From a virus: a DNA stretch of 39,815 nucleotides. Under the pieces are notes generated by a model that searched no databases, was not told the DNA's origin, and was given only the letters and a program-made list of their open reading frames with translations. The translations under genes were made by a program, and so were the position numbers. The stretch is taken from the IMG/VR virus record IMGVR_UViG_3300044998_000321, positions 1-39,815 of that record. One strand, written 5' to 3'. Positions 1 to 39,815 of this stretch are shown piece by piece; within the stretch, counting starts at the first letter, position 1, and every line of letters starts with the position of its first letter.

Positions 1-127
1 GAGCTTGCCGCTGGTGGTGTCTGCCCAGAGCTGGTGCGCGTAGGTCGGAGAAGGCGCCGTCGTCCCCGCATTCTGCGAGACGATGGCCGCCAGGGCGTTG
101 TTGAGGTCGGACAGGAACGATACTCCT
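1..127. repeat. Left copy of 127-bp terminal overlap
   Basis: Identical to 39689-39815. The overlap lies inside one reading frame (tail fibre) that continues without a break from base 162 through base 1 into 39688 and down to 39050. This shows the contig closes into a circle of 39,688 bp. The length equals a common assembler k-mer, so I infer an assembly overlap rather than a true terminal repeat. Confidence 0.95.
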
Positions 128-162
128 GGCTGGTCGGCGATGTTGTAATCATGCTGTGCCAT
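1..162 (-). CDS. Tail fibre protein, N-terminal part (continues at window end)
   Basis: The minus-strand ATG at 162-160 begins MAQHDYNIADQPG and the frame runs off base 1, re-entering at 39688 and stopping at 39050; the joined protein is 266 aa. The N-terminal 54 residues resemble the conserved start of phage tail fibres that bind the J-type tail tip, with a dipeptide-rich spacer (LWADTTSGKLK) before the repeat modules. It starts immediately after the stop of the J-like gene (163), so it is probably co-translated with it. The gene is split only because of where the circular contig was opened. The fibre role is inferred from position and from repeats shared with the collagen-like fibre gene at 35922-37100. 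Confidence 0.85.
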   Translation of the reverse strand, partial: MAQHDYNIADQPGVSFLSDLNNALAAIVSQNAGTTAPSPTYAHQLWADTTSGKL

Positions 163-3100
163 TTAATACCCCTTTGCGATGAAGTCGAACGTCCGCGAGA
201 CGGCGGAACCGCCTGCGTTGCGGAAGGTGATGTCAAACCCGTTCACGCTGCGGTTGGCGATCTGGTAGTAGTCGCCCGTCTGCATGTTCTCGGCGGTGAT
301 GGAAATGGCAGACAGCGCTTTGAACGGGGTGGTGAACGTCACGGTTTTCGTGCCGGTGCCGGAGACGATGCCGCTCGCCACCTCGATGCGGTCTGGCATG
401 TCCACCGTGATCTCCAGTTCCCTGACGACCACGTTGTGCGTTTGAGATGCCGATTCGAGCACGAGCCGGAACTGGAACGCACGTGCAGTCCAGTCCGCCA
501 CGGCGAACGGCAGCCATGCGCTCCAAGTCGGATAGCCGCCCGGATTGTCGTTCGTGGTGCGGACGTAGAGCGTGGCCGTGGCATCCGTCACCGCCTGGCC
601 GACGATGGACGGCCACAGCGAGACGTTGTCTGTGCGGGCGCTGATGGTGTCCGCCTCGTCGATCGCTTCGATACGGAGGCGGGCCGTCAGGCGCGAGGTG
701 TAGACCGCGCCGAGGTCAACCGTCGTGGCGGAGACGTATTCGCCCGTTGCGCGCACGCCGCCGAGGATGGACAGGCGCGGCCAGGTGCTCACGTTGTCCG
801 TGCGTGATGCGATGGTGTCTAGTGAATCGAGTCTGATACCGCCCAAGTCCGCGCCGTAGGCCACGCCGTTCTTCGTGCCCGACCAGGCCGGGTGTTCGGT
901 CACGGTCTCGACGATGTTGAGCGCCAGCACATCCGGCGCGTCGGTGATGATAGAGGCGGAATTTGGGCTTTCGTTGCCGCTGGAATCCACCCACTTCGCC
1001 AGATACGTGCCGGAGAGCAGCGGCAAGACCGCATTGGTGGCCGAGCCGGGGATGGCCACGCCGATATCCACCGCGTTCTCCCACGTGGCGCCGGTGAGCA
1101 GCGGCGAGTGCCGCACGCGCAAGAATCCGCCCACGATCACATCTAGATCGACGGCGGGCGCGAACGTGAGATGGGCGTGGCCGTTCAGGGCAGTGAGGTG
1201 GAAATCCTGAACATCGGCGGGCGGCAGCGTTTTGCCATAGACGATCTTCTGCACGGCGGCGGGCACGGATCGGCGCCCCAGCGAGTCGATGGCCCGCACC
1301 GAAATGGAGTACGTGCCTGGCTGGATGGGCGCGATGTCGTAGGTTGGCGTGGTTACTGTGGCCGTTGCCGGGTTGCCGCCATCGACATCCCGCCATGCCA
1401 CCTCGTAGCTCACCGCACCCAGCACAGCATCCCAGGAAACCGTCGCCTTCGCGCCGACGAGGCCGGGGCCGATGAGGTAGAGCGCCTCGCTCACGATGAG
1501 GTTCTGCGGAGCCGCCGGTGCGCCCGCCGCGAGCGCAGATACCGGCAACGGCTGGAGCACGAGGTTTTGCTCAATGGCGGCGTATTTCTCTGGCCGGTGG
1601 GCCAGCGCCGTGACCTCGATGATCGTGCCAGGCTCCACCTCCCGCACGCTCACCACGCGCCAGGTGGTGGGCACGAGATCGGAGGCGGCGAGCACCCAGA
1701 CGGCCTGGGCCTGGGGCGCGGCGGAGAAGGCCGGCGAGACGGTCAGCGCCGTCTGCGAGCCTGTGGCCGTCGTGACGGGGCGAGTCTCCACCGTGCCGTC
1801 CGGAAGTTGCACGGAGAGCTGATACGTCTTGCCGGATTCGATTGTCACCGGCGCATCCAGCGTGACGCTGCTGGCCGTGGCCGAGACGATGCGCCCGCCA
1901 AAGCGCTTGCCCGCGCGGAAGGCGTCCTGCACCTGGACGACGGCGCCTGGGTAGAGATAGACGCCCTCCAGCCCGCAGCGGAAGGTGACGGTCTCCGTCT
2001 CCATGCGCTCGGTGTAGAGCAGCCAGCGGCCTACGCGATGGGCCTGCCCGCGGGACGTGCAGCCCACGGCCACGACCTCCGTCTCCTGCACGCCGTAGCG
2101 GGCGATGCCTTCGGCATCCTCCACGTACTCGATCTTCTGCCGGTACATGTCCGCCGGGTCGTTCCAGGTCACCAGGGCCACCGTGTGGCGGCTCTTGGCG
2201 CTGGAGCCGGAGTAGGTGAAGGCGCCGTCCACCACGTTGGCGGCGGTGAAGAGGGCCACCGGATCGGCGGGCATGTCGGCCACGGCGGTGAGGGCCCCCT
2301 GGCTCCACCAGGCCATGCCCCGGAAGATGGCCGCCATCTGGTTGATGACGTTGAACGCCTCCTGGCGCGTCTGGAGGTAGAGGTTGCAGGTGAACCGCGG
2401 CTCGGTGCCGCCAAAGCCGTCCGGCACGAGCTCGTCGCAGTAGCGCCCGATCTCGTAGAGTGCCCACTTGTCCACCTGGGCCGGGTCGATGTAGGCCCCC
2501 AGGCCGTAGCGTTCGTTCGTGAGCAGGTCGTCGAGGCACCACGCCGGGTTATCAGTCCACGCGATCTTGAACGTGCCATTCCAGACGCCTGTGTAGCTGC
2601 GCGTCACCGTGTCGTAGTTCGTCGGCACGCGCACGCGCAGGCCCTTGATGTCGTAGCCACGGCGCGGAATCCGGTTGAACTGGGCCGCGTCGATCTGAAT
2701 CGCCACCAGCGCGGTGTTGGGATAGGCCAGCTTGGCGTCGATGATCTCGGTGTAGCTGTCCCAGAACGTCTTGTTCTGGAGGTTTGTCTTCGTGCTGTCC
2801 GCCGTGATGCGCCGCACGCGGATGTCCCACGGGCCGGGGGCGGGCAAGTCGATGCGGTAGCTGCGCTGGTAGCGGCTGGTGGTCTTGCCGCGGATGGTGT
2901 CCGCCTTTACCTGCTGCCAGCCGCCGTTGTTGTTGTTGATGTCGATGGCAATATCCACCGACGTGCCGCCCAGGTCGCCCGTGCTCGGGTCTTGGTAGGT
3001 GAGCTGCGGCACGGAGACGGTCACCCGCACGGCGGAGAGGTTGGTGTTGGTGACCGAGCGCACGATGGGCGTTGTGGCCTTCACCTCCGTGGCCACGGCG

Positions 3101-3399
3101 ATCTCGGATTCCACGGCGGCGAAGCCGGGGATGTATGCCTGCGCCTGGGTGCCGTTGCGGGTGACGACGGTGACGCCGGCGAAATTCGTCGTCCCATCCG
3201 GGTTGCCGATGGGCGTGTCGTCCAGGTAGATGGATTGCAGGCCGTTCACCAGCCCTTGGATTTCGCCCTCTGAAATGGCATCGATTACCCGCGCGTAGGC
3301 GCGCGAGCGCAGGCTGTCCGGCGCTTCCGTGGGGACGTGGGTGCTCCCGCCGCCGCCTTTGCCGCCGCCACCGGCGCCGCGAATCAGGGGCTCGCTCAT
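163..3399 (-). CDS. J: Tail tip / host specificity protein, lambda J-like
   Basis: A 1078-aa protein forming the central tail tip that contacts the host receptor and joins the baseplate hub. The N-terminus has a Gly-rich stretch (AGGGGKGGGGS), then the family block SLRSRAYARVIDAISEGEIQG, followed by phage-tail_3-type hub sequence, fibronectin-III-like segments (about 640-830) and a variable C-terminus. Start: the ATG at 3399 overlaps the TGA of the preceding tail gene (ATGA), so coupled translation is expected; the longer in-frame extension to 3468 only shadows that gene. Gene order M-L-K-I-J is exactly lambda-like. Receptor specificity probably resides in the C-terminal third; this is inference. 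Confidence 0.95.
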   Translation of the reverse strand: MSEPLIRGAGGGGKGGGGSTHVPTEAPDSLRSRAYARVIDAISEGEIQGLVNGLQSIYLDDTPIGNPDGTTNFAGVTVVTRNGTQAQAYIPGFAAVESEIAVATEVKATTPIVRSVTNTNLSAVRVTVSVPQLTYQDPSTGDLGGTSVDIAIDINNNNGGWQQVKADTIRGKTTSRYQRSYRIDLPAPGPWDIRVRRITADSTKTNLQNKTFWDSYTEIIDAKLAYPNTALVAIQIDAAQFNRIPRRGYDIKGLRVRVPTNYDTVTRSYTGVWNGTFKIAWTDNPAWCLDDLLTNERYGLGAYIDPAQVDKWALYEIGRYCDELVPDGFGGTEPRFTCNLYLQTRQEAFNVINQMAAIFRGMAWWSQGALTAVADMPADPVALFTAANVVDGAFTYSGSSAKSRHTVALVTWNDPADMYRQKIEYVEDAEGIARYGVQETEVVAVGCTSRGQAHRVGRWLLYTERMETETVTFRCGLEGVYLYPGAVVQVQDAFRAGKRFGGRIVSATASSVTLDAPVTIESGKTYQLSVQLPDGTVETRPVTTATGSQTALTVSPAFSAAPQAQAVWVLAASDLVPTTWRVVSVREVEPGTIIEVTALAHRPEKYAAIEQNLVLQPLPVSALAAGAPAAPQNLIVSEALYLIGPGLVGAKATVSWDAVLGAVSYEVAWRDVDGGNPATATVTTPTYDIAPIQPGTYSISVRAIDSLGRRSVPAAVQKIVYGKTLPPADVQDFHLTALNGHAHLTFAPAVDLDVIVGGFLRVRHSPLLTGATWENAVDIGVAIPGSATNAVLPLLSGTYLAKWVDSSGNESPNSASIITDAPDVLALNIVETVTEHPAWSGTKNGVAYGADLGGIRLDSLDTIASRTDNVSTWPRLSILGGVRATGEYVSATTVDLGAVYTSRLTARLRIEAIDEADTISARTDNVSLWPSIVGQAVTDATATLYVRTTNDNPGGYPTWSAWLPFAVADWTARAFQFRLVLESASQTHNVVVRELEITVDMPDRIEVASGIVSGTGTKTVTFTTPFKALSAISITAENMQTGDYYQIANRSVNGFDITFRNAGGSAVSRTFDFIAKGY

Positions 3400-3992
3400 G
3401 CCGCGTACTCCTCGGCCACAAGCCCAGCAGAAATCACCTGGGAGCCGACGATGAGCCGCCCGTAGCACACCGGTACCGGATTGCCCTGGGCGGCGGTATT
3501 CACCGGGCCATCGAAGGCTACGCTGGGCTTGTTCTCCGGGCGATCCGGCGTGCCGGCTGTTTTAGGCGTCGGCGCGAGCATTTGCGAGACGCCACTTAGC
3601 ACCAGCGAAATGCCGATGTTGGTGGCAAGATAGCCTGCAAGCGCTCCTCCGCCAACTTCCCACGCCATTGCAAATGAACTCGCGCCGCCGAGATATGGGG
3701 CAACGGCCATCAGCGCCACGCCAAGAATGATGCTCCCAATTCCGCGCCCAGCCCCAGCGGTTACCGGCACGATCTTGATGGCCTCATCCGCCGGATGGGC
3801 AATGGTCTCCAGCGTGCGCGGCTCTTTGCCCACCAGCACGCGGTAGCCGGGGCGCGAATGCTCGATGAGATAGGCGCGGAAGCCATCAAGCGTGGCAGAC
3901 AGCGCCCGCACCGCTTCAGCAGGATTGCGCACGTCATACTCATGCCGCCGGCCGAAGCGCTTGCCGAGATGTCCGTAGAGCAACACGATCAT
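3396..3992 (-). CDS. I: Tail assembly protein, lambda I-like
   Basis: A 198-aa member of the lambda tail I family, needed for assembly of the tail tip. The N-terminus (MIVLLYGHLGKRFGRRHEYD) is a ubiquitin-like fold typical of the family. The middle (about residues 95-150) is hydrophobic and glycine-rich (IGSIILGVALMAVAPYLGG) and the C-terminus carries the PVPVCYGRLIVGS motif. The ATG at 3992 overlaps the stop of the K-like gene and its stop overlaps the J start, so it sits in a tight translationally coupled chain. The upstream in-frame extension to 4037 overlaps K and lacks support. Confidence 0.93.
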   Translation of the reverse strand: MIVLLYGHLGKRFGRRHEYDVRNPAEAVRALSATLDGFRAYLIEHSRPGYRVLVGKEPRTLETIAHPADEAIKIVPVTAGAGRGIGSIILGVALMAVAPYLGGASSFAMAWEVGGGALAGYLATNIGISLVLSGVSQMLAPTPKTAGTPDRPENKPSVAFDGPVNTAAQGNPVPVCYGRLIVGSQVISAGLVAEEYAA

Positions 3993-4696
3993 GCCAAGCT
4001 CCTGTGTCGCAGCACGTGGGTCGTCACCTTGCGCCACATGCCGCCGTAGATATCCCGGCTGGAGAGCCGCCCGTGGCAGTGGTGCAGCAAATGGCCGTTG
4101 GCATCGATGACGCCGGCATGGTTGGGCACTGGCGAGGCGATCTGCATTAGCAGCGCATCATGGGCGCGCAGCGTGTCGGCGGACACCTCCACGAATCCGG
4201 CTTCGGCGAAATGGTCTAGGTAGAGGTTTTGGCCTTTCAGCCACCAGTCGTCCTCGCGGGGGTAGTCCGGCAGCACAAGGCCGAGCGTGGCGTAGTAGTC
4301 GCGACAGAGGGCGTAGCAGTCCAGCACACCATGCACGAAGGGCCTCCCAATCAGCGGCGTGGTGTAGCGCTCCGGCTCGATGATGCGGAAGTCTCCAGTT
4401 GGCCAGCCGACGATGAGCCAGGGCAGCCCCGTCCTGCCGCACATCAAGCGGTCCGCCTCGGAGGGCTCCGGCGGCAGGTAAGGATGGCTGTGGCACACCG
4501 CCACCACCTCGCCCGCATCCTCTGCGGCGGCCTGATCTTCCGGGTGGATGGCGAACTCCGCCTCCCCCGCGAGGTTGCGGCAGGGCCAGTATTTCAAGCG
4601 GCCCTTCACCACCACGGCCAGCCCGCAGCACTCGCGCGGGGCTTCCTGGGCGGCGTGCTCCAGCACGGCATGGACGATGGATTCCAGATCGATCAT
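3989..4696 (-). CDS. K: Tail tip peptidase, lambda K-like (JAMM + NlpC/P60)
   Basis: A 235-aa protein with two catalytic modules. Residues about 5-115 form a JAB1/MPN (Mov34) metalloprotease-like domain with the zinc motif HSHPYLPPEPSEAD (HxHx7Sx2D). Residues about 125-235 form an NlpC/P60 cysteine peptidase with the nucleophile region LDCYALCRDYY and a histidine in NHAGVID. In lambda, K belongs to the tail-tip complex and is thought to help breach peptidoglycan. The ATG at 4696 overlaps the L-like stop. The same frame is open far upstream, but that region is the shadow of the L gene. Confidence 0.94.
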   Translation of the reverse strand: MIDLESIVHAVLEHAAQEAPRECCGLAVVVKGRLKYWPCRNLAGEAEFAIHPEDQAAAEDAGEVVAVCHSHPYLPPEPSEADRLMCGRTGLPWLIVGWPTGDFRIIEPERYTTPLIGRPFVHGVLDCYALCRDYYATLGLVLPDYPREDDWWLKGQNLYLDHFAEAGFVEVSADTLRAHDALLMQIASPVPNHAGVIDANGHLLHHCHGRLSSRDIYGGMWRKVTTHVLRHRSLA

Positions 4697-5391
4697 CGGA
4701 TCAACCCTGTTCCAGGAAAGCCGCCGAAGGGCAGCACGGCATAAGCGCCGAAGCGTAGCTTGCAGGAAGCTAGACGCTTGCCGCATTGGTCTTTCGATGC
4801 ATCGCTGGTCGGCTGATCGTTGATGTCCGCCACCGGGCCGCCGGTGTAGCCGCACTCGGCGCTGCGGTAGCGCCAGGTGCAGACGTTTTGCACGCACTGG
4901 CGGCGCGGCAGCATTACCCCGGCCACGTCGAAGGCGGCGGAAAGTTCCCATTCGATGAAAATCGCGTTCTCGTTGGCCTTGCGATCCACGAACCAGATTT
5001 CTCGGTCGAGGTACTGGTTGGGATCGGCCTGGGGGTTGCCGGCGGCAAAATTTGCCGCGTCCAGGTACTTGACGAAGGTGCGCGTGCGGGTGAGCTTGGC
5101 ACCCACCAGATCTGCCAAAGACAAGGCCAGCGCCCCCAGCACGCCGGAGACGTTCGCCGCGCGGATCGTCGGGCGCGGCAGCTTCCCCTGGCCGGTGCGC
5201 TCGAAGCCCGTGGCCTCGATGGGATAGCGCGTGAAGGTGTTGCCCGCCCATACGATGTCGGTGCCTAGCTCGTTGGGCCCGTGGGGTGTGAAGCGCAGCA
5301 CATCCGCCCCGCCGATGAGGGTGGTGTCGAGCTCGTAGAGTTCGACGATGCCGCCGGGCGCGAGCGTCTGGACATCGGCACGAGCAGTCAT
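4693..5391 (-). CDS. L: Minor tail protein, lambda L-like
   Basis: A 232-aa phage minor tail protein L. The C-terminal part contains four spaced cysteines (QCVQNVC, SAECGY, DQCGKRLASC), matching the residues that hold an iron-sulfur cluster in lambda L. I choose ATG 5391 (MTARADV) because it forms an ATGA overlap with the stop of the M gene; an in-frame ATG lies two codons upstream. It acts in the tail tip between M and K/I/J. Confidence 0.93.
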   Translation of the reverse strand: MTARADVQTLAPGGIVELYELDTTLIGGADVLRFTPHGPNELGTDIVWAGNTFTRYPIEATGFERTGQGKLPRPTIRAANVSGVLGALALSLADLVGAKLTRTRTFVKYLDAANFAAGNPQADPNQYLDREIWFVDRKANENAIFIEWELSAAFDVAGVMLPRRQCVQNVCTWRYRSAECGYTGGPVADINDQPTSDASKDQCGKRLASCKLRFGAYAVLPFGGFPGTGLIR

Positions 5392-5717
5392 GCCCACACC
5401 TCTTCAAATGTGGCGTCCAGGTCCGCGGCAAAACCGGCCCCATACCGCACCGACCACTTGCGGCAGACGAACTTGCCGGGTTGCAAATCGAGCGGCGTCC
5501 AGTCGAACGCCTCGACGCCTGCGCGGGCGCGGAGGAACGCTTCCGCCATCTTCACCGTGTCGATGTCAGCCGATAGGCGCACAGCAAACGAACGCTGCAC
5601 AGACCGGATGCCTGCCGCCGCCCGCTGTTCATACCCGTCGCCAAAGCGCGCCACGCGCACCTGCGGCGTAACTTCCAGTGTGCTATCGACGGCCACTGGC
5701 CATGTCCACATCGCCAT
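5388..5717 (-). CDS. M: Minor tail protein, lambda M-like
   Basis: A 109-aa member of the phage minor tail protein M family, a distal tail/tail-tip component. It has the family pattern with Arg-Phe-Gly-Asp-Gly-Tyr near residue 25 (VARFGDGYEQR) and a C-terminal Trp/Tyr-rich strand (KFVCRKWSVRYG). It starts one base after the tape-measure stop and overlaps the L start. A second in-frame ATG two codons in is an alternative start. Confidence 0.92.
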   Translation of the reverse strand: MAMWTWPVAVDSTLEVTPQVRVARFGDGYEQRAAAGIRSVQRSFAVRLSADIDTVKMAEAFLRARAGVEAFDWTPLDLQPGKFVCRKWSVRYGAGFAADLDATFEEVWA

Positions 5718-5718
5718 C

Positions 5719-8253
5719 TCAGGCCACCGCCAGCAGCCCGCCGGGCCGCTTTTCCGAGATCAACACGCCGCGCACGGCCGCCTCGATGCGACGGCCAAGA
5801 TCGGCGGCCGCTTGCGTGTCGCCCTGGACGCGCCCGCCATCCGCATTGACCACCACGCTCACGTTGTTCACCGTGCCGCCCACCTGGGGCACCAGCCCGC
5901 CCGAGGCAAAGGCCAGCCTGCCGCCCATGACGCCCGGCGAAAGACGCATCCCGTTGATGGCATCCAGCAGCCCCACGCCGAAGCGCCGCACCGCATCGCG
6001 GCGGATCACATACTCGCCGGGCGTGAGCATGGCGGGCACCGTGTCGCCCGTGCCACTGCCGGGCACCGGCCCGCCGGAGGCGAACTTGAACACGCCTGAA
6101 ATCCACCCGCCGATGCCGCCTCCACTCTTCATGGAGCCGAAAATCTCCTCCGCCAGCTTCTGCGCGGCGATGCGCTGAATGGCGGCAATGACGGAGCGTG
6201 CGAAGTCGAGAAACGCCTCCTTCGCGTTCTTGGCCCCAGTGCCGATGCTCTCGAACATGTTGGCGAAGGCATCCTTCACCGCCGTGTTGATGGTGGAGGC
6301 CACGGGGTCCACCACGTCTTTGACGCTGGCGAGCTCGTTCTTCCACGCTTGCACCCTGGCCACCGCGTCCGGCCCGATGGCCTGGGCGGCCGCTTCCATC
6401 TTGGGCAGCAACTCGTCCAGCGCGGCGGCGGCCTCCTGGTGGGCGGCGGCAATCTTCGCCTGGGCCTCGCCGCTGGTGATCAAGCCCTGGTTCTGCTGGA
6501 TGTTCACCGACTGCTCGATGTTGCGCATGTTCTCCAGGGCCCGACGCCACTGGTCTTCCAGCGCTTGCAGGTTCTGCTTCGCGGCCTCCACATTGATGAG
6601 CCGGTCGATCACGGCCACGGCCTCGGGATCATTGGCCAGCCGCGCCCGCAAATCGCGATAGCTGCGCTCGATGGCGGCGCGGCGGTCGGCATCCGTAGCC
6701 GTGCCGGTGATCTCGGCCAGTTTCAGCTTGGCGTCCGCCAGGGCGTCGGCCAGTTCACGCTCCGCCTTGGCCGATGCGCGGGCATTGGCCTGCTCCACGG
6801 CGGCACGCTTGTCGTTGAGGATGATCAGCTCGTTTTCCAGCTTGGCCACCTCGCCCCTGGCCCGGATGCGCTCGGATTCGTCCTTGCCCTTCACCGCAAG
6901 GCGCTTCTGCTCGGCCAGCAGCGCCTGTGTGCGGGCGATCTCGCCATCGATCTCCCGCTGCTCCACCTGGGTCTTGGCGGCGTAGTAGTCCTTGATGGAG
7001 ATCAGCCGATCCTCCAGCGCCGCGTCGTAGTACGCCTTGGCGCGGTCCAGGCCGTGCTTGAGGATGGCGAATTCGGCATCGGCCTGAGCCTTGATGTAGG
7101 CCAGTTGGGCGGCGGAGGTGTCCTTGGCGGTCGCCGTGGTTTTCTTTTGGCACTTGCCGTTGATCCACTGTCCTCCATTCGCAATGCAGGCGATGCGTTG
7201 CATGTCCACAGCCGGACCGCTGGCGGGCTGCCCGGATGGAGAGGCAGCCTTCGGCGGGTTCAGGAGGCGTTTCGATAGCTCGTCGATCTCCTTGCGCGCC
7301 TTTTCCGCATCCTCCTTCATCATCTTGCCGATGGTGGAGAATGCCTTGAAGTCCAAGCGCGCCAGCGCGGCCAGTTGCGCGGCGATGCCGCCGATCTCGT
7401 TGCCCACCTGCTTGAACACATAGGCCACGTTGGCGCCCAGCACCAGCACCGCCTCCAATGCCGTGCGCAGAGCGCCGCCGATCATGGAGGCCATGCTCCC
7501 GGCGCCGCTTGCGGAATCCCGCATGGAGGTGGTCAGCGCCAGCAACGGCGGCAGGACCTCATTCATCAGGCTGATGCCGAGGGACGATCCGGCAGCCTTG
7601 AGCGCAGTGAGATTGTCCTTGAAGGCCCCTGCCGCTTGACCCGTTTCGGTGGTGAGCTTCAAGCCCAGCCGCTCGGCCTCGGCAGTCAGCTGATTGATGC
7701 CGGCAGCCCCCTGGTTCAGGAACGGGATCATCTCCAGGCCACCGCGACCAAACAGCTTCACGGCCAGGGCGGACTTGACCGCGCCATCCTCCATCTTGGA
7801 GAACACGTTGGCGACCTGGAGCAGTACGTCCTCGGTGGACTTCATGCTGCCGTCGGCATTCTTCACGGCGATGCCCAGGGCCTTGAACATCTCCGCGCTG
7901 TCGCCAATGCCGGTGCTGGCCTCGCTGATGTTCTGCGATAGGCCACGAATGCCAGCCTGCAAGGTCTCCAGGCTGACGTCAGACAACTCCGCGGCGTAGC
8001 GCAGAGTGGACAAGGACTCCACCGAGATGCCGATCTTCTGCGACAGCTTGTTCAGCTGATCCGCCGCGTCGATGGCACTCTTGGCCATGGCCGCCAGTCC
8101 GGCCGCGGAGAGCGACACGCCAATGCCGGCCAGCAGGCCATTGACGTTTTTCGCCGCGTCGGCCAGCCCGCCAAGGTTGCGCTTGATCGAGTCGAACGCC
8201 GCTCGGGTCTGATCGGTGGCGGTGATCAGCAGTTGCACGCGATCATTGGCCAT
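5719..8253 (-). CDS. H: Tail tape measure protein, lambda H-like
   Basis: An 844-aa protein that sets tail length, acts as scaffold for the tail tube and is ejected with DNA. The N-terminus (NDRVQLLITATDQTRAAFDS) is typical of lambda-family tape measures. Residues about 40-250 are a TMP-like helical region; about 250-310 contain hydrophobic helices (LVLGANVAYVFKQ); 380-640 are Ala/Glu/Lys-rich coiled coil; the C-terminus holds a Gly-rich GPVPGSGTGDTVPAMLTPGEYVIRR motif common to the family. With a typical pitch of about 1.5 angstroms per residue this suggests a tail of roughly 120 nm (inference). It is preceded by the G/GT chaperone genes, as expected. Confidence 0.95.
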   Translation of the reverse strand: MANDRVQLLITATDQTRAAFDSIKRNLGGLADAAKNVNGLLAGIGVSLSAAGLAAMAKSAIDAADQLNKLSQKIGISVESLSTLRYAAELSDVSLETLQAGIRGLSQNISEASTGIGDSAEMFKALGIAVKNADGSMKSTEDVLLQVANVFSKMEDGAVKSALAVKLFGRGGLEMIPFLNQGAAGINQLTAEAERLGLKLTTETGQAAGAFKDNLTALKAAGSSLGISLMNEVLPPLLALTTSMRDSASGAGSMASMIGGALRTALEAVLVLGANVAYVFKQVGNEIGGIAAQLAALARLDFKAFSTIGKMMKEDAEKARKEIDELSKRLLNPPKAASPSGQPASGPAVDMQRIACIANGGQWINGKCQKKTTATAKDTSAAQLAYIKAQADAEFAILKHGLDRAKAYYDAALEDRLISIKDYYAAKTQVEQREIDGEIARTQALLAEQKRLAVKGKDESERIRARGEVAKLENELIILNDKRAAVEQANARASAKAERELADALADAKLKLAEITGTATDADRRAAIERSYRDLRARLANDPEAVAVIDRLINVEAAKQNLQALEDQWRRALENMRNIEQSVNIQQNQGLITSGEAQAKIAAAHQEAAAALDELLPKMEAAAQAIGPDAVARVQAWKNELASVKDVVDPVASTINTAVKDAFANMFESIGTGAKNAKEAFLDFARSVIAAIQRIAAQKLAEEIFGSMKSGGGIGGWISGVFKFASGGPVPGSGTGDTVPAMLTPGEYVIRRDAVRRFGVGLLDAINGMRLSPGVMGGRLAFASGGLVPQVGGTVNNVSVVVNADGGRVQGDTQAAADLGRRIEAAVRGVLISEKRPGGLLAVA

Positions 8254-8262
8254 ATGCGCCCC

Positions 8263-8774
8263 TCACCGATCCATGGATTTGAGCCAGTCCTTCCATGCCT
8301 TTTCCTCGGCCTGGGACAGCCTGGCGGCGATGGACGCATGCAGCAGCCGCTCCCGCTCCAGGCGGGCGGCGGCGGTGAGAAAGGCGCGGGCGTCGGTCCA
8401 CGCCATCTCCATCACGCTGCCGTAGTCGAACCCGGCGGCGACGAGTCTGGCGACCCACTCGTGCCACCAGAGGTGATCCTGCCGATGCTCTCCGCCGCTG
8501 CGGTGAGCTTCGGCAGCAGCCGCCGGACGAAAAAATCGGCGTTGACCTCCAGCACGCGCGTCGCCAGGTCGATCAGCACATCGGCGTCTTGATCTTCCAG
8601 CCACGCGCGTTCCACCCCCGCGCCAATGGCGGTGGCGGTGATCAGCGCATCCGCATTGCGGGACAAGGCCGCCAGCATGTCGCCGCCGGCCAGGTCCTTG
8701 GCGATGGGCTCCACGGCGGCCAGAAAGGCCGGCAGGTCGCGCACCTTGACGGGCGCGATCTTCATCTCGTCCAT
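8263..8774 (-). CDS. GT: Tail assembly chaperone GT (product of -1 frameshift)
   Basis: Reading starts with G at 8774 and shifts to the -1 frame at the slippery heptamer (8535-8529) to end at 8263, giving about 170 aa. The T part (LWWHEWVARLVAAGFDYGSV to KAWKDWLKSMDR) has no start codon of its own in the right place and lies directly before the tape measure gene. In lambda-like phages the G/GT ratio is set by programmed -1 frameshifting, and GT loads tube subunits on the tape measure. The total of 513 translated bases (512 plus one re-read) is exactly in frame, which supports the call. Confidence 0.9.
8412..8774 (-). CDS. G: Tail assembly chaperone G
   Basis: The unshifted product is 120 aa: MDEMKIAPVKVRDLPAFLAA followed by a helical domain, ending in a low-complexity Ser/Gly/Pro tail past the frameshift site. 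The position between the tube protein and the tape measure, the size and the frameshift signal match lambda G. The second methionine (MKIAPVKV) is an alternative start. The tail beyond the slip site is probably functionally unimportant. Confidence 0.88.
   Translation of the reverse strand: MDEMKIAPVKVRDLPAFLAAVEPIAKDLAGGDMLAALSRNADALITATAIGAGVERAWLEDQDADVLIDLATRVLEVNADFFVRRLLPKLTAAAESIGRITSGGTSGSPDSSPPGSTTAA
8529..8535 (-). promoter_or_regulatory. Programmed -1 ribosomal frameshift site
   Basis: The minus strand reads T TTT TTC in the G frame (codons GAT TTT TTC), a perfect X XXY YYZ heptamer. Slipping back one base changes the frame to that of the T extension, which stays open to 8263. I did not model a downstream stimulatory structure. 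Confidence 0.88.
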
Positions 8775-8780
8775 GGCGGA

Positions 8781-9536
8781 TTATCCCTGAACGATCATCC
8801 GCCCGAACCGCCCCAGCGTGCCGGTTTCCGGCTTGGTCAGGTCCGCCAGCACCCGCCCGGACAACTCGAACTTCTGCAAGTCTTCGCTGATCAGCGACAG
8901 GTCCTTGGTGGGCTGAATCGCCACCCGGTAAAGATCGATGATCACCGGCTTGTTTCCATCGGCGGTGTTGATGCCGTCGAAGCGCAGCCACACCTCAGGC
9001 TGAGCGGACTTGAACATGGCCGTGCGCTTGGCCGAGCCGTAGGCATAGTCCACCTTGAACGGCTGGGTATAGGGACCGCCGGTGGTGATGTCATTGAAGG
9101 TAATGGCACCCTGGTTAGCGTGCACCGTGTACTGGGATGCCGGCAGTGTTTTCGGCGTACCGGTCGAATCTTTGATGACCACGCTGGAAATGAACTGATT
9201 GGCCAGCAGCCGCGTCTCGTTCGCGGCGATGCCGGTCGGCAGCGTCTCACCGGTCACGCTGCCGCTCGTGACGGTGGCCGTGGTGCCGTACAGCGATAGC
9301 TCCAGGTTCTCGGTGGAAAGATCCTCCAGCGCGCAGGAGAACTCGCCGTCCTTGCTTTTGATGATCTGCAAATCGGTGAGCCGCTGCCCGGAATAGCTCT
9401 CCTTGTGCTCGATCGTCTCCGTGTTCAGCGTGACCCTGAGGTCGGGCACGTTGCCCACCCAGCGCAGGGCCAGGGGGTTGCCGTTGGTATCCCGTTGGGC
9501 CAGGTACACGCGCCCTTGTCCAGAAAAATAGGCCAT
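8781..9536 (-). CDS. V: Major tail tube protein, lambda V-like
   Basis: A 251-aa protein beginning MAYFSGQGRVYLAQRD. The sequence resembles phage major tail tube proteins (TerL-portal-MCP-tube type siphophages), with NVPDLRVTLNTE and the GRVLADLTKPE C-terminal region. Positioned after the terminator U and before G/GT, the place of V in lambda. Hundreds of copies would build the tube. A clear purine-rich start region precedes ATG 9536 (GGAGAGAAG upstream). Confidence 0.9.
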   Translation of the reverse strand: MAYFSGQGRVYLAQRDTNGNPLALRWVGNVPDLRVTLNTETIEHKESYSGQRLTDLQIIKSKDGEFSCALEDLSTENLELSLYGTTATVTSGSVTGETLPTGIAANETRLLANQFISSVVIKDSTGTPKTLPASQYTVHANQGAITFNDITTGGPYTQPFKVDYAYGSAKRTAMFKSAQPEVWLRFDGINTADGNKPVIIDLYRVAIQPTKDLSLISEDLQKFELSGRVLADLTKPETGTLGRFGRMIVQG

Positions 9537-9547
9537 GGTCTTCTCTC

Positions 9548-9988
9548 CTATCCTTGAATGGTCAAATCAGTAATCATCGTGCGGTAGGTGATCTGGTAGC
9601 GCGCAGGAATCGAAACCACGTCCACCTCCAGCGCTTCGGACTGGTATTCGCATTCCGCCTCGGCCACACGAAGCGCCATCCCGCCGTGCATTTGAGGATC
9701 GGCCAGGATGGCCATGTGGGCCTTGCTGATCAGATCGTCTGCGGTAGCGAACGGGTCTGGCGTGGCGGCCTTCTTTGCGGCCACGGCCTCAATGCGGACG
9801 GTCAGCTTGCGCTCCATCCGGTCATTGCTCTGCCGCTCCGGCGCGTCGCCTTCGATGCTGAACAGGACTACTGGCGCTTTCTCGGTCTCGGTCGCATGAA
9901 CCGGCTGTCGCAACACCTGGACGGGCGCAATGGCCGCCTCCAGGGTGGCGATGCAACGGCGGACGATCTGCTCCCGGATGGACTGCAT
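9548..9988 (-). CDS. Tail terminator, lambda U-like
   Basis: A 146-aa protein (MQSIREQIVRRCIATLEAAI) with a strand-helix pattern of tail completion/terminator proteins. The ATG at 9988 overlaps the TGA of the preceding joining protein (TGATG). By position between head-tail joining protein and tube protein it should cap the finished tail. Assignment rests on size, order and weak pattern; a generic minor tail label is the alternative. Confidence 0.7.
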   Translation of the reverse strand: MQSIREQIVRRCIATLEAAIAPVQVLRQPVHATETEKAPVVLFSIEGDAPERQSNDRMERKLTVRIEAVAAKKAATPDPFATADDLISKAHMAILADPQMHGGMALRVAEAECEYQSEALEVDVVSIPARYQITYRTMITDLTIQG

Positions 9989-10281
9989 CAGGCCTCCCGC
10001 AGCTTGAACTGGACATCGCCGGCGTCCAGGTGATCCGCCTCGATTGCGGCCACCTCGAACCATTTGTCTCCCACCTGCACCGCATCCCCCACCTCCATGC
10101 CATCGGCATCGGCGGCGCAAACGCGTAACATGGGCGCGTAACCGGACAGCATGAGCGCATCCTCCGGCCTGGCGGTAAACACCGCATTCACCACCCGCGT
10201 AGGCCCGCCCGATGGGTTCAGCATGACGGGGCGTCCCAGGCGATGGAGGATGCGGGCGGTATGGGCGGCGAAATCAGTCAC
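9988..10281 (-). CDS. Head-tail joining protein (FII-like)
   Basis: A 97-aa protein starting from GTG 10281 (VTDFAAHTARILHRLGRP); no in-frame ATG fits, and the GTG follows the upstream stop by 8 bases. A beta-rich segment (MEVGDAVQVGDKWFEVAAIE) resembles FII-type neck proteins. It precedes the tail terminator with a 1-base overlap. The function is inferred mainly from order between capsid decoration and tail terminator. Confidence 0.68.
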   Translation of the reverse strand: MTDFAAHTARILHRLGRPVMLNPSGGPTRVVNAVFTARPEDALMLSGYAPMLRVCAADADGMEVGDAVQVGDKWFEVAAIEADHLDAGDVQFKLREA

Positions 10282-10289
10282 ATCAGCCC

Positions 10290-10634
10290 TCAGGTGCCGG
10301 CAGGCGTGCTGGCGCCCAGCAGCATCTTCACGGTGGGCGAGGGGTTGGCGGCGGCCTCCACGGCGATGCCCACGCACACCTGGCCGGTGGCCGTCTTGTT
10401 CACCACCTTGTTGGTGGCATCCCAGAACAAGCGATCACCCACGCTGATGGCCAGGGCCGAGGTCTTGGCGATCTCGACCACGCCTTTGACGCGGAAACTG
10501 CCCTCCGTGCCGTTTGCCACGTCGGTCTCGGCCACGCCGAACAGCGCGGCACCGAACAGGTGGCCGGTGCCGGCGGAAACGTTTGCGCTCGGGGTCAGGG
10601 CGAGGATTTCGCCGACTTGAACGTAGTTCTTCAT
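10290..10634 (-). CDS. DUF2190 capsid decoration-like protein
   Basis: A 114-aa protein (MKNYVQVGEILALTPSANVS) with the Val-Gly-Asp-Arg-Leu-Phe-Trp-Asp motif typical of the DUF2190 family, which is nearly always encoded beside the major capsid gene and is thought to decorate or stabilise the capsid. An AAGGA ribosome site precedes the ATG. It lies downstream of the capsid gene across a short hairpin-bearing gap. Confidence 0.82.
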   Translation of the reverse strand: MKNYVQVGEILALTPSANVSAGTGHLFGAALFGVAETDVANGTEGSFRVKGVVEIAKTSALAISVGDRLFWDATNKVVNKTATGQVCVGIAVEAAANPSPTVKMLLGASTPAGT

Positions 10635-10647
10635 GGTGCAGTCCTTT

Positions 10648-10672
10648 CAAAATGGCCCGCACGAGGCGGGCC
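10648..10672 (-). terminator. Hairpin after capsid gene (weak terminator or processing site)
   Basis: The minus strand has GGCCCGC / GCGGGCC arms (7 bp) with a 5-base loop followed by ATTTTG, starting 8 bases after the capsid stop. The U-run is short, so I infer partial termination or an mRNA 3-prime stabiliser that favours capsid production over downstream genes. Confidence 0.55.
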
Positions 10673-10679
10673 GTGAGGG

Positions 10680-11981
10680 TTAGACGCCGGTGGATTTGTA
10701 CAGGCCACGGTAGTCGATGGCCTTGGCCGCGAAATCCAGGCGGGCCTTGATCTCCATGCCATCCACCTCGAAGCCGTTGCGGGTCTCGATATAGACACCC
10801 TCATTGCCATCCAGGTAGCAATACTCGATGGTGTCGATGGTCATCGGATCGGCGGCCAGATACCAGGCCGAGGTGCTGGCGGCATCCAGGCGCGGCTCCA
10901 CGATCACCTGCAACGCGCTCTTGAAGGGGTTGATGTCGCTGGACTTGGCGCTGACGAAATCGGCGCTGGTGTACTGCTGCGCCACGGTCTCCTTGGCGGC
11001 GGGCACGATCAGGAAGGACGGCATCACGTTGATGAACTGGCCGTCCAGCGACTTCTGCACGCGCATCGCCGCGCGCCCGGCATCCAGGCCGGCCACCGAG
11101 ATGGCGCCGCTGCCCAGGTTGCCGTGATTGGCGTGGAACAGGGCCACGCCATCGGAGAGCGCGGGGTTGGAATTGATGATGCCCCAGACGATATCGGATT
11201 CCAGGTTCGCGGCGGCGCGGCCAAACTTGGCCGGCAGATCGGCAAAGGCGCCCAGGTCGTCATTGATCAGCGTCTGCCGGGTGATGGCGATGATGCGGCC
11301 ATAGGTGGCGAGCTGGTAGGTCTCCTTGCCCTCGCCGATGGTGCCGTAGGTGAACTCCCCGGCCTCGTTGACCTTCTTCAGTTGCGGCGCATCGCCGATC
11401 TGGCTGCGCTGGATCGCCTTGAAGTCGGGCGCGGTGGCCTGCTTGCAGAAAGGCTTGAAGGTCTGGGGCGCGGCCTCGTAACCGGCGCGCAGCGTCTTGT
11501 TCGCCACGTTGGCCAGGATGGCCGGGAAATCCGAGGTGGACAGGGCGCGCTGGGCCAGCGTCAGCTTGTCCATGCCGGTGGTCTTCACGCCTGCCCGCTC
11601 CAGCAGATCGCGGCCAATCTCCATCAGCGACAGGCCGCGATACTGCCGGCCTGCCTCGGTGAGCTTGACGCGGCCCGGGTTGGCGCGGTGCATGATGGCG
11701 TTTTCGACGGCCTCGCGGCGGGTCTCGGTCTCATCCACCACCGTCTCGATGTAGGGCATGGTGCGACCGGCATCGCGGGCGGCCAGCTTGTCGAGAATCT
11801 GCGCGCGGGCGGATTCGACGGTAACGCCACCGGAGATCAGCGACTCCGCCAGTTCAGGCAGGCCATGACGCTGGCACAGGGCGTTGATTTCAGAAACGCG
11901 GGCGCGCTCGGCGAGCGCGGCTTCGGCGCGAATGGCGTCGAGTTCGTGTGCGGCCGGGGCCGCAAGTGTGGCTTGGGACAT
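10680..11981 (-). CDS. Possible nested scaffold-capsid product from internal start
   Basis: In-frame ATG 11981 (MSQATLAAPAAHELDAIRAE) follows AGGAG (11992-11988) with a 6-base spacer, a stronger ribosome site than that of the full-length gene. The 433-aa product would contain the helical linker and capsid domain but no protease, analogous to lambda C/Nu3 nested starts. Direct evidence is only the Shine-Dalgarno match; the second product is inferred. Confidence 0.5.
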   Translation of the reverse strand: MSQATLAAPAAHELDAIRAEAALAERARVSEINALCQRHGLPELAESLISGGVTVESARAQILDKLAARDAGRTMPYIETVVDETETRREAVENAIMHRANPGRVKLTEAGRQYRGLSLMEIGRDLLERAGVKTTGMDKLTLAQRALSTSDFPAILANVANKTLRAGYEAAPQTFKPFCKQATAPDFKAIQRSQIGDAPQLKKVNEAGEFTYGTIGEGKETYQLATYGRIIAITRQTLINDDLGAFADLPAKFGRAAANLESDIVWGIINSNPALSDGVALFHANHGNLGSGAISVAGLDAGRAAMRVQKSLDGQFINVMPSFLIVPAAKETVAQQYTSADFVSAKSSDINPFKSALQVIVEPRLDAASTSAWYLAADPMTIDTIEYCYLDGNEGVYIETRNGFEVDGMEIKARLDFAAKAIDYRGLYKSTGV

Positions 11982-12563
11982 ATCAGTCTCCTGTTGATGG
12001 GCGGCTGCCAGATTCATGAATTCGCACGGGAACGTGCGCTGCTGAGTCTCGGCGGAGCGGATGCCGGCGCCGGCGTCGGCGGGAATCGGCACGATGGAAA
12101 GCTCCATCGGCTCCCAGTCCACGGCGCGATACACCGGCACATCCAATTCTTCGATCTGGTATTTGCGCACGGCATAGCCCACGCTGATATTGCGCAGGAT
12201 GCCGGCCTTCACATCGGCGACGATGGGGGCCACGTCCTCCCGAGTGGAAAAGCGCACCGTAGCGCGGCCATTGCCATCCTCGATCCAGGCGCGTTCCACC
12301 ACGCCGATGACATCGGCCAGGGAACTGGCCGAATGGGTGTTGAGCAGCGGCGCACCGTTGTTCAGCCGCGAAAGATCCACATGGCCTGGTTCCAGGGACA
12401 ACTCCTCGTCGTACTTGCGTCCCGTCCAGAAATCCATGCGCCGCACGCGGGCGCCGGTCGTCCAGACCAGATCGACCCGGGTGACGCCATCGCCATCGAT
12501 CTGCATCGTCTCCGGCGCAAAGCTCGCCTCGCGGCACTGAAGCGGAAGATCTCGAATGTTCAT
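10680..12563 (-). CDS. Prohead protease-major capsid protein fusion
   Basis: A 627-aa fusion. Residues 1 to about 185 form a prohead protease (LLNTHSASSLADVIGVVE carries the likely catalytic His; the GILRNISVGYAVRKYQ segment is typical). Residues about 195-290 are a helical, Ala/Glu-rich scaffold-like linker, and about 290-627 a Mu-gpT-like major capsid domain (FHANHGNLGSGAISVAGLDA). This fused architecture is known in several phage groups. ATG 12563 (MNIRDLPL) is preferred; an ATG 14 codons upstream is possible. An internal ATG with a strong ribosome site (11981) may give a protease-free product. Confidence 0.9.
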   Translation of the reverse strand: MNIRDLPLQCREASFAPETMQIDGDGVTRVDLVWTTGARVRRMDFWTGRKYDEELSLEPGHVDLSRLNNGAPLLNTHSASSLADVIGVVERAWIEDGNGRATVRFSTREDVAPIVADVKAGILRNISVGYAVRKYQIEELDVPVYRAVDWEPMELSIVPIPADAGAGIRSAETQQRTFPCEFMNLAAAHQQETDMSQATLAAPAAHELDAIRAEAALAERARVSEINALCQRHGLPELAESLISGGVTVESARAQILDKLAARDAGRTMPYIETVVDETETRREAVENAIMHRANPGRVKLTEAGRQYRGLSLMEIGRDLLERAGVKTTGMDKLTLAQRALSTSDFPAILANVANKTLRAGYEAAPQTFKPFCKQATAPDFKAIQRSQIGDAPQLKKVNEAGEFTYGTIGEGKETYQLATYGRIIAITRQTLINDDLGAFADLPAKFGRAAANLESDIVWGIINSNPALSDGVALFHANHGNLGSGAISVAGLDAGRAAMRVQKSLDGQFINVMPSFLIVPAAKETVAQQYTSADFVSAKSSDINPFKSALQVIVEPRLDAASTSAWYLAADPMTIDTIEYCYLDGNEGVYIETRNGFEVDGMEIKARLDFAAKAIDYRGLYKSTGV

Positions 12564-12587
12564 GGCCTGCCTATCCTGTTGAAGTTG

Positions 12588-12638
12588 CCAGTACGCTAGC
12601 TGCATGGGAAAACCGCTTTAAGGCAAAACGTGAAAAAA
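12588..12638 (-). promoter_or_regulatory. Bipartite repeat element, copy 1 (upstream of capsid gene)
   Basis: On the plus strand CCAGTACGCTA (12588-12598), 20 unrelated bases, then TAAGGCAAAACGTGAAAAAA (12619-12638). Copy 2 at 14401-14451 matches 9/11 and 19/20 bases with an identical 20-base spacing. Both copies lie in intergenic gaps of the head module. Identical spacing between two conserved blocks suggests a protein-bound regulatory site or promoter read on the minus strand. Confidence 0.65.
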
Positions 12639-12641
12639 TTT

Positions 12642-14192
12642 TCAGGTGTGGCTGCGCGCATCGTCCGCTTTGCGCTTTGGCTTCTGCGGCTCCGTCGGCG
12701 GCGCGGATGTGGCCTGGGCGGCGGCCTTGTTCTTGAGGAAGCCCAGATACTCCAGCGCCCCGGAGGCCTTGAGCTTCTCGTAGTCCCGGCCCAACTCCGC
12801 GAACACCGCATCCGGGTTGTAGCCGCGCTGCCGCAACTTCTCCGAGATCGACGACAGACCGGCGGCGATCTCGGCTGCATCCGCTTCCACGTCCTGCACC
12901 GGGTTGATGTAGTCCCACTTGGGCGTCGTCCACTCCACCGCGTAGTCCGCGCGCGGAATCTTCCCTGCCAGCACGGCGGCATCCACGAAGGCCCGCCAGA
13001 TCGGGGTGAGCAGGCGCGGCACGATCACATGCCACTGCCGCTGCTCGGCACTGCGGCGGAACTCCAGCATGCCGACACGGGCACTGCTGAAATTCACCTG
13101 GCTCAAATCGCCCGTCAGCATCTCATAGGTCACGCCGGTGCCGGCGGCGATGGCGTAGAGCTGGGTGCGGATGTAGTTCTCGTAACCGGGCGCGGCGGTC
13201 GGCTCGGCCACGGTGACGCTCTGCCCGTTGGTGGCCAGCACCGCGCCGGGCTTGAGCGTGCCCAGGTTGCCCAGCGCCGCGCGCGTGGCCGCCGCACCGG
13301 AAGATTCTCCCTCGGCAGGTATGGCAAAATCCGTGCCATCGCCGCTGATGAACACGCTCATCAGCGCCTCATTCTGTTTGCGCGCCAGTTCCGCATCCTC
13401 GTAGATTTGCAGATCCCGCAGCCGGGCAATCACCGGCGCAAAGCGGGTGATCCCGCGTGCTTGTCCAGGACGTTCGGGCGCGAACAGGTGGATGACATAA
13501 CGCGCATCGTGCCGGCGCGACTGAGTTCCGGCCAGCAGGCTGGAAAACGTCGCTTCTCCTGGATGCACGTCATGCAGCCAGTAGGCCGCCACGCGCCCGA
13601 GCACATCGAACTCCACGCCGCCAACGATGCGACCGCCGTTCCTCAGCTCCCCATTTTTGCTGCTATCTAGGTAGTCGATCTCCAGCACTTGCACTTGTAT
13701 AGGGACCGGCAGGCCATCCTCCGGGCGACGCGCCCGCAGGCGCAGCAGCACCTCGCCGTCCTGCTCCATGGCGCGGTAGGCCAGGGCCTCGATGCCGTAA
13801 AAATCCGTGCCGCCATCGGCGTCGGCCACCTGGGACCATTCCTGCCACAGCGCATCCAGCACCGCGCGCGTTTTCTCATCGCTCGCCCGGCTCGAAGGCG
13901 TGATCCCCTCGCCGATGACGTTGCTCACAAGGCAGGACAGCGCCTTGGCCGCGTAGGGATTGTTCTGCACCAGGGCGCGGGCCCGCGCGCGCAGCATGGG
14001 CGCATCGGCGCGGTGGTCGGCATTGGCGCTGGCCCCGGAGCGGCGCGGAACCCAGCCATCCGCGGCCACGTTCGCCCCCTCATAGGCCCGCACCTTGGCC
14101 AGGGCCCGGCGCGCCAGGGCCCGGCGCAACCCGGCGGAAGGGTTGATCCATCCCACGACCTTATCGATCAGCGAGTAAGCCGGAGCGGCCAT
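12642..14192 (-). CDS. Portal protein, lambda B family
   Basis: A 516-aa portal protein, the dodecameric vertex through which DNA is packaged. The N-terminus (MAAPAYSLIDKVVGWINPSA) and motifs RARARALVQNNPYAAKALSC and TYEMLTGDLSQVNFSSARVG are characteristic of the lambda-type portal family (PF05136). The C-terminus is basic (PQKPKRKADDARSHT). ATG 14192 overlaps the gpW stop (TGATG). Neighbours gpW and protease-capsid fusion are the expected head partners. Confidence 0.95.
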   Translation of the reverse strand: MAAPAYSLIDKVVGWINPSAGLRRALARRALAKVRAYEGANVAADGWVPRRSGASANADHRADAPMLRARARALVQNNPYAAKALSCLVSNVIGEGITPSSRASDEKTRAVLDALWQEWSQVADADGGTDFYGIEALAYRAMEQDGEVLLRLRARRPEDGLPVPIQVQVLEIDYLDSSKNGELRNGGRIVGGVEFDVLGRVAAYWLHDVHPGEATFSSLLAGTQSRRHDARYVIHLFAPERPGQARGITRFAPVIARLRDLQIYEDAELARKQNEALMSVFISGDGTDFAIPAEGESSGAAATRAALGNLGTLKPGAVLATNGQSVTVAEPTAAPGYENYIRTQLYAIAAGTGVTYEMLTGDLSQVNFSSARVGMLEFRRSAEQRQWHVIVPRLLTPIWRAFVDAAVLAGKIPRADYAVEWTTPKWDYINPVQDVEADAAEIAAGLSSISEKLRQRGYNPDAVFAELGRDYEKLKASGALEYLGFLKNKAAAQATSAPPTEPQKPKRKADDARSHT

Positions 14193-14398
14193 CAATCGCG
14201 CCTCCCCGCCGGCGTGAAATAGAACACGCTACGCCGGCGCCCGGACTGGGCCGCCAGCACGCTCGCCACATGCTCCCGGGCGCGCTTGAGCTCGGTAATG
14301 GAGCGATAGGTGACGGACTTGCCGTCCACCGTCACCGTCAGCTCAGCGCTGGCGATGGCGGCATCGAGGGCGTCCAGATCGGATTGAGAGAGTGCCAT
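14192..14398 (-). CDS. W: gpW-like head completion protein
   Basis: A 68-aa protein (MALSQSDLDALDAAIASAEL) with the gpW signature VDGKSVTYRSITELKRAREH, a two-helix, one-hairpin fold that attaches the tail knob to the portal. The length equals lambda W (68 aa). The start ATG 14398 lies two bases from the end of bipartite element copy 2; a GTG three codons upstream overlaps that element. The stop overlaps the portal start. Confidence 0.88.
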   Translation of the reverse strand: MALSQSDLDALDAAIASAELTVTVDGKSVTYRSITELKRAREHVASVLAAQSGRRRSVFYFTPAGRRD

Positions 14399-14400
14399 GC

Positions 14401-14451
14401 CCGGCACGCTAACGACTCCGCCAGGGAGAAGTAAGGCAAAAAGTGAAAAAA
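14401..14451 (-). promoter_or_regulatory. Bipartite repeat element, copy 2 (between Mor and gpW genes)
   Basis: On the plus strand CCGGCACGCTA (14401-14411), 20 bases, TAAGGCAAAAAGTGAAAAAA (14432-14451). It begins two bases after the Mor stop. See copy 1 at 12588-12638. Beside an activator gene, it is a candidate site for that activator; this is inference. Confidence 0.65.
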
Positions 14452-14452
14452 A

Positions 14453-14737
14453 TCATTTGCCCGCCATCTTCAAGTGCCGGTACACGGTGACGAGCCCGAC
14501 ATCCAGTTCACGCGCGATCTCGCGCGCGTTACGGCCATTGAATCGCCGCCGCACTTCCTCGGCCATGAGGCGGCGTTCGATGGAGCGCTTGCCGATATAG
14601 ACGCGGTTCCCGTTCCAGGCCTGGGCCACGTCCGCAACGATCTCCGCACCCACGAGCCGCGCCGTCTCCTGGCTCACACCAAGCCCCATCAGCGTCTTCT
14701 CGATGCGCGCCTGCATGTCTTCGACGAAATCACACAT
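14453..14737 (-). CDS. Mor-family transcription activator
   Basis: A 94-aa protein (MCDFVEDMQARIEKTLMGLG) with an N-terminal dimerisation region and a C-terminal helix-turn-helix (FNGRNAREIARELDVGLVTV), matching the Mor activator family of Mu, which switches on middle transcription. Start 14737 has GAGG six to seven bases upstream; the longer ATG at 14752 overlaps TerL but lacks this site. Location inside the head operon, between TerL and gpW, suggests a late-gene booster acting on the flanking bipartite elements. Confidence 0.85.
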   Translation of the reverse strand: MCDFVEDMQARIEKTLMGLGVSQETARLVGAEIVADVAQAWNGNRVYIGKRSIERRLMAEEVRRRFNGRNAREIARELDVGLVTVYRHLKMAGK

Positions 14738-14745
14738 CTTGCACC

Positions 14746-16638
14746 TCACCATGTCCTGGTAAACCTGCGCTGCTGCGCCCTCGCATCCGCTGAGGTCGCC
14801 ACAGGCTTCGCCACCGCCTTCACCAGATCGGAAGCGCCGGCCTTTTCCGACTCCCTCCGCGCCATGAAGGCCGCCGGGTCGATCTTCGAGAGGCGAAACC
14901 CCGCCAGCGCGTACTTCCAGCAGTCAAAGGCCTCGTTCCTCACCCGGGTCTGCTGCCATTCCCGCACCAGCTTCCCTTTCACCGTCTTTTCCACCAGCCG
15001 GTTGCTGGTGAGCTGGGCGAAGAACTCGTCATCGAAGGCCGCCTCGCCCTGGGGGAAGTGCAGATAGCCAGGGCGCCCCTGGCCGGGTGGGGGCGGCTCC
15101 AGCTTCAGCCGCTGGGTGAGCAGGGCCTTGGCCGCCTCGTCCGACACCAGGAAGGGCGAAAAGCCCTTCTTGCGCTTCTTGCGCAGGCGGCGACGGCGGG
15201 CCTCATCGTCTTCCACCAGGGTCATGCCGCGCCCCTCCACGCCCTTGCACACGTACAGCCAGGGCCGGCGGCGGGCGAACTCATAGACCTGATCGGCGTT
15301 GTAGCCAGAGTCGATACCGCCGCAGTCCGGCGCGATGTCTTCGATCTGCTCCGCCAGCTCGTCCCAGGGGTCTCGTCCCGCCGTGTCGCCCGCCACGATC
15401 ACATGATCGATGGCCCAACATTCCTCCCCCTGGCCGAACTCCACCACCAGCATTTCGATGCGGTCCTTCTGCACGTCGATCCCCACCGAGCGCACGCGGC
15501 GCGGCATGTCCGCCGGGTAGGGCTCCAGCCGGGCCAGGATGGAGAGCGGGTCCACCGCCTCGCCGCGTTCCTCCCACGGCTCCCCCAGGTTGGTATTGAT
15601 GAAGGCCCGCAGGGTGGCGGTGTTCTCCTGGGCCGCCAGCCACCCGGCCACCAGATCCCGCCAACTCGGCCCCAGGCCGATGGGCGCATACAGCGCGCTG
15701 ATGTGATAGCCGCGCCGGGCCCGCTCCGGGTAGCGGGCAATCCAGCGGCCCTGGGCCAGCATGCGCGGCTTGTCGTGCTCCTGGATTTCCCCGCCGCAGC
15801 CTCGACAGACATAGCGCACGCTGACGATCTCGTCCTGGCCGCCCTCCTGGCCTTGCACCACAGACCACTTCAAGCCATGGTCTGTGTTGGGCCCGCCCCA
15901 TTCCAGGGGCTGGAACTCGCCACAGTGAGGGCAGGGCACGTGATACCGCCGCTGATCGCTCCGCTCCCACTGCCGGTGGATCAGACCGCCTTTCAGTGTC
16001 GGCGTGCTGATGTAGCAGCGCAGCGCCCGGGGAAAGGCCTTCGTGCGCCCCTCGGCCAGGGTAATGATGTCCCCTTCCTCGCCGATCTCCTCCGGGAAGC
16101 GGTCCAGGTCGTCCAGGATGATGGTCTTGACCGACTTCTGCGCGTAGCTGTTGGCCGAATTGCCCCCGGCCAGGAACAGCACCCCGCCGGGGAAGTCGAT
16201 CAGGTCCTGCCGGTTGGCCGCATCCCGGCTACGGATGCCGCCCAGCAGGTCGCGGATGATGGGCGTCTCCTGGAGCAGCGGGTTGAGCTTCTGCACCTTC
16301 CAGGAATCCCGCGATTCGATGGTGGGCATCATCACCATCACCGGCGCCGGGGCGTGCTCCATGATGTAGCCCAGGGCGTTCACCACCGCCTCGGTAACGC
16401 CCACCTGGGAGGACTTCATCACCACCAGGTCCCGCACCCGCGAATGCATGGAGAAGCAATCCATGATCTCCCGCAGGATGGGATTCCTCGCCGTGCGCCA
16501 ACGCCCCCGCTCGCTGGACTGCTTGCCCGACAGGATGCGGTGATCGTCCGCCCACTGGGATACCGACAACGCCCGGCGCGGAGCAACCGCGTGACGCAGG
16601 ACGGAAAAACAGTGCTTGAGATGTTCCGGCGCGCCCAT
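14746..16638 (-). CDS. A: Terminase large subunit, lambda GpA family
   Basis: A 630-aa packaging motor and nuclease. The N-terminal ATPase has a deviant Walker A (MKSSQVGVTE, residues 74-83) and Walker B (IILDDLD, about 173-179). A zinc-binding insert (CPHCGEF to CRGCGGE, about 233-285) and a C-terminal RNase H-like nuclease (SVGIDVQKDRIEML; GIDSGYNADQV) follow. The GpA family makes staggered cos cuts in lambda. The ATG lies 11 bases after a GGAGG embedded in the 3-prime arm of a terminator-like hairpin (16644-16678), so expression may be structure-controlled. Confidence 0.95.
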   Translation of the reverse strand: MGAPEHLKHCFSVLRHAVAPRRALSVSQWADDHRILSGKQSSERGRWRTARNPILREIMDCFSMHSRVRDLVVMKSSQVGVTEAVVNALGYIMEHAPAPVMVMMPTIESRDSWKVQKLNPLLQETPIIRDLLGGIRSRDAANRQDLIDFPGGVLFLAGGNSANSYAQKSVKTIILDDLDRFPEEIGEEGDIITLAEGRTKAFPRALRCYISTPTLKGGLIHRQWERSDQRRYHVPCPHCGEFQPLEWGGPNTDHGLKWSVVQGQEGGQDEIVSVRYVCRGCGGEIQEHDKPRMLAQGRWIARYPERARRGYHISALYAPIGLGPSWRDLVAGWLAAQENTATLRAFINTNLGEPWEERGEAVDPLSILARLEPYPADMPRRVRSVGIDVQKDRIEMLVVEFGQGEECWAIDHVIVAGDTAGRDPWDELAEQIEDIAPDCGGIDSGYNADQVYEFARRRPWLYVCKGVEGRGMTLVEDDEARRRRLRKKRKKGFSPFLVSDEAAKALLTQRLKLEPPPPGQGRPGYLHFPQGEAAFDDEFFAQLTSNRLVEKTVKGKLVREWQQTRVRNEAFDCWKYALAGFRLSKIDPAAFMARRESEKAGASDLVKAVAKPVATSADARAQQRRFTRTW

Positions 16639-16643
16639 GTACG

Positions 16644-16678
16644 AAAAAACCTCCTTCGAGATTTCGAGGAGGCCTTTT
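16644..16678 (-). terminator. Terminator-like hairpin enclosing the terL ribosome site
   Basis: Minus strand: CCTCCTCGA, loop AATC, TCGAAGGAGG (one bulged A), then TTTTTT. The right arm contains the GGAGG that should serve terL. AAAA on the other side makes the structure terminator-like on both strands. It could attenuate transcription into terL or hide its ribosome site. Confidence 0.72.
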
Positions 16679-16728
16679 CGGGCGGCGCGTCTTGCGAGTT
16701 GCCGCCGGGCGTGCTCGGGTTGCGGTGC

Positions 16729-16836
16729 TTACTGCGCTTTCTGCTTCATCGCCTCTAGCCATTCTTCCCAGGCCTTGATCATGCCCTTGGCCAGACGGAT
16801 GAGCTGCTCATGCAATTTCAGTTTCGCGCTGTCCAT
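16729..16836 (-). CDS. Small hypothetical protein (35 aa)
   Basis: MDSAKLKLHEQLIRLAKGMI then a Trp/Glu/Lys-rich amphipathic helix ending EAMKQKAQ. GGAG lies 7 bases before ATG 16836; an in-frame ATG five codons upstream is an alternative. Not recognised. It lies between the methyltransferase and TerL. The amphipathic helical character and good ribosome site support a real microprotein; function unknown. Confidence 0.55.
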   Translation of the reverse strand: MDSAKLKLHEQLIRLAKGMIKAWEEWLEAMKQKAQ

Positions 16837-16864
16837 CGATGTCTCCATCATCCTGTTTTCCCAT

Positions 16865-16921
16865 TCAATTCCCACCTAACGCCTCTTCCGCCCGCCGCAG
16901 ATCGTAGGCGAGGTGGTTCAT
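16865..16921 (-). pseudogene. Duplicated 3-prime remnant of terS (18-aa ORF)
   Basis: [18 protein letters not shown] overlaps the methyltransferase stop (ATGA). Its core DLRRAEE is the same DNA as the C-terminus of TerS ([14 protein letters not shown]), because 16882-16905 repeats 17936-17959 exactly. I read it as the leftover end of terS displaced by insertion of the methyltransferase gene; whether it is translated is unknown. Confidence 0.6.
16882..16905. repeat. 24-bp direct repeat, copy 1 (downstream of methyltransferase)
   Basis: Begins CCTCTTCCGCCCG and ends CAGATCGT; perfect over 24 bases with 17936-17959, 1,054 bp apart, in the same orientation and the same coding sense. Together they bracket the C5 methyltransferase. 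Confidence 0.9.
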
Positions 16922-17919
16922 GGCGTGCTTTGCAGTTCCATGAATGCCCTTACGAACGCTTCCGCGACTGGCGCGACGATGGCGTTTCCGTAGGCGCGCA
17001 GTCGTCCCACTCCGGCGGCAACCCCATGAGCCATCGGGAATGTGCAGGGTTCAACTGCCCGCCACTTGCCGTCACGGCATCCAATCCAGTCAGCATCTCG
17101 CCAGAAGCCGTTAACCGGACCGGGCCGGACAGCTTCGCCGCACCTGGCAGCTTCAGCAGTTTCTCCCTTGTTCCGTCCGGGTTCGTCTTGCCATAGCAGT
17201 GCGTGCTCCCGGTCGCATCGTTCGTCATTGGTGTTGGCCATGCGGCAAGCGAGACTGTCTTTCTCAGTTCCGTTCGGCGCGTCTCCGTCGGCTCGTATGG
17301 ACTCCCCTTCGTGTCGCTCGCCTTTGGCGTCGGCCACGCCGACAGGTGTGCTGCTGTTTGGAGGTTCAGTCCACCCTCCCTGCCGCTGCTGCCAGCTCCA
17401 GTGCCGTTGTTGCTGGTCGGCGTCGGCCACGAAGAACAACCTGTGTCTGATGTGCGGCGCACCGAAGCCCGCAGCAGGCAATACAGTCTTCCCAACGGCG
17501 TAGCTGATTCCTTCCAGGTCAGCTTGAACAAGGTCGAGCCATCCGTGGCGGATTGCTGTTTCAACTTGTTCGCCAAAGATTGTGTCAGGGCGGCACTGCT
17601 CGATGAGGTGGAACCACGCGGGCCATAGGTGCCGCTCGTCAGCAGTCCCTTTTCTTTTGCCTGCCGAGCTGAAAGGTTGGCACGGGCAGCTTCCCGTCCA
17701 CACAGGCCTGTCATCCGGCCATCCTGCACGTCGCAATGCGTAGCTCCAGACTCCGATCCCGGAGAAGAAGTGGCACTGCGTATAGCCTCGCAGGTCATTT
17801 GGTCTGACATCCCTGATATCCCTTTCGTCAACGTCGCCGGGCGCAATCAGTCCGGCTGCAATCAGGTTGCGCAACCACTGGGCTGCGTATGGGTCGTGCT
17901 CGTTGTAGTAGGCGCTCAT
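16918..17919 (-). CDS. DNA (cytosine-5) methyltransferase
   Basis: A 333-aa C5 methyltransferase that transfers a methyl group from S-adenosylmethionine to cytosine. Visible motifs: I, FFSGIG (51-56); IV with the catalytic cysteine, PCQPFS (79-84); VI as FGEQVE in place of the usual ENV; IPHIRHR-like motif VIII ([14 protein letters not shown]); and X near the C-terminus ([17 protein letters not shown]). The target-recognition region (about 195-270) is short. ATG 17919 overlaps the TerS stop (ATGA). It is not with a restriction enzyme, so self-protection of phage DNA against host restriction is the likely role (inference). It splits terS from terL and is bracketed by a 24-bp duplication, suggesting acquisition as a cassette. 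Confidence 0.9.
16950..17846 (-). other. Long overlapping ORF inside methyltransferase gene
   Basis: A second frame is open for 298 codons within the C5 methyltransferase. Its product has repeated Trp-Pro-Thr-Pro units ([27 protein letters not shown]) and a C-terminus [20 protein letters not shown]. From memory, proteins with these features are annotated in many phages. Here the same DNA codes the methyltransferase segments VADAD, VADAK and [14 protein letters not shown], so the WPTP repeats are a frame-shifted reading of conserved methyltransferase codons. It is either genuine dual coding or a conserved shadow; no ribosome site was identified for it. Confidence 0.35.
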
Positions 17920-18491
17920 CGATGCTCCACCAGCACCTCTTCCGCCCGCCGCAGATCGTCCGCCACGGCGGCCAGCACCTCGCGGAACTTCTCTGCCAGC
18001 AGGGCGTGCACCTCGTTCATGTCCGTCACCGGAGCCACGATGGGCGCGAGCTGGTCGGCCAGCACGTCGTGCTTGGCGCGGATGGATGCGCCCACCGCCT
18101 TGAGCACGTGGTCCACATCCTCCCTGGGAATGAGGTTGCCCACCTGGCGCTCGTACTCCAGCTTGACCTGGAGGGCCAGGTACTTTTCCTTGACCGCCCG
18201 GGCGTCCTGGTAGCTGTTGCCGATGCCTTCCAGACCGGTGGAGCGCCCAGGCTCGCCGCCTTCGCCGACGGCGTTGGGCTGGCCATGGATGGGCCGGCCG
18301 CGCTTTTCCGCGTTGCGCTCGGCCACGTCCGGCCTGGCCCCGCCGGTGTCGTGCAGGCGTTGCAGGCTTTTTTCCACGTCCACCCGCCCATCTTCCGTGA
18401 GCACCAGCCGGCCTTCGGTCTTCATGCGGTGGACGTAGGACTTTTGCACGCCCAGACGCCGGGCGAAGGCGGCCATGGTCTCCACGGTCAT
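17916..18491 (-). CDS. Terminase small subunit, Nu1-like
   Basis: A 191-aa protein. Residues 1-45 form a winged-helix DNA-binding start (TVETMAAFARRLGVQKSYVH) like phage packaging protein Nu1; a long helix follows (YLALQVKLEYERQVGNLIPR), as in DUF1441/Nu1-type subunits, and the C-terminal helix ([14 protein letters not shown]) should contact TerL. It recognises packaging sites on concatemeric DNA. It is separated from TerL by the methyltransferase cassette; the last codons are duplicated at 16882-16905. Confidence 0.82.
   Translation of the reverse strand: MTVETMAAFARRLGVQKSYVHRMKTEGRLVLTEDGRVDVEKSLQRLHDTGGARPDVAERNAEKRGRPIHGQPNAVGEGGEPGRSTGLEGIGNSYQDARAVKEKYLALQVKLEYERQVGNLIPREDVDHVLKAVGASIRAKHDVLADQLAPIVAPVTDMNEVHALLAEKFREVLAAVADDLRRAEEVLVEHR
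17936..17959. repeat. 24-bp direct repeat, copy 2 (3-prime end of terS)
   Basis: Exact match to 16882-16905; encodes the DLRRAEE segment of TerS. Confidence 0.9.
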
Positions 18492-18775
18492 CGTCCTTCC
18501 TCCAGCTTGGCGCGGGGCGCGATGAGGTGGCCAGGGGCGCGGAAGGGCGTGCCCACCTCGTGGCCGTTTTCCACGGCGTGGAAATAGCCGGGAATGCCGG
18601 CCATGCCCTTTTTGATGGAAAGGTCGATCTGGTCATCGCCGAAGACTTCCCGCAGATCATCGATGATGGACGCAGTCCAGGGCATCCTCCTCCGCATGGG
18701 CTTTTGTTCCAGGCTGGGTGGATGTTCCATGGGATGTTCCAGGGTGCTGGAACCTTTTTTTTCTTTTTCTTTCAT
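18488..18775 (-). CDS. Conserved-looking hypothetical protein upstream of terS
   Basis: A 95-aa protein starting MKEKEKKGSS from ATG 18775; an alternative start at the Met-Pro-Trp position would give about 65 aa. The C-terminal segment (IIDDLREVFGDDQIDLSIKK) is soluble, mixed helix/strand. Not recognised. Its stop overlaps the TerS start (ATGA). The N-terminal Glu/Pro-rich codons overlay several TGTTCC/GGAACA motifs shared with the adjacent candidate origin, which may explain the low-complexity N-terminus. Confidence 0.65.
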   Translation of the reverse strand: MKEKEKKGSSTLEHPMEHPPSLEQKPMRRRMPWTASIIDDLREVFGDDQIDLSIKKGMAGIPGYFHAVENGHEVGTPFRAPGHLIAPRAKLEEGR

Positions 18776-18805
18776 AGAGTTATCACAAATATTCCATGTG
18801 TGACA

Positions 18806-18880
18806 GGCGCACCCGCGCGCCTGCGCGCGCCTGCACGCACGCACGCGCGCCTACGTGCGCACGCGTGACGCGCGCGCATA
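18806..18880. repeat. Alternating purine-pyrimidine tract
   Basis: About 75 bases made almost entirely of CG, CA and TG steps (for example GCGCGCCTGCGCGC, CACGCACGCACGCGCG). Such tracts favour Z-DNA and strand melting under negative supercoiling. It lies in the 217-bp gene-free gap before the primase-helicase stop and beside the GGAACA repeats. Confidence 0.7.
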
Positions 18881-18891
18881 AGCCTGGAATA

Positions 18892-18989
18892 CCTGGAACA
18901 AATCAGGTAAATCTTTGATTTGCAAGCGTTTTTCATGTTCCAGGTACTTGGAACATGTGCTGGAACATCCGCCGAGCCTGGAACAAATC
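18892..18989. other. Candidate replication origin: GGAACA iterons and inverted repeat
   Basis: CCTGGAACAAATC occurs at 18892-18904 and 18977-18989. Between them is a perfect 9-bp inverted repeat CATGTTCCA / TGGAACATG (18934-18942, 18949-18957) and another TGGAACA at 18961-18967. An AT-rich run (18900-18935) lies inside. More TGTTCC/GGAACC copies lie at 18723-18753 within the next gene. Clustered iterons plus an AT-rich stretch next to a primase-helicase gene suggest an origin; a transcription operator is the alternative. Confidence 0.5.
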
Positions 18990-18992
18990 TGC

Positions 18993-21440
18993 TCATGCGA
19001 TCCCCATCTTTGAACGGAATTCCAGCGTCTGCTCGGTGAGCCAGACGCTCACTGTCTTGCCATCCGGGCGCGCCGTTCCGGCGGCCTGAAGGGCGGCTTC
19101 GGGCGGAAAGATCAGCCACTTCTGTTTCGCCGTGCCCGAGCAGTAGGCATCGTCGTACACGTGGGCCTTGCGTTTTTCGAAGCCCTGCATGCGGCTGATG
19201 GAGTTGAGAAAGTGATTCGACGGTCGTGGTCGTGGCTCGCCATTCTCCCGGCACCAGCGCAGATAGGCCGCGTACACGTCCATGGAGAGGGCCGGGCAGA
19301 TGGGAAGTCCCAGATCTCCGCTGATCCAATCCCGTGCGAAGCGCATTTCGCTGGGCGCGGAAAGTTCGATCAGATCCCGCTTGGCATGGGTCATGGGGGG
19401 CCGTGCCTTGGCGTGGAAATCCCCCAGGTCCAGGTTCAGCAGGTAGTGGTAGAAGGCCTCCACGCCGCCTTGCTCCACCTCGCGCCAAACCTCGTCGTAG
19501 AACGAGGCATCCACCGCTGGCGGCGTGTAGATGACGCAGTGCCGGCGGTCGTCGTTCTCCAACGGCACGGGCTGGTTTTCGTTGGAGAGGAACACGAAAT
19601 TGATCTGGTTGCGCTGGCGGTAGGCCGCCACGTTTTTCGGGTTCACCCGCACCCAGTCGCCGGTGATCAATTCCTTCAATTCGTTCTTGATGTGCCACAT
19701 CTCCTGGCGGGCGACCACTTCCTCCGCCAGGACGAAAAGCTTGCTGTCCACCCAGTCCGCATTGAAGCGGTCTTCCAGGCCACGCTGATTGAGCACGGTG
19801 GCGTAGTCGCCATAGATGCGCGCGTAGATGTGCCAGAGCGTGCTCTTGCCGGTGCCCTGGGGCCCATGCATGACGATGGCGCTGCCCATCTTGGCGCCCG
19901 GGTGTTGGAGCGGGTAGGCCATCCACTTGAGCACCCAGCGGTAAATTTCCTCCCCCCGCTCATCTTCCGTGCAGAGATAGCGCAGCAGATCCAAGATGCG
20001 CTCGCAGCTTCCAGGCTTGGGCTTGAGTGGCCAGCCCAGCCAGGTGTTCAGGCGGACGTTTTCGTCCTTCTCCGTGGGGTCGAAGCCCACCTCGTCAATG
20101 AAGCACCCGCCACGTTCGATCCATAGCGGGTGGCGCTTGATGTCATCGCCGCGCACGCCCGCAGGCAGCAGGGCAATCATCTGGTCCCGATGAGCGATTT
20201 TTCGCGTCCAGGTATCGAACACGTATTTCCCGGTGCCATCATCGATGGGTACGAAGCGCTCCACGATGTCGTCCAGGGCCATGACGGCCTCGGCCCGCCT
20301 TCGGCCCCCGTCCCCCCGCTGGGGGAGTCCCACGCCCGCCGGGCGGTCGTCCCGCCAGCCCAGGGCGGTGAGCTTGTCCGCCACCTGGTTGGCCACGGCA
20401 ATGGGCGACACCAGGGCCGCCAGATCGTTGAAGTCCGATAGCTTTTTCCTATCGCGTCGGTCCCGTCCTTCCTCGTCGCGGAAGTCCGGCACCATCCAGG
20501 CCGCCCGCTCGATCTCGCTGGCGGCAAGCTGGGCCGCGTCTCGCCCAGGGTTCTTGCCGGTCTTCTCTTCGGTCTGGGCGTCATCGTCGCCGCAGATGAG
20601 GATGTGGACGGCGGGATACTTCGCGCGGATCGTACGGGCCGCCTTGCCCAGGTTGTTGGCCGAGAAGGCATAGACCACCGGCAGGCGCGTGGCCTCGTGC
20701 AGCGTGGCCGCCGTGGCAAACCCCTCGGCCATGAGCAGCACGCCATGACGGCGCCAGCCGCCGATGACCCCGAACGACCCACCCATGGCCATGCCGGATG
20801 GCCAGAAGCCCTTGTCCCCGAACTCGTGCCCTTTCGGGTAGATGAGCTGGAGGCCCACCACGTTGCCATTCACGTCGTGCATGGGCACCACCAGGGCCCC
20901 CTCGGACTTCATCAGACGCCAGACGTTGGCGTCATCGATGCCGTCCAGGTGCATTTCGCGCTCGCCCCGGCCTTCCCAGACCCGCGTCCCGTGGTCCTGG
21001 ATGCCCTTGCGGGTCAGGTACTCGTGGCCTTCCTGGCCCACGGGCCTGCACCGTGACCAGACCTGGGACGCCCAGGCCGCCGCTCGCTTGGCCTCCAGCT
21101 TGCGCTCATCGGCCAGGGCCTTGGCCGCCGCTTTCTGCGCGGCGCGCAGCGCCTCCAGGTCTTCCTCGCTGAGCTTGCGCGCCTCCTGGTCTTTCCTGGT
21201 GATCTGCACCTTCGTGTAGCCATCGTCCGTGCCGTGCCAGACGCCAAAGGCGCCCACGATGTACACGTCGCCGGATCTGGCCACCCACTCACGCAGCCGG
21301 CTCCAGCCCGGCTTGTCCGATCCCCGGCTCTCCGTGGTCTTCCAGCGCTGAATGCGGCCATCCGGCACCAGGGGCTTGTCGATCAGGATGCCAACCGCCT
21401 CGATCTGGCTGCGCACATCGTCGAAATTGACCCAGCTCAT
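18993..21440 (-). CDS. Primase-helicase (Toprim + SF3-like helicase)
   Basis: An 815-aa replication protein. The N-terminal part includes a Glu/Lys/Ala-rich helix (82-125). A Toprim domain has GVLLMAEGFATAATL (Glu about 239) and ILICGDDDAQ (Asp 285-287). The C-terminal helicase is of the DUF5906/NrS-1-polymerase type, with Walker A GPQGTGKS (526-533), Walker B-like KLFVLAEEV (about 570), and a sensor region FLSNENQPV. It probably synthesises primers and unwinds phage DNA. ATG 21440 overlaps the stop of the gpZ-like gene, so the two are translationally coupled. Confidence 0.9.
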   Translation of the reverse strand: MSWVNFDDVRSQIEAVGILIDKPLVPDGRIQRWKTTESRGSDKPGWSRLREWVARSGDVYIVGAFGVWHGTDDGYTKVQITRKDQEARKLSEEDLEALRAAQKAAAKALADERKLEAKRAAAWASQVWSRCRPVGQEGHEYLTRKGIQDHGTRVWEGRGEREMHLDGIDDANVWRLMKSEGALVVPMHDVNGNVVGLQLIYPKGHEFGDKGFWPSGMAMGGSFGVIGGWRRHGVLLMAEGFATAATLHEATRLPVVYAFSANNLGKAARTIRAKYPAVHILICGDDDAQTEEKTGKNPGRDAAQLAASEIERAAWMVPDFRDEEGRDRRDRKKLSDFNDLAALVSPIAVANQVADKLTALGWRDDRPAGVGLPQRGDGGRRRAEAVMALDDIVERFVPIDDGTGKYVFDTWTRKIAHRDQMIALLPAGVRGDDIKRHPLWIERGGCFIDEVGFDPTEKDENVRLNTWLGWPLKPKPGSCERILDLLRYLCTEDERGEEIYRWVLKWMAYPLQHPGAKMGSAIVMHGPQGTGKSTLWHIYARIYGDYATVLNQRGLEDRFNADWVDSKLFVLAEEVVARQEMWHIKNELKELITGDWVRVNPKNVAAYRQRNQINFVFLSNENQPVPLENDDRRHCVIYTPPAVDASFYDEVWREVEQGGVEAFYHYLLNLDLGDFHAKARPPMTHAKRDLIELSAPSEMRFARDWISGDLGLPICPALSMDVYAAYLRWCRENGEPRPRPSNHFLNSISRMQGFEKRKAHVYDDAYCSGTAKQKWLIFPPEAALQAAGTARPDGKTVSVWLTEQTLEFRSKMGIA

Positions 21441-22081
21441 GCCGTCAGCCTCTTGAATGCGCGGTCGATCTCCACCGGCATCTCCTCACGAATGCGCTTC
21501 AGCACGCGCTCCAGAATGCGGCGAGAGGAAAACATCTGGGAGAAGCCGATGACCTGCAACGGCGCGATGGCCTCGGTATGTTTCGTCAGCCTCCCGCTGC
21601 GGGATGCCATCTGTTTACCGGGCACGCGGATGAACACCGTCCGCCCTTTGTTGCCGACGAAGGCCCCTGGAATCGTCTTGATCCCGCCATCTCGCCGGAT
21701 CAGGAAGCCCAGTTGCCGTCCAATCTGGGCGAGGTCGGCCTTCGTGACCTTCTTTCCCTTCACCCGGACCGCCTTCATGGCCGCCTGGGCCACGGCCAGG
21801 AATCGGATGAGGTTCATGGACCGCCCGCGCCTGGAGGGTGAGCCGAAAACCTCCAGCGTCACCTCCAACCGACCGCCACCGGCCCGGCGGATGTTCACGC
21901 TGTTGCGCACATCGGCGGCCTTCACCGCGTATTCCGCCGTAATGGCCCGCGTCGCCTCCGCCCGGGCCTTGTCCACCACCTTGTTGAGCGCCGGCTGGAT
22001 CACCTGCGGCGCCAGCTCCCGCGAAATCTTCGCCAGCCGCCGCTGCACGTCGGCCATGCCGACCACCTCGACCCGGATCAC
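21437..22081 (-). CDS. gpZ-like minor tail protein, displaced into early operon
   Basis: A 214-aa basic protein matching the prophage minor tail protein Z family: N-terminal helices (LNKVVDKARAEATRAITAEY), a central basic region and the IPGAFVGNKGRTVFIRVPGK segment seen in lambda Z, then a C-terminal helix with RVLKRIREEMPVEIDRAF. I choose GTG 22081 because GGAGG lies 9 bases upstream; the frame is open to 22156 without a ribosome site, and an internal ATG is at residue 9. In lambda, Z lies between FII and U; here it precedes the primase gene with an ATGA overlap. Either it is a misplaced tail gene or the family has a DNA-related role here. Confidence 0.72.
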   Translation of the reverse strand: MIRVEVVGMADVQRRLAKISRELAPQVIQPALNKVVDKARAEATRAITAEYAVKAADVRNSVNIRRAGGGRLEVTLEVFGSPSRRGRSMNLIRFLAVAQAAMKAVRVKGKKVTKADLAQIGRQLGFLIRRDGGIKTIPGAFVGNKGRTVFIRVPGKQMASRSGRLTKHTEAIAPLQVIGFSQMFSSRRILERVLKRIREEMPVEIDRAFKRLTA

Positions 22082-22287
22082 AGAGCACCACCTCCATGAG
22101 CAGATCGAAGGCACCAGGATGGCCAGCCCAGCCGGTTCACCATATCCAACCCCCACACCCTAGCGCGTCCCCGCGCCGCTTCGTACCCGCTTTCATAGGG
22201 CCAGGAAGGACCCGCAACCCGGCAATCGATGCAAATTCCCACGCCGCAAAAACAACACTCCCTTGGGGGAACGGGGCCAAACTCATC

Positions 22288-22683
22288 TCACGCCACCCTG
22301 AGCGATGCCCGCGCTTGCGTCTTCTCGATGCGGGCGGCCAATTCGGCGAGACGCTGCGTCGCCTCGATAAACTCCCGCTGCATGCGGGCCACTTCGTCCT
22401 CCGGCTGGATGGGCACGGGGTCGGCGTAGCCCCATGAACGGCAAAAGTAGGTGGCGATGGCATGGCACCCGGCCTCTCGGGCCATGCGCCCGATCAAGTC
22501 CACCTGTTCAGGCGTGAGCCTCTCTCTACGTTCCGGGTTGAGGCAGTCCCGCAGATGGCCGGCGGCATGTTCGACGCCATTTTCAGGCCAGAGCATGGCG
22601 CCCACCTTCTTGAACCCGCCCAGGGTCTGGATGGCCTCGCGTATGGCGTCATGGATGGTCTCGTGGATCAACGCCAGTTGCAT
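22288..22683 (-). CDS. CII-like phage regulatory protein
   Basis: A 131-aa protein (MQLALIHETIHDAIREAIQT) resembling the phage regulatory CII family: an N-terminal HTH with GGFKKVGAMLWPE, the HLRDCLNPERRERLTPEQVD block, and a C-terminal coiled helix (MQREFIEATQRLAELAARIE). GGAG lies 7 bases before ATG 22683. Second gene leftward from the switch, as expected for a lysogeny activator. The 206-bp gap to the next gene (22082-22287) holds only tiny ORFs of about 20 codons. Confidence 0.75.
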   Translation of the reverse strand: MQLALIHETIHDAIREAIQTLGGFKKVGAMLWPENGVEHAAGHLRDCLNPERRERLTPEQVDLIGRMAREAGCHAIATYFCRSWGYADPVPIQPEDEVARMQREFIEATQRLAELAARIEKTQARASLRVA

Positions 22684-22782
22684 GTTCCACTCCTTTCCGC
22701 GATTTACGGACAAGCGCGGACAGACTCCATCCGCTGCCGACGCGGCAAAGGCTGGACATGCCAGCCGAGGAGGAGAGTGTCC

Positions 22783-22995
22783 TCATGCAGCGGACCTTTC
22801 CGCCTGGTCCGCCTGATCTTTCGTGGTCACCGATGCGGCCTCGTAGATGTCCGGCCGCACAGCCCGCAGGTACATCAGCCTGGCGCGCGGGAAACCCGTC
22901 TTGCGCCACTCCGAGATGGTCGGCTGGCGCACCTCAAAAAACCGGGCCGCAGCGGCGGTCCCGCCGAGTAGATCGATTGCTTTGTTCGAGTCCAT
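22783..22995 (-). CDS. Cro-like repressor (YdaS/Cro type HTH)
   Basis: A 70-aa protein (MDSNKAIDLLGGTAAAARFF) with a helix-turn-helix EVRQPTISEWRKTGFPRARL typical of Cro/YdaS proteins. It diverges from the repressor gene across a 73-bp region with three operator-like sites. The predicted -10 ends only 7 bases before this ATG, so the mRNA may be leaderless or the promoter call may be off; an in-frame upstream ATG at 23049 would lie beyond the promoter. Confidence 0.82.
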   Translation of the reverse strand: MDSNKAIDLLGGTAAAARFFEVRQPTISEWRKTGFPRARLMYLRAVRPDIYEAASVTTKDQADQAERSAA

Positions 22996-23002
22996 GGGCC
23001 AT

Positions 23003-23068
23003 AGGTTAGGAAATACTATAGCATCTGTCAATAGGGACTCCTTAGCCATTTCCGCTTAGGATTTCCGA
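23003..23068. promoter_or_regulatory. Lysogeny switch: leftward promoter and three operators
   Basis: Operator-like sites TAGGAAATACTA (23007-23018), TAGGGACTCCTTA (23032-23044) and TAGGATTTCCGA (23057-23068) begin exactly 25 bp apart and share TAGG plus a CC/CTA half. A minus-strand promoter has TTGACA at 23031-23026 and TAACCT at 23008-23003 with a 17-base spacer. The third site abuts the repressor ATG, suggesting autoregulation. The related pair at 24264 and 24289 is also spaced 25 bp. Confidence 0.78.
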
Positions 23069-23707
23069 ATGACCACGCTATCCGAACGAATCAAGATGTG
23101 TCTGACGCACGGCCGCACCAGGGCCGGGCTTGCAAGGGCATGCGGGATCAAGCAGCCATCGGTCAGTGACTGGCTCAACGGACGGACAAAGAGGATTGTC
23201 GGATCGAATCTGCTACGCGCCGCTGCCTACCTGGGCGTCAACCCGGAATGGCTTGCCACCGGACGTGGCCCGATGCGACCAGAAGCCACGCCAGGCAGTA
23301 ACATCTCAGAACCATTAGCGATTGGACGCAGGGTACCGCTCATCAGCATAATGGAGGCCAGCAGATGGAGGGAGTCCGTGGACAACTACGCCATCAGAGA
23401 ACAACATGAGTGGGTGGCAACCACCATTGAGGTGAGGAAACACACCTACGCCCTGCGCGTCCAGGGAGATTCCATGGAACCGAAGTTCCCGGACGGCGCC
23501 ATCCTCATCGTAGAGCCCGAGGAAGAGCCGAAGAACGGCAGCTTCGTCATCGTCAGACAGAACGGCGCCGAAGCGACCTTCAAGCAGCTCATCCTCGACG
23601 GCGGCGTGGCCTATCTCAAGCCCCTCAACCCGCGCTATCCTATCCTCCAGATGGCCGAAGACGCCGTGATCTGCGGCGTGGTCAAGCAGGTGGTCATGAA
23701 CGTGTAG
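23069..23707 (+). CDS. CI/LexA-like phage repressor (HTH + S24 peptidase)
   Basis: A 212-aa repressor. Residues 5-62 form an HTH domain (GLARACGIKQPSVSDWLNG). Residues about 85-212 are a peptidase S24 domain with nucleophile Ser135 (GDSMEP) and base Lys172 (EATFKQL). The expected self-cleavage site, usually Ala-Gly after VPLIS, reads here VPLISIMEASRW, so the scissile pair would be Ala97-Ser98. It should maintain lysogeny by binding the 25-bp-spaced operators and respond to RecA-activated SOS, possibly less readily given the altered pair. Its ATG touches the third operator. Confidence 0.92.
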   Translation: MTTLSERIKMCLTHGRTRAGLARACGIKQPSVSDWLNGRTKRIVGSNLLRAAAYLGVNPEWLATGRGPMRPEATPGSNISEPLAIGRRVPLISIMEASRWRESVDNYAIREQHEWVATTIEVRKHTYALRVQGDSMEPKFPDGAILIVEPEEEPKNGSFVIVRQNGAEATFKQLILDGGVAYLKPLNPRYPILQMAEDAVICGVVKQVVMNV

Positions 23708-23716
23708 AGGAACGCA

Positions 23717-24205
23717 ATGGCGATGACGCAATGCCGCGAATGCGGCCACGAGATCAGCACCAAGGCCAAGTCCTGTCCCCACTGCGGAGCCACAATTTAC
23801 CGCCCGAGTGGATGTTTTGTCGTGATCCTGCTGTTCATCGCCTTTGCCGCCATCATGTCTGCGTTCAACCAGAACGACAGCGCGAGCCCGCCAAAAACCC
23901 AAGAGCAAATCCAGGCCGAAGCGCGACGCGAGCTTGCCTTTCAAAAAGTCGTCCTGGCCCTCAAGGCCATCAAAACCTCCCTGCGCAACCCTGATTCCGT
24001 CGTCTGGGAGTATATCGGCGCCAACGAAGACGCCTCAGCCATCTGCATCGGATACCGCGCGCAAAACGGCTTCGGCGGCATGTCCAGGGAGTACATGGCC
24101 ATCGTGAACGGCACGCCAACCAAACAATTCTCCGCCTGGAACAAACACTGCGTGAACAACAAGCTCAACGACATGATGTACGCACGCCGGGCCCTGGACG
24201 ACTGA
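23717..24205 (+). CDS. Zinc-ribbon membrane protein in lysogeny module
   Basis: A 162-aa protein. Residues 6-23 form a zinc ribbon (CRECG, CPHCG); residues 33-50 are one transmembrane segment (CFVVILLFIAFAAIMSAF); the soluble C-terminal domain (about 85-155) has Cys residues and a FGGMSREYMAIVNG segment. It is 9 bases after the repressor gene, with AGGAACG before its ATG, and is followed by a strong terminator, so it is likely expressed in lysogens. A superinfection-exclusion or moron role is inferred from position. Confidence 0.72.
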   Translation: MAMTQCRECGHEISTKAKSCPHCGATIYRPSGCFVVILLFIAFAAIMSAFNQNDSASPPKTQEQIQAEARRELAFQKVVLALKAIKTSLRNPDSVVWEYIGANEDASAICIGYRAQNGFGGMSREYMAIVNGTPTKQFSAWNKHCVNNKLNDMMYARRALDD

Positions 24206-24227
24206 AACACACAGCTACCGAGCACCA

Positions 24228-24252
24228 CCCAGCCGCCGGCTGGGTTTTTTTT
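24228..24252 (+). terminator. Rho-independent terminator of repressor operon
   Basis: CCCAGCC, GC, then CGGCTGGG and eight T residues, 23 bases after the zinc-ribbon gene stop. A strong GC stem and U-run separate lysogenic transcription from the early promoter just downstream. Confidence 0.92.
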
Positions 24253-24263
24253 GCAAAAAAACT

Positions 24264-24304
24264 TAGGAGCGCCTATTGACATGGGTTATAGGAGCGCCTA
24301 ATGT
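24264..24304 (+). promoter_or_regulatory. Early rightward promoter with paired operators
   Basis: -35 TTGACA (24276-24281), 17-base spacer, -10 TAATGT (24299-24304). TAGGAGCGCCTA occurs at 24264-24275 and 24289-24300, 25 bp apart; the copies flank the -35 and overlap the -10. Repressor binding would block this promoter, the counterpart of the lambda pL/OL arrangement. It drives the small early genes from 24352. Confidence 0.85.
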
Positions 24305-24351
24305 TCACCCCATCATCTCCACCCATATGCCACCACAACCAGGAGACCGCC

Positions 24352-24573
24352 ATGCAAGTGCACCTATACCGCGTCACCGTAGCCGCCCAAAGCGGCATCC
24401 GCGAAGAGTTGAATGTCCTCGCCACGTCCAGCTGCGACGCGGTGCGCATCGCGATTGAGCTCATTGGGGACTTCGAGCAGATCCATAGGTTAGGCGGCCT
24501 CTACATCAAGGCCCAGGCCATCCAGGACACCACCCGTTTCCAGGAGGCGGACAAATGCGCCGCTACCGCGTGA
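24352..24573 (+). CDS. Small early protein (73 aa)
   Basis: MQVHLYRVTVAAQSGIREEL; a short alpha/beta protein, not recognised. AGGAG precedes ATG 24352 at 6-7 bases. It is the first gene of the early operon. The YRVTV start recurs in the next gene (MRRYRVTITVAGQ), so the two may be distant paralogues. The longer ORF from 24301 would start within the promoter and is rejected. Confidence 0.65.
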   Translation: MQVHLYRVTVAAQSGIREELNVLATSSCDAVRIAIELIGDFEQIHRLGGLYIKAQAIQDTTRFQEADKCAATA

Positions 24574-24719
24574 CCATCACCGTCGCCGGGCAGACCCGGC
24601 ATGAACAGTTCATCGGCAAGAGCTGGTGGGCCATCTACCAGCACGCCCACTGCACCTACGGCAAGGCACTGCAAGCCGTAACCCCACTGCGCAACCCGCA
24701 GGCAAAGGAGCGGCCATGA
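24555..24719 (+). CDS. Small early protein (54 aa)
   Basis: MRRYRVTITVAGQTRHEQFI then an aromatic helix (SWWAIYQHAHCTYGKAL). GGAGG lies 7 bases before the ATG, within the end of the preceding gene with which it overlaps by 19 bases. Its stop overlaps the next start (ATGA). Not recognised; possible paralogue of the preceding protein. Confidence 0.6.
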   Translation: MRRYRVTITVAGQTRHEQFIGKSWWAIYQHAHCTYGKALQAVTPLRNPQAKERP

Positions 24720-24805
24720 GACTGTTCCGCCTCTTCATGTACCACATCAGACTTGGGCGCTCGCCCAAGATCGCCTGGCGCCTCACCAGGAGGAGGGCGC
24801 CATGA
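24716..24805 (+). CDS. Tiny early ORF (29 aa, basic)
   Basis: MRLFRLFMYHIRLGRSPKIA, very basic, with an ATGA overlap at both ends of the chain. AAAGGAG lies upstream. It may be translated or may only couple its neighbours; not recognised. Confidence 0.4.
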   Translation: MRLFRLFMYHIRLGRSPKIAWRLTRRRAP

Positions 24806-24966
24806 GAGAGACCCTTTGCATCGTGGTATCGCGGGATCGATACCACGACCTCATCCGCGCCCTGGAAGTGCTGCGCAACCTCCACCCGCGCGCCACCACC
24901 CAGCAGCTGGCCGACCTCATCTTCGAGATCGGCATTCAAACCATACTCAAGGAGACCACCCAATGA
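24802..24966 (+). CDS. Small early protein (54 aa)
   Basis: MRETLCIVVSRDRYHDLIRA then a helix and the end EIGIQTILKETTQ. AGGAGG lies 6 bases before the ATG. The stop overlaps the next start. It resembles a small helical regulator but no family is recognised. Confidence 0.55.
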   Translation: MRETLCIVVSRDRYHDLIRALEVLRNLHPRATTQQLADLIFEIGIQTILKETTQ

Positions 24967-25061
24967 GCCAGATCTTCGCATTCTTCCTCGGCCTCTTCAT
25001 CGGCGTGGCCGTGGTTGCCATGCTCTGCGCCGCCCGGTGCAACTGGGAGGAAGACGAATGA
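24963..25061 (+). CDS. Single-pass membrane microprotein (32 aa)
   Basis: MSQIFAFFLGLFIGVAVVAM forms one transmembrane helix, followed by a Cys pair and an acidic tail (CNWEEDE). CAAGGAG precedes it, and ATGA overlaps join it to both neighbours. Short membrane proteins of this type occur in many early phage operons; function unknown. Confidence 0.6.
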   Translation: MSQIFAFFLGLFIGVAVVAMLCAARCNWEEDE

Positions 25062-25576
25062 GCAGCAGCCGCTGGACACAAGAAGAGATACGCATAGCCG
25101 TCCGCATGGACGCGGCGGGCTGCACCATCAGGCAGATTGCAGACGTACTTGGGCGCACGCCCCATGCCGTCGGCTACAAGCTCTGCATGCTGGAGAAAGC
25201 CGGGAAGATTGCACGCCAGCAATCCGGTAAGCCATGGACGGCCACAGAAATCGAGACCGCCAAGCGCATGGACGCCGAAGGCAAGGCCATGCAGGAGATC
25301 GCCGCCGCCCTGGGCCGCACACCGGCCTCGGTGAAGGACAAGCTCATCCGCCTATCCAGGCAAGGCGGCATGCCCAAGCGCCCCCCCCTGGACCGCGCCC
25401 GGCGCGCCCAGATTTCCAAGGCCTCGCACGAGGCGAAGAAACGCACCCGCCGCCCGTGCCTCTGCTGCGGGCAGCCCTTCATGTCGGAAGGGCCGCACAA
25501 CCGGCTGTGTAGCAACTGCCGCAGCAAAAGCCAGGAGGTGTCGTATGCGCTGCCCAGTTGTGGGAGCGCGTTTTGA
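25058..25576 (+). CDS. Tandem GcrA/SANT-like HTH protein with zinc ribbon
   Basis: A 172-aa protein. Two homologous DNA-binding repeats, residues about 5-45 (WTQEEIRIAVRMDAAGCTIR) and 60-100 (WTATEIETAKRMDAEGKAMQ), are followed by a basic linker and a C-terminal zinc finger (CLCCGQPF to CSNC). The repeats resemble GcrA/homeodomain-like HTHs; a role as early transcription regulator or antiterminator is inferred. ATG 25058 overlaps the preceding stop. The GGCNN repeat region begins 15 bases after its stop. Confidence 0.72.
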   Translation: MSSSRWTQEEIRIAVRMDAAGCTIRQIADVLGRTPHAVGYKLCMLEKAGKIARQQSGKPWTATEIETAKRMDAEGKAMQEIAAALGRTPASVKDKLIRLSRQGGMPKRPPLDRARRAQISKASHEAKKRTRRPCLCCGQPFMSEGPHNRLCSNCRSKSQEVSYALPSCGSAF

Positions 25577-25663
25577 GTAGAGGTTTTCCCGGGCGCGGCA
25601 CGGCGTGGCGGGGCTAGGCCGGGCAAGGCCGGGCGAGGCGGGGCAAGGCATGGCGCGGCAAGG

Positions 25664-25720
25664 GCTGCAACGCAGCGTCAGCCGCATTGGCAACAGTGCG
25701 GCTGGCGATGCGAGAGCATC
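25664..25720 (+). ncRNA. 57-bp three-hairpin core, copy A
   Basis: Hairpin 1: GCTGC-AAC-GCAGC. Hairpin 2: CAGCCGCA / TGCGGCTG (8 bp) with the loop TTGGCAACAG. Hairpin 3: GATGC-GAGA-GCATC, a GNRA tetraloop. An RNA-level function is inferred from stem geometry and from how copies differ; expression is unproven. Confidence 0.55.
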
Positions 25721-25788
25721 ACGCGCGGCGGGTACTGGCGAGGCAAGGCGAGGCCGGGCCTGGCCGGGCGTGGCGCGGCAAGGCAAGG

Positions 25789-25845
25789 GCTGCAACGCAG
25801 CGTCAGCCGACTTGGCAACAGGCCGGCTGGCGATGCGAGAGCATC
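25789..25845 (+). ncRNA. 57-bp three-hairpin core, copy B
   Basis: Same length and hairpins as copy A. Hairpin 2 differs at four bases only, all in the stem: the loop-closing A-T pair becomes C-G while the next pair becomes A-C. The loop TTGGCAACAG is unchanged. Hairpin 3 is identical to A. Confidence 0.55.
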
Positions 25846-25955
25846 AGCTCGGACCGGCAGGGCATGTCAGGGCCTGGCGGGGCACGGCAGGGCGTGGCTC
25901 GGCGCGGCAGGGCAAGGGCGCTTCGGCGCATTCATCAACTGAGGAGTGAATCATC

Positions 25956-26621
25956 ATGGCAAGGACTTACGCAGTAACGATCACAGGCAAAACCCCACTG
26001 ATCATGCACGCGGACAACATCGAATGGGCCGACCAGATGGAGGAATGGAAGAACGATCCGGCCAACCGCAAGATCAGCAAGGCCGGAGACGACCGCTCGC
26101 CTGCATTCCGGTGGCTCGGGTGCCTGTACCACGACGGCGAGCACGTTTGCATTCCACAGGACAACCTCATGCGCAGCTTCATGGAAGGAGGCGCCATGGT
26201 GCCAGTGCCCGGTGGCCGCAGCGGCAAGACCTTCAAGGCCCAGACCCAGAGCGGCATGAACGTGGGCGAACCGGCCTGGAAACTCGCCGTCAACGGCAAG
26301 GAGATCGAGATTGCGCCGCTGTTTTCGCTCATGAACGAGCCGGACTTCGGCAAGCACAAGGAAGCCGCCAAGGCCCAAGGATTCTCCCTGCACATCAAGC
26401 GCGCCAAGATTGGCGCGAGCAAACACGTCCGCGTCCGCCCCATCTTCCACAACTGGACGGCCAGCGGAACCATCGTCGTGTGGGATGAGCAGATCACCAC
26501 GCAGGTGCTCACCGACATCCTCACCTACGCCGGCAAATACAAGGGCATCGGCGACTGGCGGCCAGGGGCGAAGACGCCCGGCAGTTTCGGGATGTTCGAG
26601 GCGAGCATCAAGGAGATTTGA
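25956..26621 (+). CDS. Unrecognised early protein between structured repeat blocks
   Basis: A 221-aa protein (MARTYAVTITGKTPLIMHAD). The start ITGKTPLIMH and the C-terminal GIGDWRPGAKTPGSFGMFEA resemble a family of phage proteins often found in replication/recombination regions, as I remember it; the Gly-rich C-terminal loop and N-terminal strand recall a RAMP-like fold, but this is weak inference. GAGGAG precedes the ATG, just after a UUCG hairpin. It is bracketed on both sides by GGCNN arrays and cores, the only gene so placed. Confidence 0.7.
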   Translation: MARTYAVTITGKTPLIMHADNIEWADQMEEWKNDPANRKISKAGDDRSPAFRWLGCLYHDGEHVCIPQDNLMRSFMEGGAMVPVPGGRSGKTFKAQTQSGMNVGEPAWKLAVNGKEIEIAPLFSLMNEPDFGKHKEAAKAQGFSLHIKRAKIGASKHVRVRPIFHNWTASGTIVVWDEQITTQVLTDILTYAGKYKGIGDWRPGAKTPGSFGMFEASIKEI

Positions 26622-26633
26622 GGTTTGACACGA

Positions 26634-26823
26634 GGCCTGGAAAGGCGCGGCCCGGCATGGCATGGCGAGGCCGGGCGAGGCCTGGCCGGGCAAGGCGCGG
26701 CGAGGCAAGGGCTGCAACGCAGCGTCAGCCGACTTGGCAACAGGCCGGCTGGCGATGCGAAAGCATCACGCGCGGCGGGGCATGGCGCGGCACGGCAGGG
26801 CCAGGCGTGGCTCGGCAGGGCAA
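26634..26823 (+). repeat. GGCNN arrays 4-5 with core C
   Basis: Array 4 (26634-26708) has 15 units, one degenerate (GGAAA); core C is 26711-26767; array 5 (26774-26823) has 10 units and ends GGCAAGGGC. Array 5 follows the same order of dinucleotides as array 3 (AC, AG, GT, TC, AG, AA) with single units gained or lost. The block fills the gap between the genes at 25956 and 26834. Confidence 0.92.
26711..26767 (+). ncRNA. 57-bp three-hairpin core, copy C
   Basis: Differs from copy B at one base: the hairpin 3 loop GAGA becomes GAAA, which keeps the GNRA tetraloop. Stems and the TTGGCAACAG loop are identical to B. Confidence 0.55.
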
Positions 26824-26833
26824 GGGCTTCAAG

Positions 26834-27082
26834 GTGCTCACGCCAGCGGAGCGCGTGTCGTTCAGCGTTGCCAAGATCGCCACCGGCACGCGGATGGTGC
26901 GCAAGGCCGGCGTGCGCGCCGCCATGATCCCGCAAGACGAGCTGTCGAAGGAAGACCAGATGAAGGTCGATCACGTCGTGCGCCTGGCCGCGAAGATCGA
27001 CATGGCATACAAGGAATCGAAGCGCTCCATTGCGCCTCCGGCGCCGGTCATGCAATTGGCAGCAGTAAGGGCGTCCTCGTGA
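26834..27082 (+). CDS. Small early protein directly after repeat block
   Basis: An 82-aa protein from GTG 26834 (VLTPAERVSFSVAKIATGTR), helical and Lys/Arg-rich; not recognised. The frame stays open upstream through array 5, core C and array 4 to a TTG at 26618, so the repeat block could add an N-terminal extension or may have replaced the original 5-prime end. GGCAAGGG of array 5 may serve as ribosome site, 7-8 bases before the GTG. The stop overlaps the next gene. Confidence 0.55.
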   Translation: MLTPAERVSFSVAKIATGTRMVRKAGVRAAMIPQDELSKEDQMKVDHVVRLAAKIDMAYKESKRSIAPPAPVMQLAAVRASS

Positions 27083-27222
27083 AAAAACTGAAGGCCCTCA
27101 AGCAAGAACTGCTGGCCGACCCAGAAACCATGGCTGCCTATTACGCAATGGAGGAAAGCATGTGCAACGCAGACATCATCGAACGCCACATTGCCGCGCT
27201 CGAAAGGAGACTTGAACCATGA
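27079..27222 (+). CDS. Small helical early protein (47 aa)
   Basis: GTG start (VKKLKALKQELLADPETMAA) overlapping the preceding stop; all-helical, ending ERHIAALERRLEP. Its stop overlaps the ATG of the interrupted HTH gene. The KALKQELLADPE segment recalls the N-terminus of small HTH antitoxin-like proteins, but no HTH is visible. Confidence 0.55.
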   Translation: MKKLKALKQELLADPETMAAYYAMEESMCNADIIERHIAALERRLEP

Positions 27223-27365
27223 ACGCACCCGACAACACCATCGAACAACTCGCCCGCGCCATCGTCGCGCGGCTACCGGCCCCCATCCCGGTGGACGTGG
27301 CCCTATGGAGCGCCGCAGACTGCGCGGCCTACCTGCGCATCAGCGAGGGTATCCGTTTTCCGTGA
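27219..27365 (+). pseudogene. 5-prime fragment of IS-interrupted HTH gene
   Basis: MNAPDNTIEQLARAIVARLP then ALWSAADCAAYLRISE, after which the frame enters the IS and stops at 27363-27365. Removing 27347-31766 and one target copy restores a 93-aa protein with the 3-prime part at 31767-31928. The joined protein looks like an AlpA/excisionase-type HTH_17 DNA-binding protein (SAADCAAYLRISESSFFQRV). The truncated 48-residue product retains only part of the HTH, so it is probably inactive. Confidence 0.88.
27339..27346. repeat. Left 8-bp target site duplication
   Basis: ATCAGCGA, identical to 31767-31774. An 8-bp duplication is usual for ISL3-family insertion. Confidence 0.93.
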
Positions 27366-27369
27366 TTGA
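27347..27369 (+). repeat. ISL3 element left inverted repeat
   Basis: Starts GGGTATCCG; 20/23 identical to the complement of 31744-31766. Confidence 0.9.
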
Positions 27370-27421
27370 TTTTCCTGCCTAAGCTCTCGATGTAATTACA
27401 CCTGCAATCCGTGTTTTGCGA

Positions 27422-27450
27422 TTGACGCGACTGCTATGTATTGCTATCAT
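27422..27450 (+). promoter_or_regulatory. Promoter of IS passenger operon
   Basis: TTGACG (27422-27427), 17-base spacer, TATCAT (27445-27450): a good sigma-70 match 36 bases before the Fic-like ATG, inside the IS left end. It should drive the passenger genes and transposase, and may also drive phage genes to the right. Confidence 0.8.
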
Positions 27451-27485
27451 AAAACCGTTTTCAATGATTGATGGAGTGCGGCGAC

Positions 27486-28286
27486 ATGCCCCTTTTTGAT
27501 GCGCTTGGTTTCCGATGGGACAGATCGGCAGTACCGACTTCCGTTCCGGCTCACTCGCTTGAGCGGGTCTGTTTCCGCTTCCACAAAATGCTGCCCGAGT
27601 TCGTCTGGGATGCTTCGGTGCTTGAAGGCAATCCCTTCACCTTCCCCGAGGTCAAGACCCTGCTGGATGGTGTGACTATCGGCGGACGGAAGATTTCAGA
27701 TCAAGAGCAAATTCTGAACCTCGCGGAAAGCTCCAAGCGCCTGCTGGCGATGGTCAAGAGCGGTCAGTTTTCCCTCACCAAGACCGTGTTCATCGAACTG
27801 AACGGCATTGTCGCTCGCAAGGAAGCCTTGGAATGGGGATTGTTTCGTGGCGAAGGTCAAGAGACAAACTACACCCCGGATGTTGGCCTCGGCGAGCGTG
27901 GACGCTATACACCGCTGCCGACACTCCCCGGCGCACCGGAACTGAACCGAGTGTTCAGCGAAGGCGTGTCAGCACTGCAAGAGTGCGAACCATTTGAACG
28001 TGCAACGGCTTTCTTTCTGTTCGGCGCGTTGCAGCAATTCTTCTTCGACGGCAACAAGCGCACGTCGCGCTTCATGATGAACGGCGTCCTCATGTCTCAC
28101 GGCATCGACGCCATCAGCGTGCCCGCTGCCAAGGCGCAGGAGTTCAACGAGAAGATGGTGCGCTTCTATCTCTCGAAGGACGCCACGGAGATGATGGATT
28201 TCCTCGCCGGGTGCCACCCGGATGCAGAGGCAATTCTTCCTCCACCAGAAGAGGATCGAGATCACGACAGCGGAATGGAGCCGTAA
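27486..28286 (+). CDS. Fic/DOC-family protein with altered catalytic motif
   Basis: A 266-aa Fic-domain protein. The N-terminal segment contains an SVLEGN motif like the inhibitory (S/T)xxxE(G/N) helix of Fic proteins. The Fic core at about 184-195 reads QFFFDGNKRTSR, where the family has HxFx(D/E)GN(G/K)R: the catalytic His is replaced by Gln and the fifth position is Lys, as in Doc. Active Fic enzymes AMPylate or phosphorylate targets; this one may be inactive or have other chemistry. Start 27486 is chosen for GGAG 9 bases upstream; earlier in-frame TTG/ATG codons exist. Confidence 0.88.
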   Translation: MPLFDALGFRWDRSAVPTSVPAHSLERVCFRFHKMLPEFVWDASVLEGNPFTFPEVKTLLDGVTIGGRKISDQEQILNLAESSKRLLAMVKSGQFSLTKTVFIELNGIVARKEALEWGLFRGEGQETNYTPDVGLGERGRYTPLPTLPGAPELNRVFSEGVSALQECEPFERATAFFLFGALQQFFFDGNKRTSRFMMNGVLMSHGIDAISVPAAKAQEFNEKMVRFYLSKDATEMMDFLAGCHPDAEAILPPPEEDRDHDSGMEP

Positions 28287-28288
28287 CC

Positions 28289-28855
28289 ATGCAATGGATC
28301 AAGTTGACCGACAGGATGCCGAACCTCGATGAGCATGATCGGGTGTTGATCTACACCGAAGGCTCTGACTTCAATGGAGAGCAGGTATTCGATGTGAAGG
28401 CGGAAACATTGAACGAGTGTTTCTATGCCGACCCCGAGGATCAACCAGAGGTGTGCAAGCATGCCACGCATTGGGCTGTGCACCCTCGTGACGCGGGACT
28501 GCATCCGACAAGGCAGCAAGACGATTTGCTGGCGCTGCTGGCAGACATCAAGCGCCTTGACGCCCAGAATCTTTCCCTCGATCTGCCGCAGGATATTCGT
28601 GCTCGCATCGAGCGCGCCTTGATTGGTTGGGGCGATCTGACCGCCGAGCAAAAAGCAACCGATGCCTTGCGCTCACTCATGGATGCCCTGCCTACCGGAA
28701 CGCAAACGTCCATGACCGTGTTTCGGCCAGAGGTGAACGGCCAGAAGGCGGGCGCGGTTAAGGCATTTTTGATGGCCGACAACCCGGATGATCTGCGCTG
28801 CGCCCAGTGGGTCATTGCCAACGGATCGGCCAAGCGGAGAGACGGCGATGAGTGA
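28289..28855 (+). CDS. DUF551-domain protein (IS passenger)
   Basis: A 188-aa protein. Residues 1-70 match the DUF551 pattern (WIKLTDRMPNLDEHDRVLIY to HATHWAVHP), common in phage accessory genes. The C-terminal part is helical and unrecognised. GGAG lies 8 bases before ATG 28289, 3 bases after the Fic gene. Its stop overlaps the next start. Confidence 0.75.
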   Translation: MQWIKLTDRMPNLDEHDRVLIYTEGSDFNGEQVFDVKAETLNECFYADPEDQPEVCKHATHWAVHPRDAGLHPTRQQDDLLALLADIKRLDAQNLSLDLPQDIRARIERALIGWGDLTAEQKATDALRSLMDALPTGTQTSMTVFRPEVNGQKAGAVKAFLMADNPDDLRCAQWVIANGSAKRRDGDE

Positions 28856-29108
28856 AGCATTGGAGCGTGTCATCGCCGAGCAGCAGAAGGAAATCGACCG
28901 CCTGCGCTTGATGGAAAAGAACAACGCCGATCGTTGGCAACACGAAAACAAGTCGGTGGAGCGGATGGCGCTCGCGGCATTCAGCGTATTGAACCATCCC
29001 GAAAGCCCTGAATGTCATTTTGAACTCAAGCAGGCCGTCATGGCGATGGGGTTCTGCCCGCGTTGCGAATGGCGCCCTTGTGAATGCGAGTGTCAATATG
29101 ACGACTGA
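28848..29108 (+). CDS. Coiled-coil/Cys-rich small protein (IS passenger)
   Basis: An 86-aa protein (MSEALERVIAEQQKEIDRLR) with an N-terminal coiled coil and a C-terminal Cys cluster (CPRCEWRPCECECQ) likely to bind metal. It overlaps both neighbours. Not recognised. Confidence 0.65.
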   Translation: MSEALERVIAEQQKEIDRLRLMEKNNADRWQHENKSVERMALAAFSVLNHPESPECHFELKQAVMAMGFCPRCEWRPCECECQYDD

Positions 29109-29442
29109 TGCCAAACTGACAAAAGAGCAAGAAGCGATGTTCCAGCCGGGCTGCTTCGTGGTCTTGCATCCTGACAGCAAACACCTGGACGCTGGCCGTG
29201 TGGGCAAGATCGTCAGTCGCAAGGGCGGCGAAATGCTGGTCGAATTCTTCTCGGATGAACTGATCGGTAAGACTGAGTACAGCACGATCCCGCTCGGCCA
29301 CTGGGGGCCGGTGCCGGAGTTTTTTGTCGAGGAATATGAGCCTCGCGCCAAGAAACGCGGCTGGCGGGTTTCGGAGCGCGGCATGAAGATGTTTCGTGAT
29401 CTTGGTTGGGGTTACACGGCGGCCACGGAGGGCAAGGCATGA
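29098..29442 (+). CDS. Hypothetical protein with SH3/KOW-like fold (IS passenger)
   Basis: A 114-aa protein (MTTDAKLTKEQEAMFQPGCF). PGCFVVLHPDSKHLDAGRVG and MLVEFFSDELIG suggest a small beta-barrel of the kind seen in DNA/RNA-binding or plasmid accessory proteins; this fold call is inference. It overlaps the preceding and following genes by a few bases. Confidence 0.6.
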   Translation: MTTDAKLTKEQEAMFQPGCFVVLHPDSKHLDAGRVGKIVSRKGGEMLVEFFSDELIGKTEYSTIPLGHWGPVPEFFVEEYEPRAKKRGWRVSERGMKMFRDLGWGYTAATEGKA

Positions 29443-29759
29443 CCACCGAGCAGACCATTCAGGACGTGGCGATGATCGCTCGCAATGGAATTGATCGCGT
29501 GATCGAGCTTGAGCGGGAGAACAAACGGCTTGCGGAAGCCCTCGCTAATGCGAATGAACAGGCAGAGCGCTTCGAGCGTGAATGGTATTTGCGCGGCGAT
29601 GAAATCGAGCGGCTACAAGAAGTATCGGATGAGATGTTTGCGGCGATGACGGCGGCGCTGTTGCTTGCCCCGCACTCCAGCGGAGCCTACGGCGTGCTGA
29701 ATGAGGCAATCAAGAATATTCAGCCCAAGTGGATTCGCCACGGTGAGGTGACATCGTGA
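29439..29759 (+). CDS. Coiled-coil protein (IS passenger)
   Basis: A 106-aa, largely helical protein: VIELERENKRLAEALANANE is a clear coiled coil, followed by a hydrophobic helix (FAAMTAALLLAPHSS). Not recognised. ATGA overlap with the preceding gene; its stop overlaps the next GTG. Confidence 0.65.
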   Translation: MTTEQTIQDVAMIARNGIDRVIELERENKRLAEALANANEQAERFEREWYLRGDEIERLQEVSDEMFAAMTAALLLAPHSSGAYGVLNEAIKNIQPKWIRHGEVTS

Positions 29760-29950
29760 GCTTCGATGATTTCAGCGATCTGGTTGAGGCGCACTTGATG
29801 CAAGAACAGGAATGGACGGAGATTCAGGTAGCCGACTTCATCAGTCCGCGCACGCGGCGACTGATTCAGGCATATCAGGAAGGCGATTCGGTTGCTGCAA
29901 CGGCATCCATCCTGCTGGCTGAACCGCCTGTACAACAGCACTGGGAATAA
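29756..29950 (+). CDS. Small acidic protein (IS passenger)
   Basis: A 64-aa acidic helical protein from GTG 29756 (MSFDDFSDLVEAHLMQEQEW). Not recognised. GGTGAGGTGA upstream gives a ribosome site. Two bases separate it from the next gene. Confidence 0.55.
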   Translation: MSFDDFSDLVEAHLMQEQEWTEIQVADFISPRTRRLIQAYQEGDSVAATASILLAEPPVQQHWE

Positions 29951-29952
29951 CC

Positions 29953-30318
29953 ATGACCAAACGATACTCCACCTGTCAGACAGTAGGCGAACTCCGCGAA
30001 GCGCTCAGCGGCATACCTGATGACGTGGCATTGTTCGGTGACGTGGAAGAAGATCGTTACGTTTCTGTCACTGTCGATCTTGATAAGGTAGCCGGAAATG
30101 CTGTTTGCCTGGAACCGGGGCCGCTTGTAGCAGAGGTGATGGACCGTCTCATCGACGCAAGTGGCGCGTATTGCAATGGCTACGAAGCTGCGCGCCGAAA
30201 CATTCCTGAAAACGAAGCGGTCGCCGACGCGAGACGATCATATGGCGAGGCATTGGCAGAGCATTTCCAATTGGGATATGCAGAGTATCGCAACAAAGCG
30301 ATTGATGGAAAAGCCTGA
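29953..30318 (+). CDS. Hypothetical protein adjacent to transposase (IS passenger)
   Basis: A 121-aa protein (MTKRYSTCQTVGELREALSG). The segment TVGELREALSGIPDDVALFG resembles the start of small phage/plasmid proteins that pair a helix with a strand; no family is assigned. It is two bases upstream of the transposase gene. Confidence 0.6.
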   Translation: MTKRYSTCQTVGELREALSGIPDDVALFGDVEEDRYVSVTVDLDKVAGNAVCLEPGPLVAEVMDRLIDASGAYCNGYEAARRNIPENEAVADARRSYGEALAEHFQLGYAEYRNKAIDGKA

Positions 30319-30320
30319 CC

Positions 30321-31736
30321 ATGCCAGCGAACATCCTCAATCTTCCCTGCTATAAGGTATTGAGCATCCAAGAGAACGAGCATGATTACCACATCGACGT
30401 TGAAACGCTGCACGCGCCAACGTCCTGCCCGCACTGCCAGTCGAGCAACCTCGTAGGCTTTGGTCGCCGGGAGCAAATGGTCAAAGACTTGCCTATGCAC
30501 GGGCGGCGGGTCGGTCTATACATCGACACCCGACGCTATCAGTGCCGGGGTTGCGGCAAGACCTTCTATGAGGTGCTGCCCGAGATCGACGAGAAACGCT
30601 TGATGACCAAGCGGCTTGCCCAGTGGATGGGCAAGCAGGCCATTAAGCGCACCTTTGCCAGCATCGCAGAAGAGGTCGGTTGCACGGAGTTCACCGTCCG
30701 ATCCGTGTTCAGCGACTATGTGAACGAGTTGGAAAAGACGATCCGATTCGAGACGCCGAAGTGGATGGGCATCGATGAAATCCATCTCATCAAGCCGCGT
30801 GGCGTGATCGCCAACATCCAGAACAACACCATCGTCGAGCTACTGCCGAACCGCAACAAGGATACCGTGGTGCGCTTCCTGCACCACTTGGAAGGCAAGG
30901 AGCGCATCCAGTACGTCGCCATGGATATGTGGACGCCGTACCGCGATGCTGTCCGAGCGGTCATTCCGCAGGCCGAGATCGTGGTGGACAAGTTCCACGT
31001 CGTCCGTATGGCGAATGATGCGATGGAGCGTGTCAGAAAGAGCTTGCGCGAGTCCTTGACGCCAAAACAACGTCGCGGGTTGATGCACGACCGCTTCGTG
31101 TTGCTCAAGCGCGAGCGCGACCTGAACGACAAGGAACGGTTGAACCTTGACGGCTGGACGAAGAACTACCCGGAGCTTGGTGAAGCCTACCGACTCAAGG
31201 AGCAATTCTTCGGCATCTACGATGCCGCGTCACCAGACGAGGCACAAGCCAAGTTCATCCAGTGGCAGAAGAGCATTCCATCCGAGATTGCAGACGCCTT
31301 CGCTGACATCGAGCGGGCGTGGGGTAACTGGACAATGCCGATCCTCAATTACTTCAATCATCCCGTTACGAACGCCTACACCGAGAGTCTAAACAGCCTG
31401 ATTCGCGTCATGAATCGTCTTGGCCGTGGTTACTCGTTCGAGGCGCTTCGAGCCAAGATTCTGTTCGCCGAGGGCGCTCATAAACACAAGCTGTCGCGGC
31501 CAAAGTTCGAGCGCAAGGAGCGCCGGCAGGTGGAACCGGAGCCGGTCATGATGTACGGACTACCCGGTAACTTCAAGAACTTCGAGATAGGGGAATCATT
31601 GGCTCGCATGGTGCCGAAACCGGCTCCCGAGCCGAAGCCCTATATCCCAAAATCAACCGATTCGGAAAAGCCGGAAAAGAACTACGGCGTCGATATTTCA
31701 ACACTGATCCGCATGATCGAAAACGGTGAGCTATGA
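30321..31736 (+). CDS. tnpA: ISL3-family transposase
   Basis: A 471-aa DDE transposase. An N-terminal zinc finger (CPHCQSSNLVGFG to CRGCGKTF, about 33-75) and an HTH (FASIAEEVGCTEFTVRSVFS) precede the catalytic domain: first Asp in MGIDEIHLIKPRG, second Asp in VVDKFHVVRMAN, Glu in TNAYTESLNSLIRVMNRLGR. The length fits the family. The stop is 30 bases from the right inverted repeat. Coding looks intact, so the element may still be active. Confidence 0.95.
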   Translation: MPANILNLPCYKVLSIQENEHDYHIDVETLHAPTSCPHCQSSNLVGFGRREQMVKDLPMHGRRVGLYIDTRRYQCRGCGKTFYEVLPEIDEKRLMTKRLAQWMGKQAIKRTFASIAEEVGCTEFTVRSVFSDYVNELEKTIRFETPKWMGIDEIHLIKPRGVIANIQNNTIVELLPNRNKDTVVRFLHHLEGKERIQYVAMDMWTPYRDAVRAVIPQAEIVVDKFHVVRMANDAMERVRKSLRESLTPKQRRGLMHDRFVLLKRERDLNDKERLNLDGWTKNYPELGEAYRLKEQFFGIYDAASPDEAQAKFIQWQKSIPSEIADAFADIERAWGNWTMPILNYFNHPVTNAYTESLNSLIRVMNRLGRGYSFEALRAKILFAEGAHKHKLSRPKFERKERRQVEPEPVMMYGLPGNFKNFEIGESLARMVPKPAPEPKPYIPKSTDSEKPEKNYGVDISTLIRMIENGEL

Positions 31737-31743
31737 ACCCGTT

Positions 31744-31766
31744 TCAATCACGAAAATCGGATAGCC
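31744..31766 (-). repeat. ISL3 element right inverted repeat
   Basis: Read on the minus strand it starts GGCTATCCG; matches 27347-27369 at 20/23. Confidence 0.9.
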
Positions 31767-31774
31767 ATCAGCGA
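31767..31774. repeat. Right 8-bp target site duplication
   Basis: ATCAGCGA, identical to 27339-27346. Confidence 0.93.
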
Positions 31775-31928
31775 AAGCAGCTTCTTCCAGCGCGTAGCCT
31801 GCCTGCCCGACTTCCCCCGCGCCATCCGCCTGCCGCGCGCGGAAGGTAGTCGCGGGCACCCGCGCTGGAAAGCGCGCGAGGTCATTGAGTGGGCTGAGCA
31901 GTACCAGGAAGGCAGGAGAACGCCATGA
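31767..31928 (+). pseudogene. 3-prime fragment of IS-interrupted HTH gene
   Basis: Reads ISESSFFQRVACLPDFPRAI, then HPRWKAREVIEWAEQYQEGR and a stop at 31926-31928. It continues the frame of 27219-27346 once the IS and one target copy are removed. Its stop overlaps the next ATG (31925), as is usual for this operon, supporting the reconstruction. Confidence 0.88.
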
Positions 31929-32170
31929 CCGGCTTCAACCCCACCCACTACGTCATGGCCGGTGATGGTCTTGTGGCCAGCATCCTACGTACCGGCAACG
32001 GACGGCCCGGAAGCCCGCGCCGCTTCCTCGTCTACTGGAGCACCAGGGCCGACCTACTCAACCCGCCCAAAATCGAACGCCCAACCGCCCGCCAGGCCTA
32101 CACCGATGCAATGGCCTGGGGTCGGAAGCACTTTGACGCGGTGCGGGTGGAGCGCCGCGCGCGATACTGA
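31925..32170 (+). CDS. Small hypothetical early protein (81 aa)
   Basis: MTGFNPTHYVMAGDGLVASI; beta-rich start, then YTDAMAWGRKHFDAVRVERR. Basic C-terminus. Not recognised. ATGA overlap with the interrupted gene means its translation may have depended on coupling that the IS has now disturbed. Confidence 0.6.
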   Translation: MTGFNPTHYVMAGDGLVASILRTGNGRPGSPRRFLVYWSTRADLLNPPKIERPTARQAYTDAMAWGRKHFDAVRVERRARY

Positions 32171-32181
32171 GTCTTGAAACG

Positions 32182-32718
32182 ATGAAAGCCGCCTACGCAG
32201 ATCCACCGTATCTTGGATGCGCAGTCAAATTCTACGGCGATCTACACAAGGAGGCAGCGGAATACGACACGCCTGATGCGCACCGACTGCTGATAGAGCG
32301 CCTGTGCGATGAGTTCGACACCTGGGCATTGAGTTTGCATGAGCCTGCCTTACGCACGATTCTGCCGATGTGCCCGAATGATGTGAGGGTTGCAGCATGG
32401 GTAAAACCGTTCGTTTCGTTCAAATTTAACGTAACACGTGCTTGGGCGTGGGAGCCTGTGATTTTCAGATTTGCCAGAAATAGGACGCGAGAGCAGGGCA
32501 CCTGGCGAGATTTCATATCCGAGCCGATGGCGATGCGGAGAGGTTTCATTGGAGCGAAACCGGAAAAGTTTTGCTTTTGGATTTTTGATGGGTTGAACCT
32601 CACGCCGGAAGATGAATTTCACGACCTGTTCCCTGGCAGCGGTGCCGTTACCAAGGCTTGGCAGAAATGGAAAGATGCGTACGTGATACCTGAGCAGTTG
32701 AAACTTGAATCCGTATAA
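32182..32718 (+). CDS. Phage DNA methyltransferase-like protein (DPPY type)
   Basis: A 178-aa protein starting MKAAYADPPYLGCAVKFYGD: motif IV DPPY of amino-methyltransferases lies at the N-terminus and a motif I-like DLFPGSGAV near the C-terminus, a permuted order. It is shorter than most stand-alone enzymes and no target-recognition domain is visible. It would methylate adenine N6 or cytosine N4. Base composition is lower in GC than neighbours, suggesting recent acquisition. Confidence 0.8.
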   Translation: MKAAYADPPYLGCAVKFYGDLHKEAAEYDTPDAHRLLIERLCDEFDTWALSLHEPALRTILPMCPNDVRVAAWVKPFVSFKFNVTRAWAWEPVIFRFARNRTREQGTWRDFISEPMAMRRGFIGAKPEKFCFWIFDGLNLTPEDEFHDLFPGSGAVTKAWQKWKDAYVIPEQLKLESV

Positions 32719-32725
32719 GCTGGCC

Positions 32726-32905
32726 ATGGGAGATCATGATGCGGACTGGGCGCTGAATATCCTGCGCGAGGCTGGCGCTAACACGCTCGCCATCCACCGC
32801 CACCCGGTCGATCCCCATCACAACGGCGTGCGCCGGATCGGCCCAGTGCGCGACGCAATGAGCACAGTGCAGTCCCTCAACGCATTCATCAGGAGGAAGT
32901 CATGA
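32726..32905 (+). CDS. Small hypothetical early protein (59 aa)
   Basis: MGDHDADWALNILREAGANT; alpha/beta, ending SLNAFIRRKS. ATG 32726 is chosen; a TTG at 32705 in the end of the previous gene is an alternative. AGGAGG near its own stop serves the following gene, and its stop overlaps the next ATG. Not recognised. Confidence 0.55.
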   Translation: MGDHDADWALNILREAGANTLAIHRHPVDPHHNGVRRIGPVRDAMSTVQSLNAFIRRKS

Positions 32906-33126
32906 CGATGTATTGCGCCTGGTGCGGCTCTGAACGCACCACTGATCCATGCCCGCATTGCGGGCGCACCGGCACGACAGACGTGCCTCCGTCTCAAGAG
33001 CCATGCGCCTACTGCGGCGCACGTCCAACGTGGCCGGTCACCTGGACGGTGGACGGGCAGGAGAGCACCGTTTTTCTGTGCGCCGCCTGCGACGAGCGTG
33101 AGGCACGAGAATTGGTTGAGGAATGA
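32902..33126 (+). CDS. Double zinc-ribbon protein (74 aa)
   Basis: Cys pairs CAWCG, CPHCG, CAYCG and CAAC suggest two zinc knuckles. AGGAGG lies upstream. Its last 16 codons (LCAACDEREARELVEE) are nearly repeated at the end of the following ATP-grasp gene. ATGA overlaps at both ends. Function unknown. Confidence 0.68.
   Translation: MTMYCAWCGSERTTDPCPHCGRTGTTDVPPSQEPCAYCGARPTWPVTWTVDGQESTVFLCAACDEREARELVEE
33076..33093. repeat. Direct repeat, copy 1 (end of zinc-ribbon gene)
   Basis: CTGTGCGCCGCCTGCGAC, exact at 33864-33881, 788 bp apart; weaker similarity continues about 30 bases further (CGTGAG, CAC, TGAGGA). Both encode LCAACD in frame near a gene end. Confidence 0.9.
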
Positions 33127-33923
33127 GATTTATCCTTCAGAAGGACCTCGATATTCATGGTGCGCGAATCTGCGCCTTCGAGCGCAATGCCGTCCGCCAT
33201 GCGGCATTGTTCAACGATTCTGTTCGCGTGGAGCAGGAAATCTCGATCCGAGATTTGCGCAACATTGAAGACTCCTCATGGTCAGATCTGGCCGATCAGT
33301 GCCCGGTCGGGTCTGTTGATTTTGCTCGCGAGTGGATGCGCGTGACCGGCGTTACGGAGCCGGAACCCATTGATTACCCTGAATCGTTGCTTCAATACGG
33401 AGAATCCGTCTTTGGCCGGACTCTCTGCAAGTCCAAGTACGCCGATGTTCCAATCGGAGACTGGATCAAACCGGTACGCACCAAAGCATGGCAAGCACGC
33501 CGGAAAGATGGAACAGATGGCTGCGCGGACGATGAAATCGTCTGGCATTGCAGATGGATTCAAAGGGAACAGTTCATTGCCGAATGGCGTGTCTATGTAC
33601 TCAACGGGGCGATATTAGGCGTTGCAAGGTACGACGAGAACGAAAGCGAGATCGAGCCAGATGCCGCGGCAATGCTGGACCTGGTGCACAAACACAAGGG
33701 TGCGCCATCCGGGTATGCGATGGATGTGGCCTGGATTAGATCAGAGAGCGCAGAAGGACGGCTTGTTGTCGTTGAGATCAACGATGGCTGGTCGCTTGGA
33801 TACTACAAAGGGACATGCTCGCAAGCCGACTATGCGCGGCTGTTGGCAACGAGATGGGGTGAACTGTGCGCCGCCTGCGACAAACGTGAGACACAGGAGA
33901 TAGCTGAGGACGAAGACGTATGA
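33123..33923 (+). CDS. ATP-grasp domain protein (R2K/DUF4343-like)
   Basis: A 266-aa protein resembling the R2K ATP-grasp clade found in phages and conflict systems: AEWRVYVLNGAILGVARY and LVVVEINDGWSLGYYKG form the ATP-grasp core with the metal-binding Glu-Ile-Asn. ATP-grasp enzymes ligate carboxylates to amines through acyl phosphate; the substrate here is unknown. Its C-terminus (LCAACDKRETQEIAED) duplicates the end of the upstream zinc-ribbon gene, implying cassette insertion. ATGA overlap with both neighbours. Confidence 0.78.
   Translation: MRFILQKDLDIHGARICAFERNAVRHAALFNDSVRVEQEISIRDLRNIEDSSWSDLADQCPVGSVDFAREWMRVTGVTEPEPIDYPESLLQYGESVFGRTLCKSKYADVPIGDWIKPVRTKAWQARRKDGTDGCADDEIVWHCRWIQREQFIAEWRVYVLNGAILGVARYDENESEIEPDAAAMLDLVHKHKGAPSGYAMDVAWIRSESAEGRLVVVEINDGWSLGYYKGTCSQADYARLLATRWGELCAACDKRETQEIAEDEDV
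33864..33881. repeat. Direct repeat, copy 2 (end of ATP-grasp gene)
   Basis: Exact copy of 33076-33093 in the same reading frame; together the pair brackets the ATP-grasp gene. Confidence 0.9.
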
Positions 33924-34378
33924 CACCCACCACCCTCCAAGCGCTTCGCCGCCTGTCGTTTTTCTCGGTAGAGGAGGCCGCTTCCATGATCGGCGGCGTG
34001 TCTGCACGATCCTGGCAATACTGGGAGCGGGGTGAGCGGCGCATCCCCGATGACGTCATTGAGACCATGCGCCGCCTGTGCGCGTGGCGACAGCAGGCCA
34101 TCGCCATGACGGATGCACAGATGCGCACGTTACAGGACCGCTACGGTGGGGGCCACGGCATGACGCTGGTGTGGTATCCGACGCTCGATGACTGGCTCAC
34201 CCTGCCAGGACGGGAACCGCTGTTCTGGAGGCCGCATTGCTCCGTTGTTGCCGAGCTTGCGGCGCGTCATGGCGCGCAGGTCATCGCATTCGACAGAGCA
34301 GACTATACCGCCTGGCTTTCCGGCCGCGCCGACAGCGAGGCCATGCGCAGCCAGTGGGCAGCAGAGCGTGCGGCCTAG
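33920..34378 (+). CDS. Aca2/YdiL-like HTH protein
   Basis: A 152-aa protein. FSVEEAASMIGGVSARSWQY and ERGERRIPDDVIETM match the YdiL/DUF1870 HTH family, which includes Aca2, the repressor of anti-CRISPR operons. The C-terminal half (LVWYPTLDDWLTLPGREPLF) also has the Aca2-like tail pattern. It is the last gene of the early operon, the usual Aca position. ATGA overlap with the ATP-grasp gene. It converges with the holin gene, with only 6 bases between stops and no clear terminator. Confidence 0.8.
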   Translation: MTPTTLQALRRLSFFSVEEAASMIGGVSARSWQYWERGERRIPDDVIETMRRLCAWRQQAIAMTDAQMRTLQDRYGGGHGMTLVWYPTLDDWLTLPGREPLFWRPHCSVVAELAARHGAQVIAFDRADYTAWLSGRADSEAMRSQWAAERAA

Positions 34379-34384
34379 CAACCA

Positions 34385-34888
34385 TCAGCTTCGCCGTCCC
34401 TCTGCGTCCTTGATCTTCTCGGCAGTGCGGTATGCCCCCAGGCCGAGCATCCCAAAAAGCACCTGCATGGTGATGGTGGTGTCCAGGGCCGGGAAGGGGC
34501 CCGCGTAGCCGACCAGGACGGACACGAAGCGCAGTAGTGGCTCCACCACAGCCGCGTAAGCGAACGCCACGCCACACGTCCAGAGGATGAATGGGCGGGC
34601 CCCGGCTATCCACCAGTTCACCGATTTGGCCTCTTCCTTGGCGACATCAAGTTGCGCCAGTTGCAGCTTGATGTTGTTATCGGCCATGAACTTCTGGAAC
34701 TCGTAGTCCAGCTCCTTCAGCTTGATCATGTCTTCGGCCTTCATGCCCATGAGCGTGCGCTCGATGCCGTCTTTCGTCTTGTCGCTCACCCCCAGCTTGT
34801 CGGCCAGGAAGGCCACGGCAGCACCGGCGATGGGGCCGCCCAAGGCGGTGGCGATGGTGGGCGCGATGGATTTGATGATCTCGTTCAT
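34385..34888 (-). CDS. Holin, 3-TM type
   Basis: A 167-aa protein. The N-terminal segment (APTIATALGGPIAGAAVAFL) is a hydrophobic helix; a charged coiled helix follows (DYEFQKFMADNNIKLQLAQL); then two transmembrane helices (ARPFILWTCGVAFAYAAVVE and TITMQVLFGMLGLGAY). This matches the GTA-holin 3TM family. ATG overlaps the endolysin stop. It is the last gene of the late operon and permits lysin release. Confidence 0.85.
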   Translation of the reverse strand: MNEIIKSIAPTIATALGGPIAGAAVAFLADKLGVSDKTKDGIERTLMGMKAEDMIKLKELDYEFQKFMADNNIKLQLAQLDVAKEEAKSVNWWIAGARPFILWTCGVAFAYAAVVEPLLRFVSVLVGYAGPFPALDTTITMQVLFGMLGLGAYRTAEKIKDAEGRRS

Positions 34889-35421
34889 GCGGCCTCCACG
34901 AATTCCGCAAGCCTGTTCAACCAGCCCGCAGCAAACACAGCCTGGGACTTGTCGTTGGCGATGATGCGGCCCAGGAAGCGCAGGCGGTCGGCCAGCACGA
35001 GCCGGTAGAGCCTGGCCGGGTCGGCCCTGGAGAGCATTTCCCGGGTGCGAGGGCCGATGATGCCGTCTGCGGGCACGCCAAGGGCGCGTTGCAAGGACCG
35101 CACGGCATACCCAGGCCCGCTATGCACGGCGGTATCCACCAGCAGGCCGAGCAATTTCGGCTCCTGCACGGCATCCAGGCCTGGCCGCTGCACGTAGTTG
35201 GCGAAGTAGATTTCCAGCGCCTCCTGCTCGGTCAGCGCCTGGACTTCCGACTCGGTGGCGGGCCGCCCCAGCTTGCGCCAGTCGCCAAGGGTGGCGGCGG
35301 TGATGCCGTATTTCGTCGGCCCGCCACGGTCCGCCGGGTTGTTCGTATAGCCGCCCTCGCGACGGAGGATGTCGGCCAGAATGGGCTGGATGTTCGAGGG
35401 GATGTCCATGTGCTGCTCCAT
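34885..35421 (-). CDS. Endolysin, GH108-type muramidase
   Basis: A 178-aa protein with the glycoside hydrolase 108 start ILRREGGYTNNPADRGGPTK, including the catalytic Glu in the EGGY motif, and a C-terminal peptidoglycan-binding region (QRALGVPADGIIGPRTREML). No signal peptide is seen, so export should depend on the holin. ATG 35421 overlaps the DUF4376 gene stop. It cleaves host cell-wall glycan at the end of infection. Confidence 0.92.
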   Translation of the reverse strand: MEQHMDIPSNIQPILADILRREGGYTNNPADRGGPTKYGITAATLGDWRKLGRPATESEVQALTEQEALEIYFANYVQRPGLDAVQEPKLLGLLVDTAVHSGPGYAVRSLQRALGVPADGIIGPRTREMLSRADPARLYRLVLADRLRFLGRIIANDKSQAVFAAGWLNRLAEFVEAA

Positions 35422-35918
35422 CAAATCGGCCAGCCAATGCGCCAGTCGTATGCGAGCACTTCATCAAACGTCTGACAGGCCCGCACCGCATCGCCATGCC
35501 TTCCTGCCGTACCCGCAATAGCGGCCTCAAGCGCGGCAAGCTGTTGTGCCTTTGCCAACACCTTCGCCACGATTTGATCGAGCGGAACACATCTCACGGA
35601 CGCCTCGGCAGAGAGTACCGGCGCATCTGCCGCGTTGCCCGATTGCTGAAAAGCAAGCGCTTCCGCACGCTTGATCGGCCAGCTTGCCATTTCCGCCGGA
35701 CTGCAACCGCTCACGATTGCATCGCGCAGGCTGGCGGCGTGCGCGTCGATTTCCGCAATGATGCGGGCCTTGCAATCATCCAGCGAATAGTTGTCGATGA
35801 TTTGCTGCACCGATCCATCATCAGAAGCTACCCACACGCCGTTCCGCTGTTCGAGCCAGTGCCCGGCGGCGGCGATGGCCTCATGCAATCCATACCCTTT
35901 TTCGATGTAATTGATCAT
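35421..35918 (-). CDS. DUF4376 tail-fibre-associated protein
   Basis: A 165-aa protein. The middle (EIDAHAASLRDAIVSGCSPA, then WPIKRAEALAFQQSG) is the DUF4376 pattern often found in tail-fibre or fibre-assembly proteins. It follows the collagen-like fibre gene by three bases. A fibre chaperone or attached fibre domain is likely. Confidence 0.78.
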   Translation of the reverse strand: MINYIEKGYGLHEAIAAAGHWLEQRNGVWVASDDGSVQQIIDNYSLDDCKARIIAEIDAHAASLRDAIVSGCSPAEMASWPIKRAEALAFQQSGNAADAPVLSAEASVRCVPLDQIVAKVLAKAQQLAALEAAIAGTAGRHGDAVRACQTFDEVLAYDWRIGWPI

Positions 35919-35921
35919 GCC

Positions 35922-37100
35922 TTACTCCATGAGATAAATCGCCGGGCACACTCCAAAGACACCCGTTACCGATGTCGGAGCAGGGTCTGGCAGCGTCGAT
36001 CCTGACCCGGTTGCGTATAAATAGCTAACGACCGCAGTGCCGTTCGACGCACGGCCCAACGCCGTCTGTATTGAATTTACCGCCGTCGCACGCACCGTTG
36101 CATCAGACGAGGAGATCAGCGAAGCCCAATACAGCACGCCGGGTTCGAGGGTAAAGGACAGCGTTCCGTCTTTATTGCCGGTCGTCCCGGTGTCCAGGGT
36201 TGCGCCGATCGCGGCGAGCAGACTGCCCGGAGCATCATCATCGTTGACTTGCGTGTTGTTATAGATACCGAGATTGGCCGCTCCAGCAGATGCCGTTGTT
36301 ACGCTGATGCGCAGTCCGGTCAGCGCCACCCGTCGCGGCACGACGAACGGCACGAAATATTGCCGCTCAGCCGTCAGCGCCAGCGTCGTCAACGCAACGC
36401 CGGAGACATCCCCGACGATCTTCGGGTTTGCAGATCGCTTCGGATACGCGAATGTTTGCGAAACCCCGATCACTGATCGGGCCGCGTCCTTATCCGCTGC
36501 CGTGAAAAGCGCCGATCCGGTTGCAGTTGCGCCAAGTGTCGTCCGCGCCGTGGGGGCGTCCGCTGCCGTGAAAAGCTCCGACCCGGTTGCGGTTGCGCCG
36601 AGCGTCGTGCGTGCCGTAGGGGCGTCCGCATCATCCAGCAGCGTCCGCGCAAAGCTCGTAAATGTGGTAAGCGCCGCACTCGTCGCACCATTGAAATAGG
36701 GCAGTCTGTTAAATGCAGGCGTCAGCACCGCAATGGCGTTTGTTGCGGCGGTCTTGTCCTGCTTGGCGTTCAGCGCAGCTTGCATCGCTGTGGAGACGGG
36801 CTTTTCTGCATCGCTGGTGTTATCCACATTGCTCAAGCCCACATCGGATTTGGTCAAAATCACGTCCCCGATACGGCCAGCGACACTTAAAACAGGTGGA
36901 TTTGGCCCCGGTGGCCCTTGCGGACCTGGATCACCCTGAGGGCCTTGGGGGCCTTGCGGACCAGGGGCGCCTTGTGGGCCTTGAGGGCCTTGGGGGCCTG
37001 CCGGCCCCTGAGGACCAGGCGGCCCAGGCGGTCCCTGCATGGCCGCTGTTTCCACAATCACCGATTGCGGCGATTCCACGATAAGGGTGTAGTCGTTCAT
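35922..37100 (-). CDS. Collagen-like tail fibre protein
   Basis: A 392-aa fibre. Residues 23-67 are fifteen consecutive Gly-X-Y triplets (GPP, GPQ, GAP, GDP), a collagen-like trimeric stalk. Residues about 130-200 contain tandem repeats [16 protein letters not shown] that are also seen in the other fibre (39050). The C-terminal 190 residues form a beta-rich domain ([20 protein letters not shown]) probably for receptor binding. ATG overlaps the preceding gene stop. Lambda-like phages often carry a second side fibre. Confidence 0.85.
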
Positions 37101-37456
37101 TTCGTCACCTCGGCCTTGACAATCGCTTGCCCGTAGAGCGGGCTATCCACGCAGCCGTCCGGCCACTCCAGTTCCATGTCCCACGGGTAAGCCTGCTGCG
37201 CGCCGGCGACGGCCAGCGCCGCCGTCTGCGCGGCGGAAAGGTCCAGCCGCACCTGTTTGGGCAGGACGATAGTTGCCGTGAACACGGCCGCCGGCGCGGC
37301 ATCGGTAAGCGCCGCTCTGAGCTGCGCGCGGACGACGGCGCCCGTCAGATCGACGTCAGAACCGTCCGGGTTGCGAAACGTCAAAAGCAGGGAGAAGCAG
37401 GCCCCCTGCTTGATGCGCAAGTCCAACCGCTGCCCGTGTGTGCCAATCACCGCCAT
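37097..37456 (-). CDS. Baseplate/fibre-attachment-like protein (119 aa)
   Basis: [20 protein letters not shown], then [20 protein letters not shown]: this resembles BppU-like N-terminal Ig-type domains that anchor fibres to the tail tip. GGAG lies 7 bases before ATG 37456. It overlaps the collagen fibre start, consistent with being its adaptor. The assignment is pattern-based. Confidence 0.6.
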
Positions 37457-37484
37457 TTCAGTCTCCATCTTCATTGTTTGCCGG

Positions 37485-37625
37485 CTAAAACTGCGGGCAA
37501 GCCTTCGCGCGCGGGTAGAAAACCACGTGCTGGACGCAGATTTCACGCCACGCGCCAGTCTTCGCGTCGAACTCGCCCTCGAAGAAATCATTGGCCGAGT
37601 TCCAGTAGCAGTGCTCGCACAACAT
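37485..37625 (-). CDS. Small Cys-containing protein (46 aa)
   Basis: MLCEHCYWNSANDFFEGEFD, with CEHC and two later Cys (ICVQH, ACPQF) that could bind zinc. TGATG overlap with the XhlA-like gene. Not recognised. Confidence 0.55.
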   Translation of the reverse strand: MLCEHCYWNSANDFFEGEFDAKTGAWREICVQHVVFYPRAKACPQF

Positions 37626-37936
37626 CAGAACAGCCCCGCCTTTCCCGCAATGAACATCGCCGCCGCTGCGGCGCCAGCCCACAGGATGTTCAGTACCCAC
37701 TCTGACACCCGCTCCTGCAACGGCTCCCGCGTCTCGATGGTGCGCAGGCGCTCGTCCAGCTTTTCGATGGCATGGGCCATGCTGTCCAGGGCCGTGCTGG
37801 TGGCGGCCTGCCGCTCTTCCACCAGCGCCAGGCGAGTGACCGCGTTCGCCAATTCCCGCATGATGGTCTTGATCTCGTTCACGTCGCTGCGCAGGATCGC
37901 GATGTGGTGCATGAGCGCGCCGGTTTCTTCAGTCAT
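37625..37936 (-). CDS. XhlA-like coiled-coil membrane protein
   Basis: A 103-aa protein: coiled coil (VEERQAATSTALDSMAHAIE) then one C-terminal transmembrane helix (WVLNILWAGAAAAAMFIAGK), the layout of XhlA/haemolysin-type lysis accessory proteins. GAGG precedes ATG 37936. It could assist host lysis or superinfection immunity; lysis context is only partial because the holin and endolysin are 2.7 kb downstream. Confidence 0.65.
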   Translation of the reverse strand: MTEETGALMHHIAILRSDVNEIKTIMRELANAVTRLALVEERQAATSTALDSMAHAIEKLDERLRTIETREPLQERVSEWVLNILWAGAAAAAMFIAGKAGLF

Positions 37937-37946
37937 TCCTCGATCC

Positions 37947-38207
37947 TCATTGCGGCAAGCGGTAAATTTTGGGGAGCTGTGCGCCCAACAACTCGGCCTC
38001 ATAGCTGCGGCGGCAGTGGTCGCGCTCGATCGGGCGGAAGGTGGCGTCGATCAGCGGCCTCAGAATGCGGCCCGCGAGCCTGCCGCGCTGCTCCATGCGC
38101 CATGCCGCCGCGCTGATGGTCTCGTCCGGGTAGCCGCGCCCCAGGGTGAGCAGCACCCAGGCGAACTGGTCGAAGGCGATGAGGAGGTTGAGCAGGCGCT
38201 GCTTCAT
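37947..38207 (-). CDS. Conserved-looking small late protein (86 aa)
   Basis: MKQRLLNLLIAFDQFAWVLL then TLGRGYPDETISAAAWRMEQ and HCRRSYEAELLGAQLP. This PDET/HC-containing pattern is familiar from small proteins in phage lysis regions, function unknown. ATGA overlap with the nuclease gene. Confidence 0.68.
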   Translation of the reverse strand: MKQRLLNLLIAFDQFAWVLLTLGRGYPDETISAAAWRMEQRGRLAGRILRPLIDATFRPIERDHCRRSYEAELLGAQLPKIYRLPQ

Positions 38208-38530
38208 CGTTTGCCCCCGTCGTATGGCGCGGCGAACCCGTGCTCGATGAGCCACCGGCTTATGCTTGGGATATCGTCCGTGGCGATGTCCGCCAGCCAA
38301 CGCCCGTATTTTTCCGGCTTGGCCGTTTTCACTGTGACCGCCAGCCCAGGCTGGAGCAGCTCGCGCAGCTTTTGCGCGGATTCGTTGGCCTTTCCCTCCG
38401 GTGCATTGCATCCCATGAGCCGGAACGAGTCTTCGTAGCGCGAGCGGAATCCCACATCCACGCGCAGAATCACGGTATCTCCGTCAATCACGCGGACGAT
38501 TTCAGCGGGGTATTCTCGTAGCGTGCTCAT
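38204..38530 (-). CDS. Thermonuclease (SNase)-like protein
   Basis: A 108-aa SNase-like OB-fold protein: EIVRVIDGDTVILRV with the calcium-binding Asp, FRLMGCNAPEGKANE with the catalytic Arg/Glu region, and EKYGRWLADI with the second Arg. It is shorter than staphylococcal nuclease and lacks a signal peptide. Its role in a late operon, between fibre and lysis genes, is unknown; digestion of competing or host DNA is one possibility. Confidence 0.8.
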   Translation of the reverse strand: MSTLREYPAEIVRVIDGDTVILRVDVGFRSRYEDSFRLMGCNAPEGKANESAQKLRELLQPGLAVTVKTAKPEKYGRWLADIATDDIPSISRWLIEHGFAAPYDGGKR

Positions 38531-39039
38531 ATGGCCCCCAGTTGCGCAATCGCCGCATCCCGCGCCGCATCCACGCCGGCATGGTCCGCAGCATTCTCAA
38601 CCGCCAGCTTGCCGCCAATACGGATGCCCTCAATGGCCGCAGCGAGCTGAGTCCACTGGTCCCGAGTGGCGCGAACGAGATCGGCAACGGCGGAAACTGT
38701 CACGCCCCGTGCTGCCGCTTCTGCGGTGAGGATGTGGTAGGCGCTTGTGTCAGCCGGACGCCCGGCGGCGACATAGGCATCCGCCTCTGCGGACTTGGCT
38801 TGGTAGGTGGCCTCTTGGCCGGGGGCTACGGTGATGTAGCGTGCGCGGGCGCGGCCAGCGGATTGGTCGATTGCGTCTTGGGCCTGGGCTTTGTAGTCGG
38901 CGAGCGGGGGCTTGTTCAAATTACGAATTGACTCTGCTTCGGCATCAGTAATCTGAACACATCCAGCAGGGAGAAGATGCTCAAAAGCGGCGTCATCTAG
39001 GAAATAGAGCTTATTGTTGATGTCTTTATAGTGTGGCAT
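38527..39039 (-). CDS. Tail fibre-associated/assembly-like protein (170 aa)
   Basis: MPHYKDINNKLYFLDDAAFE matches the start of tail fibre assembly-type proteins; the remainder is Ala-rich helical (AQDAIDQSAGRARARYITVA). AAGGA lies 7 bases before ATG 39039, directly after the fibre gene. Expected to help fold or attach the fibre. Confidence 0.75.
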   Translation of the reverse strand: MPHYKDINNKLYFLDDAAFEHLLPAGCVQITDAEAESIRNLNKPPLADYKAQAQDAIDQSAGRARARYITVAPGQEATYQAKSAEADAYVAAGRPADTSAYHILTAEAAARGVTVSAVADLVRATRDQWTQLAAAIEGIRIGGKLAVENAADHAGVDAARDAAIAQLGAI

Positions 39040-39049
39040 TTTGAGTTCC

Positions 39050-39815
39050 TTAACGAAGTTCCATCCATTTAACTGATGAAGTTGTGCCTGTCCACCCAGT
39101 AACCGAATACGAAACTCCAGGTGGAACGATAAATGTTTCACCAGCATTTTGAGTTGTATAAATCGTCAATGCTAAAGAACCAATCACAACAGTGCCGTTT
39201 GTCCATATGCCGCTTAGATATACAACTATTGGTTTATTCGTTGTGTTGTAGTAAGTTGTCCCTGATGCTCTCGAAGCGGTAACATCCTGCCAAGTCTGCC
39301 CATACCCAAGACCATCCGGCAAACCAATCGCAGCCCGAGCCGCATTAGCATCAACAGCCGTGAACAGGGCAGACCCGACCGACGTAGCCCCAAGCGTCGT
39401 CCTCGCTGTGGCCGCGTTGGAGTCGTCGAGGAGGGTTTTAATGAAGTTAGACACACCGAGGTTGGAAAGCGCGGTAGATGCATCTGCGCTACCAATCAGG
39501 GTCCGCGCAAAATTCGTGAGCGTCGCCAATGCCGCGCTCGACGCGCCGGTGAAATAGGGCAATTTGTCGGCATCTGGCGTCAGCCCGGCCAGTGCCGATG
39601 CCGCAGCCGTAGCCACCAGCATGCCCAAATTCGCGCTGCCGAGCGTGCCGATATCGACCCATGCATTGTTCGCCGCGTTGCGCATCTTGAGCTTGCCGCT
39701 GGTGGTGTCTGCCCAGAGCTGGTGCGCGTAGGTCGGAGAAGGCGCCGTCGTCCCCGCATTCTGCGAGACGATGGCCGCCAGGGCGTTGTTGAGGTCGGAC
39801 AGGAACGATACTCCT
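39050..39815 (-). CDS. Tail fibre protein, C-terminal part (starts at window base 162)
   Basis: The frame enters from the window end and stops at 39050; with bases 1-162 it makes a 266-aa fibre (bases 39689-39815 duplicate 1-127). Modules: [40 protein letters not shown] and NAARAAIGLPDGLG, homologous to modules in the fibre at 35922-37100, followed by a distinct C-terminal beta domain (NAGETFIVPPGVSYSVTGWT). The region below about 39300 is less GC-rich than the rest, suggesting an exchanged receptor-binding tip. Confidence 0.85.
   Translation of the reverse strand, partial: GVSFLSDLNNALAAIVSQNAGTTAPSPTYAHQLWADTTSGKLKMRNAANNAWVDIGTLGSANLGMLVATAAASALAGLTPDADKLPYFTGASSAALATLTNFARTLIGSADASTALSNLGVSNFIKTLLDDSNAATARTTLGATSVGSALFTAVDANAARAAIGLPDGLGYGQTWQDVTASRASGTTYYNTTNKPIVVYLSGIWTNGTVVIGSLALTIYTTQNAGETFIVPPGVSYSVTGWTGTTSSVKWMELR
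39689..39815. repeat. Right copy of 127-bp terminal overlap
   Basis: Identical to bases 1-127; see the left copy. Only one copy should be kept in a circularised genome. Confidence 0.95.

Follow-up and report, generated by a model that had tools for sequence, protein, structure and literature searches.

The plus-strand segment in which five arrays of GGCNN pentamers surround a single gene is very probably a VIPR locus of a temperate phage, whose arrays would act as guide RNAs blocking the genes of competitors; this reading draws on sequence comparison, structure models and analogy with a published system. The locus belongs to an already described kind, partly damaged, and does not represent a new kind of element. 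A preliminary description of this DNA knew of no named element with this layout, a statement now superseded by the report in 2026 of VIPR (Viral Interference Programmable Repeat; PMC13142463, bioRxiv 2026, version 2); its suggestion of an RNA device was the right branch, as the arrays match the guide RNAs of VIPR.

The window, by which we mean the whole stretch of 39,815 nucleotides analysed here, corresponds to a tailed phage, with genes for terminase, portal, a capsid-protease fusion, tape measure and tail-tip proteins on the minus strand, and with the VIPR locus on the plus strand in what is apparently the early region. Just downstream of the locus, a gene at 27468-28286 (+) shows a strong match to phrog_11900 and a weak one to Fic/DOC (Pfam E 1.7e-4, below cut-off). 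A tRNA-Leu(CAG) called by ARAGORN at 15074-15159 (+) lies inside the opposite-strand gene for the terminase large subunit and is probably a false positive. Near the right end of the window, within ORFs of coding length, positions 36493-36629 and 36916-37019 hold a 66-bp tandem duplication (2.1 copies) and a tract of 9/27/36-bp repeats.

According to the preprint, a VIPR system is composed of a small RAMP protein, Vipr, and of vrRNAs that consist of 9-16 repeats with a constant GGY and a variable NN and that end in a structured 3' tail (PMC13142463). The NN pairs of the vrRNA are described there as recognising double-stranded DNA by a pattern that skips one base in each unit, and the activities demonstrated include reporter repression, prophage induction and restriction of lambda. 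In nature the targets are chiefly rival phages, prophages and satellites. Seven types are distinguished, and in type II (SUSP1, P. fulva) the vap genes encode predicted DNA-binding proteins (PMC13142463). The window matches this description in its protein, the GGY/NN code, the 9-16 units, the structured 3' tail and the phage home; of the minimal two-gene locus it has vipr and a part of vap. The predicted features, all on the plus strand, are as follows.

25592..25661, plus strand: guide array A1 of vrRNA1, 14 GGCNN units; NN order GC AC GT GG TA CG AA CG GA GG AA AT GC AA
25662..25720, plus strand: three-hairpin 3' tail of vrRNA1, from its fold; relatives have the same type of tail
25727..25786, plus strand: guide array A2 of vrRNA2, 12 units, one degenerate; NN order GG CT GA AA GA CG CT CG GT GC AA AA
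25787..25845, plus strand: three-hairpin 3' tail of vrRNA2, from its fold
25851..25915, plus strand: guide array A3 of vrRNA3, 13 units, two degenerate; NN order CC AG AT AG CT GG AC AG GT TC GC AG AA
25916..25929, plus strand: short gene-proximal tail of vrRNA3, a hairpin of the GGGCGC-UUCG-GCGC type before vipr
25956..26621, plus strand: vipr, encoding the 221-aa Vipr protein, a Cas7-like RAMP
26634..26708, plus strand: guide array A4 of vrRNA4, 15 units, one degenerate; NN order CT AA GC CC AT AT GA CG GA CT CG AA GC GA AA
26709..26767, plus strand: three-hairpin 3' tail of vrRNA4, from its fold
26774..26823, plus strand: guide array A5 of vrRNA5, 10 units, tail lost; NN order GG AT GC AC AG CA GT TC AG AA
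26825..27082, plus strand: remnant of vap1, the gene for the Vipr accessory protein; its C-terminal half, covering positions 75-148 of the 151 in the phrog_5926 profile

A unit-by-unit recount bore out the unit counts (14, 12, 13, 15 and 10, a total of 64 with four degenerate), the 5-base register and the coordinates given in the preliminary description. GGC is intact in 60 of the 64 units, the register is strict throughout, and the NN positions use 14 of the 16 dinucleotides. The longest pure in-register run of GGC in the region spans 14 units; no run exceeded 5 among 2000 order-1 shuffles of that region, nor 3 in the rest of the window or on the minus strand. No sigma-70-like promoter was found in window positions 25300-27200. 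The claim that arrays 3 and 5 share their dinucleotide order, from which the units had been thought to behave as a recombining set, lacks statistical support (longest common subsequence 6, p=0.12 under unit shuffling). The GG tracts are regular and spaced by three bases, as two-tetrad RNA G-quadruplexes regulating the early gene would have them; such a role is extremely improbable, since the conserved element is GGC (GGY in relatives) and not GG alone, and since the variable NN pairs, the tails and the Vipr partner would be left unexplained.

By its sequence and its predicted fold, the gene between the arrays encodes a RAMP protein of the Vipr family. Its product has one credible match in the PDB, entry 36pp, "SUSP1 Vipr protein" (phmmer E 8e-11), which a profile of 57 relatives matches at E 4.5e-17. 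It falls into phrog_4652 (E 1e-20), a family of unknown function that also takes in the Vipr proteins of SUSP1 (about 25% identical) and LESphi2 (28%); among named genomes, its nearest relatives come from a Steroidobacteraceae MAG (68%) and from Pseudorhodoferax sp. Leaf274 (63%). None of Pfam, PADLOC and NCBIfam holds a real Vipr model. An AlphaFold model built on the 57-sequence alignment (pLDDT 92.9, pTM 0.87) places Csm3 and type VII Cas7 at the top of both the Foldseek and the VIA-align lists, with Z about 11 over 150-165 residues. The likeness to these Class 1 CRISPR effectors lies in the RAMP fold (Z 10-11), their subunits lining an RNA guide in the known complexes; in contrast to the window, Class 1 effectors use a contiguous guide derived from spacer arrays. 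Neither a CRISPR array with contiguous spacers nor cas genes were seen around the locus, where the repeats are 5-nt GGCNN.

Close parallels among described systems are offered by two phages. With the type II VIPR of Escherichia phage SUSP1 (PMC13142463; PDB 36pp) the window shares a Vipr-family RAMP protein, GGY/NN arrays flanking vipr on both sides, an accessory gene of the Vap1 family (phrog_5926), a structured 3' tail and the fact of being phage-encoded. It differs in that its units are GGC only, those of SUSP1 being mostly GGT, in that its tail consists of three hairpins, whereas the SUSP1 clade is reported with a pseudoknot, and in that its two gene-side arrays have a tail that is either short or gone and its vap1 is truncated. 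With the VIPR-like locus of the Pseudomonas aeruginosa phage LESphi2 it shares the order array-tail-array-tail-array-vipr-vap and tails that start GGGCUGC...GCAGC; unlike the window, LESphi2 has a full-length vap and three arrays found, all upstream of vipr. As the SUSP1 vap1, the LESphi2 vap and the fragment in the window all match phrog_5926, the locus is most likely a type II VIPR, a type assigned here through the Vap1 family, with only half of vap1 left. The HTH gene immediately upstream (25037-25576) was also considered as a vap and dropped, as no fetched relative has it.

Profile scans gathered 77 Vipr relatives, four of them in genomes and the others in IMG/VR contigs, some being near-identical. 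Arrays of GGYNN, counted where at least 7 good units lay near vipr, accompany 73 of these 77, so that the arrangement does recur in related genomes. All 290 arrays share the strand of vipr, the opposite strand having none, and all but one are near vipr. A hairpin begins within 4 bases of the array end in 155 of 230 distinct arrays, compared with 26% in shuffled sequence. The match to the published VIPR, together with the arrays in the relatives and their single strand, leads us to read the arrays of the window as guides and the cores as their tails. The same data bear on the proposal that the arrays are a DNA repeat platform, either a recombination hotspot or a protein-binding array, with no role as guide RNA. 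The arrays are indeed repetitive and GC-rich, their unit number varies between loci, and array 5 is located at a deletion junction; however, the 290:0 strand bias relative to vipr, the hairpin immediately past the array end, the constant partner with a Cas7-like RNA-binding fold and the RNA evidence that the preprint contains for homologous arrays (PMC13142463) make this proposal very unlikely. None of the G-quadruplex, recombination-substrate and DNA-platform readings entertained in the preliminary description is needed.

Some relatives depart from this layout. A divergent group of loci (L072-L079) carries 6-12 short arrays, mostly 7 nt apart (GGAACNN) and without a hairpin tail, which constitutes a different guide layout. 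In Cluster F mycobacteriophages (Cheoctovirus; Mycobacterium phage Philus, L004, 2505-2760, and L006), GGCNN arrays lie directly upstream of an unannotated Vipr-like protein and show a one-base register slip every 10-12 units (GGCAGGC); by analogy, these slipped arrays look like the published "staggered" form of VIPR. Rfam gave no match above the gathering score for the window and nine relatives.

Folding confirmed the three cores with three stems noticed before. Cut to 60 nt, those at 25662, 25787 and 26709 each form three hairpins, at -38.3, -33.0 and -33.0 kcal/mol; the fold z-scores of the corresponding stretches of 64-65 nt are -4.45, -3.67 and -3.45, with a competing long-helix fold for core 2 on this longer stretch. 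The arms of tail hairpins 1 and 3, in the window as in relatives, are complementary to each other, and the best fold differs from three hairpins in 15 of 23 tails, one long rod being usual. In these models the complementarity suggests two alternative folds or a loop contact.

The placement of the tails follows a rule. Among the 18 related loci having three-hairpin tails, to which the count is limited, such a tail is present on 33 of the 38 arrays that have another array next and on 1 of the 22 that do not. Four of the five internal exceptions continue directly into more GGYNN units and so resemble a single array divided by a register slip. In relatives, a short hairpin, typically GGGCGCNNNGCGC, closes the array preceding a gene, and the ribosome site and start codon of vipr or vap come next. 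This gene-proximal pattern is matched exactly by array 3 of the window, with the UUCG hairpin already noted (GGGCGC-UUCG-GCGC) and then vipr; array 5 would be expected to show it ahead of vap. The structured 3' tail of VIPR takes two forms here, with three hairpins on three arrays and a short hairpin on one, array 5 being without any. The vipr-proximal array, which in relatives is also found before vap, could conceivably be the 5' leader of the gene, so that a guide array ending in a short hairpin would double as an autoregulatory leader, Vipr loading or vrRNA processing feeding back on the translation of vipr and vap; we regard this as a rather doubtful possibility.

The two arrays without a long core, which had been set apart as ending without a core, do lack it; on sequence grounds, array 5 is a truncation at the vap1 junction and belongs to no separate class. 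It continues directly into the GKGFKVLTPAERV codons that start the C-terminal half of Vap1, the N-terminal 70-80 aa or so being absent from the window and the remainder fused to the array. In 15 relatives, 69-81 residues precede the matching region of vap1, including the GGxPT-DVxKL and WRK stretches, and this upstream part was not found at the expected place in the window. The array end and tail start (GGCAAGGGC) are identical in nine bases to the junction codons G-K-G, for which a short-homology deletion would be the simplest explanation. One deletion has thus probably removed both the tail of array 5 and the first half of vap1, and an assembly error at this junction may be an alternative origin.

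Of the Vap1-family gene that would complete a minimal vipr plus vap locus, the window keeps only the C-terminal half. With the array 5 tail and half of vap1 gone, vrRNA5 and Vap are probably non-functional and the locus may be decaying in part, while vrRNA1-4 and Vipr look intact. A stronger version of this idea holds that the locus is now defunct, the vap1 deletion and the tail loss being decay and the vrRNAs inactive. The missing half of vap1, the absent tail and the empty target searches described below would agree with it; against it, vipr is full length, keeps the conserved residues and has a confident predicted fold, arrays 1-4 and their tails are intact, and in the published work Vipr and vrRNA restricted phage even without vap, which merely enhances the effect (PMC13142463). 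We consider a wholly defunct locus unlikely, and continue with the reading of a partly damaged VIPR.

Read with the published skip of one base, and with the last, near-constant unit dropped, the five arrays decode to the following patterns.

A1: GCxACxGTxGGxTAxCGxAAxCGxGAxGGxAAxATxGC
A2: GGxCTxGAxAAxGAxCGxCTxCGxGTxGCxAA
A3: CCxAGxATxAGxCTxGGxACxAGxGTxTCxGCxAG
A4: CTxAAxGCxCCxATxATxGAxCGxGAxCTxCGxAAxGCxGA
A5: GGxATxGCxACxAGxCAxGTxTCxAG

No convincing target for any array emerged from the fetched loci, the viral contigs and the sampled genomes, the collections being searched by exact sub-patterns only. In the window and the fetched loci, the 1-nt skip code gave matches no better than unit-shuffled patterns, and in a scan with all arrays the excess for a skip of one came almost entirely from loci fetched because they matched. 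Viral contigs held no match to exact sub-patterns of 22 and 20 bases; those of 16 bases gave 36, 8, 9 and 11 matches, mostly at chance level beyond the searched core. The best candidate for A2 (20/20 bases over ten units, the first two units mismatched) was rejected: it is a single sequence in three contigs, with a reading frame that looks non-coding. Allowing up to 3 mismatches, neither A4 in 300 genomes from the order of Pseudorhodoferax Leaf274 nor A1 in 251 genomes from its family found a target, samples that may be off target for the host of this phage; A1 found none in 41 viral records of relatives either. Given these limits of the searches, the absence of targets is weak evidence.

If the published system is a guide to this one, each array with its tail would be processed to a vrRNA of roughly 100 nt, on whose GGC triplets the Vipr subunits would load; the exposed NN pairs would read double-stranded DNA as NNxNNx..., skipping one base per unit, and the complex would stop a competitor, whether phage, prophage or satellite, from being transcribed. 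This mechanism is carried over from one preprint about other members of the family, the Vipr of SUSP1 being about 25% identical. By that analogy, the phage probably uses VIPR to silence genes of other, competing phages.

The analysis supports the description of VIPR independently, from raw sequence, and adds 77 Vipr relatives, mostly from uncultivated phages, with arrays that track vipr on one strand. The locus also illustrates how a VIPR can be damaged by a deletion between an array and the adjoining gene. Finally, the tail rule shows experimenters what RNAs to look for, and points to the guide nearest the gene as a possible mRNA leader as well.
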